Part shown: one piece after another, positions 1 through 64,000 of the stretch | Numbering within the stretch: position 1 is the first letter of the stretch | Layout: the number at the start of each line of letters is the position of its first letter | Assembly: GCF_003473485.1 (NCBI RefSeq) | Contig: NC_053042.1 | Location: 5,913,501-5,977,500 of the forward strand | Reading direction: 5' to 3' | DNA: 64,000 bases | From: Medicago truncatula | Taxonomy: Eukaryota > Streptophyta > Magnoliopsida > Fabales > Fabaceae | Made by a program: the position numbers and the translations under genes | The notes under the pieces: generated by a model | The model's database searches: none | Seen by the model: only the letters and a program-made list of their open reading frames with translations | What the model was told of the DNA's origin: nothing

Positions 1-2211
1 GTTAATGATTTGTGCGTCAACATTGCAGGTTTGGATGCATTGGTATTCCAATCACTTTAATTTTACCATATTATTTGTAGAAATTTTGCCGTTGTATGCT
101 ATTAACTTGAATGTTGCAAATTTGTTCACAAATTCATCATTTACTTTTTTAACAATATTGAACGATGTACTCTATCAATTTGAATGAATGAATATAATTT
201 TGGTTTTTAAAAAAAAAATCATATTAGTATGTAATGCATACTACATAAAAGAAGTTTAGTATAAATCAATTTTTTTTAACTAAAGTATAAATCAGATTTA
301 GAAATCCGGAGTATGCATCGAAAAAAGATTTATGAATCAGAGTAGTATGTAATGCCTATACACCCTTCGGTTACTAATATAAACAAAAATTCATTTTTTA
401 GATTCAATTAATGATGTACGTGACATATAATAAAGACCACATACATAATTAATTGAATGTATTTAAAAAGTGGATTTTTGCTTATATTAGTGATCGGATG
501 GTGTAATAGATATAAAAACACACTTAATCATCTAGTTGGCATACATGTAGATGCTTATTAGTATGAAAAACTCTCCAGTTATATTTATAAGTTAGAACTT
601 TAAGCTTCAAATTTTATAGGCCTCGTATTAGGTCCCAAATTTTATAGGTCTTGCATTTTTAACTTCAAATATATTTATATAGTTGAATTCTGTAAACATG
701 TTCGTTCCTAGCTCAAGCGGTAACTAATTGAAAAGTTGTAATCCATGTTGTAAGTTTGATCTTAAGATTAGCTTTTATATTTAGTTATATGCACCTTAAT
801 TTTTTTTTCTCTTCAAATTTCTATTAAGACATGTAGTATCAGATCAAAGTTTACAAAATTAAAAAATGTAATTTATATTTGTATCAAAATTCAATATTAT
901 TTTGTTGTTTTAATGTTTTTTTTTTTGGTAGTGTTGTTGTTTTAATGTTTAACAATTGGTAGATAATTTCTTAAAAAAAACAGTTGGTAAATAATGTCCA
1001 TATTAAATATTATTTTAACACATATTAGAAATCAAATAATGTTTTAAAATAAAGTTCTTGTATTAATGGGGTTGAGTTGATCATAAGTGGTTAGACTCAT
1101 GCAACATGGCGAACTAAAGTTCAAATTTCAATTTGAAGACAATGGCAGAGGCCCTTTAGGGAAAATATTTTTGTATTTTAATAAGATTATCTTGCGGTCC
1201 ACCCTTTTCTCTATTTCAGTATGCTTTACTATCACATTTTCAATTTCCATGGTAAGTAATTTAAATTTTGATAGTCAACTTTACGCTTAATGCTTATTAA
1301 AATATGAATTTTGTGGGTATATATTTAGTTTTCTTTTTGTAAAAAAAAATTATAGTTTATTTTGATGGTCAACTCAAACCTTTTTTCTGACTCCACCACA
1401 AATGGAGAGATATCCACATTTAATGTCCAACATATTTAAAATAAAATTACTTTCAATTAAAGGAACATATGAAAAAATTCATTAATTTTTATATTATTCT
1501 CTCTCAACATATTGAAAAGGTCTCAATTTAAAACTCTATTTATACTTATGAAAACATTGAGCCAGCATTGATCAGACACTTAATGTGAGTACCTCTTCTA
1601 GTGAATTTAAATTTTGATTTGTCACATTATAGGAGTTTAACTCCTTTCGCTAGACTCAACCTCATTTAGTAACGAAACTTTAATAACTTACGTGGGTTAA
1701 CTAAAACTTTGAAAGGCTTATCTAATACAAAAACATAATTTTAAAGGGGACATTAGTTAGTTCTTCAAAAATAAAAAGGGACATTAGTTATTCAATGAAT
1801 TTAAAGTTACGTTAGAAAATAAAAGGATATCCAAATATCATCGTTGAAGAACAATTGGTCTCTTGGTAGATATCTTTTTTATTTTAGATTTGTCTTTTCT
1901 TCGGTAAATATTGTGTTGTGGGTGAAAAACGATGAAAAGTTTCAATCCTCTATGCTTGTAAATGTTTTTTTTATGAATTATTTTATTAAGGATTTGTTTA
2001 ACATGTGCAATATTTGACATATTAAAACAATTAAAAGTAACAACTTTTTATTAAAAACAAGTAATTATTTATTAAAAAGTTATATATTAATAAATAATTG
2101 AATATCCAACACTAAAATCTTGGAGGGAGATATTTATGTGCTTAAAAAGTGAATAGCGGATACTCATGTCTTACTATGTTTTTTTTTTAATAGTACATGT
2201 CTTAAGGTCTA

Positions 2212-2650
2212 CTCCCTCCGTCTCATAATATAAGTAAAAAAAAAAAATCATATTTAGTATTCTCTCCGTCCCTAATTATAAGACTCTTTTGAGAATTTTT
2301 TTTGTCCCTTTTTATAAGACCCCTTTGTTATTTCCAACTACATTAATTATTTCTTTACATACATGCCCCTATTTATTATATAGGGACGGAGGGAGTAGTT
2401 TGCAACATAGTTTCTTGTGTTATCCTTGAAATAAGTTTTATAGGAAGATATAAAAACAATTTTCATTGGCTATTGGTTATTGAGAAAATGAAACAGAGAG
2501 CAAATTGAATGCACTTTGCATTTAATTTTCCTTTGAAAAAGATAATTTTTTGAAACAACATAATTAAATATGATAAAAGTTTGTCTTTTTTTGCTTATAA
2601 TTTGGGATAAAGAAAATGAGTTTTTTTTGCTTATAATTTGGGACAGAGAG
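2212..2650. mobile_element. Stowaway-like MITE (outer of a nested pair)
   Basis: The left end CTCCCTCCGTCTCATAATAT follows a TA dinucleotide. The right end is an inverted, somewhat decayed match (ATAATTTGGGACAGAGAG) followed by TA. The CTCCCTCCGT terminus and TA target site are hallmarks of Stowaway (Tc1/mariner-derived) MITEs. A second MITE is nested inside, so this element is the older of the two. Confidence 0.65.
2260..2395. mobile_element. Stowaway-like MITE (inner)
   Basis: The left terminus TTCTCTCCGTCCCTAATTAT and right terminus TATAGGGACGGAGGGAG are inverted repeats, each flanked by TA. It lies entirely within the outer Stowaway-like element and its ends match each other better, as expected for the younger insertion. 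It is non-autonomous, with no coding capacity. Confidence 0.7.
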
Positions 2651-2800
2651 TATTATTTAATTTCCTCCCCTACTTCCTTTTAAAAGAATAGTTCCCACCA
2701 ATTTATATGTTTTTTTTTATGTGCATACAAAATTAGAACTCCACTTTTCTTATCTGAAACCTCCAAGCCTAATTCACTCAACAAGATGCACTACTTCTTC

Positions 2801-2807
2801 TATATAA
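2801..2807 (+). promoter_or_regulatory. TATA box of CYP707A
   Basis: TATATAA lies about 135 bases upstream of the CYP707A start codon, a plausible core promoter position allowing a leader of about 100 nt. It is the only well-placed TATA motif directly upstream of that ATG. Confidence 0.5.
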
Positions 2808-2937
2808 GGTCACTTCTCCCCCTTTGTTTCGATAACTCCAGATTATTGCTGGAGCTCAAAACATTCTTCAACAAATATTGTTTTTATATTAGGAAAACTC
2901 TAACCTTATTAGATTCTTGTACTAATAATACACAAAA

Positions 2938-5900
2938 ATGGATTCAACTTTGGCTTACATCATTGTCCTCTTTCTTCTTACCTTATTTTCATTTAAGTTC
3001 TTTCCAAAACGACCTAAAACAAAACAAACAAGTGCAAAACTTCCTCCTGGTTCAATGGGGTGGCCGTACATAGGACAAACCCTTCAACTCTACTCCCAAG
3101 ACCCAAATGTTTTCTTCTTCTCCAAACAAAAAAGGTTGCTATGCTACCTATCTAGTTCCACTCCATCTCCATGCTTCTCTCATCATTTTTATGGATTCAG
3201 ATTCTCTGCATCTGATGTAGCCACCGCAGAGTCATTAAATTTATAAGAGATAAACATCTAATAATTTTGCGGTGACTAAATCAGTTCATGCAGAGAATCA
3301 AATTGAATATCTAAAGTAGTCTTTATGGTGCCGTCGATCGTAGATGATCCGAGGACTAAACACTATTGTTTTAATCTCATTAAAATTTTATAACCTATAT
3401 AAGACACTTTTTAATTGTGAATGTAACTCAAAAACATTATGGTTATTAATAAATATATTAATTTTAGGTACGGAGAAATATTCAAGACGAACATTCTTGG
3501 ATGTAAGTGTGTGATGTTGGCAAGTCCTGAAGCTGCACGTTTTGTGTTGGTGACACAATCTCACTTATTTAAACCAACATATCCTAAAAGCAAAGAACGT
3601 TTGATTGGTCCTTGTGCTTTGTTTTTCCACCAAGGTGAGTATCACTTGCGTTTGAGGAAGCTTATTCAGAGGTCTCTCTCCCTCGATTCACTTCGCAACT
3701 TGGTTCCTGAAATTGAAGCCCTAGCCGTATCCACCATCAAATCTTGGGGTGACGATGGATGCATGATTAACACTTTTAAGGAAATGAAAAAAGTAGGTTA
3801 TATTATATCTTATAATTTATTTATAGCTAGTTTTTTTTTCTTCTTCTTCTTCTTATATATGATAACTCGCATGATTTTAAATTGCGGTCGTAGCCACATT
3901 GGCGTTGCAATATTTGATATTGCAAAAACCTCACTCAAATGTGATTGAAGTTGCAGATGGCAATTTAAAACCACAATGATTGGACCAATGATTGAATTGA
4001 TTATTATATAGTACTATTTATATTGAAGTGTCACATTTCTGGCATTAATTTTTGTATGGTTTTACTAAATTGTTGTCATGTGGAATGTGATGTGTGCAAT
4101 AACAAAGGGTCAATTATTAATCAGGTGGTCCATATTTTTTGCAGTTTTCTTTTGAAGTTGGTATTCTCAAAGTTTTTGGAAATCTAGAGCCGAGGTTGAG
4201 GGAAGAGCTAAAGAAGAATTATTGGATTGTTGACAATGGTTACAATTCTTTTCCAACTCAAATTCCTGGTACACAATACAAAAAGGCACTCTTGGTAAGT
4301 ACTATATTAATTCAAGATATTTAATTTATGTTTTTTAAATGTATTGTTTTTGAATGTTACTATACTTTTGTGAAGGCAAGAGAGAAACTTGGAAGTATTT
4401 TGAAGGAAATAATTAGTGAGAGGAAGGAGAAGAAGTTGCTTGAAAGTGAAAGAGATCTTTTGAGCTGTTTATTGAATTGGAAAGGAGAAGGAGGAGAAAT
4501 TTTATCTGATGATGAAATTGGAGATAACATTATTGGAGTGCTTTTTGCTGCTCAGGATACCACAGCTACTGTCATGACATGGGTGATCAAGTACTTGCAT
4601 GATCAACCAAAACTTCTCGAATGTGTAAAGGTACCATCAAGAGATAAATTCAAGAAATTTAACTTTAGTTTATTTTTTTGGCGGTTTCTACGGTAGACTG
4701 CTTTGATAGGTGGTTCACTTTAGACCAGTGATTAAAGTTCCCTCAAAACTCTACTGGAGATCTATGACGTCTCTTAAAAGTAGAAACTCACAGTCCTCTT
4801 TGTTTCTAGTATCGAGTCAGTAGTTTAATTAGTGTATGTTTGACAAAAACATAGAAAAACGAATATGTATTGAGTTTTGAGGCAGGTCTATTTGTTTTTT
4901 CTTGTTTTTGTTACACTGACATCAATTAAGTCATTGTCTCAACGATGAAGATGAATAGAATTGAGAACTTCTACTTCTGTACGGAAATTTTTGTCGTCAT
5001 TGAAGATTTGAACGATTTTTTGAGATTTGAGATATTTATGTCAAGTGACACTATAATTTGTGATAATGCTTGATTTGTAGGCTGAGCAGAAGGCAATTCA
5101 CATGGAAAATGATGGTAAACTACAGCTGAATTGGAATCAGACTAGAAACATGCCAATTACCTATAAGGTATAAGCAATTAATGCAATATTTCAATGTCAA
5201 CTCTTAAAATGAATCTCAAACTTTGTTATTAGTCTCGGCATTTATGCGTGGAGGATACTTTTATAAATGCAAGAAGTTTATATCCTTATTCTTGTTGTGT
5301 TTATTAGTAAGAATCTAAGAATTGAATTTTGTGGAATTTTTCAGGTTGTGTTAGAGAGCATGAGAATGGCAAGTGTTATATCATTTCCATTTAGAGAAGC
5401 AGTAGCTGATGTAGAGTACAAGGGTAAGAGCAATACTTTCTATATTTGCAAAAGTATCCACTATGTAAAGTCACAGCTATTTTGAGTCCATATTCTACTA
5501 TACTATACTGAAAATTCCCAATGTGGAAAACGTTCATTTTAAATTAAATAATATATGACCAAGCACATGAAAAATATGACTCACATGAGAATATTATGAA
5601 CCAGGATTCCTAATCCCAAAAGGGTGGAAAGCAATGCCACTGTTCAGAAATATTCATCATAATCCTGAATTTTTTCCAGAGCCTCATAAATTCAACCCTT
5701 CAAGATTTGAGGTATGAATGAGTCAATTATAATGGTAATACATGGTTAAGGCTAATTACTTGTCAAATATATAAATAGTAATTTTGTTATTTGTTGATGC
5801 AGGTTTCACCAAAACCAAATACTTTCTTGCCATTTGGTAGTGGAGTACATGCTTGTCCTGGCAATGAACTTGCTAAGCTGGAGACCCTTATTATGATCCA

Positions 5901-6489
5901 TCATTTGGTCACCAAGTTTAGGTATTGTTGATTAATCAAGAGAAAGTAAAATGTTAAAAAATAAAGAGATCAATGAATGGATTATAGTTAATCAACAGAA
6001 AATAAAATGTTAGAAATAGAAAGAGATCAATGAATGGATTTTACTTAATCAAGAGAAGAAAAAAATTAGTCAAATGCTAATATATATGTGTCATAAGAGG
6101 AAATGTTAAAGAATTTAATATATAGTTTTCGTGAACATAGCTCAGTTGGCAGGGACATGCATTGTTATATGTAGAGGTCGGGGTTCGAACCCTAACATAT
6201 CATTTATTCACCTTAAAAAAAATTGAATTCTACCTACTAAACTACTTGAAGAAAAAAAAAATCCATTCCAATTACTAATCAAATATCTTTTGCTAATGAG
6301 GCTAGTAAATTAGTGTTATGTGATATGTGAAAGATTTTTTGTTTTGTTTTGGTATATAGGTTGGAAGTGGTAGGATCACAATGTGGGATTCAATATGGTC
6401 CATTTCCATTGCCTTTGAATGGACTCCCAGCCAGGTGTTGGAGAGAATCTACCAGCATTGCTAGAAAAAGATTCATTGGGCAGAAATGA
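2938..6489 (+). CDS. CYP707A: Abscisic acid 8'-hydroxylase, cytochrome P450 CYP707A
   Basis: The product hydroxylates abscisic acid at C8', the main route of ABA catabolism; it is an ER-anchored P450. Nine exons with GT-AG junctions join in frame: 2938-3134, 3468-3792, 4145-4294, 4376-4630, 5081-5167, 5345-5423, 5605-5711, 5803-5921, 6360-6489, giving 482 aa, about the family's usual length. An N-terminal hydrophobic anchor is followed by the proline hinge LPPGSMGWPYIG, an I-helix AAQDTT motif (about 282-287), ESMR as the ExxR motif (about 342-345), and the heme loop FGSGVHACPG with ligand Cys about 418. The exon-2 segment (YGEIFKT, HLFKPTYPKSKERLIGP) is CYP707A-like. Intron 1 holds a foldback repeat and intron 8 a tandem repeat plus a SINE-like element. 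No lesion was seen. The family is confident; the paralogue number (A1-A4) cannot be assigned by eye. Confidence 0.95.
3189..3315. repeat. Foldback (MITE-like) hairpin in CYP707A intron 1
   Basis: Two arms in inverted orientation (GATTCTCTGCAT, then GCCACCGCA on the left; TGCGGTGAC, then ATGCAGAGAATC on the right) make a long imperfect hairpin spanning much of intron 1. It looks like a small foldback or MITE insertion. No clear target-site duplication was identified. Confidence 0.5.
5933..6058. repeat. Tandem repeat of about 57 bp in CYP707A intron 8
   Basis: Two imperfect copies, about 57 bases each, share TAATCAASAGAAA, AAAATGTTA and AGAGATCAATGAATGGATT; a third partial start follows. They lie directly after the exon 8 donor site. 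Confidence 0.7.
6128..6262 (+). mobile_element. tRNA-like SINE copy in CYP707A intron 8
   Basis: An A-box-like segment (ATAGCTCAGTTGGCAGGGAC) and a B-box-like segment (GGGGTTCGAACCC) are spaced as in a tRNA. An A-rich stretch follows, and the conserved tail ends in an 'actacttgaa' motif shared with the copy near 7.0 kb. It belongs to the tRNA-related repeat family found several times in this window. It has the same orientation as the host gene. Confidence 0.6.
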
Positions 6490-6973
6490 ATGACATCATT
6501 GCTGAGAAAAATTCCACTTTCTAGAGCCATAAATTAATCTTTTTTTCTTTATCTTTTCTATATTAATTAACTATGTAATTTTTTTTCATATGTGGGCACT
6601 TCAACTTTTGCCCCTTCTATTCTACAAAATCCCCTGCAGGCGTCCTTAAAGAAAGATTGGAAAAGCCTCGATAGGGGGGGATGTATCTTTCATAATTTCA
6701 TTTACTCTGCAAAGCATGAGAATTTGATATAAATAGAATCAAGGGATTTGGTTACTACTATTATAATTTTATTTTTTTTACAATACTACTATTATATAAT
6801 TAGTTACCCAAAATTTATCAAAGAAATACAATGGTAATCTAATTCATATTACAATGCTAAATAACAAAAAAATTAATCCTCCCTAAAAAAAAAAACAAAA
6901 ATGATTAATGCTCTAAGATCGGTCTGAGTGCGCCAATTTTTTTATGTGCAAAGGAATAATGTTCAAGAACTAT

Positions 6974-7110
6974 CTCCGTGAGCTTAATTCAGTTGGTAGG
7001 GATATTACATATTATATCCAAGGGCCAAGGTTTGAACTCCGGACACCTCACTTCTCCGTATTTAAAATGTGTGAGTTCTAACCACTAGACTACTTGACAA
7101 AAAAAATATT
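6974..7110 (+). mobile_element. tRNA-like SINE copy
   Basis: It has an A-box-like GAGCTTAATTCAGTTGGTAG and a B-box-like GGTTTGAACTCC, then an A-rich end. The flanks TTCAAGAACTA (left) and TTCAAGGACTA (right) look like an approximate 11-bp target-site duplication, typical of LINE-mobilised SINEs. Confidence 0.6.
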
Positions 7111-8152
7111 CAAGGACTAATGTTATCTAAAATAAGATCGAGTTAAACAATAAAGACAGATGCATATTTGGTAGCAGAGTTAGTTTGTTAGAATCACGAC
7201 TAGTCGTTGTAATTTTGAAAATGTTACAAGTGTAGATTTTGAAAATTCACGTTGAATTGTTATGATTATAACACATCCACCACAATATCAAAGATGCACT
7301 TAGTCATTTGTTTGTATGATCCATATTTTGAATTCCTATTTAGATATGTTCTTATGCAGTGTATGAGGTGATAAGAGGAAACAAAACAAAACCTGAAGAA
7401 AAATGTAATTTATCTACACTGCACAATTGGCCTCAGCCTTTCATCTTGTTCATGATCTTTCATGAGGCTGAAAAATAACCACCTATGCTCTGGATGGTTG
7501 GTCCAGTAAATTTAATGCAATAATAAATCCCTAAAAAAAAATCACATGAAACTTCCATTTAGGGGCTACGTGGTGTTACTGGTGTGGCCTTAAAACTCAT
7601 GTTAATGCCTATTGTGGCCAATGTTTTGATATTTTATTGATGTTGATGAGGACCACAATACCCTTCTAGTATTCTTTTGAGGACCACATCATGGAGGGGC
7701 CTTAGCCTGGTCGTATTGTCCTAATATTGATCATAACATATTATTGTCATATATTGCTTGTTTCCTTGAGCCAGATTTTGGTGTTTCTGATCATGAAATA
7801 TTGTCTCCTCTTGTTATATTCATATCATGATATGAAATATCAAATATGTGAATGTTTTTATTTTTATTTTGTTTTTTCTTGATCGCGTTTGAATATCCAC
7901 TAGAATTATTGAGTGGACCAACCAAGTAAGTGCCAAATGAGATATGGATTTTGCTGAATTAGCACTTTATCATTCCACTCGTATATCATATGATGCATGC
8001 ATTAAAACAGAAAATTGATCAAGACTTTGATAATCCCATTCACATGATACGTGAAATTGAACGCCGCTACGCCATTGTATGTTAATACCTTTGATAATCC
8101 CATTCACATGATACATGAAACAATTAAATAATGTAAATTGAAAAAATACTTG

Positions 8153-8247
8153 TCCTTGTGAACTTAACTCAGTTGATGGAGACAATGCCATAATATATGC
8201 AAGGTCTGAGTTCGAACCCCAACCATCGCAATTTTTTTATTTTTTTT
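8153..8247 (+). mobile_element. tRNA-like SINE copy
   Basis: A-box-like GTGAACTTAACTCAGTTGAT and B-box-like GAGTTCGAACCCC segments precede a T/A-rich tail. AAATACTTG at the left and AAATGCTTG at the right look like a diverged 9-bp target-site duplication. Confidence 0.6.
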
Positions 8248-9108
8248 AAATGCTTGAATTTTAAAAACACTTGAATTTGACTAATATAATTATACTTACG
8301 TCTTCCATGGACCTTGTACTACTGCTCATGCGCATCTGGTGTAGGGTCAACCGCCTATGAGGTGCCATATCTGAGGTTCATATCCCATAGTAGGAAAAAA
8401 AAACTCAATGAAAAATTCTTTGTGGCATTTCATCAAACATTTGAAAAACAAAATATACATACAATGTCTATTGTGTCATTTCTTTTCTTAAACTACCCAC
8501 AATACACCTATATTAAATCATCAACTACATTTACAATAAAAATACCAATGTAATTGATTAACATCTAGCCAGAAAAGTCATCAGTTTCACAAAAAAATAA
8601 AAACTAACATATGAGCAATTAAAAACACCCAAACATATAAAACTAACAATGTTTATGGTTAGAGAATTTGAACACTTCTTGATTACTTGCTTGAGTTTGA
8701 AGAAATTTGATCGAGTATGAATTGTTGGAGTAGAGAGGGAGAATGTAGGTTTGTATTTGCTTTGTTTTGAAACAAATCGTACCGAGTTCCAGGATGTTTT
8801 CTATATATCAGGGTGGAACATCCACTTGAGAACGATAATTAGCTATTGTTTGAAAGTGAACGGTAATCGGTAATTAATTATCGTTGAGGACATTTTGATC
8901 GGTTGGGGTGCCTGTAAGCAATGCACAGGTGCCTAAAGAGCCATTTTCATATAATTATTCCAATGACATGACTTGGCCCAACCTGCAACTATATGAAACA
9001 AAAAAGCAAAGGAAATTGCTTTTCCCACCTAGGAAGTTGCTAATAAACATATATAATTATGTTTTTACCCCAACTGTAGTTAACTAAAGTTCACCAACTG
9101 TGGTTAAC

Positions 9109-9985
9109 TACCGTTTGTACAATGGCAGTAAGCTGCAATCCAATTTTATAGAAAAATGATCAATTTTCCATGCAAACATTAAGTTCAGAAAACTGACCTA
9201 CATATTGAGTTTATTTACGGTCTTTTTCAGGCATTTTTAGGACATAAAAGCAACATCTTCCACAAAAAAAAAAAAAAAAAAGAATTTTCCACTAAGGGAC
9301 GAATTAAATATGAATTTCTAACGCATCAAAAACTCAAGAAACCAAAACATCAACTTAGAAATTGAATTTTGAGTTGGTTTTTTTTTGCAGACACCTCTAT
9401 AAAAATAATTATAGAAGATCTGCAAAGTTCCGTAGCATTTAGACTAAGCCTCGATTTGTTTTTATTTTTTTAACCAAAACGCGCAAAATCCTTTTTTTTT
9501 TCCTCCCAAATGCGCGTCCACCCACGGGTCAAATTTTGTTCCCCAAATATTAAGGATTCAATCATTCCTTCAACCATTTCTGTTCCTAAATTTTGGTACA
9601 CGACAGTTAGCTGCAGTCCAGTTTTGTAGAAAAAATGGTCAATTTTCCCTGCCGATATAAAGTTCAGAAAATTGACCTAGAGGTTGAATTTTTATACGAT
9701 TGCTTGCAGGAAAGTTTAGGACATAAAAGCAACATCTGCCACAAAAAATTAGAATTTTCCGACAAGGTACGGATTAAATATGAAGTTTTAATGCACCAAA
9801 AACTCAAGAAACCAAAACATCAAAACATTGACCTAGAAATCGAATTTGAAGATCTAAAAAGTTCCGTAACATTCCGACTAAGCCTCAATTTATTTTGATT
9901 TTTCGACCGAAAAACGCAAAATCAACATTTTTTCCTGCGTGCGCGTCCACCACGTTTCAAATTTTGTTCAAGAAATATTCAGGGC
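9109..9985. repeat. Two diverged tandem copies of a 380-450 bp repeat
   Basis: Copy 1 (about 9109-9560) and copy 2 (about 9595-9985) share many blocks in the same order, including AGCTGCA, GGACATAAAAGCAACATC, AACTCAAGAAACCAAAACAT, AAAGTTCCGTA and TGCGCGTCCACC. Their CG-rich end contrasts with the AT-rich surroundings. The family is not recognised. It could be part of a degraded mobile element, but no coding domain or clear termini were found. Confidence 0.6.
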
Positions 9986-10559
9986 ACAACTACAGTTAAG
10001 TACCATTGCCACACTTGTAGTTAACCACAGTTCGGTAAGTTCAAGCTAAAACCATAGTTTCAATGTGTTTTTTTTAACAACTTCTTATGTGGGATAAGCA
10101 ATTTTCAAAAGCAACATTAAACTTTATAATTTTGATTTTTTTGTTTACAATTGAACTAAGATTTACAAATCATTTCTAAATGATTTTACCAAGTTATAAA
10201 ATTAATAAATATCACTTGTAAAATCGAAATCCTAAAGAAAAAGGGTTACATCTTAAAAATATTGAAATGCGTGTGAAGGATGGGCCTCATCCTATATCCC
10301 CTCATCCATTTCCTACATCGTTGGTTGTTGAATTCAATTCATTTTTAATTTATCGCCCAACGCTCAAAAGTAAAATGAGAAATCTCCTCTAGTAAAAATC
10401 TAGTTCATGTAATAATATTAATTTTTTCAGGGAACAATAGTAATCAATTTATTAAAAAATAATATTAGTCTAGTTCAATTTTTATCCTAAAAAAATAATA
10501 TCAATCTTATTAAGTTAGGCATATTTATTTTCTATTAAGTAGCTTAATTTTCAATTTTT

Positions 10560-10655
10560 TTATTGTAAATAAGTGGAGAATCAAAAATTCGAACCCAATA
10601 TCTACATATAATATATCATATCTTTATTAAATGAGCTATCCTAACCAGACAATTA
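10560..10655 (-). mobile_element. tRNA-like SINE copy (minus strand, degraded)
   Basis: On the minus strand a GGATAGCTCATTTAATAAAG A-box-like segment and a GGGTTCGAATTTTT B-box-like segment appear with the same internal ATATATTATATGTAG style linker as other copies here. No target duplication was recognised. Confidence 0.4.
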
Positions 10656-11150
10656 TATTTATTTTTATTTGAATTCAAAACCTCACAGTTTTACATGATT
10701 TTCATGTAATATTAAAAAAAATAAGAATAAAAAAAATTAAAAAAAAAGTAATATTGGTCCATTCAACTACAAACCAAAAAATAATTTAAAAATAAAAAAG
10801 TAAAGATATTAATTAGTTCTTAAGGGAAAAAAATTAAAGGATATTAAATGATTTAACAAAATATTTTTCTTTTAATTTTCTTCCATTTGTGTATATATAC
10901 TCCAAAAAAAATTTCTTGGAACTTATCTCCTATAAACATTTTATTTTTACTTGAATTCGAAACCTCACCATTTTTACATGATTTTCAAAGTAATATTGAT
11001 CCATTCAACAACTACAAACCAAAAAATAATTTAAAAAGAAAAAAATAAATGATATTAATTATTATTTTTTTGAGGGAAAAAATTAAAGGATATTAAATGA
11101 TTTAACAAAATATTTTTGTTTAATTTTTCTTCCATTTGAGTATACGTACT
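10650..11150. repeat. Direct duplication upstream of SCP2
   Basis: About 10650-10905 and 10940-11150 share long blocks (TTTACATGATTTTCA, CTACAAACCAAAAAATAA, GGATATTAAATGATTTAAC, TTCTTCCATTTG). Together they form a diverged direct duplication within the putative promoter region of the SCP2 gene. Confidence 0.65.
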
Positions 11151-11273
11151 AGTTAGTTACTACAAACAAATTTAATTTGAACTTATCGTTTAAATCGGTG
11201 TTTGGTTGAGCATTATAAATACAAGTTACCGGAGAAAGAAGCAAAATCATTAATCCATTCAACCACCAAAAAC

Positions 11274-11299
11274 CAATAATAATAATAATAATAATAATT
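11274..11299. repeat. (AAT)n microsatellite in the SCP2 leader
   Basis: An uninterrupted ATA/AAT trinucleotide run lies about 30 bases before the SCP2 start codon, probably within its 5' UTR. It is a likely polymorphic marker. Confidence 0.8.
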
Positions 11300-11328
11300 C
11301 GTTTCGTTCACGCAGAAACCAAACCACC

Positions 11329-12645
11329 ATGGCTGATTCATCATCAAATCTGAAATCAGAAGCGATAATCGACTTAATGAAACAACACTTTTCAACCGAC
11401 GCTGGCAAAAAACTCACCGAAAAAATTGGTCTCGTTTATCAGTTTCAAATTGCTCCTAAGGTCTTTTTCCTTTTTCTAATAATCTCTTTTCATTCATTTT
11501 AACTTAATTCCTGAATTATATTCTCTTGTTGTGAATTTTGTAGAAAATTGGAATCAATGAAGTTACATATACCGTTGATCTCAAGAAAGGAGAAGTCACC
11601 AAAGGTTAATTTCAATTCAATTTGATTCAATTTTATCATGAATTATCTAAAGTTGCATTGTTCTGATTACGGCTGTAGTTTCTTTAAGGTTGAAATTGCA
11701 ATTTTGATTACAATTATCTATGATTGCAATTGTAGTTACTGATGCATTGGCTGTAATTAACTATAGTTTTTCATTATATTAAGGATTGTTAATTAATCAC
11801 AATTTAGACCTATGGATGAGCAATGTGTGCATGAATGAATTAGGTTGGTAAAGATAGGGATTTGGATTGTGTGCAGTTCAGATAGTCTGATTTTGATTTA
11901 TTTAAAATCTGAATAAAGAGGTTGAAATCTGGACTGTCCAATCTTAATCAGAAGATTGTTGTCTACAAACCTGGTGATTTCCATATCTTCTGTGATTAGA
12001 TTCTTTCGATTTATTTAGGTTATAGATTGTTGTCTACGTAGCTGGAGTGGAGACTAATCAGCAACTGTTATAATTTTGCTTTGAATTATGAGATGCTTGC
12101 TTGCTACAATCTTTTTTCTACAATTATACTTGGTGTATGTTTGGTTCTGCCGTGATAAAGAATTGATTTTTGAGTGAATTGATTATGACTAAAAGCGAGT
12201 CGAAGGTAAAATCATTTGTGTTTGGATACGTTCATGTAGAATTAATTTTGGCCCCTCTAAAAGTGGACCAAAACATGCCATCAACTTGGTTAATTTTAAT
12301 GATTGCTTTCTCCTACAATGCCATCCTTAATGTATTATTTGGGTGTGTATGTAGGGGCATATGAAGGTGGGAAGCCAGATGCAACCTTTTCATTTACAGA
12401 TGATGACTTTGTTAAGGTTGCATTAGGGAAGATGAATCCACAGATTGCTTTCATGAGGTTCAGCATTTCAGCTAGAGTTTTGTGTTCTCTTTTTTTCCGT
12501 TTTGGCTTTTCTTTGCTTAACCATTCACTTCCTTGTATCTATTGTGGTGTTGTATGAATACAGGGGTGCAATGAAGATTAAGGGAAGTTTGAGTGCTGCT
12601 CAGAAATTTACTCCGGACATCTTCCCAAAGCCTTCCAAGATGTGA
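11329..12645 (+). CDS. SCP2: Sterol carrier protein 2 (SCP2), single domain, peroxisomal
   Basis: This is a small soluble lipid-transfer protein that binds acyl lipids and sterols, related to Arabidopsis SCP2. Four exons join in frame: 11329-11460, 11544-11604, 12355-12457 and 12564-12645, giving 125 aa, close to the usual length of about 123. Family motifs include KLTEKIGLVYQFQIAPK, VTYTVDLKKGEVTKG, FSFTDDDFVKVALGKMNPQ and the C-terminal MKIKGSLSAAQKFTP. The last three residues are Ser-Lys-Met, a PTS1-type peroxisomal signal; the Arabidopsis protein is recalled to end in SKL. There is no multifunctional-enzyme or thiolase part, as expected for the plant single-domain form. It stands alone with no operon-like partner. 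Confidence 0.93.
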
Positions 12646-13768
12646 GCAGAGATGTCTATCACTACAGAAATCTAGCTAAATACATAACCTCAAAACCTGA
12701 GGAGTATATCTATAGTTAAACACGTTAGATCATCATTCCTAAGGTTGTAGAGGGGTTCATGAGAATATAGTTATGGATAATGAAGGATATTGTTAGTGTT
12801 CTGCAAATCTTCCAATGTCTTTTATAATAATACTGTAGTTGGATGTTTCAAGTTTGAAATAGTTTGGATGACTTTTTATAATAATATAGAGCTATCTTTC
12901 CATTGTTACTTTTTGCCATTAATACTTGGATTGATGCATCATTCAGTCTATATTTAAATCTTTACTTGTGAATGCTGGATATATTTGTGTGTACTGTGTA
13001 CAATATTTCCAGTTAAATATTTTAAAAGACAAATTCTATTGTTAACATCTCTTCAGTTGTAATTTCCCCTAGTAGTATAATGCAATTTAACTGCTGAAAC
13101 ATATTGTTGTGATTATGAGAACTAACTTGTGCTCAGAATTATTCTTGCCATGATGCATACTTGGGTGGAGTTGAATTGAAGAAGCATATTCATTGGTTGA
13201 ATTTGAAAATCTAATTGCAAATTGGGTAAAGAAATCCGGTAATTGAAATTACTCTTTGAACTGGTTTAAGAACCTGCGAAGGCAGATAAAACATAAGTAG
13301 TCGGGAAGGGAATTATTCAGGTTCTAATGCTTGTGAATTTTTCAGCATGTTTGGAAATTCGGACGGGAAAACAAAAGGATCGATGCCCTAATCAACTTTG
13401 ATGAACTCAGTTGTTGACAAATTTTGGTAAGAAACATTTAATTAATTTTTTTTGTTCTAAAAACCAAGTTATTGAGCTCCACCAAATATGGATGGTTCGG
13501 AAACATAAATTCGAAACAATCTTTTGTCATAAATAAATTATTTTTTCTACAACGAAAATATAAAGGTCGTGTAAAAGTGACGCTTACCACCAACTATCAA
13601 TATGGATATTTTAAAGATCACTTTATGTATGAAAGTGAATCAATAGATGTTTTTCATTTTCAAGTGATACAATTATACAACAATTGTTAGTTTGTTACAA
13701 AGGATCAAAGGTGTGGGATACGGATCCTTAATACCTTTTGACGAATTGGCAAATAAAACTAAAACGGT

Positions 13769-13856
13769 CCTCGTGAGTTTAACTCAATTGATAATGCATA
13801 ATATATGCAAGATTCGGAGTTCAAACCCCGACCACCACTAAAAAAAAAAAAAAATC
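13769..13856 (+). mobile_element. tRNA-like SINE copy with target-site duplication
   Basis: This 88-bp element has A-box-like GTGAGTTTAACTCAATTGAT, a TGCATAATATATGCA hairpin and B-box-like GGAGTTCAAACCCCG, ending in a long A run. It is bounded by perfect AAAACGGT direct repeats at 13761-13768 and 13857-13864, consistent with target-primed insertion. Confidence 0.75.
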
Positions 13857-14631
13857 AAAACGGTTAATATAATAAGTAATAACCATGTCATGAAATGCAA
13901 GTTATGGATGGAGATACACATGCATGATTTTAGCTTTGACTTATTTGTAGTTACATTACTTAACTACCGTTTAAAAATATTGATAATGTGAGTGATTAGA
14001 TTTTGATACTGTTTTAAGCATTTACTCCAATTCTTTCTTAATCAAGGCAACTCTTGGATTACGTACGACACCCTCTGAAAAGTAATATATCATTAAAAAA
14101 AAAAAGAGTATCCATATATTTTAGTTGATTACCTTTTTAGTTAATGGGAAATAAAAAAAATATAGAACCATAATATAAGGATTTGATTCATCATTAGATA
14201 CGACTTGGATGCATTTGCAGTGGAATGAATGACTACATGACTAATACCCGACAAACATTAAACTTCCAAAATGTGAAATTTTGACTCTATATTCCAAAGC
14301 TTTGTTCCCACCACTCCCATACCTTAAACTATTCCAAAGTTTTTTTTTTTTTTTTTCTTTTTTTCCATCAGAATTTTATGAAATCCTCACAATTGTGAAT
14401 CTTTATCTCTAATAAACCCAATTTTCTTTTTTCATATATTCACACTATCCTGATTTCCTTTGATTCATCATGATATATCTCCTCTATTTGTCACCTTGTT
14501 TTTTTAGTCAAGTCTTTATTTGTCACTTTATCTTGAGCATAATATACATTTATTATATGGTCAAAAAAAAAAATACATTATTTATGACTTTTATGATATT
14601 TATTTACGTCACGCAAGAACCAAATTTTCTT

Positions 14632-14647
14632 CTATATATATATATAA
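14632..14647 (+). promoter_or_regulatory. TATA region of the intact alpha-amylase
   Basis: A TATATATATATATAA tract ends about 40 bases before the amylase start codon, implying a short leader. No clear gibberellin-response complex was picked out by eye. Confidence 0.5.
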
Positions 14648-14687
14648 GTCACAGAACAGCACAAACACTTATAATACATTTGAAGAA

Positions 14688-17004
14688 ATGAATTCTCTTC
14701 CTTGGCTCAGTCTTTTCTGCTTCTGTCTTTCTATTTTTCCTCTTTTAGCTTCTTCTACTTTGCTCTTTCAGGTATTTTATTAACACAAATCACACAACAC
14801 ACTTATTTCATTGACAACCTTAATCAAATGTGCATGTATATAATATAATAATTGTTTTTACAGGGATTCAACTGGGAGTCAAGTAACAAAGGAGGATGGT
14901 ACAACTCTTTGAAGAACCTCATTCCTGACCTAGCAAATGCTGGAATTACACATGTTTGGCTTCCTCCTCCATCTCAAAGTGTTGGTCCTCAAGGTAGCAC
15001 ATTTTTGTACCTGCTTTAATGGATGTGAATATGATGATCATTATTTGTCATTCATTTTCCAAACATATGATTCTCTAATTATTGTACTAGTAATTGATAT
15101 GTAATCATGTTAGGATCAATTAGGTTTTATGTGTAATTACTTTCTTTGTATGTTTGTCTCCAATACTATAATAGAAATATAAATAGGAGCACATACTTTA
15201 TTCATTTGAACCAGGATTTCTGTTCTTACATTATATAATATTGTTAATTTTTTTAATCCAGGATATCTTCCAGGAAGACTTTATGATCTTGATGCATCAA
15301 AATACGGTTCAAAAGATGACCTAAAGTCACTAATTGCAGCTTTCAAAGATAAAGGAATCAATTGTCTAGCTGACATAGTGATCAACCATAGAACAGCAGA
15401 AAGAAAAGATGATAGAGGCATCTATTGCCTCTTTGAAGGTGGGACTCCTGATTCAAAACTTGATTGGGGCCCATCTTTCATTTGCAAAGATGACACTGCT
15501 TATTCAGATGGCACTGGAAACCTCGATAGTGGAGAGGGCTATCAAGCTGCACCTGACATTGATCATCTCAATCCTCAAGTACAAAAAGAGTTATCTGAAT
15601 GGATGAATTGGCTCAAAACTGAAATTGGATTTTCTGGTTGGAGATTTGATTTTGTCAAAGGTTATGCGCCTAGCATAACAAAAATTTATATGGAAAATAC
15701 TTCGCCAGATTTTGCCGTGGGAGAATATTGGAATTCGCTTTCTTACGGACAAGATGGAAAACTCAACTATAATCAAGATGCAGCTAGAGGTGAACTTGTT
15801 AACTGGGTTGAAAATGGTGGCGGCGTTGTTAATGCATTTGATTTTACTACCAAAGGTATTCTTCAAGCTGCTGTACAAGGGGAACTTTGGAGGTTGAAAG
15901 ATTCAAATGGAAAACCACCTGGTTTGATTGGTATAAAACCAGAAAATGGTGCAACATTTATTGATAACCATGATACAGGTTCAACTCAGAAACTTTGGCC
16001 ATTTCCTTCTGACAAAGTCATGCAGGGTTATGCTTACATTCTAACACATCCTGGAACACCATCAATAGTACTTTCTCTAACCTTTTCACTTTTTATATTA
16101 TGTTGTTTTGAGTATTGAATAGAAATTTTTGGTTTTCTTGTTGAAGGAGGTTATTGGACCTGTATTCTTTGCATTTAGAGAATCCTAAATTGACACAGTC
16201 AAGCGATTTCAGTCTATTGAAAAACAGTTTAATTTGAATGCATCGACAGTGTTAAAAGTTTTACATTGTTAGTCCACCACAACCAAACATGTCTGCGACT
16301 TTTGAGGTGATCATAGAAAAAGTCTTTAACATTTTTGTTTATCGGATGACTGTAAACAGTTAAAACAAAATTCGTTCTCGCTAACTTTTGAGCTGTGGAC
16401 CTTCTAATTTTTACAAGGGTTGTGCTCACCCCTACAGTCACTTCGTACCATAGGAATCCATTTCCAAGTCATTTTTGTTATTCATTATTATTACTAGTAT
16501 AAAAGACGGAAATTGATTCCTAATAGTCAAATAGTGACTGTGCGGGAAGATCTCAAGCATCAAATTTTGATTCGTTGAGCTTAAAATCTGAACAACTGGT
16601 TTAAATCAAACGACCTTTAGTACACTGCAGGATTTGTCTAGCTTAAAATATGAACTATCTGATTTGAGTTTTTAGAAAAAATATTATAGACATTAATACA
16701 TATAAACCTACTATTGTAATTATATTTTTATGTAGTTATGGATTATTTTGTTATGCAGTTCTATGACCACTTCTTTGATTGGGGACTGAAGGATCAGATA
16801 GCAAAATTGACTGCAATTAGACAGAGGAATGGGATCAACATGAAAAGCACAGTGAACATTCTAGCAGCTGATGCTGACCTATATGTAGCAAAGATAGACA
16901 ACAAGATTATTGTAAAGATAGGACCAAGGATGGACCTTGGAAATCTTATTCCCTCTAATTTCCATGTTGCTACATCTGGCCAAGACTATGCCGTGTGGGA
17001 GTGA
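14688..17004 (+). CDS. AMY: Secreted alpha-amylase (GH13)
   Basis: The enzyme cleaves internal alpha-1,4 bonds of starch. Four exons join in frame: 14688-14771, 14864-14993, 15262-16067 and 16759-17004, encoding 421 aa, about the usual AMY1-type length. Exon 1 is almost exactly a signal peptide (hydrophobic [18 protein letters not shown]), so secretion or apoplastic/endomembrane location is inferred. Motifs: [10 protein letters not shown] (conserved region I), [10 protein letters not shown] with nucleophile Asp about 201, VGEYW with acid/base Glu about 226, and FIDNHDTGS with third Asp about 309. The C-terminal beta-sheet domain ends in SGQDYAVWE. No lesion was seen. Exon 4 and following DNA were duplicated at 20.3 kb, and a broken paralogue follows at 28.8 kb. 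Confidence 0.95.
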
Positions 17005-17224
17005 CTTGAGTGCAATAAATAATATGCGGTGTTCGTTGTAAATTATATAAAATTTGTTTAACATGTGCAATATTGTATATGTTAAAGCAACTGTATTGTT
17101 ATGTCCCAAAAGACAAAGAATCTGTTTCTAAAATCTGTTCACTATTAATAATATTATTATTTCAAGAATTTAATTACCATATATGCTAATGGTCAATTTT
17201 TTTTTTCTTTTTCTGGGAAATGGC

Positions 17225-18080
17225 AAAGATTTATTTAGAATTGATAATGGAAAAAGAGTACAAGTGCTACTACACCTACAAGTTAGAAACTAGTACAAGT
17301 GGACTACATCAACATCCAAAAAATACAAGATATAAGGTCACCTCTAAAAAAAAGTCTCATCTTATCTAAACATACGGTTGATAGGGCTCACAAATCGCTA
17401 GAATAAGCTCGGGTCATCCGAGTGTTTTTTCAATAACGAAATTGAACTACATCACTCTTCCACCCAAAATCACATCTATCACTCATGTAGACACCTTAAT
17501 TGGGTTTTCCCCAATTGGGAGACCAAGATAGACTAAAAGAATTGTTCCCCTTCTACTCTTTAAAAAGGACGCCACATTCCTAAAAAAAGTTCAGTTTCAT
17601 GCTCCACCAAACTAATTTTTGAAAAATTCACTTTCAACCTGGAATTTAATCCAAACTATCTTAAAATGGTTTTCGTACTCCACAAGTTCTCCACACACGC
17701 TCTCGGGTAAAAAGAGTATCGTCCGCTTATTGAGGATGAGATACAACCTTTTCACGATTGGGAATCCAAAAGCCCTTAAAATAGCCTACGCCAACCCCCT
17801 TTTGCATCAAGGTTCCAACCCCCTTCGCAACGATTAAAAAGAGAAAGGTGCCAATGGATTCTTGTTTTTCAACCATTTGCTTATTTGCACTTGTTCCCTT
17901 GGGATCCCATTAGCCAACACCAATAAGCTCCAGGAGCACACACCCGCCTTCATCCAATTCCGTTATCTAGAGCAAAAATCAAATCTATCAAGCATATAAT
18001 CTAAAATACTCCAACTAACCAAGTCATATGCTTTCTCGAAATTAAGAAGATTTCACACGTATGTCTAATTGTATAGAAAC
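17225..18080 (-). mobile_element. LINE (L1-type) reverse-transcriptase remnant, copy 1
   Basis: The minus strand, over several broken frames, shows the plant L1 reverse-transcriptase order: FEKAYDLVSW near 18.04 kb, PLAPFLFIVVAKG near 17.87 kb, an ADDTLF box near 17.72 kb, and YLGLPIGENP near 17.53 kb. Stops and frameshifts are frequent, so it is old and inactive. It predates the segmental duplication because the same remnant occupies the same place in unit 2. Confidence 0.8.
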
Positions 18081-18577
18081 TCATTAAGATCCACTATGTC
18101 GTTCTCATTGAGTATTACTCCATATTCCTTAAATTGATAATTCTTCTGGTTAAATTATTACTATTCAATTCATTGCAATTTCACAATCTAACAAGAGCAT
18201 TAAGATAATTTTTCCTAAAAAAAAAAGCCGATTGATAATTTTCTTATTCCTAATTAACACACATAAATCGCTTGTTTTCAATAGCTAATTTAAATATTTC
18301 CTTAAAACAATATCTAAGTCAAATATAATTTTTTCAATTCTGAATAGATAAACTATAAGAAAGAGAACAAACTCTCGAACATCAATAACGACAAAATCAT
18401 ATCAAAATCCAGTCTCAAAATATGTCATACAAGCAGTTAATTCCATCTATTAAGAAAAATTTAATTATTATTTAAGAAATAAAAAAACGATCAAAATACA
18501 TGTTAAATAATCCTCCAACATGTGCTTTGTCTCCCAGCATCAGCTCTCCCTTTTGGCTTCTTCAAACTATTCTTCTC

Positions 18578-19770
18578 TTATGTCTGGAGAGACATGCCAC
18601 AGCTGAAATACAATGTGCCAAAGAAAATATGGAGCATTGCATGCATTACGATAAGTTAAGAAAATAAGTGTGAAACCTTTCACTTAGAAGACGCCTTAGC
18701 CTCTGACTTTCAATGGCAGGGAAATTCAATTTTCCATCTAATTTAGGATTTTTCTTTATGACTTTCTTAATTTCATCCATCACATTCTTTCTCCCAGAAT
18801 TTGCATCTTGATATGTTGAAAGTAATGAATGATCCCTAATCAGGTTAAAAAATAAAAAAAAGAAGTTATATACAATGATTCAATCCGAACTTCATCACAC
18901 AACATAAATATTGAATCATACCTTATATTGTCAATTGTCAGAAGATGAGTTAAGTCTTTAAATAGTGCTTCACTCTTTGAGCGAAATATTATCAGATCCG
19001 TCATGAGGATATTGGAAGCCTTGGCACGGTCGTTGCTAATGAAATAATACAAAAACTTAGAATAAGAAGAAAAAAAAATCATGATTATTAACTACTAAAA
19101 TATTGGGAAAAAGAATTCAAAAAGAAGAAATTGAAAAACTTTGTTTTATATTTGGTTCAAACAATGACTAAATACACTTAACATAGTCATTGTTACCTTC
19201 CAAAAATTAATTAGGATTTTTCTATCATGTGCAAATTTGCACATGTTAAGAAGTTTAAAATAGAAATTTTAACCTGTCTTTTTTGGTGCAAAACGTTTTA
19301 CATAAGATTTGCAATAAAATTTGCCATTGCACATATATAGAGCATAAAATTCTTAACTACCTGACCAATGCCTCAAGATATTTTTGCTTTCTAAGTTCAA
19401 AGAATATTTTGGTGGAGTGACTGTTATCTTCAACTTTTGTGAATCCAGATAGATATTTCTCAGCTTCATCCCACATCCCTTTGAGGATCATATCCTCGAA
19501 ATATTCCTTGTCAAAATACAATCCGCTTTCACGCTCAATCCTGTAAATTAACAAAAGAATGAAGTGAAAATGCAATTCAGTGTTAATCAAATAATCATAA
19601 AAGAGAAAAAAAAAACATAATCATAATCATATACGATAGTAAAAACTAAATATAAAAATTGTCGGAGTTAGAAGAGACACATACGTGTGAACCGTTTCCT
19701 TTAAACCTGCATCATCCAAATATTGTAACACTGAGAAGATGACATGCTCTTTGCTGTTGTTGTTTGCCAT
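18578..19770 (-). CDS. TOPLESS N-terminal-domain-only protein, copy 1
   Basis: Five exons (transcription order 19685-19770, 19361-19540, 18922-19035, 18677-18835, 18578-18602) join in frame into 187 aa. The product matches only the start of TOPLESS/TPR co-repressors: LisH (about 6-30), CTLH with KYLSGFTKVEDN and KIFFELRKQKYLEAL (about 30-90), and CRA helices (about 92-178). Full TOPLESS proteins continue for some 900 residues of WD40 propeller; here a 25-base exon adds SCGMSLQT and stops. In TOPLESS this domain binds EAR-motif peptides and oligomerises. By recalled TPL numbering, groove residues K71, F74, F104, L111, L130 and K149 are kept, while tetramer-contact K102, Q117 and E122 become I, H and D. 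A nuclear competitor of TOPLESS is inferred, not shown. Copy 2 has the same exon structure. Confidence 0.85.
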
Positions 19771-19856
19771 CTTGATAACAACTAATTCTGTTGAGAACTA
19801 AAGTATTCACTAACCAATAACAAAAGTTATGTAACATGGTTTAAGGTGTGATAGGG

Positions 19857-19864
19857 TATTTATA
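19857..19864 (-). promoter_or_regulatory. TATA box of TOPLESS-domain gene copy 1
   Basis: On the minus strand TATAAATA lies about 87 bases before the ATG. The same motif sits at the same distance, give or take a few bases, in the other two copies of this promoter. Confidence 0.55.
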
Positions 19865-19954
19865 CACATGAAGAGTAAAATTTCTTCTTCATATATTAAC
19901 ATTTATGATTTAAAATCAATTTAAATATTCTATAAAAAAAATTAAATTTTAATA

Positions 19955-20100
19955 TTTGTAAAAGCCGGTCAAATGCGTTATTGTAAAATAATATATATTT
20001 TAATTTATGATTCAAATCAATTTAAATATATTTGTAAAAGCCGGTCAAATGCGTTATAATAAAATAATATCTTTTTGACGAGAAAATAATATATTTCGTA
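19955..20100. repeat. Minisatellite with units of about 75 bp (2 units)
   Basis: Two units carry GTAAAAGCCGGTCAAATGCG followed by AAAATAATAT. The same units occur three times upstream of each of the other two TOPLESS-domain promoters, so the unit number varies among the duplicates. Confidence 0.75.
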
Positions 20101-20163
20101 CGGTCGATAAGATATCCTAGTATTTATTTAAAAAAGATATCATATTAGATCCTCTTATTCTCG

Positions 20164-20250
20164 GGAGTTTAATATAGTAGTCGGTAAGGATATTGTATAA
20201 TATATATATGGGTTGTTGTTGGAATCCCGAACACTCCACTTGTTCACTTT
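20164..20250 (+). mobile_element. tRNA-like SINE remnant
   Basis: A decayed head (AGTTTAATATAGTAGTCGGT) and an altered B-box region (GGAATCCCGAACACTCCACT) match the tRNA-like family seen elsewhere in the window. The internal part is degraded. Confidence 0.4.
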
Positions 20251-20463
20251 AAGATGTTTTTAAATCATTTACTGAACTTAAAATCTGAACTATCTAATTT
20301 CAATCAACGACCTTTAGTACACACTGACCGCAGGGTTTTGTGACTAAAGGGAATCTAGGGCTGATTATTTAATTTTGGTGAAAAATGAGTCTTATAAAAA
20401 ATAGTGTATACATATAAACCTACTATTGTGATTAATATAGTTATAGATTCTTTTGTTATGCAG

Positions 20464-20710
20464 TTCTACGACCACTTCTTTGATTGGGGACTGAAGGAGC
20501 AGATAACAAATTTGACTGTAATTAGACAGAGGAATGGGATCAATATGCAAAGCATTGTGAACATTCAAGCAGCAGATATGTAGCAGAAATAGACAACAAG
20601 ATTATTGTGAAAATAGGACCAAAGATGGACCTTGGTCCTTGGAAATCTTATTCCCACAAACTTCCACGTTGCTACATCTGGCCAAGACTATGTATACTAA
20701 ATCGAGTGCT
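20464..20710 (+). pseudogene. Alpha-amylase exon 4 fragment
   Basis: The segment starts exactly at the exon 4 acceptor (ATGCAG before TTCTACGACCAC) and is very similar to exon 4 of the intact amylase. It carries a short deletion in the stretch corresponding to [11 protein letters not shown] that shifts the frame to an immediate stop, plus a small direct duplication (CCTTGG) later. No other amylase exons precede it. It is a by-product of the segmental duplication and has no promoter of its own. Confidence 0.9.
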
Positions 20711-20854
20711 ATAAATACTATTTGGTGTTCATCATAAACTATTATATATTATAATCATGTCTTGTTATGCCCCCAAAATATAACATTCACTATTCATATT
20801 ATTTCAAGAATTTAATTACTATATGCCAATGATCATTTTTTCCTGAAAATGGTG

Positions 20855-21700
20855 GCAAAGATATATTTGAAATTGATAATGGAAAAAGAGTACAAGCGGT
20901 ATTACACCTACAAGTTGGAAACTAGTGTACCAACATCCAAAATTACAAGATACAATGTCTCCCTATAAAAGAGGTCTTATCTTATCTAAGCATACATTCG
21001 ATCAGGTTTACAAACCACTCTTAGAATAGGCATCCGAGTGTTTTCTCAGTAATGGAATTGATTAACATCGCTTTTCCATCCAAAGTCACATATCTATTTC
21101 TCTAAGTGGATAGTTTTTTCTCAACCCATGTAGACACCTTCGTTGGGTTTGCCCCAATCGGAAGACCAAGATAGACAAAAGGAATCGTTCCCCTTCTACT
21201 CTTTAAAAAAGGTGCCTTATTTCTAAAAAATTGTTCACTTTCATACTCCCACCAAACTACTTTTTGAAAAAATCACTTTCAACCTGAAAATTAATTCAAA
21301 CCATCTTAAAATGGCTTGCATACTCCACAAGTTATTCACACACATTTCCGTCTGCTTATTGGAGATGAGATACAACCTCTTCACATTTGAAAAAGTCTTT
21401 AAAATAGCCTAAGTCGATCGCTTTTTACATTAACACTCCAATCCCCTCCACAACCAATAAAAAGAGAGGAAAGGTGTCAATGGATTCCCTTGTTTCAACC
21501 ATTTGCTTATTTGCACTTGTTCCGTTGGGTTCCAATTAACCAACACCAATAAGCTCTCGAAGCACACACGCGCCTTCATCCAATTCTGTCATCTAGAGCA
21601 AAAGGCAAATCTACCAAACATATAATCTAAAATACTCTAACTAACCGAATCATATACTTTCTCAAAATTATAGATAATCACCAAGATTTATACGGGTTCC
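20855..21700 (-). mobile_element. LINE (L1-type) reverse-transcriptase remnant, copy 2
   Basis: It is collinear with the remnant at 17.2-18.1 kb and in the same orientation, carried along by the segmental duplication. It is heavily broken and shows independent small deletions relative to copy 1. Confidence 0.8.
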
Positions 21701-21786
21701 ACAACTTCCTTCTTACTAAGTTTATGAATATTACTCCATATTCCTTAAGTTGAAAAGTCTACAGGTTAAATCATTACTATTCAATT

Positions 21787-21968
21787 TGTTTAGATTTGCA
21801 ATGTAACTTTGAGATGAAGTTTATATGGAGGCAAGCGAATTTGGTAGCTCATAGTTTAGCTAGAGCTGTCAATTTTTATGCTAGCCACTAAATTCATGAT
21901 TATGTTCCCCTTGTATTTCCTCGTTATTTAATAATGAAATGAGTTAAGTTAGTTTCTTAAAAAAAAAT
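21787..21968 (+). mobile_element. 5'-truncated LINE 3' end with target-site duplication
   Basis: It encodes the end of a LINE RNase H region (RQANLVAHSLARAVNF) and ends in an A run. It is bounded by perfect 14-bp repeats ATTACTATTCAATT at 21773-21786 and 21969-21982. The equivalent site in unit 1 (about 18157-18170) has one uninterrupted copy, so this is a clean insertion that postdates the segmental duplication. Confidence 0.88.
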
Positions 21969-22416
21969 ATTACTATTCAATTGTTGCAATTTCATAGTCT
22001 AATTAACAAGAGCATTAAGATCGGTATCTCTCAAAAAAGCCAATTGATAATTTTCTATTCCTAATGAACACACATAAATAGCTTGTTTTCAATAGCTAAA
22101 TTAAATATTCTCTTAAAAAAAATATCTAAATAAAATATGAAAAAAAATAGCTAAATCAAATATAATTTTTCCAATAACGACAAAATAAAAAACTATAAGA
22201 AAGAGAACAAACTCTTGAACATCAATAACGACAAAATCATATCAAAATCCAGTCTCAAAATATGCCATACAAGCAAGTTCCATCTATTAAGAAAAATTTA
22301 ATTATTACTATTACGAAATAAAAAAACGATCAAAATACATGTTAAATAATCCTCCAACATGTGCTTAGCCTCCCACCATCAGCTCTCCCTTTTGGCTTCT
22401 TCGAACTACTCTCCTC

Positions 22417-23659
22417 TTAATTCTGGAGAGACATGCCACAGCTGAAATATATTACTTGATTAAATGTATAGTATAGTAAAAATATATTTATTAATTTTAA
22501 TACAATGTGCCCAAGAAAATATGGAGCATTGCATGTAATACGACAAGTTAAGAAAATAAGTGTGAAACCTTTCACTTAGAAGACGCATTAGCCTCTGACT
22601 TTCAATGGCAGGGAATTTCAACTTTCCATCTAGCATAGGATTTTTCTCCATGATTTTCTTAATTTCATCTATCACATTCTTTCTCCCCCAATTTGCATCT
22701 TGATATGTTGAAAGTAATGGATGATCCCTAATCAGGTTAAAAATAAAGTTATACACATAAAGAATGATTTAATTCGGACTTCATCACACAAAATAAATAT
22801 TGAATCATACCTTATATTTTCAATTGTCAGAAGATGAGTCAAATCTTTAAATAGTGCTTCACTTTTTGAGCGAAATACTATCAGATCCGTCATGAGGATA
22901 TTGGAAGCCTTGGCACGGTCGTTGCTAATGAATTAAGACAAAAGCATAGAATAAGAAGGAAAAAAATCATGATTATTAACTACTAAAATATTGTGAAAAA
23001 AATTCAAAAAGAAAAAAAATGAAAAACTTTGTTTTATATTTGGTTCAAACAATGACTAAATACAATTAACATAGTCATTGTTACCTTCCAAAAATTAATT
23101 ACGGTTTTTCTATCATGTGTAAATTTGCACATGTTAAGAAGTTTGAAATAGAAATTTTAACCTTTTTTTTTTTGGTGCAAAATGCTTTACATAAAATTGG
23201 CAATAAAATTTGTCATTGCACATATATTGAGCATAAAATTCTTAACTACCTGTCCAATGCCTCAAGATATTTTTGCTTTCTAAGTTCAAAGAATATTTTG
23301 GTGGAGTGACCGTTGTCTTCAACTTTTGTGAATCCAGTTAGATATTTCTCAGCTTCATCCCACATCCCTTTGAGGATCATATCCTCGAAATATTCCTTGT
23401 CAAAATACAAACTGCTTTCACGCTCAATCCTGTAAATTAACAAAAGAATGAAGTGAAAATGAAATTCAGTGTTAAACAAATAATCATAAAAGAGAAAAAA
23501 ACATATTCATAATCGTATATGATAGTAAAAATAAATATAAGAATTGTTGGAGTTGAAAGAAAGAGATACATACGTATGTATCGTTTCCTTTAGACCTGCA
23601 TCACCCAAATATTGTAACACTGAGAAGATAACCTGCTCTTTGCTGTTGTTGTTTGCCAT
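22417..23659 (-). CDS. TOPLESS N-terminal-domain-only protein, copy 2
   Basis: Five exons (23574-23659, 23250-23429, 22811-22924, 22569-22727, 22417-22441 in transcription order) give 187 aa with the same exon lengths as copy 1 and a C-terminus ending SCGMSLQN. LisH, CTLH and CRA segments are intact and most differences from copy 1 are single substitutions (for example YLTGF for YLSGF). Every junction and the reading frame survive, which argues that both copies stayed under selection, though a recent duplication could also explain this. The recalled tetramer positions read I104 and H119 here with Glu at 124; EAR-groove positions are kept. No WD40 exons were found on either strand nearby. The in-frame extension past exon 4 into the intron is not favoured because the spliced ending is shared with copy 1. 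Confidence 0.85.
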
Positions 23660-23746
23660 TTTGATAACAACTACTTTTGTGAGAACTAAAGTATTCACTA
23701 ACCAATGTCAGAAGTTAAGTAATATTGTTTAAGGTGTCATAGGGGG

Positions 23747-23754
23747 TATTTATA
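23747..23754 (-). promoter_or_regulatory. TATA box of TOPLESS-domain gene copy 2
   Basis: Minus-strand TATAAATA lies about 88 bases upstream of the ATG, in the same context as copy 1. Confidence 0.55.
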
Positions 23755-23839
23755 CTCATGAAGAGTAAAATTTCTTCTCCATATATTAACATTTATGATT
23801 TAAAATCAATTTAAATATTCTATAAAAAAATTAAATTTA

Positions 23840-24060
23840 AATATTTGTAAAAGCCGGTCAAATATGTTATTTTAAAATAATATATATTTTAATTTATGAT
23901 TCAAATCTAATTTAAATATTTGTAAAAGCCGGTCAAATGCGTTATTATAAAATAATATCTATTTTAATTAATGATTCAAAATCAATTTAAATATTTATAA
24001 AAGCCGGTCAAATGCATTAAAATAAAATAATATCTATTTTACAATAAAATAATATATTTC
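23840..24060. repeat. Minisatellite with units of about 75 bp (3 units)
   Basis: Three units contain AAAAGCCGGTCAAAT at about 23850, 23923 and 24000, corresponding to the two-unit array at 19.96 kb and the three-unit array at 25.96 kb. Confidence 0.75.
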
Positions 24061-24710
24061 GTTGACGGTTGAAAAGATATCCTAATATTCCTTAAAAAAG
24101 ATATCTCAATAGATCATGTTAATAAATAGACATATTTTTTCTCGAAAGTCTAACTTAGTTGGTTGTGATATTTTACAATAATATAGTATAGGTCGACGTT
24201 CGAATCTCGAACACTCCACTTATTCACCTTAAGGTGTGAATTCTTAGTCACTAGGCTATTCGATAAAAAAAATAGACATCTTACTAGATATGATTATTTT
24301 TTAAATCCTAACATATATACTTTTTTAACAAGTAATCCTTACATATATTATTTAGTGATTAATATTAGGGTTAAATGATGTTTATCCCCTGTCATTTGAC
24401 CGAGTTTTGGTTTACCTTTATAGAAAATTTTTGGATTCCAACCTTCTAACTTGAAGATTTCTTTGGTTTACCTTCGTGAATTTTGACCCTAGAAAATAGA
24501 TGATATGATAGGGGTAAACTAAAATTCGTACAAATTATGAGGAGCAAGAGTACCTTAAATTTTAAAATTTGATGTCATGAAGATACAAAGCCACAAGTAA
24601 TCTTAAAATTACAAGGTTGAAATCCAAAGTTTATTTTTTACATGGGATAAATTAAAACTCGCCCAAATAGTAGGGGTAGACACCATATAACCCTTAATAT
24701 TATACATTTG
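24050..24710. repeat. Upstream duplicated block, copy A
   Basis: This block continues upstream of TOPLESS-domain copy 2 and matches about 26155-27090 upstream of copy 3. It includes a tRNA-like SINE (about 24145-24275) and a segment with CATTTGACCGAGTTTTGG. It shows the uninterrupted version of the site where the hAT-like MITE sits in copy B. Confidence 0.75.
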
Positions 24711-24714
24711 TTGT

Positions 24715-25420
24715 TTTTTTTATTATTATTATTATTACTAGCGCCGTCTTTTCGCTCTTTTTATTGCGTTAACGTTTGAAAATTATGAACGCTATTATTT
24801 TATGAAATTTTAATCTTGATCAAAAGTAAAAATATCAACAATATTTATTATAGAAAAAGTTGTTATTTAAGGGTATAATTGGGACAATGAAAAAGTAAAT
24901 ATAGATACAGTCATCTAGTTTGTTACACTTTTTAAACGATAAAGGAAAAAATTGGACATTTGTGTTTGTTACACTTTTATTTTAATATTTACATTTATTC
25001 TTATCTATTTGTTACATGTGTTATTTGTATTGAAAATTGATGACATTTATGAAAAGAAAAATTCAGCCCAAAAGAGCTGAAAATGGTTGTTTTCTTTATA
25101 TATAAGTGTCCATCTTTCCACTCTTTTTATTGCACTAACGTTTGAAAATTATGAGCGGTGTTTTTTTTTTATTTTTTTTTTTTTATGAAATTTTGATTTT
25201 GATTAAAACGAAAAAGTTATAACAAATTAAACTAACCATGATTATCTATTTCAATGACACAAAAAAAAAAATTATGGACAATAATTTTTAGCGACGCCAA
25301 CAATAATCTTTATTATATAAAAAGTTGTTTAACAGCATAAGTGGGATAATGAAAAGGTATGTATAAATATACTCATATAGTTTGTTACACTTTTTAAATG
25401 ATAAAGGAAAAAAAAACATA
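24715..25420. repeat. Pair of related AT-rich repeats
   Basis: Segments at about 24735-24960 and 25115-25410 share CTCTTTTTATTGC, AACGTTTGAAAATTATGA, ATGAAATTTT and GTTTGTTACACTTTTTAAA. The family is not recognised. The right copy abuts the truncated TOPLESS-domain copy 3. Confidence 0.6.
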
Positions 25421-25696
25421 ATCATAATCATATATGATATTAAAAGCTAAATATAAGAATTGTTGGAGTTAGAAGAGACACATACGTTTGTTACACTTTT
25501 TAAATGATAAAGGAAAAAAAACATAATCATAATCATATATGATAGTAAAAACTAAATATAAGAATTGTTGGAGTTAGAAGAGACATATACGTTTGTTACA
25601 CTTTTTAAATGATAAAGGAAAAAAAACATAATCATAATCATATATGATAGTAAAAACTAAATATAAGAATTGTTGGAGTTAAAAGAGATACATACG
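25381..25696. repeat. Three 105-106 bp tandem units spanning a breakpoint
   Basis: Units 25381-25486, 25487-25591 and 25592-25696 are nearly identical. Each joins the end of the neighbouring repeat (TTTGTTACACTTTTTAAA) to TOPLESS-domain intron 1 (ATAATCATATATGATA to ACATACG). The rearrangement junction itself was therefore amplified after it formed. Confidence 0.85.
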
Positions 25697-25784
25697 TGTG
25701 TACCGTTTCCTTTAGACCTACATCACCCAAATATTGCAACACTGAGAAGACGACCTGCTCTTTGCTGTTGTCGTTGTTTGCCAT
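25696..25784 (-). pseudogene. TOPLESS-domain gene copy 3, exon 1 only
   Basis: Exon 1 is intact with ATG, LisH start and donor site, and has one extra codon compared with copies 1 and 2 (N-N-D-N in place of N-N-N). Everything downstream of a short intron 1 stretch is missing and replaced by unrelated repeats. The promoter with TATA box is retained. It could still be transcribed as a short non-coding or micropeptide RNA, but no functional protein is expected. Confidence 0.85.
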
Positions 25785-25870
25785 CTTAATAACAACTACT
25801 TTTGTTGAGAACCAAAGTAATCACTAACCAATAGCAAAAGTTATGTAACATGGTTTAAGGTGTAATAGGG

Positions 25871-25878
25871 TATTTATA
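25871..25878 (-). promoter_or_regulatory. TATA box of truncated TOPLESS-domain copy 3
   Basis: Minus-strand TATAAATA is retained about 87 bases upstream of the exon 1 ATG, although the rest of the gene is gone. Confidence 0.5.
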
Positions 25879-25959
25879 TACATGAAGAGTAAAATTTCTT
25901 CTTCATATATTAATATTTATGGTTCAAAATCAATTTAAGTAAAAAAATAAATTTAAATA

Positions 25960-26165
25960 TTTGTAAAAGTCGGTCAAATGCGTTATTATAAAATAATATC
26001 TATTTTAATTTATGATTCAAATCAATTTAAATATTTGTAAAAGCCGGTCAAATGCGTTATTATGAAATAATATATATTTTAATTTATAATTCAAATCAAT
26101 TTAAATATTTGTAAAAGCTCGTCAAATGCGTTAAAGTAAAATAATATCTATTTTACAATAAAATA
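25960..26165. repeat. Minisatellite with units of about 75 bp (3 units, third array)
   Basis: Three units carry AAAGYCGGTCAAATGCG or a one-base variant, followed by AAAATAATAT, matching the other two arrays. Confidence 0.7.
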
Positions 26166-27110
26166 ATATATTTCGTTGACGGTTGAAAAGATATCCTAAT
26201 ATTCCTTAAAAAAGATATCCAATAGATCCTTTTAATAAATAACACCTTTTTCTCGAAAGTCTAACTTAGTTGGTAGTGATATTTTACAATAATATAATAT
26301 AGGTCGACGTTCGAATCCCGAACACTCCATTGATTTACTTTAAAATGTGAATTCTTAGTCACTAGACTATTCGATAAGAAAATAGACATCTTACTAGATA
26401 TGATTATTTTTTAAATCCTAACATATATACTTTTTAACAAGTAATCCTAACATAAATTATTTAGGCAGGGCCGTCCCTATTAAACTGGAGGCCCGACTCT
26501 TATAGTAAAAGCAGGCCCCTAATAATTTTTTTTTTAAAGATTAATCTTCTATTAAAATTGAAAATAACGCTCGTATAATAATTATTAACCACCGAAATCA
26601 AAATTAATAATTATTTTTACTAAAGACGTGTTTTTTAACTTAGAAATTGAAACATGGAACATGATTTTTTACTTAGAAATTGAAACATGAAACATGTTTA
26701 CTTTTCTTTTTTGAGTGGGGGTGGGGATATTGAGCAATAATTTTTTTCTTGAGGCCCATCACTCTGGGAGGCTCAGCTCGGTTGAATTCTTTACACTCCC
26801 CAAAGAACGGCCCTGTATTTAGGGATTAATATTAGAGTTAAATGATGTTTATCCCCTGTCATTTGACCGAGTTTTGGGTTACCTCTATAGAAAAACATTG
26901 GATTCCAACCTTCTAACTTAAAGATTTCTTTGGTTTTATACTTTCGTGAATTATGACCGTAGAAAATAGATGATATGATAGATGTAAACTAAAATTTGTT
27001 CAAATTATGAGGGGCGAAAGTACCTTAAATTTTAAAATTTGATGTCATGAAGGTACAAAGCCAAATAATCTTAAAATTACAAGGTTGAAAATGAAAATGT
27101 GTACGTATGC
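26155..27110. repeat. Upstream duplicated block, copy B
   Basis: It is collinear with 24050-24710, including the tRNA-like SINE (about 26250-26380), but interrupted by the 350-bp hAT-like MITE. The homology ends near the phrase ACAAGGTTGAAA. Confidence 0.75.
26466..26815. mobile_element. hAT-like MITE with 8-bp target-site duplication
   Basis: This 350-bp element starts CAGGGCCGTCC and ends with the inverted match ACGGCCCTG. It is flanked by perfect 8-bp direct repeats TATTTAGG (26458-26465, 26816-26823), the hAT signature. It has no coding capacity. The sister block at 24.35 kb has the uninterrupted site. Confidence 0.9.
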
Positions 27111-27201
27111 TAACTTGAATCTTCATATTTTTTGTTGGTCTAAGTTAACAAACTTCATGTTTTTTGTTGGATTCTCTTTGAATTTTTATGTTATGATATA
27201 G

Positions 27202-28023
27202 ATTAATGTTCAACTTAATCCATCACTTTTGGACGGTGTATCAACCTGGTCTTCGACTTTTATAAAATATCATGATCGATCATCACTTGGCAGAAGGCTA
27301 GCTAAGTTAGACCATCCATCTTAGAAAGATTGTCATGTCAAATTGGTCACCGTAATTACATACATAGTATCAAGTTGATCCTTGAAATAATACATTTTTT
27401 TTAATGAAAATAATACATTTATCTGGGTTTTGTTTGAGAGTTTGGAGGGAAGGGAAAAGAATGGTTTTGAGGGGTGAAAAATATAGGAAAAAATTGAGAA
27501 ATTTTTCATATTTTTTGAAAGAGTCTTTTGTTAGAGAGTGATAAATTAATACTTATGATTAATATATTTTTAATTTTAAAATATTATAACAATCTAAAGT
27601 AAATTTGAAGAATTCATATAAACCCTTCTAAACTTCCCAATAACCCTAATCCAATACAACATTTTAGTTCCCTCAAATAAGGAACGACTTATATTTTGAA
27701 GAAAAATAAACCCCCAAAGCTCTCTCCTCCTAATGTCTTCTATTTTTGCACTTACTCCTTCCTTTTTTTTCTTTTTCAAACTCTCCATTCGCAACCAAAG
27801 CCTTAATGTCTATTTAATCCATAAAATTACATGCTTAGCATCAACGAGGTATCTCCGGTTAACAAATACTAAATAAAGAGATTAATTACCAAAAAAATAA
27901 AATAAAGAGACTAATTAGATAAACTTTCTGCAAAGGGAATAACTAACTTAACATTTTATGATAGTGATTGAGGGATTAAATCAAAATACCCTAACAAAGT
28001 GAGGGACTAAGTTGAGCATTTGT
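27202..28023. mobile_element. Probable inverted-repeat DNA element, nested
   Basis: The left end (AATGTTCAACTTAATCCATC) and right end (GAGGGACTAAGTTGAGCATT) are imperfect inverted repeats. A second inverted-repeat element lies inside at about 27425-27802, with ends GGGTTTTGTTTGAGAGTTTG and CAAACTCTCCATTCGCAACC. Target duplications were not convincingly resolved. Confidence 0.45.
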
Positions 28024-28732
28024 TCCATGTTTTTTATATTAAAAATATCTCGTGTCTTTTCACTTAAAAAATCAATAATTCATTATCTTATGTCAATGGA
28101 GATAATAATCCATTAAAGTTGGAAAAGGCGCAAATCATCTCATCCAAATACTCTTGCATAAATAAAAGAGAATTATGATCTTATATAAACTAGTCAAACC
28201 ATGCACAAAAAATTAATACAATAACTACATCCCAAAGACTACAAGATCTTGAATTCGAGTTTTGGAGATGAAAATTATAGTTGGGTGTGGAGAGGTCTCT
28301 TAAGCAAGTTTCCTTCGACTTCAGATTAATCATCAACAAAATTGATAATCGTTTGTCTAATGATATGGTTAAACCCATAGTTTTCAACATGATCTTATCC
28401 TACCGAAATTACCTGCGAAACATGCATCTTACAAATGCAACTATTTTCCACTATTCAGATAAATCACTAGCCTGTAATCAAACATTCTTTGAACCTAAGT
28501 AGAATGGATAATTCTAGTTCCATCTATTTGTTTACTAGTCAAACTTTCTGTCCAAACTTAGATAAAGACTTTAGCTAGGTTATAAAATTCTGATGCCATT
28601 GCAAATCAGATTTTTTGTATTTTTCTAAAGACTATACTTCCATTGGTCTGAATAAGTTGCTCCTTAAATAAGTAGGGTAAAGTGTAGTACACGACTCTTT
28701 GAAAAATCAAGCACACAAAGACCCTACCTGCC

Positions 28733-28740
28733 TATAAAAG
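28733..28740 (+). promoter_or_regulatory. TATA box of the second alpha-amylase
   Basis: TATAAAAG lies 39 bases upstream of the start codon, much like the spacing at the intact amylase. The core promoter is preserved although the reading frame is broken. Confidence 0.5.
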
Positions 28741-28778
28741 GAAACATAACCGCAAAACCAAATACATACTTAAGAAAC

Positions 28779-30767
28779 ATGAAGTTTCTCCATTCAATAT
28801 GCTTCCTTTGCCTTTGCATTTCTATTTTTCCCTCTTTTTCTTCCTCTGCCATACTATTTCAGGTATAAACATTCTTTTGTCCTTCCACTCCTCTCTTTGT
28901 TTCATTTTATATTTAAATTTAATTAATTTATTAGATATTATTATGCAAAAACCATCGAAATACATGTGTTTGTTTTCTTCTATAGCACCGACACTTCAGA
29001 TGGAAGACGTGTCCAATGTCCGACATGGACATGTTGATTACATTCAATTAATTTTTTTTTCCAGTTTTTTATCGGTATTTGCGAGTCCATATTAGTGTCG
29101 TGTCCGGTGTTCGTGTGTGTCTGTATTTTTTTTTTCTTTTCCTTCTAATAGTGGGGAAGAGAGTTTAAAAGATATGAATTACATGTGTACATGTTGTAGG
29201 GGTTCAAGTGGGCATCAAGTGAAAAAGAAGGAGGATGGTGGAATTTCCTGAAGACCAAGGTCCCTGACATAGCAGATGCTGGTGTTGAATATGTTTGGCT
29301 TCCTCCTCCTTCCAACTCTCATGATGATGGTCCTCAAGGTAATTAATTAACCACTTCACAATATTATTATTTTTTGAGGGATTTTTCTAAACACATTTGT
29401 TTTCGTATTGAAAGGTTACTTGCCTAAAAGGCTATATGATCTTGACACATCCAAATACGGCAACAAGCAAGAACTGAAGTCATTAGTAGCAGCATTTCGT
29501 GAACAAGGAGTAAAATCCATATCTGATATAGTCATAAACCACAGAACAGCAGAGAGGTTAGACAACAATGGACTTAGCATCTTCGAAGGTGGTACTCCCG
29601 ACAATCGTCTAGATTGGGATGTGTCCTACATTTGTGGCAATGATGTTCAATTTAAAGGCACGGGAAACAACGACACAGGTATTACTATTCTCGATAGAAG
29701 TCACTGATAATATAAAATCCATCAAAGGATAGAAGTATAATGCTTATGTAGTAGAGAAGAACAACTAACCAGTGTAACTAACAATTAGTTACACCAAAAG
29801 ATACGTAAGACTTATATATAGTCGATAAAAATAAAAACTATAACTAGTTTAACTAACTATTACATCTAATAATCTAATAATAGGAGATGATTGGGGAGGA
29901 GCACCTGACGTCGATCACACAAATCCGAAAGTACAACAAGAGTTATCAGATTGGATGAATTGGTTGAAAACAGATGTTGGTTTTGTTGGTTGAATATTCG
30001 ACATGGTTGTTGGATATGCTCCAAGGTTCACAAAAAACTACGTGGAGAAAACCTCGCCTGATTTCACAGTTGGAGAGCTTTATAGAAACGTCGAATTAGG
30101 TTCAGATGGAAAACCATTGGCTAATCAAGATAAGCACCGTGAAACTTTAGTTAAATGGGTTAATGATGCTGGTGGTGTTGTTACTACTTTTGATTTTACT
30201 ACTAAGATGATTTTAGGTGCTGCTGTTCAAGGTGAACTTTGGAGGATGAAAGATGCTAATGGAAAACCACCTGGGATGATTGGAATAATGCCATCAAATG
30301 CTGTTACTTTTGTGGATAATCATGATACTGGGTCTCAGAAATTATGGCCATTTCCAGATGATAAAGTTATGTTGGGTTATGTTTATATTCTTACTCATCC
30401 TGGTCACCCTACAATTGTAAGTAACATGCATAAACCACAATCCTCTAATTTTTTTTTTGGTTAATTATAGGTTTTAGTATTAATTAATTGTTTAATTAAC
30501 TGTTGGTGCATGCAGTTCTATGATCACTACATAGAATGGGGACTAATGGAGCCTATAAAGAAATTGACAGCAATAAGGAAGAGGAATGGAATTACAGCAA
30601 CAAGCAATGTGAATATTTTGGCAGCTGAGAATGATCTCTATATGGCTAATATTGGCAACAAAATTATTGTTAAGATTGGACCTAAATTGGATCTTGGAAA
30701 CCTTCTTCCACCCAATGCACAGGTAGCTACCAGTGGACAAGATTATGCTGTATGGGAAATTAAGTGA
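28779..30767 (+). pseudogene. Second alpha-amylase, one in-frame stop
   Basis: Five exons (28779-28862, 29200-29338, 29415-29678, 29884-30416, 30516-30767) join in frame to 424 codons, but codon 199 (TGA at 29991-29993) replaces the Trp of the GWRFD motif and the next codon gives Ile instead of Arg, just before the nucleophile Asp. Both WR residues are conserved in GH13 amylases, so readthrough product would still be impaired. The rest is well preserved: signal peptide, [15 protein letters not shown] with the acid/base Glu, FVDNHDTGS and the C-terminal domain. It has one more intron (29679-29883) than the neighbouring amylase, at the loop before APDVDH. Promoter and splice sites look normal. 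A sequencing error cannot be excluded for the stop, but the adjacent Arg change supports real decay. Confidence 0.8.
28984..29128. mobile_element. Degraded MITE-like element in amylase-2 intron 1
   Basis: It starts AGCACCGACACTTCAG and holds GTGTCCGGTGTTCGTGTGTG near the end. It resembles the AGCACGGACACT element in the VPS11 intron at 42.2 kb. Confidence 0.4.
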
Positions 30768-31627
30768 AGCATATACCTTTGATTATAGATTAAATATGTA
30801 TTTTCACTATTAAATAAAATGAAATAAAAATAACAATGAATTGGCATTTGCATGCCTATTGTATAAGAACCAAAAATAAATTTCTATGGACTATACTTAT
30901 GAATATAAAGGCATGTTTGGATTGACTTATTTGAGCTTATCTGGCATAAGCAATTGCGAGACTGTTTGGAGAACTTATGAAAACAACATATGCTTATGAC
31001 ATGTTCATAAGTTGTTTTCAGCTTATTTTCGTAAGTTCTCCAAGATGGCTTATAGAAACAGCTTATAACTTTTGTACGAAAACAATTTGACTTTTTTTTT
31101 TTTTTTTTTTTTAGAGAAATAGCTTATAATAAACAGTTATAACTGATAAGCTGCAAATTAAACTGTGTATTCAAACAAGACCAAAATGGTATACTATACA
31201 AGGTGATGACATGAATTCATGTCTGAAATTCTTCTGTTGTTAATGAGTATATGAGATTAGTTACTTTATTATAAAAAATGAATTGCTTGCCTTTGTAAAA
31301 TTAAAACCACAATTCATAATACTTCAAATCTCAAACTCAAAAAATACCTTTGATTTGGTAAAATCTCACAAAGATCTTTACAGAAGCCGAAATTCAATGG
31401 CTTATACACAATACAGAAACATCTTTTTTTGTGTTTTGCTCTTTACTCACCAAGGGTGACGAACTTACTTCCATGTCCTCAAAAAGCACATAGTGGAAAA
31501 CCATTCACAATACTGCAAAATCACTAACATGTACAAGTATGGTATACTCTTTCAATAGTCTTCGAAAATATGAGTAGTTCAGAAGACTACTGCAATATAA
31601 GAAAGCACTGTAGTTTCTCAAAAGTAA
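30768..31627. other. intergenic between convergent genes
   Basis: This holds the 3' ends of the second amylase (+) and the WEB1-like gene (-). A MITE-like element occupies 30.91-31.18 kb. Nothing else was recognised. Confidence 0.6.
30910..31182. mobile_element. MITE-like element (GGCATGTTTGG family)
   Basis: The ends GGCATGTTTGGATTG and ATTCAAACAAGACC are imperfect inverted repeats. Internal AGCTTAT and ATAAGCT motifs and GAACTTATGAAAAC also occur in the element at 38.1 kb inside VPS11. Target duplications are unclear. Confidence 0.5.
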
Positions 31628-34620
31628 CTACCCCGAAGGAGTTGGATGTGCTTTTCTTCTTGCAAAGAACATAAAAATTCGCGGAAACAATGACTTTTTC
31701 TTCTTCTTTCCACTTTTCACATCTGGCGAGGATCCATTTTCGTTGTTTGCATGAACATAAGACTTAGGACTTGAAAAGTAATGTACAGGAATAGTTTCAC
31801 TATGATTTTGATCAAGTTTACCACTATGGTTTATGTTCTGGTTTACTACATTTTGGCCTATTTCACCGGCTTTTCTCCGTTGTCCATGTTCTGCTCTCCA
31901 CTTTCTTAATTCTTGCTCTACACCTAATTTTCCTTCCCTTGCCTTCTCAGATTTATCCATAGCAATCTTCAATGATTCCCTTCTAGCAACTATTTCTTTG
32001 TTCACTTCATTCAACTTCTCCATTGTTTTCAATTCAGTCTCCTTAGCTATATCGATCTCAGAATTTGCCGTTGCAACTCTCGAATTGGCTCTTTCTTCTG
32101 CATCATGAACTTGTTTCGTTATACGATAGTACTCTTCAACTGATAGTATCACACCATTTGATGGATCCACTTCATTGTTGTTGCTTCTAGCCGACTCGCT
32201 CTCTTGCAATGCTTTAATTGCTTGTATTGCCAACCTTTCTGAAGCTCTTGCAGCTTCTATCTCCTTTTGAGCTGCAAGTAATCTACTATGCATTGTACTA
32301 GCACCGGCCTTGGCTTGTTCTGCTTCCTCCTTTACTCTCCTAAACACTTCGCAAGCTTCTCGAGCAAGCAAGTTGGCCTTATTTGCCTCTTCAGACGCTT
32401 CTTGAAGCTTCTTTGGCAGCTCAAGGATCATCTCTTTGCCTTCTTTTTCCTTCATCTGAACAAAAGCAATATCCGATTTAGTTTTGTTCAGCTCGACTTC
32501 GATAGACGCAACTGTAATCGAGGCCATTCCCTCTCTTTGCCCAATCGAGGCAAGCGATGATTTCTCTTGTTCGAGTTCTGATCTTAATGATGTTGCAGCC
32601 ACCTTTAAGTTATTTACCTCAGAAGTAGCTTTCTCTATGTCAAGCTTTACTTCTTCAAGTTCCTTTTTAGCCGACTCAACTGCCGCTTGCATTTCAATAT
32701 GTGACTTGTCCAGTTGCTCCTTTGAGACTCCTTCATCATCATCTCCTTCTTGGTTTGACTTTGATTCCATATAGGCATTTAACTCAGCTTTCAAATCAAG
32801 AAGCAACGCAGAAGCTTTACTATGTTTAGATTTAAGATCCATAGCAAACAAAATTTTTTGATTGAGTTTTTCTAGTTCTTGTTCTTCTTGTTTTAGTTCC
32901 CTCTCCCAATTGAGAGAATCTTGATCTCTTGCCATGACTGTTCCTATTCTGTGTTCTTCTGCTTCCATATGTGCAGAATGTGCTGATTCCAAAGACTCTT
33001 TTGTGGCAATCAACTCAATAGTCAAATCTTCAACCGTCTTTTCTACTTGCTTCGATGCAGCAACAGCATCTTCGGCTTTGTCAATAGCTTCGCCTTTTTC
33101 ATCAACTAAAGAAGCGTATTCCACACGCAACGAATCTAACTCGTGTTTCACCGATGTTAACTCCGTAATGGCACTCGTATACCTTGCTTTGGCAACCTCG
33201 AGTTGCGCCTTGGCTGCCACACTGGAATCTTCGGCAATACCTTGCTCCATTTCTTCCACTCTGAGCTTTGCAAGTTCTGAGTCTTGCCTTGCTTGATGCT
33301 CTTCGGTTTGTGCCCTCTCTAGGCTCAGTTTTAGTTCTTCTATTAGTCTCTTAGCGCTGTCAAGCTCCTGAAGTACTTGGACTTTTTCTTGCTCGGAGTC
33401 CTCCGATCTTTTCCTGTACTCCGGAATCTCCTCGTACAATTTTTCAAGCTGTTGTTCTACTTCCTTGCTTCGCTGAAATCAAATAATAATGAAACAATCG
33501 AAATTGAAACGGAAAAGAATATCTTTCTTCATGAAGAAGTTAAGTATTCAGGAAATTTTGAGCAAAACACAGAAATGAAAGATTGATATATACCTCGACG
33601 GCTATCATTCGATGAGCCTTCCAATCGACAATCCCTCCAAACTTAGAAACAGCTTCCTTGACAGATTCAAATGGAGCTGCCGTATCAATTATGCCTCTAT
33701 TTTCAGCAATTTTCTTCTCACTTGCAGGTGAGTCGGCACCTCCAACAGCAACATCAGGAATCTTGATTTGAGGCAGATTTACCTTTAGTTCTTTGTGATC
33801 ATTCTGAAACTCTTCTGTTTCAGAAGATGAAGCCGTTAGATCCAGCTGATTATCTAAAAAACTATCACTAAAACCACCATCCTTATGCATGTTCACAATA
33901 TCATCTAAAGTTTCTTGTTCAGAATCTGTAACCACAGGTTCCTGGTGACTTTGTTCTGTTACATGAACTTCAGCATCTGAGGTTGAGGCTAAATTTTCTT
34001 GAGGAGCATCAATAACTTCGGTTTGAGGACGATCTGTTAGAATTAATTCAATAACTAATCACATACAAGACACAATACATATATCATAATTTTAATCACA
34101 CTTTAGCGCGAAAACCAAATAAACATGAGCATGCATATAAACAACCTTTAGGGTCAATCTGCAAATCTTCTGTTACAGAAGAGGATGTTGAGAGTTCCAT
34201 AAGATTATGATCAACATCGCCGTTAGCAGTAACAGTTGAACCACCATCTTGTATATCTTCTAAAGCTTCAAGTTCAGAATCTGAAGTTATGGCTCCTAGG
34301 TGGTTTTCTTCTATTTCATGAACTGTTTCTTCTTTTGGTGTTGAAATTGAATCATCTGTGAGAAGATGTTCATCTTGTCCTATAGATTGCTCATCAGAAG
34401 CACGCGTTGACTTTGATTCTATTTCAGAGAAATTAGTCTCTTGAAAATGAGTGTCATGTTCCACTATATTTTTATCAGCTAGTGAGTTGATGGAAGCTTC
34501 AATGGAAGAGTGATTATCGGTTGGAGCTGTTATTATATCGGTATTTTCTTGAGGAGCATCTGCTAGTGAATTTGGTTCGACATTTCTTGAGGAGGTTGGT
34601 TTGTCTTCAACTTCCTCCAT
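31628..34620 (-). CDS. WEB1-like coiled-coil protein (WEB family, DUF827)
   Basis: Three exons (34146-34620, 33594-34033, 31628-33472) join in frame to 919 aa. The N-terminal third is acidic and low-complexity. About residues 260-305 hold the family start with [20 protein letters not shown], then a long coiled coil rich in E, K, A and L (about 305-850), and a basic C-terminus ([12 protein letters not shown]). Arabidopsis WEB1 works with PMI2 in light-driven chloroplast movement through actin filaments; a similar cytosolic role is inferred. Length exceeds the 807 aa recalled for WEB1, mostly in the acidic N-terminus, so a WEB1-like assignment is safe and strict orthology is not. Confidence 0.88.
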
Positions 34621-37485
34621 TGGTTAAAAAGAAATTGAGAGTGCCAAAAGTATCTAAAAGGCAAGTGAAAAAGAATATCAATGTGTGAAGAAAATGAAAG
34701 CAAAAATAATATGTGCAACATGTATAGAAAAAACATATTCAAATTGAAAAAACACAGAATATTATGATAAATGAATTAATAGAAAAAAGCTAGTAGTTCT
34801 TCCCTATGCATACATATTCAAATTGAAACTAAAATTACTATCACTAGGTTAAATAAGAATATATATATATAAAAAATTATTTCAAAGAATAATGACATAT
34901 ACAATAGGTTATAAATAATTCAGAAGAAGCAATTTCATAAACATTGAAAGTCAGATTAATTATTTCTTACCTAAAATAATTCAGACATATTCATTGACCC
35001 TTTCTGCAAGCTTTCAATTCTTAATCATAATAGGTTAAATGTTGAGATGTCTCCTGTTGCAGGGAAAATTCTTCAGGAAGAAGAGTAGTCAATTTTTATA
35101 TGGTTTGTTGACAATTCTTCTGATATAAAAAATATCAAGAGAAAAAACAAAAACTTAAGAAAAATTCCAAATTTGCTAGAGAATTGTTAAACCATATGAG
35201 AAATAATTATATCAAACTCTAGCTATGATTTATAAATACTAATCCAAACTTTGCAAACCAGAAATTTTTTGGCTATAATAATTATGAATTTTTTGCAACA
35301 TGGACATGCAAAGAGTGGACAAGGGAAGGAATTGAAAAGACAAAGAACAAAAAAAAATGAAGCAAAAAACTTGGTGCCTTGAAAAAAGAAGCACAAAGGA
35401 AACAGAAAAAAAAAATGAAATAACAAAAGTAGGAAAAGAAAGGAACATACCCTGATTAAGCAGGAACAAAATTGATGATTGATAGTAAGCAAAAATTAAT
35501 GATCAGTGAAAAATTGATGATTAAAATTAGATTTTGCAAAAAATGAATTGAAGGATGAAAAGTTGGAACTAAATTTAGAAAAGAAAGAGTCAATCAAGGT
35601 TGCATGTACAGTTAGTGGAGCCTACCTTGGTCACATTAACAAAACAAAAATGTTTGCTCTTACCTCATTCCACATCTTTTGTTGTAAAAAACACTGGCTT
35701 TTACATGAAAAGTCAAACCTATGATCATACTCCCTCCGGTCCTATTTATAAGAAATATTTAACTTTTTTAATTAATTGCATATATAATGTATTTGGTTTA
35801 TATTCAATACCAAATATATTAATTAATCAATGAATATAAAAAAATCAACTTTTTTTTTTATAAATAGGATCGAATGGTGTATTATACAAGGCCAGGAGGT
35901 TATAAGAAATTGTACTATTAATATTGTATTTTTTTCATTTTCAATCATCATCATTATCATTATAAAATGAAAGTTGGTGTTGTCTCTGCGTCATTAACCA
36001 ACATGTCAATGTGCCAGCCATTATTTGACGTCTTACACTTTCTATTCCCTTCTTTAAGTTTTTCTTTTGGAAAAAATACACTCACCACGTTTAAGGTTTT
36101 TCTAAATGATACATACACCCTTTTTATTTTATCACATGACACAAACTTTCCGTTTCGTCGTCTAATAAAAATTAGAAACGCTGACATATCTCTTCTAATT
36201 CATTTCACTCTGGTTATAAACGTTGTTGTTGTAACTTGTTCTTATTTATTTTTTTCATTGTCAATGCTTTTTCTCCATCGAAGCATTTGATCTCCAAGTT
36301 GTGTTTATCTCGATTTACCAATGAGGCGTTCGAATATCTTTGATAATTTAGTTCCAAATAGTTAAATCATACGTGAATGCACTATAACATTATTTCCAAG
36401 TTCAAATGGATCAACTCCTAGAATATCAACCAACAGCTCACTAAATTGCCCCAAATATGTTCAACAGTGTATGTCAAAGCAAATGATGGATAAGTGCAAT
36501 AGACATGAGACTCCATCTCATTAATTCGGTGATGGAAATTTCAGGTTTCCACATTCCATCTCCTTGCAAATGCTAACAAAAGACCGGAATCAATATTGTG
36601 GAACCTCTTGCAAGCAACATGTGACAGACAAGTAGTATAATCATTTTTAATAACAAGTGCTCTAAGAACATTGTTTAAGCATTTAAAAATAGTAACTTTT
36701 GGATTGGAAATTATACGGTTATGACTTTAATAAGTGTTTGACTTGTATTTTTAAGATATAATTTCTTTTTGTATATTCCTTAAACAATGCCTTTGGGCAC
36801 AGGTTAACAAGACCCTTTTTAATAAATAAAATTCAAACATCCTAAAATCGATTCTATACCGGCTAAATCAATTTAACTCTAAAACATGTAACCAAACAAA
36901 CACATCTCCTTGATAAAAATAGCTATTAAATAAAATTAATTGACAACAGACAAATTTCTAATAAATAATCAATAAAAAGACGATCCATTAAATCAAGTGT
37001 GTTTGATAAAATTAAATGGTGAACAATTTTTATTTTATTTTTATCAATAAATGGTGAACTAATTGATAAACATGAAACAACATGGAGTAATTTTTTTAAT
37101 CAATATTTGTTTTTTAATTAAGATTACAAGATCACATTGAATTAAAAAGTATAAGCTATAAAAACATGTAATAAGTTTAAAAAAAAATATATGCTAGTAA
37201 AAATAAAGTTATAATTTCATGATTTTTTTTTGAAGAACAAATATATCAATTTTGATGGATTTAACTTATAAGTTTTAAGCTACAAGCTAAAAAAAATGGC
37301 ATTTGCAAACATGGCCTAAATTGTCGTTTAGCTGCAGGCAGCTTCTTCGAATGGCTTCTTCACTCATCACACCTCGATCGATCACGTTGTAAATTCAATT
37401 CACGCGATAATTTGAAGAAACCTTCACATTTTTGGTTCGAGTTGCGATTCCGATTCCTATCGATCGATTGTGAATCGCGGCGGCG
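34621..37485. other. intergenic between divergent genes
   Basis: It contains the upstream regions of the WEB1-like gene (-) and VPS11 (+). A Stowaway-like MITE lies at 35.73-35.88 kb. The open frames at 35.2-36.3 kb are unsupported. An AT-rich stretch ends with a decayed inverted-repeat end near 37.2-37.3 kb (TTGCAAACATGGCC). Confidence 0.6.
35730..35879. mobile_element. Stowaway-like MITE
   Basis: It is 150 bp long. The left end CTCCCTCCGGTCCTATTTAT and right end ATAAATAGGATCGAATGGTG are inverted, flanked on both sides by TA. It is non-coding. Confidence 0.8.
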
Positions 37486-40400
37486 ATGTATCAATGGCGG
37501 AAGTTCGAATTCTTCGAGGAGAAGTACGTTGCAAAATGCACAATTCCAGAAGAAGAAGAACAAGATGACAACAACGTGAAAGAGAAAGAGAAGGAGAGGA
37601 AAATCGAGTGTTGTTCGAGTGGAAGGGGTAAAGTGGTAACTGGTTTTGATGATGGAACCGTTTGCTTCTTCGATCGAGGACTCAAGTTCAATTATTCTTT
37701 TCAACCTCATTCTTCTTCTGTTCTCTTTATTCAACAACTCAAGGTTCTTCTTTCAAATTTTCAATTTCTTTTGTTTGAGGAATTGGGTTTTGGAAAGTTT
37801 GTATTTTTTTGGTGTTTGGTTGCTTGATGAATAGGTTTTGAGGATGAACATTGATTTGGGGACGTGGGCAGTTGTAGAAAGTGGAAATCAAAATCATAAA
37901 AGTACAATTTGATTGATTAATTGATTTAGTTTTGGAATTGTTTGTTTTAGGTAATTGGGTATCTGTTTGATTGAAATTGAGCATCCTTTGATCGTTTCAT
38001 TAGTTTTTTTTTTTTTTGTTGAGAATATTGCTGCTTCATTTGTTAGGATTATTATCATTGTTTGTATTTGTGAAAATTGGTGAAGAATTCCATGGTTTAG
38101 TACCATGGGCCTGCTTGGATTGACTTATTTGAGTTTATCTACTCCTACTAGTTTTGGGAGAACTTATGAAAACAGCTTATGTCATTGTTCATAAGTTCTC
38201 CAAGATAGCTTACAAAAACAGCTTATAGCTAAGCTTATACAAAAAAAAAAAATTAACTTTATTTTATCTGCCACCATAGAAATAGCTTATACATAAGCGC
38301 TTATCATGATAAGCACTTGTGCTATAAGCTTCAAATAAGCTGTTTATCCAAACAGGACCCATATGTATGTGTGTTTGCATGCACACATGAGTGCCTATAT
38401 GTTGGTTAAAAAGAAAAGATTGGTGACTTTTGTAATTTAAATGTTTTCCAGGGGTCTTGATTTGAACTTAAAACATTGTGCTTTTGTTTGTTGATTAACC
38501 AGCAACGCAACTTCCTGGTAACGATTGGGGAAGACGAACAACTTACTCCCCAGCAATCAGCTTTGTGCCTGAAGGTTTTTGACTTAGATAAGATGCAATC
38601 TGAAAGTACGAGTACGGCGAGTCCTGATTGTGTTGGGATATTGCGTATATTCACTAATCAGTTTCCTGAGGCAATGGTAATGACACTGTTATGCTTATGC
38701 ACACTTGTTGCTCTTTTATCTTTAGAGAAATTATATCTGTATGGTAATGGTATGTCTGGTTAGTAACATGATTTGATTATTTCTATGCTTCTTTTTAATG
38801 ATTTTGGAATTGTGGTGTACTGCAGATTACATCTTTTATTGTCTTAGAGGAAGTGCCTCCAATACTACTCATAGCTATTGGCTTAGACAATGGTTCAATT
38901 TACTGCATCAAAGGAGATATTGCACGGGAGCGTATCACCCGTTTCAAGCTTCAGGTGGAAAACCATTCAGACAAAACTCTTTCCTCAATCACCGGTCTTG
39001 GGTTTAGGGTGGACGGTCAATCACTTCAGTTGTTTGCAGTAACCCCGAGTTCTGTGAGCTTGTTTTCATTGCATGATCAACCACCAAGGAGGCAAACCCT
39101 TGATCAGATTGGATCTGGTGTGAACAGTGTTACAATGAGTGACCGTTATGTATGCAACCTTTGTTCCTTGCTCTCAATATATTTTTATATATTATCCTTG
39201 CTGAATGCTAAATGTATCTGTATGTTAACGTGAACAGGAGTTAATAATTGGTCGACCAGAAGCAGTATATTTTTATGAAGTTGATGGACGTGGTCCTTGT
39301 TGGGCTTTTGAGGGAGAAAAGAAATTGGTAAGATGGTTTCGTGGATACCTTTTGTGTGTTATTGCAGATCAAAGAACAGGAAAGCATACTTTCAACATCT
39401 ATGACTTGAAGAATCGTTTAATAGCTCACAGTGCCCTGGTTAAAGATGTTTCTCATATGCTCTATGAATGGGGTAACATCATACTCATAATGACAGACAA
39501 ATCAACTTTATGTATTGGGGAAAAGGATATGGAAAGCAAATTAGACATGTTATTCAAGAAAAACCTATATACTGTGGCAATTAATCTTGTTCAGACTCAA
39601 CAAGCAGATGCTGCAGCTACTTCTGAAGTTCTGAGAAAATATGGGGATCATCTATACAGCAAGCAAGACTATGATGAGGCAATGTCCCAATACATAAATA
39701 CTATTGGTCAGCTTGAACCTTCTTATGTGATACAAAAGTTTTTGGATGCTCAAAGAATCTACAACCTCACAAATTACTTGGAAAAGCTACATGAGAAGGG
39801 TCTTGCTTCTAAAGATCATACCACACTTCTATTGAACTGTTACACCAAATTGAAAGATGTTGAAAAACTAAACTTGTTTATTAGAAGTGAAGACAGCATC
39901 GGGGAACTTAAGTTTGACGTGGAAACAGCAATCAGGGTTTGCCGTTCTGCCAATTACCATGAGCATGCAATGTATGTTGCAAAGAAGGCTGGGAGACATG
40001 AATGGTACTTGAAGATTTTGCTTGAAGATCTTGGTAGTTATGAAGAGGCCTTGGAATATATTTCTAGTCTTGAATCAAGTCAGGCAGGGATGACAATAAA
40101 GGAGTATGGTAAAATTCTAATAGAGCACAAGCCATCGGAGACAATTCAGATTCTCATTAGGCTTTGCACAGATGAGGGTGACAAAAGAGGACATTCAAAT
40201 GGTGTGTATGTGTCTATGTTGCCATCTCCTGTTGATTTTCTCAGCATTTTCGTTCATCACCCTCATTCCCTTATGGATTTTCTTGAAAAATATACCAATA
40301 AGGTCAAGGATTCACCTGCTCAAGTGGAGATTAACAATACCCTCTTAGAGTTGTATATATCCAACGAATTGAACTTTCCTTCAGTATCACAGTCTAATGA

Positions 40401-43357
40401 GGGTGCAGATTACCTTAACGTAGCATCAGAAAAAACTTCAAAAATAAGTGTCCAAACCAATGGAACTATTTCTGATCACAAAAGTTCCAAAAAGGAAAAG
40501 GGCCGTCTTGAAAGGCGTGAAAAGGGTCTGCACATGCTTAAGAGTGCATGGCCTCCAGAGACAGAACATCCACTTTATGATGTTGATTTAGCTATTATAC
40601 TGTGTGAAATGAATTCATTCAAAGATGGGCTTTTGTATTTGTATGAAAAGATGAAACTCTACAAGGAAGTAATTGCTTGCTATATGCAGGCGCATGATCA
40701 CAACGGATTAATTGCATGCTGCAAAAGACTGGGTGATTCAGTTAAAGGAGGGGATCCATCTCTTTGGGCGGATGTACTCAAATATTTTGGTGAGCTTGGA
40801 GAAGATTGCTCCAAAGAAGTAAAAGAAGTTTTGAATTACATTGAAAGGGATAATATTTTACCCCCCATAATTGTCCTTCAAACTCTGTCAAAAAACCCTT
40901 GCCTCACACTTTCAGTGATCAAGGATTACATTGCTCGGAAGCTTGAGCAGGAATCAAAGGTGATTGAGGAGGACCGACAAGCTATTGAGAAATATCAGGT
41001 TGGATCTTTTTTTCTTAAGCATATGATTTGATCTTAACTTTATTTGATAGCTTATGTATTTGTCTTTCCGTACTTCCATTGCATATACAAATAGCCATTT
41101 TCCCATTTCCTATTATTGTTGTCACATTATGAACAATATATACGAAAGCATGATGATTTCCATACAATAGACACCGATAGTGGATAAGACTATGGTTTAG
41201 TTATGAAGAACATATACAAGTGCGATGATTTCCATATAATAGACACTGATAGCAGATAAGACTGGTTTTTAGAGCTGAAGTTGTTTACATTTTAGGAATT
41301 TACAAACAATGGACCTATGGTTGTATGTATGCAGCTAAGCTTTTTTCTTTACTTTTTTCTTCCTACAAAAAACATCCATTAGAAGCAGGTTCATGAATAT
41401 CTATTTTTCTCATTCTTATCCTGAAGAAGGCCAGCAGGAACGATACTTACTTGAAACGGCGCTTCATTAATTGCACTAATATTGATGATAGTAACACAAG
41501 GATATTGGGTCAGCAGAGTGGGCCAAAGGTGTTAAAGGTCTATGTGAGAAAAATTATGAAGTAATACTGCTGATGTGGTAGTAGAGTAGCGCGAGGGGTT
41601 TGGTGTAGTTACGATTTGTTATAATCAGTGAGGCTAGCTGGAGAGAGGGTATGCAGAAGTTTGTTTTCTGTTAGTTAGGCAGAGAATTGTAATCTCTCTG
41701 TGGAGCTCAGCTCTGGGGTGGATTGGGAGTGTGTTCCCATCTGCATTTGCAATTTCTGATTCACTAATACCAAAACCATTTTCTCATATTTCTGTTCATT
41801 TCCTGTTTTACTACTTCTCTGTCTTGAGGTATGCATCAATTGGGACAGTAGAAAACAGTTATAACCTAAAAGGACTAGAGGCATATTAGAATTATGTGAC
41901 TAGCATGGATGATCCAAAAATATATGGCTAGTACTTTCAACATTTATCAATGTTGGGTTTTGAAATTGTTTCTTATCCCTCTATATCTGAATGACAAAAC
42001 CATACATGTTTAACATTGTATCTTCGAACTCAGAAGCAATTTGGTCTTCCTAGATATTAAGTCCAGTCCATATCCCATCCTAGATAAGTCTAGCCCTCCA
42101 AAGTGTTGTTTGGCCAGTCTTCCATCCACCCTATCTCTAATTCCTGACACAGTTAAAATTCTTGTCTTGAAATTCAGACGCAATTTAACCTTGCTTTTAG
42201 TCCACACCTATAAAGCACGGACACTCCTCGGATTAGACGTGTCCCGGTGTTGGACACGTGTCGTGTCTGACACCGACGCATATAATTACACTGAATTATG
42301 TGATTTTTTCAGATTATTAGCGGTGTCGGCGTCTCAGTGTCTGTGTCATGTCCGTATCCGTGCTACATAGGTCCACACGCAATCTAGCCTTAATCTTGTG
42401 ACTGAGTTTTATTTTTTAGTTTATTTTCTTTTAGTAAGCTTTAACTTGAGAGAAAGTACTACAATCATGTTGTCAAATCACAGTGATAGTGGCGCTATAG
42501 CACTGTAGCATAGCGGATTTTGATGAATCTGCTATGTAAACAGTAAACTGCAACGCTATCCTAGTTTCTCTGTTAGGGCAATAATGGCCTCTGTTCTAGT
42601 TTCTGCTAGTTGATATAGCGGCAATGGGGAAAAGGAGATTTCAGGGTTTTATAAAATAATAAAACTGAAAATCTGCATGTGTGCCGAGCATTACTTATTT
42701 TTATAGTTGAAAAACTGAAGAGTTAGCGTGAGCATTACTCCTATATGCACCGTAATACATGAATCTTTCAACAAAATTTTATAAAAGCTATGATTTGCCT
42801 CCACCCCGTTTTTATTTGTATGTATCGTGACTTTTTTAATATATAAATGACTTATTCTATTTCACATAGTGTTTTGCCTTTTGTAACTCATGCAATATGA
42901 ACTTTATCACATACCTCACACTTTTATCTTCCCTAAACAGTTTGTGATACTCCCGGATCATTTCCTCATAATTAAATATGAGCAAGAATTTGGATATGGA
43001 ACAGAAAATGGAGATATTGGAATTTGTCATGCTTGAACTCTCTGAGGGAAGGGAATAAAAAACACTCATTCGAAATTAGAGCATTGGCTATTACTTACTA
43101 GGTGATTGTGGTGTTTTAAAGTAAAACAGACATATTTGTTCTGCTATAATACATGTTACGGACCATATGCTATAAAGCAAGGCACATGTTCATAATTTGT
43201 ATGAATTGAATTTTAGTCACCTATATCTCTTTTAGTTCCTGCTGAAGATGCAGATTAGTTGTTTAGGGATGATAGATTTGTATACTACAAAAAATTTGTT
43301 TTATAAGAAATGATAATCTCTTTTAAATGATAATTTTATTAATAAATATTTCTCAAA

Positions 43358-43440
<83 letters not shown>

Positions 43441-44754
43441 ATGAAAATGATAGTTACATGTGAGAATGATAAGAATAAATGAGTCACTAGATTAAAAAGA
43501 AGGGCTAAGATTAAAACATAGATTAAATAAGTCATATGCCAAACATGTGCCTTTCTCTCAATACCTGTTCGCGTTCTCACTTCTTCTTTCTTCTTTTCCC
43601 TTTCAAATTCTTCTTCCTTCCTGCGTGCTTCAACGTAGCCTCAATTAAAGAAGATACCAATTTCATTGTACCTTTGCATTTGCCTTCCTTTAATGGCAGT
43701 GCTAATTTTTCTTGTCCATAAACATCCCGAGGAAAAAAGCAACTACTTCCAAAAAAGTGAAATTATGTGGATTTGTGAGGTCTTGTCTAAATATGTCCTC
43801 CCCTTTTATCCTTTCATTAATGAAATTATGTGGAATGTAAATTCAAGTATGATAAAGCTATTTTGAACTTTTGATTTATTAACTGGGTTTAGGATGAACT
43901 TTAAAATTATAGAAATCGGCAATCTGGGTTTCTAAATTTTTTAAAACAACCGATAACTACACAAAAAAGAGGAACGTAGAGAGATGGCCGGAATCACCAA
44001 TGTTGATGATCGGAATTGCCGTCGTTGAGAGATGAGTGAAAAGGGGTGGAGGAAAGATGAGGATGAACAAGAATGTGAAGGGCTGGGAGAGAGAACAAAA
44101 GTGAGAAAGAGGCATGTGAATGACACATGACTCATTTAATCTATGTTTTAATCTTAGCCTTTCTTTTTAATCTAGTGGCTTGTATTTATTCTTATCATTC
44201 TCACATATAACTATCATTCTCATGTGATATGCCCCCTATATATATATATTAAAAAATCCTTGCCTAATGCGAGTTTGCAGTGGTATTCATACCATCTTAG
44301 TTATTTGTTATTTTTCTGTAAACAGCATGGAAGGATTTTTATAAAGTATATTCTCTCTGTGCAGGAAGACACACAGGCAATGAGGAAAGAAGTTCAAGAT
44401 CTTAGGACAAATGCGAGGATTTTTCAGCTTAGCAAGTGCACAGCATGTACGTTCACCCTAGACCTGCCCGCTGTGCACTTCATGTGCATGCACTCATTCC
44501 ATTTGTGGTGCCTTGGCGATAATGAGAAAGAATGCCCCGCGTGTGCCCCAGAATATAGGTCTGTCTTAGAAATGAAAAGAAATTTAGAGCAAAATTCAAA
44601 AAGTCAGGACAGGTTTTTCCAGCAAGTTAAGAACTCCAAAGATGGGTTTTCTGTCATTGCTGAATATTTTGGAAAAGGGATTATCAGCAAAACAAGCAAT
44701 GGATCCACTCCGGGTCTCGGATCTGGAAATGCATCATCTAGCAGTGGCTTCTGA
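37486..44754 (+). CDS. VPS11: Vacuolar protein sorting 11 (VPS11), HOPS/CORVET core subunit
   Basis: Five exons (37486-37743, 38503-38676, 38826-39149, 39238-40998, 44365-44754) join in frame to 968 aa, near the family's length. The N-terminal part is a WD-like beta propeller (YQWRKFEFFEEKY, GFDDGTVCFFDRG, LLIAIGLDNGSIYCIKGDIA), the middle is an alpha-solenoid with clathrin heavy-chain-like repeats (DYDEAMSQYI, KDGLLYLYEKMKLY), and exon 5 has a coiled segment then a RING finger (about 864-905: CTAC, CMCMHSFH, CPAC). VPS11 scaffolds tethering complexes for vacuole and late-endosome fusion and is essential in plants. The 3.4-kb last intron carries several transposons yet separates a solenoid exon from the RING exon cleanly. 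No lesion was seen. Confidence 0.95.
38107..38360. mobile_element. MITE-like element in VPS11 intron 1
   Basis: The ends GGGCCTGCTTGGATTG and TATCCAAACAGGACCC are inverted repeats. Internal AGCTTAT/ATAAGCT palindromic motifs match the element at 30.9 kb. Length about 254 bp, non-coding. Confidence 0.65.
41125..41270. repeat. Imperfect tandem repeat in VPS11 intron 4
   Basis: Two copies of a segment with GATGATTTCCATA, AATAGACAC, GATAG and GATAAGACT lie in succession, about 80 bases apart. Confidence 0.6.
42214..42364. mobile_element. Small inverted-repeat element in VPS11 intron 4
   Basis: About 151 bp, with the left end AGCACGGACACTCCTC and right end TGTCCGTATCCGTGCT inverted, rich in GTGTCGG-type motifs and much less AT-rich than its surroundings. 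No certain target duplication. Confidence 0.55.
43361..43437. repeat. (TA)n microsatellite
   Basis: A 77-base uninterrupted TA run directly abuts the left arm of a long inverted-repeat element in VPS11 intron 4. The copy number is probably unstable. Confidence 0.95.
43436..44230. mobile_element. Long-terminal-inverted-repeat DNA element (Mutator-like) in VPS11 intron 4
   Basis: The arms at about 43436-43540 and 44111-44230 are inverted copies of each other over more than 100 bases (GAATGATAAGAATAAAT, ACTAGATTAAAAAGAA and GGCTAAGATTAAAACATAGA in the left orientation). The similarity continues more weakly inward (TCTTTCTCA, TTCTCAC). Interior of about 570 bp with no recognised gene. Long arms suggest a Mutator-like non-autonomous element; target duplication not resolved because the left flank is a TA microsatellite. 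Confidence 0.7.
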
Positions 44755-45645
44755 GGTTTACTATTTATGCCCTTCCTTTCAGCTTTTCGCTCCATTCAAT
44801 ACTAAAAAGTTGGTTTCTAAATGTTGGATGAATCTGATTAATTTCCGGGTTTTCGACTTCTCCATTATTACGGCTTGTTATCGTGCTTCCATGTTCTTGA
44901 GTTTATATGTTATATATATCATCCAGGAATGGCTCGCTCATCAAGAAAAATTTCCGATTCGGAATGGTCACTTTGTTGCAGTGTTATGCTAGAGTATCAA
45001 TTTTTTAGAAGGATTTGAAGGTACTAGTTGTGTGGATATGCACTGAAGAATTTCATGAAAGCTTCTCCTTGAAGGAATTATAAGATAAATATTTAAGGCA
45101 GTGTTAGGTCCAAATTGAAGTGAAACTTTTCTTTTCTTGTTTTTAAAAGTGTAATATTATGAAGGATTTAAATCATGCAGATGAGGTTTTGATTTGTATT
45201 TTTGCATAGGCCATGACAAATAGTAACAACTTGAGTTCTGTTTGTATTTTTGCATAGGCCATGACAAATAGTAACAACTTGAGTTCTGTTTGTATCAGTG
45301 AATTGCTATTGATTTTTTGTGTTAAAAGTTACATTACTTGCTTAATAATCACTTGGAAAGATAGATTGGTCTTTTATCATTGCACTACACGTAACTATTT
45401 GCGTGACTGACTTCCTTGATGTTGAAATACATTCAAGAATGGAATACATCCCCTCATTAAATAAATCAAACTATTAGAATTAAAATATGGTAAATATTAG
45501 TACATCAATACCAACACATGTTGCTGACTTGCTGTTGCAGCACGTGCATAGTTAGGTGAGTTCTATTTTTAGTTTTTCCTTTCACAACCCACAAAACAAA
45601 AGCAACAGTCTACCTTGTGTTCTGTGAACTTAACCACAAATTTTC
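44755..45645. other. intergenic, VPS11 to UGT
   Basis: VPS11 3' sequence is followed by the UGT promoter region. A perfect 48-bp tandem duplication is present at 45.19-45.29 kb. No gene was recognised. Confidence 0.6.
45193..45288. repeat. Perfect 48-bp tandem duplication
   Basis: Two identical 48-bp units (start TTTGTATTTTTGCATAGG, end AACAACTTGAGTTCTG) lie head to tail 360 bases upstream of the UGT start. Perfect identity implies a recent event. Confidence 0.95.
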
Positions 45646-47058
45646 ATGGAGAAAACAATTCACATTGCTGTTATTCCAGGTGCTTGGTATAGCCATTTAG
45701 TCTCTATTCTTGAATTCTCCAAGCTACTTGTTCAGCTCCATCCAGACTTTCATGTCACTTGCTTCATTCCTACACTTGGATCACCCTCAAGTGCCTCAAA
45801 GTCATTCCTTCAAACTCTTCCATCAAACATTGGCTACACTTTTCTTCCACCTGTGAATCCCAACGACCTACCTCAAGGGACTAGTGTAGAATGCCAAATT
45901 CATCTCGCAACGACACTCACTCTGCCATATTTACATCAGGCATTGAACTCCTTAACTTTAAGGACTCCCCCTGTGGCACTGGTGGTTGATTCTTTATCTG
46001 CCGAAGCACTAGATTTGGCTAAGGAGTTCAACATGTTGTCCTATGTTTACTTCCCTCCTGCAGCCACCACTTTGTCTTTCTACTTCTATTTGCTCAAATT
46101 GGATAAGGAAACATCATGTGAGTACAGAGATCTGCCAGAACCTATTCAAGCACCAGGTTGTGTACCAATTCGTGGTCGGGATCTCGTTGCCCAAGCTCAA
46201 GATAGATCGAGCCAATCTTACAAATTCTTACTCCAACGTATTAAAAGATTCTGTTCTGTTGATGGCATACTTATTAATAGCTTCCTGGAAATTGAAAAAG
46301 GTCCTATAGAAGCACTGACAGAAGAAGGAAGTGGTAACCCTGCTGTGTACCCTATTGGACCCATTATCCAAACAAGAACAGAATCTGGTAATAATGGTAT
46401 GGAGTGTCTGACATGGTTACATAAACAACAACCTTGTTCAGTTTTGTATGTTTCTTTTGGAAGTGGTGGTGCACTTTCACAAGAACAAATTGATGAGTTG
46501 GCTATTGGTTTGGAATTGAGTAATCATAAATTCTTATGGGTTGTAAGAGCACCAAGTAGTTCAGCCAGTGGTGCATATCTTTCAGCAGAAAATGATGTTG
46601 ATCTTTTGCAGTTTTTACCACCTGGGTTCTTGGAGAGAACCAAGGAGCAAGGGATGGTTATTCCATCATGGGCACCTCAGATTGAAACACTTAGTCACAG
46701 ATCAGTTGGTGGATTCTTGAGTCACTGTGGCTGGAATTCAATCCTTGAGAGTGTGATGCATGGTGTGCCACTAATCACATGGCCTTTGTTTGGTGAGCAA
46801 AGAATGAATGCAGTTGTGCTGAGTGAGGGCCTTAAAGTGGGACTGAGGCCAAGGGTTAATGATAATGGCATTGTTGAAAGGGAGGAAATTTCTAAATTGA
46901 TCAAGGGTCTCATGGAAGGAGAAGAATGTGAGAATTTGCGCAATAATATGAAGGAATTAAAAGAAGCTTCTACTAATGCGCTCAAAGAAGACGGGTCTTC
47001 TAGAAAGACCATTTCTCAATTAGCACTCAAGTGGAGAAATTTGGTGCATGAAAACTAG
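45646..47058 (+). CDS. UDP-glycosyltransferase, UGT72-like (hydroquinone glucosyltransferase type)
   Basis: This is an intronless 470-aa GT1 enzyme that transfers sugar from UDP-sugar to small phenolic acceptors. The catalytic His is His17 (in AWYSHL) and the partner Asp is about 115 (VVDSLSAEAL). The PSPG box (about 342-385) reads WAPQIETLSHRSVGGFLSHC, then GWNS, and ends in GEQ; the last Gln is typical of glucosyltransferases. The start ATG precedes the standard N-terminal beta strand and no upstream in-frame ATG fits better. Homology to UGT72B-type hydroquinone or monolignol glucosyltransferases is judged by eye, so the acceptor is unknown. The usual GMGHL motif is replaced by AWYSHL. Its 3' half and downstream DNA were duplicated 3.5 kb further on. 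Confidence 0.92.
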   Translation: MEKTIHIAVIPGAWYSHLVSILEFSKLLVQLHPDFHVTCFIPTLGSPSSASKSFLQTLPSNIGYTFLPPVNPNDLPQGTSVECQIHLATTLTLPYLHQALNSLTLRTPPVALVVDSLSAEALDLAKEFNMLSYVYFPPAATTLSFYFYLLKLDKETSCEYRDLPEPIQAPGCVPIRGRDLVAQAQDRSSQSYKFLLQRIKRFCSVDGILINSFLEIEKGPIEALTEEGSGNPAVYPIGPIIQTRTESGNNGMECLTWLHKQQPCSVLYVSFGSGGALSQEQIDELAIGLELSNHKFLWVVRAPSSSASGAYLSAENDVDLLQFLPPGFLERTKEQGMVIPSWAPQIETLSHRSVGGFLSHCGWNSILESVMHGVPLITWPLFGEQRMNAVVLSEGLKVGLRPRVNDNGIVEREEISKLIKGLMEGEECENLRNNMKELKEASTNALKEDGSSRKTISQLALKWRNLVHEN

Positions 47059-47439
47059 CTTTAAGGAATGATTTTGTCAAGTCTATTTGAAGCATGCTTA
47101 TAAGACATTCTATTTCACAGTTGAGTTGGTCTGGTCAGGTTCTTCAATATCTACACAACTTGTATTATGTATTGTTTCATATTTGATTATGTTATCAAAA
47201 TTAAGGCTCATTATAAATGCATCATTGATAATGCCACTTCTATCTCCTCATATTTCACATAAAATAATTAAATATTTGGATAATCTACCTAATTGTTGTA
47301 ATCTGCAGTGTTGTTTCTACAAGTAAAAGTGACATTGCTCTCATTGGCAACCATTCCAAGGGATCAATGTCAAATTCTATTAGGCTTTTCAAAATCACAA
47401 GTCACATTTCGAAAGATCCTAAGATTATTCAAGTTCAAT

Positions 47440-47870
47440 CGCATCCTCCTCGATCAAATGCAATTCAGATGGCGCTACTAGATGCAATCCGAAATTGGCA
47501 GCTAGTGGTGGCATCTTTAGCGAGAGACTCCATGGCTTCTTTCATGGAGTTGTTTCACTAATCACATTGATCTTGGTTCTTCTCTTTTGGCTGAGTTGGA
47601 TGATGCAATGCATTCTATTAAAGTTTCTTTCAAAAATAGGTTGTTTAGTCTTTGACATGAATGTGACTCTCAACTTGTAGTTCTAGCCTTCAACGATGTT
47701 TCTATTGTTCCTTGGCCTACAAGTAATTGTTGTAGGAAGAGTTGTGTATCGCTAACAAAGCTTATGAACTTAAGAGTTTTTTCACATCTTTAGAGAAGAT
47801 AATATTGATGCTGAAATGTTAGCTAATATTGGATTAGCTAGATGATTATCAAAATAATTAGCTCATTATA
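47440..47870 (+). mobile_element. LINE-type RNase H domain remnant
   Basis: Across broken frames the plus strand shows the plant RVT_3/RNase H order: LAASGGIF, FFHG, SSLLAEL with AMHSIKVSFKN, CDSQLVVLAF and IVPWP. Several stops and frame changes make it non-functional. It directly follows DNA shared by both UGT copies (ending near 47.43 and 51.31 kb). It could come from a LINE or from a host gene carrying RVT_3. Confidence 0.7.
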
Positions 47871-48479
47871 TGGAGATTCATTCTTTTATTTTATAGATTT
47901 GTTTTCTGTGTAAAAAAAATCACATATTTCATAATTACATACTATTTGTGTTGACAAATATTTTTTTTTTATATTTATAAGTGACAAACAATTATTCTTC
48001 ATTTTTTTATTTATCTATGATAAATATTTGTTTAGTTCAATTTTTGATATTTATCAATGACAAGTGCATTGTACACTCGTCCACACCATTTCAATTTCTA
48101 CTCTCTCTTCTCTTACCTTATCTTTTCTTTATGCAAAATTTTTATTCCATAATTCAAACCCAGCCAATTCTTCTTCTTCCAACAAAAACAAATGTTGCAA
48201 ATTCAAGATCAACAAAACACGAATAACCACAATCCGTGGTTAATGATCACTTTTCTTCAAATTTCTTAGTCGAAATATACAATTTTATCTCTTTCATGCA
48301 ATTTTTTTTTTATCAAACACTCCAAATGAGTCGAGTTAGAGGACAGAGATCTTAGTAGCATGTTAATTTGGTATTCCGTTTGAAAAATTTCGAAGTCACA
48401 TGTTTCAATTGGTGTGCTAGTGAGATGGACATACATTAGCAAATGGTTGATCGTAGTGTCATTGTGGGACTAAATAGAC

Positions 48480-49360
48480 TTTTTCGTCCTTAAATTTTCA
48501 CAAATATATCAATTTCATCCTTAGATTATTTGAAATAGCTAGAATGTCTCTGAATTTTATAATATTCTATCAATTTAACCACTTGATCAAATCTTTCCGT
48601 TAACGTAATGTTAAACGCCGATTTCATGGTTGATTTGACGGTAAGTAACATAATCCATGAACAATTTGAACTATGTTTTCAAAATCAAAAGTTCTTTATA
48701 GGCGATCTCAAACCTTTTGATTGTTCCCACTCCAAAAATGAATTTTTGAAAGGATTTACTTGTTACTAATATAATACAACATCGTCTTGATTTGTAACGA
48801 ATTAATTTAAGGTTTAAATGTGTCATTGGTCCCTGCACTTTTATCAGATTTTGGCATTGGTCCCTGCACTTTTTTTTGTTTGGCATTGGTCCATGCACTT
48901 TGTAAAAATATTGGTATTGGTCCCTCGGTTAACTTTCTGTTAAAAAAAAAACACAAAACCAACGGAGTGCCACGTGGCTCAATCATTTCACGCCACGTGA
49001 CACCAATATCAATATTTTTACAAAGTGCAGGGACCAATACCAATAGTTTTACAAAGTGTAGGGACCAATTCCAAACAAAAAAAAGTGTAGGGACCAATGC
49101 CAAAATCTGATGAAAGTGCAAGGACTAAAAACATATTTAAACCTTAATTTAAGGATCAATTTGACAATGTAATAATTTTTAATGACTTTCATTTAAAAAA
49201 AAAAATCAATCAAATTCGACATTTCTATAGGTGACATTAGACTTGAAACTCCGCGACTACACTTGATGGAGAGACTAGATTAATTGAACATTATAAAATT
49301 TAAGAACGTTCTAGCTATTTCGAATAATTTGCGGATGAACCTGATGAAAATTCAAGCATG
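48480..49360. mobile_element. Inverted-repeat element hosting a nested MITE
   Basis: The arms near 48.49-48.58 and 49.28-49.36 kb are inverted copies: GATTATTTGAAATAGCTAGA on the left matches TCTAGCTATTTCGAATAATT on the right. The MITE at 48811-49143 lies between them. Ends and target duplication are not certain. Confidence 0.55.
48811..49143. mobile_element. Mutator-type MITE with 9-bp target-site duplication
   Basis: A 333-bp near-palindrome. It starts GGTTTAAATGTGTCATTGGT and ends AACATATTTAAACC, with repeated GGTCCCTGCACTTT-like motifs in both arms. Perfect 9-bp direct repeats TTAATTTAA flank it (48802-48810, 49144-49152), the length expected for Mutator-class elements. Non-coding. Confidence 0.85.
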
Positions 49361-49856
49361 AAAAAGCTTATGCATTCGTCGTTGTGGTGTCGTATGTTTT
49401 TCCATCAATGGCCTAATTTCAATTTATACACACGCTCTGGTATTATTATCATACTACAATCATGAACATAAAAATCTCAACATGATTAAGGAATAAAAAA
49501 AAAAAAAATCACAACATGATTAAGGATTAGTGTCCTTGTGGTTGCTGCAGATCTAGGTTGTTGGGTGAATAAGAAAGAAAATCTTGATGGAGGGGACATA
49601 AAAATCTCACATAATTAAGGAATTAAAAAAAATCACGACATGATTAAGGATGAGTCTTCCTTGTGCTTGCTGCAGATCTAGGTTGTTGGGTGAGAAAGAA
49701 AGAAGATCTTGATGGAGGGGGTAGACCATGGTCACATGGGGTCACCCTCTCAATCCGCCCATGTAGCACTTGCATTGATATGTGATTTTTTTTTTTTAGG
49801 TGAAGATAGTTTAATGTAGAAAATATTTCATGAACACTCATAAATATTTTGGGAAC

Positions 49857-50541
49857 AAAATCTGATAAAAGTAGCAATGGTATGGAGTGTTTGACATGGT
49901 TAGATAAACAGCAGCCTTGTTCAGTTTTGTATGTTTCTTTTGGAAGCGGTGGTGCACTTTCACAAGAACAAACTGATGAGCTAGCTATTGGTTTGGAATT
50001 GAGTAATCATAAATTCTTATGGGTTGTAAGAGCACCAAGTAGTTCAGCATGTGGTGCATATCTTTCAGCACAAAACGATGTTGATCTTTCGCAGGTTTTA
50101 CCATCTGGGTTCTTGGAGAGAACCAAGGAGCAAGGAATGGTTATTCCATCATGGGCACCTCAGATTGAAATCCTTAGTCACATATCAGTTGGTGGATTCT
50201 TGAGTCATTGTGGTTGGAGTTCAATCCTTGAGAGCGCGATGCATGGTGTGCCACTAATCACATGGCCTCTGTTTGCTGAGCAGAGAATGAATGCATTTGT
50301 GCTGAGTGAGGGCCTAAAGGTGGGAGTGAGGCCAAGAGTTAATGAAAATGGCATTGTGGAAAGGATAGAGGTTTCTAAGGTGATCAAGTGTCTCATGGAA
50401 GGGGAAGAATGTGAGAAATTGCGCAATAATATGAAGGAATTGAAAGAAGCAGCTACTAATGCACTTCAAGAAGATGGGTCTTCTAGAAAGACTGTTTCTC
50501 AATTAGCACACAAGTGGAAAAATTTGGTGCATGAAAACTAG
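49857..50541 (+). pseudogene. 5'-truncated UGT72-like copy
   Basis: It matches about residues 248-470 of the upstream UGT with high identity, but the whole N-terminal acceptor domain, including the catalytic His and Asp, is absent. The first in-frame ATG (49882) is an internal Met of the family. The PSPG box is present with HCGWSS in place of HCGWNS, losing an Asn important for sugar-donor binding, and an Ala replaces Gly before the final EQ. The frame stays open for 220 codons, so the truncation is recent or the piece is tolerated. No promoter-like sequence was recognised. It is best read as a partial tandem duplicate. Confidence 0.9.
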
Positions 50542-51339
50542 CTTTAAGGAATGATTTTGTTAAGTCTATTTGAAGCATGTTTACAAGACATTCAATTTGA
50601 CAGTTGAGTTGGTCTGGTCTTTAATTTTACGTAGTTTTCTGCTGTAAAGTGATTTCTCATTCTTGATGCTTAAGGAGATCTCTAAAAGAGTCAGAAAATA
50701 TGTATTTTCATGGCATTACCCTGCGTAACTGTTGTACAGTATTGAACATTGTTTCATATTTCAATTATGTTATTTTCGTATAGCTAGTATGCTGTTATCA
50801 TCAATTCAGGCTCATTACAAATGCATCATTGCTAATGTCATTTTTATCTCCTAAATATTCCACATTAAATACTTAAAAATTTTAGGATAATCTGCTGTCA
50901 ATTTTAAGTTTCATGAGACCAGCACAACACAATAAGTTATACATAGATCTAAACATTAAAAGGCTTCATAATTTTCATTGGCTTAATCTATGAATCTTTT
51001 ATACGGACAATATTCTATGTTCCTAGCAATAACTGAAAAACCACAATTTGAGTCATAAATTTGGGATGTTCTTTTGGCTGGTGTTACTTCAATTTTCGCA
51101 ACTATCTGGTCCTGCGGAAATCAAATAAGGTTTCAGGATCAAATCATTTGTCTGCACTGTGTTGTTTCTATGCTTGAAAGTGACATTAATCTCACTGGCA
51201 ACCATTCCAAGGGATCAATGTCAAATTCTATTAATAAATTTAGTGTTATTAGGCTTTTCAGAATCACAAGTCACATTTTAAAAGCTCCTTGGATTATTCA
51301 AGTTCAATGACATCCTACTCTTGTTCCTTGGACTGGCCT

Positions 51340-51670
51340 AGAATATGCGATTGCGGAAATACCTGAATACGCTATGGGGCTGATCTTTCCCTTGCCAGCT
51401 GTTATCTTTCCCTTGCCAGTCATTAATTAGGAATTAGGAGTTCTGTCCATGCGATCTAACAGACTAACAGGACAAGCAGTAGTTTTGAAAGGAAATCTGG
51501 CAAGGAAAATAAAGCAAACAAGGGATAGGGATAAGGCAAAGTCTTTCCAGTAAGTGGTCGCAAGCGAATGACCTAGGAAGAAGCCCGTTTAAAAAGAAGT
51601 TCACATGCCCTGCAACGGATCTCAAACAAAGCGTGGCTGACAGCGCCAAGAAAGTATGGCTTACACTTCC
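51340..51670. other. Less AT-rich island, possibly organelle-derived
   Basis: Base composition is visibly more balanced than the flanks, with segments such as TCTTTCCCTTGCCAG (repeated twice), GGTCGCAAGCGAATGACC and GAAGCCCG that look like plant mitochondrial DNA. No gene was recognised. The origin is only a guess from composition and style. Confidence 0.3.
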
Positions 51671-51705
51671 TTAGGAAGTCAGAACTGGTGGAATCAGTGT
51701 AACTT

Positions 51706-51708
<3 letters not shown>

Positions 51709-51748
<40 letters not shown>
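51709..51748. repeat. (TTA)n microsatellite
   Basis: An uninterrupted ATT/TTA trinucleotide run of about 13 units. Confidence 0.95.
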
Positions 51749-51751
<3 letters not shown>

Positions 51752-51792
51752 GTTTTGAGACTTATCAGTGTAATCAAACTTATGTCATTAAT

Positions 51793-51881
51793 GTCCCCGT
51801 GAGCTTAGCTCAGTTGGCAAGGACAATGCATAATATATGCAAGGTCCAGGGTTCAAACCCCGGACACCACCAAAAAAAACG
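51793..51881 (+). mobile_element. tRNA-like SINE copy, youngest in the window
   Basis: This 89-bp element has A-box-like GTGAGCTTAGCTCAGTTGGC, a perfect TGCAT/ATGCA stem around AATAT, and a T-arm-like CAGGGTTCAAACCCCGG, ending in an A run. It is flanked by perfect 12-bp repeats TATGTCATTAAT (51781-51792, 51882-51893). Confidence 0.85.
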
Positions 51882-52087
51882 TATGTCATTAATCATTACA
51901 TTTCTTTACCCAAAACAAAATTTTATTGAATCAAAGTTCAACTATTCAAAGATAAATAATCTACATGAAAAGCTCTTCACATGAATGTCTCTATATCATA
52001 TGAAAGGCATAACATATAAGGAAATTAAGGAAAACGAGAAACAAATAAAGCAAAAGAAGAAGAAAAAAAATGTTGTTGTATAAACAT

Positions 52088-54626
52088 TTAATCCATCAAA
52101 TGAGAGTCAGAATTTCTAGGATCAATGACTTTAACCTTCCATTGATAATCAAGTGATCCCATGTTACTAGATCTTCTCCTTTCCCAATTCAACTCAGTCC
52201 TACGTTGTCTTGTCAACCTACAAAAACTTTGTAAATTCTTGTCCATTCTATCATGAAAATTCCACCAACGTTGGTGCGCCACATCACTTGCATAAACCCT
52301 TTGGTCCACCACATCCCAATTGCAATCATAGTCTCTATAGCAATGCCAAGGTTTCAAACCAAGGTAGTGAATAGCATATAGTTTTGGAGGGTCAGCACTA
52401 AATAAGCCATTTTTCACACTTGCTTCTACTGTTGTGTTGGCCCAAAAATTCTTTAAATAGTTTACCCGATTTGGAAGCCTATGCCACCACACAAATATCT
52501 CATTTAGAAACCCTTGATCACCTCCGTTGTATGATACGATGTCGTGGCGCAGGTTCATGAGCACACTACAATAAAACAACATTATATACACATAAAAGAA
52601 TGTGTATATAAAATAGTGTGTTAAGAGTGTGTTACTACTTGCTACCAATCCTCATAAATTAATTACTTGATAAATTAAAAATTACCTGAAGGTGCAATCA
52701 GAGGGCTCGATAACCATCATCCCAGCGTTGAAAATGGATCGAGCATTACCAGTAGCAGACATTTGAGGAAAATTGAAGAGAATATCAAGATTCCTCAGCA
52801 CCAAAATATCAGAGTCTATAAAGATGATTTTCTCATAATCAGAAAGTTGCCACAAACGAATCTTGGTATAATTATACTTATTGTAGGTTCCATTCTTTCC
52901 TCTCGGGTTTCCAATCCGAGTGATGGTTCGAATCTTCCAACCGGCCCCTTTCAAGGCATGACGTTTGCGGACGGATATGGAGCTGTCAATGAGAAGTATA
53001 AGGTCACGTTTGGTTCCTGTTTTTAGGAGGCTTTGTGCAAGTGTTATTGCTCCACAAACATATCTTTCTGAAGAGTGTAGGATTGTTGCATAGGCTTCAT
53101 GTTTTGCTCTTGTTTTGCTTCTTACATTTTGTTCCATTTTGTCTATCCCTGTAAAAATCAACTCTATTTTTATTTTATTTATGTTATAATTTTATAAAGA
53201 ACATAATAATGTTTATTATTATAATGCAATGTTTATTATTATAATGCAAGAAATTTGAAAGTTGTTAGCCCAGCTTGCAATGTTTCTTGTTTGTTAAGTA
53301 ATCTAATGACGAGTGATAGATATGAATTAAGATGATGAGAGTTTAGAGACGAATGTATGTGTTGTAAAACTGATCTCATTAGTGATTTAAATCTGTTACA
53401 ACTCATTTATATTGAGATTACTTGCTAGTCAAGCAATACAGACTTGACTAGTCTTGATTTTTGCCAGTGTAATGCAAATTTTGCTAAACAAAATATGAAA
53501 AACTACAATATTATGGAAGATAACATACCTTGTTCCCATATAGGCAAAGCTAAATTACATGACCCAACAGGCAAAGAAACTTTCTGTTCCAATCTCTTTA
53601 CATCAACCTCAAAAAACCACCAATCACCTTCATGATTAACCAAGTCATCACATCTAAAAATCTCCAACATTGGTCTACATTTACTCCAAAAAATAACTCT
53701 ACTCTTCCGTTTCCAATCTTTCTTCCCTTTCTTCACAACCATATTTGCTACCATAAGATGAACTTGTAACCTTAAAACTTCCCTAGCCCATCCTTCTTCT
53801 GGATACTTGCATGGTAACTTTGCAACTATTATGTCCATGTTTTCGTATGTTGCAAATTCTGGCATTGGTAATTCAGGACATGTTGGAACTTCGCTTTCTT
53901 CTTCTTCGTCGATCCATTCGGGAAATAAATCTTTCCAGTTGAAAAATTGTGATACTTTATCGAAATTAATTGGTATTATTTCTCCATGTATGTTCCATTC
54001 ACTTATGTCGTCGTCTTCGTTCATGTTTACCATTCCAATTTTCATTTCTTTACCAATTTTTTCGCCTAAAAAATTTGGTACTTCTATCTTAGTTCCGTTT
54101 GCCTTTGGCTTCCATGATTTTGGTTTTGGTAATTCCTCTAACACCCCTTTAATTTGTATGCCTTTTTCTGCCTGCAAGTTTGAAGATCACACAAATATAC
54201 AAGATATATTCCTATGGTAAGGCCACATTTCAAAATAGCCGGAAAAAATGTACAGAATCAGTAATTTTGTCTAAGAAACTGTCGGATACAATAATATGGT
54301 CTCTGAAATTGTACTGGTCAAATAATTTGATCATAAAATTAAAAATACTCAATCAAATTAGTTAATTTGTGACAATTTTATAGACTAAATTGATCGGCCT
54401 AGAAAATTTAAGCGATATAGGCTCGCCTTACCTTGTGATGGCATTCTCTCAAAGAGCATCCAACAAGTGAGGCTGCACTATCAAAATAGACCGAAGAAGG
54501 CAGACGGAGAAGAAGGGTTGCATAAACAATCAGAAAGATGGCAAAACAGAACAAATTGAATCGGACCACCAAAGTTTTGGATGGTGCTCTCTTCACCAGC
54601 AACTTATTAACATTTGAAACATCCAT
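52088..54626 (-). CDS. GUX: GUX/PGSIP-type glucuronosyltransferase (GT8), gene A
   Basis: The family adds glucuronic acid to the xylan backbone in the Golgi; it was first named as glycogenin-like (PGSIP). Four exons (54432-54626, 53529-54171, 52686-53148, 52088-52565) join in frame to 592 aa. A type II membrane anchor lies at about 22-41 (FNLFCFAIFLIVYATLLL), a plant-specific region follows (about 66-280), and the GT8 domain starts near AYATILHSS. The metal-binding DxD is DSD at about 391-393 (IIFIDSDILVL); YNGGDQGFLNEI and HYLGLKPW are the later substrate-site motifs. It lies head to tail with gene B and has a closely similar upstream region. GUX subtype (1-5) cannot be fixed by eye. Confidence 0.92.
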
Positions 54627-54681
54627 CTTTAAAGTGCAATGTTAGCTGAAATAATAGTGCCTAAATGGAGGGGACTGCAAA

Positions 54682-54688
54682 CTATATA
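54682..54688 (-). promoter_or_regulatory. TATA box of GUX gene A
   Basis: Minus-strand TATATAG lies about 56 bases upstream of the ATG inside a block (GGAGGGGACT, then ACTATATATGTAAATG on the plus strand) that is repeated at gene B. Confidence 0.55.
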
Positions 54689-54724
54689 TGTAAATGTGTT
54701 ACTCTTTCATATATTATTAGGATA

Positions 54725-54870
54725 TGTTAGTAGTTAAAAATGATGATTAGCTTAAGTAGCAAGGATTAGGAAGCTGCAGTTAGATAATTATGAGTAAATC
54801 TCAAAGCAAGACTAACCATTTATGTAGTTCCATTTGACCTTTCGTTGTTTTTTAATTAGACAATATTAAA
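54725..54870 (-). promoter_or_regulatory. Upstream block conserved with GUX gene B
   Basis: About 145 bases match 59105-59250 upstream of gene B, including GATTAGCTTAAGTAGCAAGG, TCTCAAAGCAAGACTAACCA and TTAATTAGACAATATT. This is conserved promoter sequence or simply young duplication; the two cannot be separated here. Confidence 0.5.
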
Positions 54871-55254
54871 CATAAGGAACAAAATGGAATTGCTTCACTT
54901 TTATCTCAGTTAGTGTCCAGCTACAATTTCTAAATGGAAAATGTTTGGTGGACAACCAAACACATCAATGACACCATATATAAAGAAAATAAGGTATTGA
55001 AGGAGTGTATAAAATTTAGGGGTGCCCAAATAATAGGCTGGTGAAAAATATATTGTCACAAAATATAAATTTTGGGAAGAAAAAAATGGATTTCAAGCCA
55101 AGGACAATTCAACAACCAACTGCCAACGTTTCTACAAGGCATTAAATGCATGAGTAAAATTCTTCTACTCTAGCATAACTATGCATTTAGCTTGCGGTGC
55201 AGACTTTGTAAAATTCAATTTACTTTGGCATAGCTATGCATTTAGCTTAGACTT

Positions 55255-55384
55255 TGTTTGTTTCCACGTTTCTCTCCCTTTTCTTGTGTCCAAAGGCAAT
55301 CTCACCGTGCAGTGATTTTATAACTCTAGAATTCCTAACTTTTTTCCACTCGTACGTTTAGCGGTTTCAACGTGGAAACAAACA
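55255..55384. mobile_element. Small MITE-like inverted-repeat element
   Basis: The left end TGTTTGTTTCCACGTT and right end AACGTGGAAACAAACA are perfect inverted repeats over 16 bases, about 130 bp in all. Target duplication not identified. Confidence 0.65.
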
Positions 55385-55967
55385 TATCATTAGTCTTTTG
55401 GCCAATCGCAAGTCAAAAAAGGGTTTTTAATAGTTAGTTTTCTATATTTACGGCACAATGATGACACTGTTTACGTGTAGTAGTTTCAATTTATGTCGCA
55501 TCATCACATTGCTCATAATTAACTAACTGTTAGACAATATCGGAAAATAGGCGATTTAGGAGCAGACAAATTCCCTTTAGCCAATAGCAAGTTGGGCGAG
55601 CGCCAGCATAGCTGAACTAGGGTCAATCAAATTTTTCCGAGTTTACTGAAGTAAAAGAAGGTCAAAGAGATAGTACAGGGGCTTTACCTAACAATTGTTC
55701 AAGTGTTACTAAATTTAATCAGTAACATTTTTCTTGATTTAGTTAAAATTTTCAAGTGTTACTATATCATAATCATGTTGTAGTGAGCACCATGTATCCT
55801 TAGCTGGAGAAACACTAGAGCATTATAAATAATCATCATGAAATGCTTTTCACATGAATATGTCTCTATACAATACAGAAGGCACAAGATATATGGAGAA
55901 TAAGGAAAACAAAAACAAAAAATGAAGCAAAAGGAAAAAAAATACAAAAAGGAAGTTGTATAATAAT

Positions 55968-58900
55968 CTAATCCATCAAAAGAGATCCAGATTTTCTAGG
56001 ATCTGTGACATTAATCCTCCAATGATAATCAAGTGATCCCATCTTATTAGATCTTCTCCTTTCCCAATTTAACTCAGTCCTACGTTGTCTTGTCAACCTA
56101 CAAAAACTTTGTAACTTCTTGTCCATTCTATCATGAAAATTCCACCAACGTTGGTGTGCCACGTCACTAGCATAAACCCTTTGATCCATTACATCCCAAT
56201 TGCAATCATAGTCTCTATAGCAATGCCAAGGTTTCAAACCAAGGTAATGGATAGCATATAGTTTTGGAGGGTCAGCAGCAAATAATCCATTTTTCACACT
56301 TGCTTCCACTGTTGTGTTGGCCCAAAAATTCTTTAAATAATTTACCCTCCTTGGAAGTCTATGCCACCACACAAATATCTCATTTAGGAACCCTTGATCA
56401 CCTCCATTGTATGATACGATGTCATGGCGCCGGCTCATAAGCACGCTACAATAAGATAACATTTGTTAGAAGATCAAGGACGGACTTGTTGGTTTACTTG
56501 ACTCAAATTTGTTGCACATAACAACATCATTAACATACATAATTTAAGAAACTACCTGAAGGTACAATTGGAAGGCTCAATAACCATGATGCCAGAGTTG
56601 AAAATAGACTGATCATTCCCAGTGGCAGACATTTGAGGGAAGTTGAAGAGAATATCAAGATTCCTCAGCACAAGAATATCAGAATCTATAAAGATGATTT
56701 TCTCATAATCAGTAAGTTGCCACAACCGAAACTTACTATAATTGTACTCATTATATGTTCCATTTTCTGCTCTAGGGTTTCGGATTCGGGTGATGGTTCG
56801 AATCTTCCAACCGGCACCTGCCAGTGCACGGCGTTTGCGGACGGAGATGGAGCTGTCGATGAGAAGTATAAGGTCACGGTTGGTTCCTGTTTTTAAGAGG
56901 CTTTGTGCAAGTGTTATTGCTCCACAAACGTAGCTTTCTGAGGAGTGAAGTACTGTTGCATAGGCTTCATGTTTTGCTCTTGTTTTGCTTCTTACGTTTT
57001 GTTCCATTTTGGATATGTCATATACTTTGTCAATCCCTGCAAAATCAACACTATTTTTTATTTAATTATTTACATTGTTATAGTTTTATTTTGTTTTCAA
57101 ATTTTTTTTTATCTATGTTATTATAATTTAACAAAGAAAACAAATATCTTTTCATTTAAGATAATAGTATCAATTAATGGCGAAGAGAGTAAAATATATT
57201 AGACACACTCTAACAAGATTATATATGACCGACTTTTATAATTATAAGATAAGATAAGATTTTTAAATTTATTTATTATGTAAAAAATTTGAAAGATACT
57301 TGTTATTTGGTCCAAATTTACAAGAGGTGTGTGTTCTCCAATCTAAATTATTTTTCATCAAAGAATTGAAAAAGCAACTTTGATTGTAACGTAGGAAAAG
57401 TGTTTCTTAGAAAACAAGACTTTGGGTTGGGTAGACCAAGATGTTGAACTAATATTAACAAGCTTATGTTGAGACAAAGACCAAATTAATGCTGACAAAA
57501 CAAGTAACTACTAACAGAACAAGTCAATATACAGTGGTTGGTTAGGGTCATGCATGCAACATAATGTAGTGGTTAACATGTTATGAATTTTTTTCCTTAA
57601 AAAAATGCTACAGTTTTGAAGCACAAACAAAATATAATTTGACTATAATTTTAACCGTCCTCCACTAAAAGGAAAAGATTAATTAAGAATTGGTCTATTA
57701 ATAAAAGAGAGAGAAAAAAAAAGTCTCATCATAAACTTCAAATAAACACATTTATATATCATCATTATTTAATTCAAATACTAACAGAAACAAAAACAAA
57801 CAAGCGCCTGTAGCTCAGTGGATAGAGCGTCTGTTTCCTAAGCAGAAAGTCGTAGGTTCGACCCCTACCTGGCGCGTTTCAGTAAAATTTTTACAAAAAT
57901 TTACTTTTACTATTTTTTTTTACTTCATAAACGTTTTTAATCATAACTCAAGTAATAATAATCACTACTCACTTTTGATTTTTACCATTTTAATGTAATG
58001 CAAAATTTTGTGTAAGAATACATACCTTGTTCCCATAGAGGTAAAGCCAAATTGCAAGACCCAACAGGCAAAGAAATTTTCTGCTCCAACTTCTTTACAT
58101 CAACTTCATAAAACCACCAATCACCTTCATGTTTAACCAAATCATCACATCTAAAAATCTCTAACATTGGTCTACATTTACTCCAAAACACAACCTTACT
58201 CTTCCATTTCCAATCCTTTTTTCCTTTCTTCACAACCATATTTGCAACTATAAGATGAACTTGTAACCTTAAAACTTCTCTCCCCCACCCTTCTAATGGA
58301 TACTTGCATGGTAACTTTGCAACTATTATGTCCATGTTTTCATATGTTGCGAATTCGGGCATTGGTAACTCGGGACATGTTGGAACATCGCTTTCTTCTT
58401 CTTCGTCGATCCATTCGGGAAATAAATCTGTCCAGTTGAAAAATTGTGATACTTTGTCGAAATTAATTGGTATTGTTTCTCCATGTACGTTCCATTCGCT
58501 TACATCGTCGTCTTCGTCCATGTTCACCATTCCAATTTTAATTCCCTTACCGATTTTTTCGCCTAAAAAACTTGGTACTTCTATCTTAGTTCCATTCTTT
58601 GGGTTCCTTGATTTTGCTTTTGGTAATTCTTCCAATACTGCTTTCATTTTCATGCTATCTTCTCCCTACAAGTTGAAGATCACAAAAATATAAAAGATTT
58701 ATTTCCATGTTTGATTGTTTGGTACACATTAAAATAGAACAAAACTTGAAAAACAAAGAGCAAAAACAAAAGAAGATGAGAAAGGGATGCCATGCCATTA
58801 GAATAGGCTCACCTTACCTTGTGATGGCATTCTCTCAATGAGCATCGAACAAGCGAGGCTGCATTATCGAAATAGACTGAAGAAGAAGGACGAAGAAGAA

Positions 58901-59009
58901 GGGTTGCATAAACAATGAGAAAGATGGAAAGACATAACAAATTGAATCTCATAATCAAAGCTTTGGATGGTGCTGTCTTCACCAACTTATGAAGATTTGA
59001 AACATCCAT
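55968..59009 (-). CDS. GUX: GUX/PGSIP-type glucuronosyltransferase (GT8), gene B
   Basis: Four exons (58818-59009, 58026-58665, 56556-57036, 55968-56445) join in frame to 596 aa, with the same exon plan as gene A and high similarity throughout. A type II anchor, the plant-specific region with ICPELPMPEFATYENMDIIV-like core (CPELPMPEF), and the GT8 motifs IIFIDSDILVL, YNGGDQGFLNEI and HYLGLKPW are all intact. Exon 3 has four extra codons after the acceptor (VYDI-like) compared with gene A. Intron 2 is 989 bases against 380 in gene A and contains a tRNA-Arg gene on the opposite strand. Xylan glucuronidation in the Golgi is inferred from the family. Confidence 0.92.
57804..57876 (+). tRNA. tRNA-Arg (CCU)
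   Basis: A full cloverleaf can be drawn: acceptor GCGCCTG / CTGGCGC with one T-T mismatch, D-arm GCTC...GAGC, anticodon stem TCTGT/GCAGA around TTCCTAA (anticodon CCT), and T-arm GTAGG TTCGACC CCTAC. Discriminator is G; CCA is not encoded. No intron. A run of T follows within about 15 bases. It sits in intron 2 of GUX gene B, antisense to it. Confidence 0.95.
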
Positions 59010-59067
59010 CTTTAAAGTGAAATGTTATAGGAGAAATAACAGTGCCTAAAATGGAGGGGACTACACA

Positions 59068-59074
59068 CTATATA
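59068..59074 (-). promoter_or_regulatory. TATA box of GUX gene B
   Basis: Minus-strand TATATAG lies about 60 bases upstream of the ATG, in the same sequence block as at gene A. Confidence 0.55.
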
Positions 59075-61261
59075 TGTAAATGAATCCCTCTTTCATAAAT
59101 TAGGATGTGTTAGTAGTTAAATATGAGGATTAGCTTAAGTAGCAAGGATTAGGAAGTAGTTGTTAGAGAATTATGACTTATAAGTAATTCTCAAAGCAAG
59201 ACTAACCATTTATATAGCTCCATTTGTCCTTTCCTTGTTAATTAGACAATATTGGAGATGTGAACAAAATGAAATTGCTTTACTTATATTTCAGGTTATG
59301 TTATGTAAACCTACAATTTCTAAATGAAAAATATAAGCTCTATTTTAAATTATTAGATACAATATTATTATTTTAAATATACTGATTATTAATATTACTA
59401 ACTTATCTTAGAAGATAAAATGTTGGAATTGAACACATATATATTCAAAGGACGATTTGGTAATATTTATATACAAAATTTACATTTTTTTTAAGGAAAA
59501 TTTACAGATTAAATACACGACTCTTTTTTTCTTAATATATCTGAAAAATGATAAAAAGAGACAAATGTATTATATGATATATGTTTTCATTTTCCTCTTT
59601 TATCACTTTGGGACCATATGGGAGGGATAGAGTAGTAAAACAGCAATATGGATTGTGGCAAGCAAAAACAAAATCGAGAAAATTGTGTTGAGAGCAGTTG
59701 AGGAGGCTCACCAACAACAACAACAATTAGTTGCCCTGTCAATTTCCTACGTGTAAATAAAGATGAGAGGTTATTTTTGTTCATGAACTTTGAAGCTCCA
59801 CCAATTCATGATGTTTAAATTTAATCATAAACTCCTTTTGTTTGTCACGTTTTTTTGTTGATAGTACAAAATATATGTATAGGTTGCACGTCAGTGTTTC
59901 ATAACTCACCAAATGATTTCGTTGAATATTTTTATTTTGTATGGTTACAACCATTAGAATATATGGTAAACTATCACAATTCATGTCTCATGTTATCCCT
60001 TTCACGATTAGACTAACTTCGTGGGGTCTGGCCAATACATGAGACCAATTGTTACATACATTTTGTATAATTAGACTTTTATACACAAGATATTTAAGAT
60101 TCCTATTCATAGGATGTTTAGTATTTCTATCCATGTTTTTTTTCTCTTCATTTTTGTACTTTTGTTTTTTACTTTTAAGCATTGACTAGGTCAACTTTGT
60201 TATGATACATTGTAAGGTGAGTCAATATAGTATACATTCATGACCCAAAAGGATGGTGAATTAATTATGACAATCCTCCCTTCAACCATAAAGAAAGGAA
60301 AAATAAAAAGGAAAAGAAAAGGCAAAACACTCACATCTCATCCCATCTTTGCAAATAGAGTGCTAGTACGTTTTAGTATTTGACTTGTTTTTATTAACAA
60401 TAGTGGAATTCATTAGTTAATCTCATTAATTGAAATGGATTATAGTCTTAAGGTCCTAAAGACTGGTCTAAGGTAAGATAATACCTAAATCAGAAAGAAG
60501 TTTTAGGTAAATAAATTGTAAGAGATTTCATATATGCAATTTTTGTTAGGTATATCATAAAATTAGTGAGATATGTAGAGTTGGTTAGGGGGCCTAAAAC
60601 AAATGCTTGTTCCCCCTTATGATTTGACCATCCCTGTGGTCTCTCACACATCTATAATTGCATCCACATTCAGGAACTTTAAAGGTCTATACGCATAAAA
60701 AAAAAACATTTCTATCTATATGTGACAGAGAGGGAATAATAACACAACAACTTTGAGACAAGGGTATTGACATGCTACCATTTGACTTAAACGTGACAAC
60801 AATAACATTAATTTTTCTTTAGGAAATCATTTAAAACAATGGTTAGCTTAACTTTGAATCCTAGGTAGGGAAACATGCATTAATGTCTTGTCTTTGAACT
60901 TACACTTTTCCTGGTAAGGGTAAGAAAAGTAAACTAATCTTCCCAACTTAAATTCCTTTCACTGATCAGCATCATGGGATTGTTTGTAAAGTGGTTTGGT
61001 CCAACTGGTTGTTGAAAGAAAGCTTACAAATCTTTATTATGCTATATACGTCGGAAGCTGATCATATGGTGATTAATCAGCTTGCGAATCTGATTCCTAA
61101 TCCATCAGCTTGCAGCAATTCAGAATCGATTTTCATACTTGATTCATTTTAGTCCTTAATCCAGCTTTGAATTCCATCAAGGCTTCTTGTATCAGTGTTC
61201 ACGTTTCTCCTGATATGTCATCATCATCTGCAGAAAAATTGGAGAGGTAATCTAAGCAGGT

Positions 61262-61640
61262 TATCATGACAGTACACTATTCAGGATGCAATGGAACTGA
61301 AGCATCAATGAAGATGAAGTCTTACACTATTTGCAAAGCTTGCATAGCCTCTTCGGTTAGGCTTGAAGCATTTTTGTCATTAAGAATCCTTACAGATTCC
61401 ACTGAATCTGAAGAAGTTAAAATCTTTGGTGTATGCAGCAAGAAGTGTGAGGTCTAAATCTTTCAAGGATGTACAGCCTTTTGAGGGAATGCTCCTACAC
61501 ATGATGAATCCTTCTAAATTCTCAAAAAGAATTTCTACTATGTATGCAGGTAGAAATTGTAATGTATGAAACAGGTCTAACTCTTTCACCTTGGCCAACA
61601 AGGAAACACATATTTCAAGTAAATCATCTCACATATTGCA
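61262..61640 (-). pseudogene. Unrecognised gene fragment, frame-broken
   Basis: The minus strand reads as ordinary protein-like sequence in two frames: KVKELDLFHTLQFLPAYIVE to LAAYTKDFNFF, then after a frame change SVRILNDKNASSLTEEAMQ and DASVPLHPE. Composition is unlike the AT-rich noise around it. No family was recognised. It may be a decayed exon of a host gene or part of a larger unrecognised gene. Confidence 0.35.
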
Positions 61641-62199
61641 GTGACTGAAATGAAGCCGTGCACTAGTAGAGACTAACTTTCTAAATGCACTACAAAGATC
61701 TAATCAACTGTAAACACAGAAAGAGACCCACCAGTAGGCATGCTTCCCAAGATATCCAGAAAATTATAATGGCCAGAAACTGTTATTTGCAAAACAGGAT
61801 GCAGATAATCAGCAACTTCTGCGCAACCACGGCCGAAAGATCCATCTCCAAGCCTTCCCCTTTTACACTTCCAAGAACTAGAAACAAAAAAAATTAAAAT
61901 TCGGTACTGAGCTGAAATAATTAAAACTCAATCAGTAAATAATGTAAAGATGTCTCTACAAGAATTATTTTTTTTGAAACATATAATGAAACAGATTAAT
62001 ATTCAACAAGAAGAAAATATTACAACAGTTTGTGTATAATGATCGATATACTTACATCAACATCCTGTGTGAACATAATGGCCATGAGTATCTTTGTAGG
62101 AATACTTATAACTACATGGTGGAGTCTTGGAATTGGTAGAGTTGATCCCATTCACTTTTATCCACATCAGAATCAAAGCTTAAGATTAAGAGTTTGGTT

Positions 62200-64000
62200 T
62201 TAAAGAGTAACCCCCATATTAACATCATTCTCTGGATTGGTGAATTGGATATCCATCATACTACTTTTCTCTTTCAACACATGGATTCCACTTTTATGGA
62301 ATTCAAACCCAAAGTCAACTACCACATGGTTCCACTCATTTTCTAAAAGTGCTGCATCCACATCATCATTGAATTTTTCTATTTGCATATGAAAAATATG
62401 TAAATGAAACGATATCGGCCACTCATAGTCAGCCTCGACATCCCTGTAGAAAAATGTTTTGCCATTGATGAACACTTTCACGTTAGGTTGATAATTATCC
62501 CTTGTCAATGGAGAAACAACACAAAGAACTATGGCAGGGAACTTGTTACGAAACCAGAATGAAATTGACAGTCCTTGCATGCATTGGTGGTCAATCCACT
62601 TTGGAATCTCTGCTTGCGGAAAAACAAAACTGGTGTTTCCAGATTCATGGAGTTCCTGTAAGTCATAGATAATTCATAAAAGTTTAGGTCTTTAGGGACA
62701 TTAAGAAGAATATCAATTATCAAATCAACTAAGCTAAAAAAAAGAAAAATAAATCAAGACCTGATTCATAAACTTGCTTGTACACGACAAAGTCAAAGAT
62801 ATGCAGTTAATGGCCGAAAAAGTTTTTAAGTTTGGCGGAATCCCTTTGATTTCCTGAAGATTCTCACAGTTATCCAAGAAAAGCTTCTATAAAAAGTGGC
62901 ATTTTTCAATGCAGTTGGGGAGAATGGTAAATTTACTCCAACTTAGGTATAATTCTTTAACATTAGCAAACCACATAAGACCGATTGCCAATGATTCATC
63001 AGAAAGGTTGCAGTTCCAGACACGAAGAAATTCTACTTGTGAAGACTGCATTGAGATGACTTCTTTGTCACCCTGGTCTTCTTTTTGGAATAGCCATCCC
63101 CCATCCTCTATGATAAGCTCATCCAGTTCTTGCATCATGACAATGCTACTTGGTAACTGAACAATTCCACAATTACAAAGATATAATGTTCGAAGTCGAG
63201 TAAGATTTTGAAAAGAAAATGGCAATTCCTTTATGGGAGTTGTATACAGGTGAACTTGTCTTATATTTTCCATCTCTCCTAATATTTTTGGAAAACTCTC
63301 AAGGTTATCACAATATGAAAGATCAAGAACTTCTAGCGAAGCAAACTTGAGAGGTGGAATACTCTTGAGCTTGCGGCAATATCTAACACTGAGGACTTTG
63401 AGATTATTTGGAAACCGATCCACCACAAGTGGAAAACACTCAAGATTATGACAATATGAAAGATTGAGTTCTTCTAGCGAAGCCAAATTGAGAGGCGGGA
63501 TACTCCTAATATTGCTGCAATTTGTAACTCTCAAGATTTTAAGTTTCTTCAGCTGTCCATCCACAATAGGTGGAAAACTCTTGAGACTATCACAATAAGA
63601 AAGATCGAGTTGTTCCAGCGAATCTAATTTGAGAGGTGGAATACTCTTGAGCTTGTGGCAATATCTAACATTAAGGACCTTAAGTTTACCCAGCAACCCA
63701 TCTACCACATGTGGAAAACTCTCGAGGCCATCACAATATGTAAGATTAAGTTCTTCTAGGGAAGTCAACTTGAGAGGTGGGATACTTTGGATGCGGTTGC
63801 AACTTATAACTCTGAAGATTCTAAGTTTCTCTAGCATCCCATCCACCACAGGTGGAAAACTCACAAGACTATCACAATATGAAAGATCAAAATGTTCCAG
63901 TAAAGCCAACTTGAGAGGTGGAATGCTCCTGAGCTTGCTGCAATATATAATACTCAAGAATTGAAGTTTATCCATAAATCCATCCACCAAAAGAGGAAAA
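62200..64000 (-). CDS. TIR-NBS-LRR-type resistance protein, 3' part (probable pseudogene)
   Basis: The visible part starts beyond the window and holds five LRR units of 47 residues (core SIPPLKLxSLEELxLSYC), then more standard LRRs (IKELPFSFQNLTRLRTLYL, LPSSI). The frame meets TAG at 62887-62889 just after EKCHFL. The same frame continues to a donor at 62761 (KLFLDNCENLQEIKGIPPNL), and a last exon (62200-62655) encodes a C-JID-like post-LRR domain (FPQAEIPKW, GLSISFWFRNKFPA, NEWNHVVVDF). Such C-terminal domains are typical of TNL receptors, so TNL is inferred though TIR and NBS are outside the window. The stop would delete the post-LRR domain, which many TNLs need; either a truncated variant or a pseudogene. 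Confidence 0.75.
63255..63990 (-). repeat. 141-bp tandem LRR-coding repeats
   Basis: Five successive 47-codon units are similar at DNA level (GGTGGAAAACTC, ATCACAATATGAAAGAT and AACTTGAGAGGTGGAATACT recur on the plus strand). Alternate units are more alike (C-N/S-N-I type against V-R-Y-C-x-K-L-K type), pointing to a 282-bp higher-order duplication. Confidence 0.8.

Follow-up and report, generated by a model that had tools for sequence, protein, structure and literature searches.

The minus strand of the window, the whole 64-kb stretch of Medicago truncatula DNA that was analysed, carries two genes with open frames: A spans 19770..18578 and B spans 23659..22417, and the two are tandem copies with a spacing of 3.9 kb. 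Their exon lengths are identical (86/180/114/159/25 nt), every junction is GT..AG, and a product of 187 aa is predicted from each. The original prediction had described two intact five-exon genes of 187 aa, and its exons, junctions and ends at 18578 and 23659 are borne out, exon 5 being a model.

19685..19770, minus strand: gene A exon 1, start codon at 19770
19361..19540, minus strand: gene A exon 2, 180 nt, counterpart of TPL exon 2
18922..19035, minus strand: gene A exon 3, with the TPL length of 114 nt
18677..18835, minus strand: gene A exon 4, with the TPL length of 159 nt
18578..18602, minus strand: putative 25-nt exon 5 of gene A, encoding the SCGMSLQT tail
23574..23659, minus strand: gene B exon 1, start codon at 23659
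23250..23429, minus strand: gene B exon 2
22811..22924, minus strand: gene B exon 3
22569..22727, minus strand: gene B exon 4
22417..22441, minus strand: putative 25-nt exon 5 of gene B, placed where homology with a WD40-bearing relative ceases
19857..19864, minus strand: candidate TATA box TATAAATA, its first base 94 nt before the start codon of A
23747..23754, minus strand: TATAAATA, its first base 95 nt before the start codon of B
25696..25784, minus strand: an exon-1-only third copy; TATAAATA again lies 94 nt upstream of it
20395..22416, no strand: spacer of the duplicated A/B unit, holds an amylase-like fragment and LINE-like remnants
about 20458-20692, plus strand: fragment similar to an alpha-amylase C-terminal exon
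21105-21272, minus strand, and 21754-21888, plus strand: LINE-like remnants in the spacer

The third, exon-1-only copy was absent from the original prediction. The two spacer remnants are presumably LINE-like, and Pfam gave no match for them.

Residues 8-182 of A align ungapped to TOPLESS 5nqs (phmmer, A only, E 8.3e-56), a value at which chance similarity is rejected, and because this is a 175-residue match to a solved TOPLESS, A is predicted to fold likewise. The proteins had been equated with the LisH-CTLH-CRA part of TOPLESS. For CTLH-CRA this is clear, as Pfam domain PF21889 scores 166.6 and 166.7 bits in A and B against a cut-off of 27, but the equality is weakest for LisH, because LisH_TPL (PF17814) reaches 24.9 bits in A and 19.2 in B, below its cut-off of 30.7. 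Sub-threshold Pfam matches of gene A to Csx12 and Ribosomal_L38e were set aside as noise.

Exons 1-4 of A and B correspond to canonical TOPLESS exons 1-4. Exons 2-4 measure 180/114/159 nt, with the same phases, in A, in B, in the divergent relative described below and in five of five spliced canonical TPLs; L073, the sixth canonical TPL, whose exon 1 was not found, was omitted from the exon-length and residue comparisons and from the tree. For tblastn the queries came from the genome's six canonical TPL genes (L069-L074), whose recovered exons are an incomplete set of frames of at least 30 aa in which L070 is without its 3' end. Canonical exons 2-4 match A and B, and exon 1 matches A only (best E 4e-5). 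Recovered exons past exon 4 give chance-level matches in the 64 kb (best E 0.02), and with these queries no WD40 exon, as first claimed, and no zinc-finger exon was found in the window. Likewise, a genome search with the WD40 part yielded no match in C1:5.91-5.98 Mb among the 57 of 156 candidates scored. With the TOPLESS/TPR corepressors (5nqs, 5jhp, 4zhe; L069-L074), A and B have in common the first four exons, the phases of these and CTLH-CRA; no zinc-finger exon or WD40 propellers were found in them, the LisH score is sub-threshold and several oligomer contacts are altered.

Relatives in the genome and origin

Among relatives with WD40 exons the closest lies at C1:2,696,725-2,703,494 and is a TPL-like gene of divergent sequence. 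Like A and B it has exons 1-4 with common phases, exons 2-4 of equal length and introns that can be aligned; unlike them, it has a zinc-finger-type exon with LNWQHQ as well as WD40 exons of the second half, and in the 7.3 kb read no homologues of exons 6-14 were found. Seven DNA blocks are in common, at 71-79% identity; they take in the introns and run up to the edge of B exon 5, and the homology of B to this gene ends inside its intron 4, at most 2 bases from the proposed exon 5 start. Since the introns of A and B are in place, retroposed copies are rejected. We suggest that the front of a gene like this relative was duplicated as DNA and that all after exon 4 was lost.

In the trees A and B group together (IQ-TREE 100; FastTree 0.998), then with the C7 copies (98; 0.859), and the clade with the C1:2.70 gene and the C6 copies is also recovered (100; 0.993), with the C6 array represented by one unit and the fragments at C2:13.717, C1:33.61, C7:32.50, C7:17.01 and C3:13.23 Mb left out. 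A and B are probably young, lineage-specific, WD40-less TOPLESS-like genes. Among the N-domain-only copies examined they alone are whole and open. Not one of the eight half-copies on C7 is both intact and complete, for which reason the N-domain-only family appears mostly to die, and the C6 copies that were read carry stops, frameshifts or absent exons. The broken C7 relatives form four convergent inverted repeats at C7:26.90-26.94 Mb that match A and B exactly over stretches of 20-35 nt in exons 1-4; if transcribed, these repeats could make hairpin RNAs that silence both genes.

Exon 5 is predicted, not observed. Its donor, GTTTCA, is inherited, the counterpart in the C1:2.70 gene being GTTCCA, and its acceptor is old intron sequence. 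Copies of it were found only in A and B, using a 282-base query that starts with exon 5 and that a lone 25-base copy could escape. The 25-base exon may be cryptic; with intron 4 retained, the products would be of 189 aa (A) and 215 aa (B) instead of 187.

Selection on the two copies

A and B differ by 5.8% in exons and 9.2% in introns. Conservation of the junctions had been offered as a sign of a working gene, and frames and junctions are indeed kept in both copies, but because the copies have diverged so little this is by itself a weak sign. Pairwise dN/dS is about 0.4 (NG86: dN 0.047, dS 0.118; Fisher P 0.03, counts cut to whole numbers). There is no indel in 539 exon nt versus 7 in 621 aligned intron nt (P 0.002; P 0.013 for frameshifting indels alone); at the intron rate, about 6 would be expected in the exons.

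Branches were tested against a neutral nonsynonymous share of 0.761, the median of the simulations, with ancestral states assigned by parsimony using the broken C7 copies (8 ambiguous bases). On the B branch 8 of 17 changes are nonsynonymous (P 0.009), whereas on the A branch it is 11 of 14 (P 0.69), the neutral expectation. The A-B stem has 10 of 17 (P 0.09) with codons 1-3 omitted; these are misaligned against C7, account for 6 stem changes (5 nonsynonymous), and if included give 15 of 23 (P 0.16). Pooled over all branches the count is 29 of 48 (P 0.011). Constraint is therefore weak, B being apparently constrained and A indistinguishable from neutral, and the working gene that was first claimed is more likely for B than for A.

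Are A and B simply young duplicates on their way to becoming pseudogenes, open by virtue of age rather than selection and with little or no function? This is a serious possibility, if in our view a doubtful one. The neutral-like A branch is consistent with it, as are the stops, frameshifts and absent exons of the C7 and C6 copies, the third copy in the window, which retains exon 1 only, and the setting of the loci amid amylase-like fragments and LINE-like remnants. On the other hand, the constrained B branch and the lack of exon indels argue against it, the 5' flanks bearing TATAAATA are kept, and when 31 changes were simulated neutrally 4000 times, a stop was gained in 68% of the runs.

Possible action of a free N-terminal domain

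At the EAR groove both copies have the F of F74; K71 and K78, which together with R67 we take to be groove residues, are also kept, and R67 reads S in A and G in B. These readings, made on sequence, fit the idea of free-standing N-domain genes with the EAR-binding part. In TOPLESS, F74A abolished client binding (PMC6797205). Of the MED21 contacts three of four remain. E146, K148 and K149 are kept in both copies, and I142 and V145 read N and D. The LisH oligomer contacts S5, L8, F15 and E19 read S, V, Y and A, the alignment at position 5 being ambiguous, and the CRA contacts K102, T116, Q117 and E122 read I, T, H and D/E, with H117 present in canonical L074 too and position 122 variable among canonical genes. 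Combined mutation of several LisH and CRA contact positions gave monomers, and F15Y is among the published 'Monomer' changes, though mild alone (PMC8203292).

We tentatively favour, over drifting debris, a reading of A and B as a small, poorly oligomerising, EAR-binding mini-corepressor. The product would retain the groove, along with the greater part of the MED21 surface on helix 8, and would be mostly monomeric; because of this combination, EAR proteins would recruit it, it would repress by itself, and it would compete mildly with full-length TPL for some clients. It resembles the engineered Arabidopsis TPLN188 (Leydon 2021, PMC8203292), which has nearly the same TOPLESS extent. TPLN188 is described there as sufficient for repression, its multimer mutants repressing equally, and unfused N188 with IAA3 makes a working repression assay in yeast (PMC13251949). 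TPLN188, however, is man-made with the TPL LisH/CRA contacts intact, whereas A and B are natural, diverged and altered at the contacts. Against the mini-corepressor stand the neutral-like A branch, the non-significant A-B stem, the broken C7 copies, the sub-threshold LisH and the changes at R67, I142 and V145, and also SlTPL6, a divergent TPL reported as unable to bind Aux/IAAs (PMC3935560). B is more likely to be the working copy, and A may be drifting. That B, perhaps with A, is a natural, working, largely monomeric EAR-reading mini-corepressor, and that the C7 repeats could also yield silencing hairpins, is as a whole a rather unlikely conjunction.

An EAR decoy, as first proposed, a free N-domain that occupies EAR motifs and so lifts repression, is unlikely. 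The retained F74, K71 and K78 and the failure to find a WD40 part in the window would suit it, and the effector RxL21, which has an EAR motif, is described as competing at the interface and lifting repression (PMC13251949); yet the TPL N-domain bears repression surfaces of its own (PMC8203292), R67 is lost, and high expression would be required. Poisoning of TOPLESS oligomers, in which mixed tetramers with full-length TPL would be inactive, is very improbable. The retained part is the part that oligomerises in TPL, and the tpl-1 position N176 is S in both copies, tpl-1 having been proposed to inhibit the whole TPL family. This proposal, also made originally, is weakened by L8>V, F15>Y and E19>A in LisH and K102>I in CRA, positions whose combined mutation abolished the contacts, and by TPL repression that did not need multimerisation (PMC8203292). 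A longer gene that would join these exons to remote WD40 exons has nothing for it beyond TPL genes having such exons, is extremely improbable and is rejected, as neither the recovered later exons in the window nor the 57 of 156 genome-search candidates scored gave a convincing match there.

In the portions of the open-licence literature on plant TPLs that we covered, no N-domain-only TPL gene was found described, and a soybean TPL survey removed truncated sequences by design (PMC13275459). Tomato has partial or divergent family members as well, but its three truncated TPLs are without LisH and CTLH, the opposite half to A and B, and SlTPL6 is full length (PMC3935560). Trans-microProteins, as described in PMC6003976, are likewise separate small genes that arise by amplification and domain loss from a multidomain gene, and A and B are small predicted genes of their own with that relation to a larger one. 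They differ in that a trans-microProtein is expressed and dominantly inhibits or sequesters its larger relative, with homotypic binding or a dominant phenotype shown, where A and B are predicted from sequence; the microProteins miP1a/b recruit TPL and, unlike A and B, do not derive from it (PMC6003976).

If not functional, A and B are a clear case of domain-only 'microprotein' genes arising by intron truncation and mostly decaying. If expressed and functional, they would be a natural counterpart of TPLN188, the EAR-reading half with altered oligomer contacts, and would offer an in-plant test of whether TOPLESS action needs the WD40 propellers and tetramers.

Structure and surroundings of the two genes

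The window covers C1:5,913,501-5,977,500. The original prediction of two five-exon genes of 187 aa each is borne out at the level of the gene model: A and B both read through at a coding length of 564 nt.

Exons of genes A and B and of the third copy (window positions)
19770-19685, minus strand, gene A exon 1
19540-19361, minus strand, gene A exon 2
19035-18922, minus strand, gene A exon 3
18835-18677, minus strand, gene A exon 4
18602-18578, minus strand, gene A exon 5 (proposed)
23659-23574, minus strand, gene B exon 1
23429-23250, minus strand, gene B exon 2
22924-22811, minus strand, gene B exon 3
22727-22569, minus strand, gene B exon 4
22441-22417, minus strand, gene B exon 5 (proposed)
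25784-25696, minus strand, third copy, exon 1 only

The proteins had been said to equal the LisH-CTLH-CRA part of TOPLESS (TPL). This holds for CTLH-CRA, as both match the Pfam TPL CTLH-CRA model far over its cut-off, and is weakest for LisH, for which both score under the cut-off. The closest solved structure to A is TOPLESS 5nqs (E 8.3e-56, ungapped, residues 8-182). Directly after exon 1 of the third copy, the exon-1/intron-1 border is repeated in succession, 105 bp apart (25409-25775).

In line with the claim that no WD40 exons lie nearby, none was found with the set of canonical exons recovered. To build this set, the six canonical TPL genes of the same genome were compared with one another and similar frames of 30 aa or longer were kept; it lacks the 3' end of one gene (L070) and exon 1 of another (L073). 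Canonical exons 2-4 match A and B and exon 1 matches A, while those past exon 4 give only chance-level matches in the window (best E 0.02). When the zinc-finger and WD40 portions of the canonical gene L071 were joined and used as a query, the genome gave 84 matches (57 of 156 candidates scored), none of them inside the window or close to the N-domain copies on C7 and C6.

An alpha-amylase C-terminal exon (Alpha-amyl_C2, 88.8 bits) lies at 16720-17001, and fragments similar to it, at 20458-20692 and 30510-30757, are found around the A/B cluster. Upstream frames at 15378 and 30003 are presumably amylase-like, judging by appearance; a Pfam scan of the latter gave no match. At 62887-63990 lies a leucine-rich-repeat frame of disease-resistance type, with a repeat every 141 bases, 74-79% alike.

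Origin of the tail and relatives in the genome

A distance of 3.9 kb separates A from B, and each lies in a unit of one tandem duplication. The duplication also takes in LINE-like remnants and a 3' fragment that resembles amylase. A divergent TPL-like gene at C1:2,696,725-2,703,494 (loci L044 and L078; the C1:2.70 gene) encodes the N-domain and has, besides an exon of zinc-finger type, WD40 exons of the second half; no exons 6-14 are recognisable in it, and it may itself be a half-lost TOPLESS. It aligns with the region of A, B and the third copy in seven blocks at 71-79% identity, introns included. Homology between its intron 4 and intron 4 of B runs as far as position 22440 of the window and ends there, two bases beyond TTTCAG, the putative exon-5 acceptor of B; intron 4 of A has lost 53 bases and forms no separate alignment block with this gene. 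The next exon of the C1:2.70 gene (SLNWQHQ..., zinc-finger type) starts farther downstream. A genome search with a 282-base query starting with B exon 5 recovered the exon from these two genes and from no other place. Given that homology stops at exon 5 and that the query located this exon nowhere else, new sequence seems to have formed the tail after a truncation inside intron 4. DNA downstream of B exon 5 has a 71% match at C1:3,547,086-3,547,306, which does not reach the 25-base exon itself and may mark the source of the new 3' end. With intron 4 retained, A ends ..LLSERFHTYFLNLS at 189 aa and B reaches 215 aa. Intron 4 of the C1:2.70 gene contains an upstream TTTCAG whose hypothetical use as acceptor would likewise yield an N-domain-only product.

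Searches of the genome gave 63 matches with the PF21889 profile (all 68 candidates scored) and 62 with the B protein (all 70 scored). Beyond the six canonical genes, divergent WD40-bearing genes lie at C1:2.70, C2:13.70, C2:13.79 and C2:33.41 Mb, and N-domain-only copies outside the window at C7:26.90-26.94 and C6:26.60-26.62 Mb. On C7, eight half-copies form four convergent inverted pairs, and all eight have stops, frameshifts or missing exons 3-4; the C6 copies read are likewise broken or incomplete. In the exon-DNA tree A and B group together (IQ-TREE 100, FastTree 0.998), C7 joins them next (98; 0.859), and the C1:2.70 gene and C6 adjoin these (72; 0.429), all within one clade (100; 0.993) separate from the canonical and C2 genes. 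The C7 inverted repeats (C7:26,901,800-26,935,720; loci L003-L008, L042-L055), 84-90% self-complementary, match exons 1-4 of both genes exactly over runs of 20-35 nt and are possible sources of hairpin small RNA. At C6:26,599,000-26,616,500 (loci L032-L037, L062-L067) the six tandem units listed, spaced 2,876-2,877 bp, each have a broken TPL exon 2, and the stretch read has inverted matches of about 460-530 bp.

Selection on the two copies

Comparison of dN/dS between the copies, a check proposed earlier, gives a ratio of 0.40 (NG86) or 0.55 (ML), with dN 0.047 and dS 0.118. Across exons 1-4 the copies show 31 differences in 539 sites and no indels; their introns show 57 in 621, along with seven indels. 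The differences comprise 19.5 nonsynonymous and 11.5 synonymous (Fisher P 0.03, counts taken as whole numbers). When 31 neutral changes were simulated (n=4000), 68% of runs acquired a stop, and 5% of the stop-free runs (n=1268) reached a ratio as low as that of A and B. Branch counts, with C7 and the C1:2.70 gene as outgroups and codons 1-3 excluded, give 8 of 17 changes nonsynonymous for B (P 0.009), 10 of 17 for the A-B stem (P 0.09; 15 of 23, P 0.16, with codons 1-3) and 29 of 48 for all branches pooled (P 0.011); these tests use small, overlapping data, and the P values are uncorrected for their number. B is thus probably under constraint, as judged from these counts. No constraint is detected on A by the branch test (11 of 14 nonsynonymous, P 0.69).

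Residues and possible function

With positions numbered as in Arabidopsis TOPLESS, F74 of the EAR groove is kept in A and B, as are K71 and K78, which we take to be groove positions. The MED21 contacts E146, K148 and K149 are kept too; V145 is D in A and B, at a site variable among the canonical genes of this genome. LisH contacts are changed (L8>V, F15>Y, E19>A). So are a CRA contact (K102>I), R67, which is S in A and G in B, and the position altered in tpl-1 (N176>S). E19>A also occurs in six of eight C7 copies, and K102>I is younger than the split from C7, being K in both C7 copies that extend that far.

Truncated TPL sequences recorded in tomato miss the LisH and CTLH half (PMC3935560, in the part available). 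The accessible text of the open-licence literature searched yielded no description of an N-domain-only TPL gene. Small genes that arose by amplification and domain loss are classed as trans-microProteins in the text available of PMC6003976. According to the accessible part of Leydon 2021 (PMC8203292), TPLN188, an engineered N-terminal fragment of Arabidopsis TPL, suffices alone to repress, with multimers dispensable, and has no effect on lateral roots without a client fusion; the available text of PMC13251949 implies that free N188 represses upon recruitment by IAA3. Repression without multimers, and by free N188 through IAA3, makes the suggested role of A and B as poisons of TPL oligomers the least likely of three functional readings. 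A decoy for EAR motifs, also suggested originally, ranks in the middle. By analogy with these fragments, A and B would likelier act as mini-corepressors.
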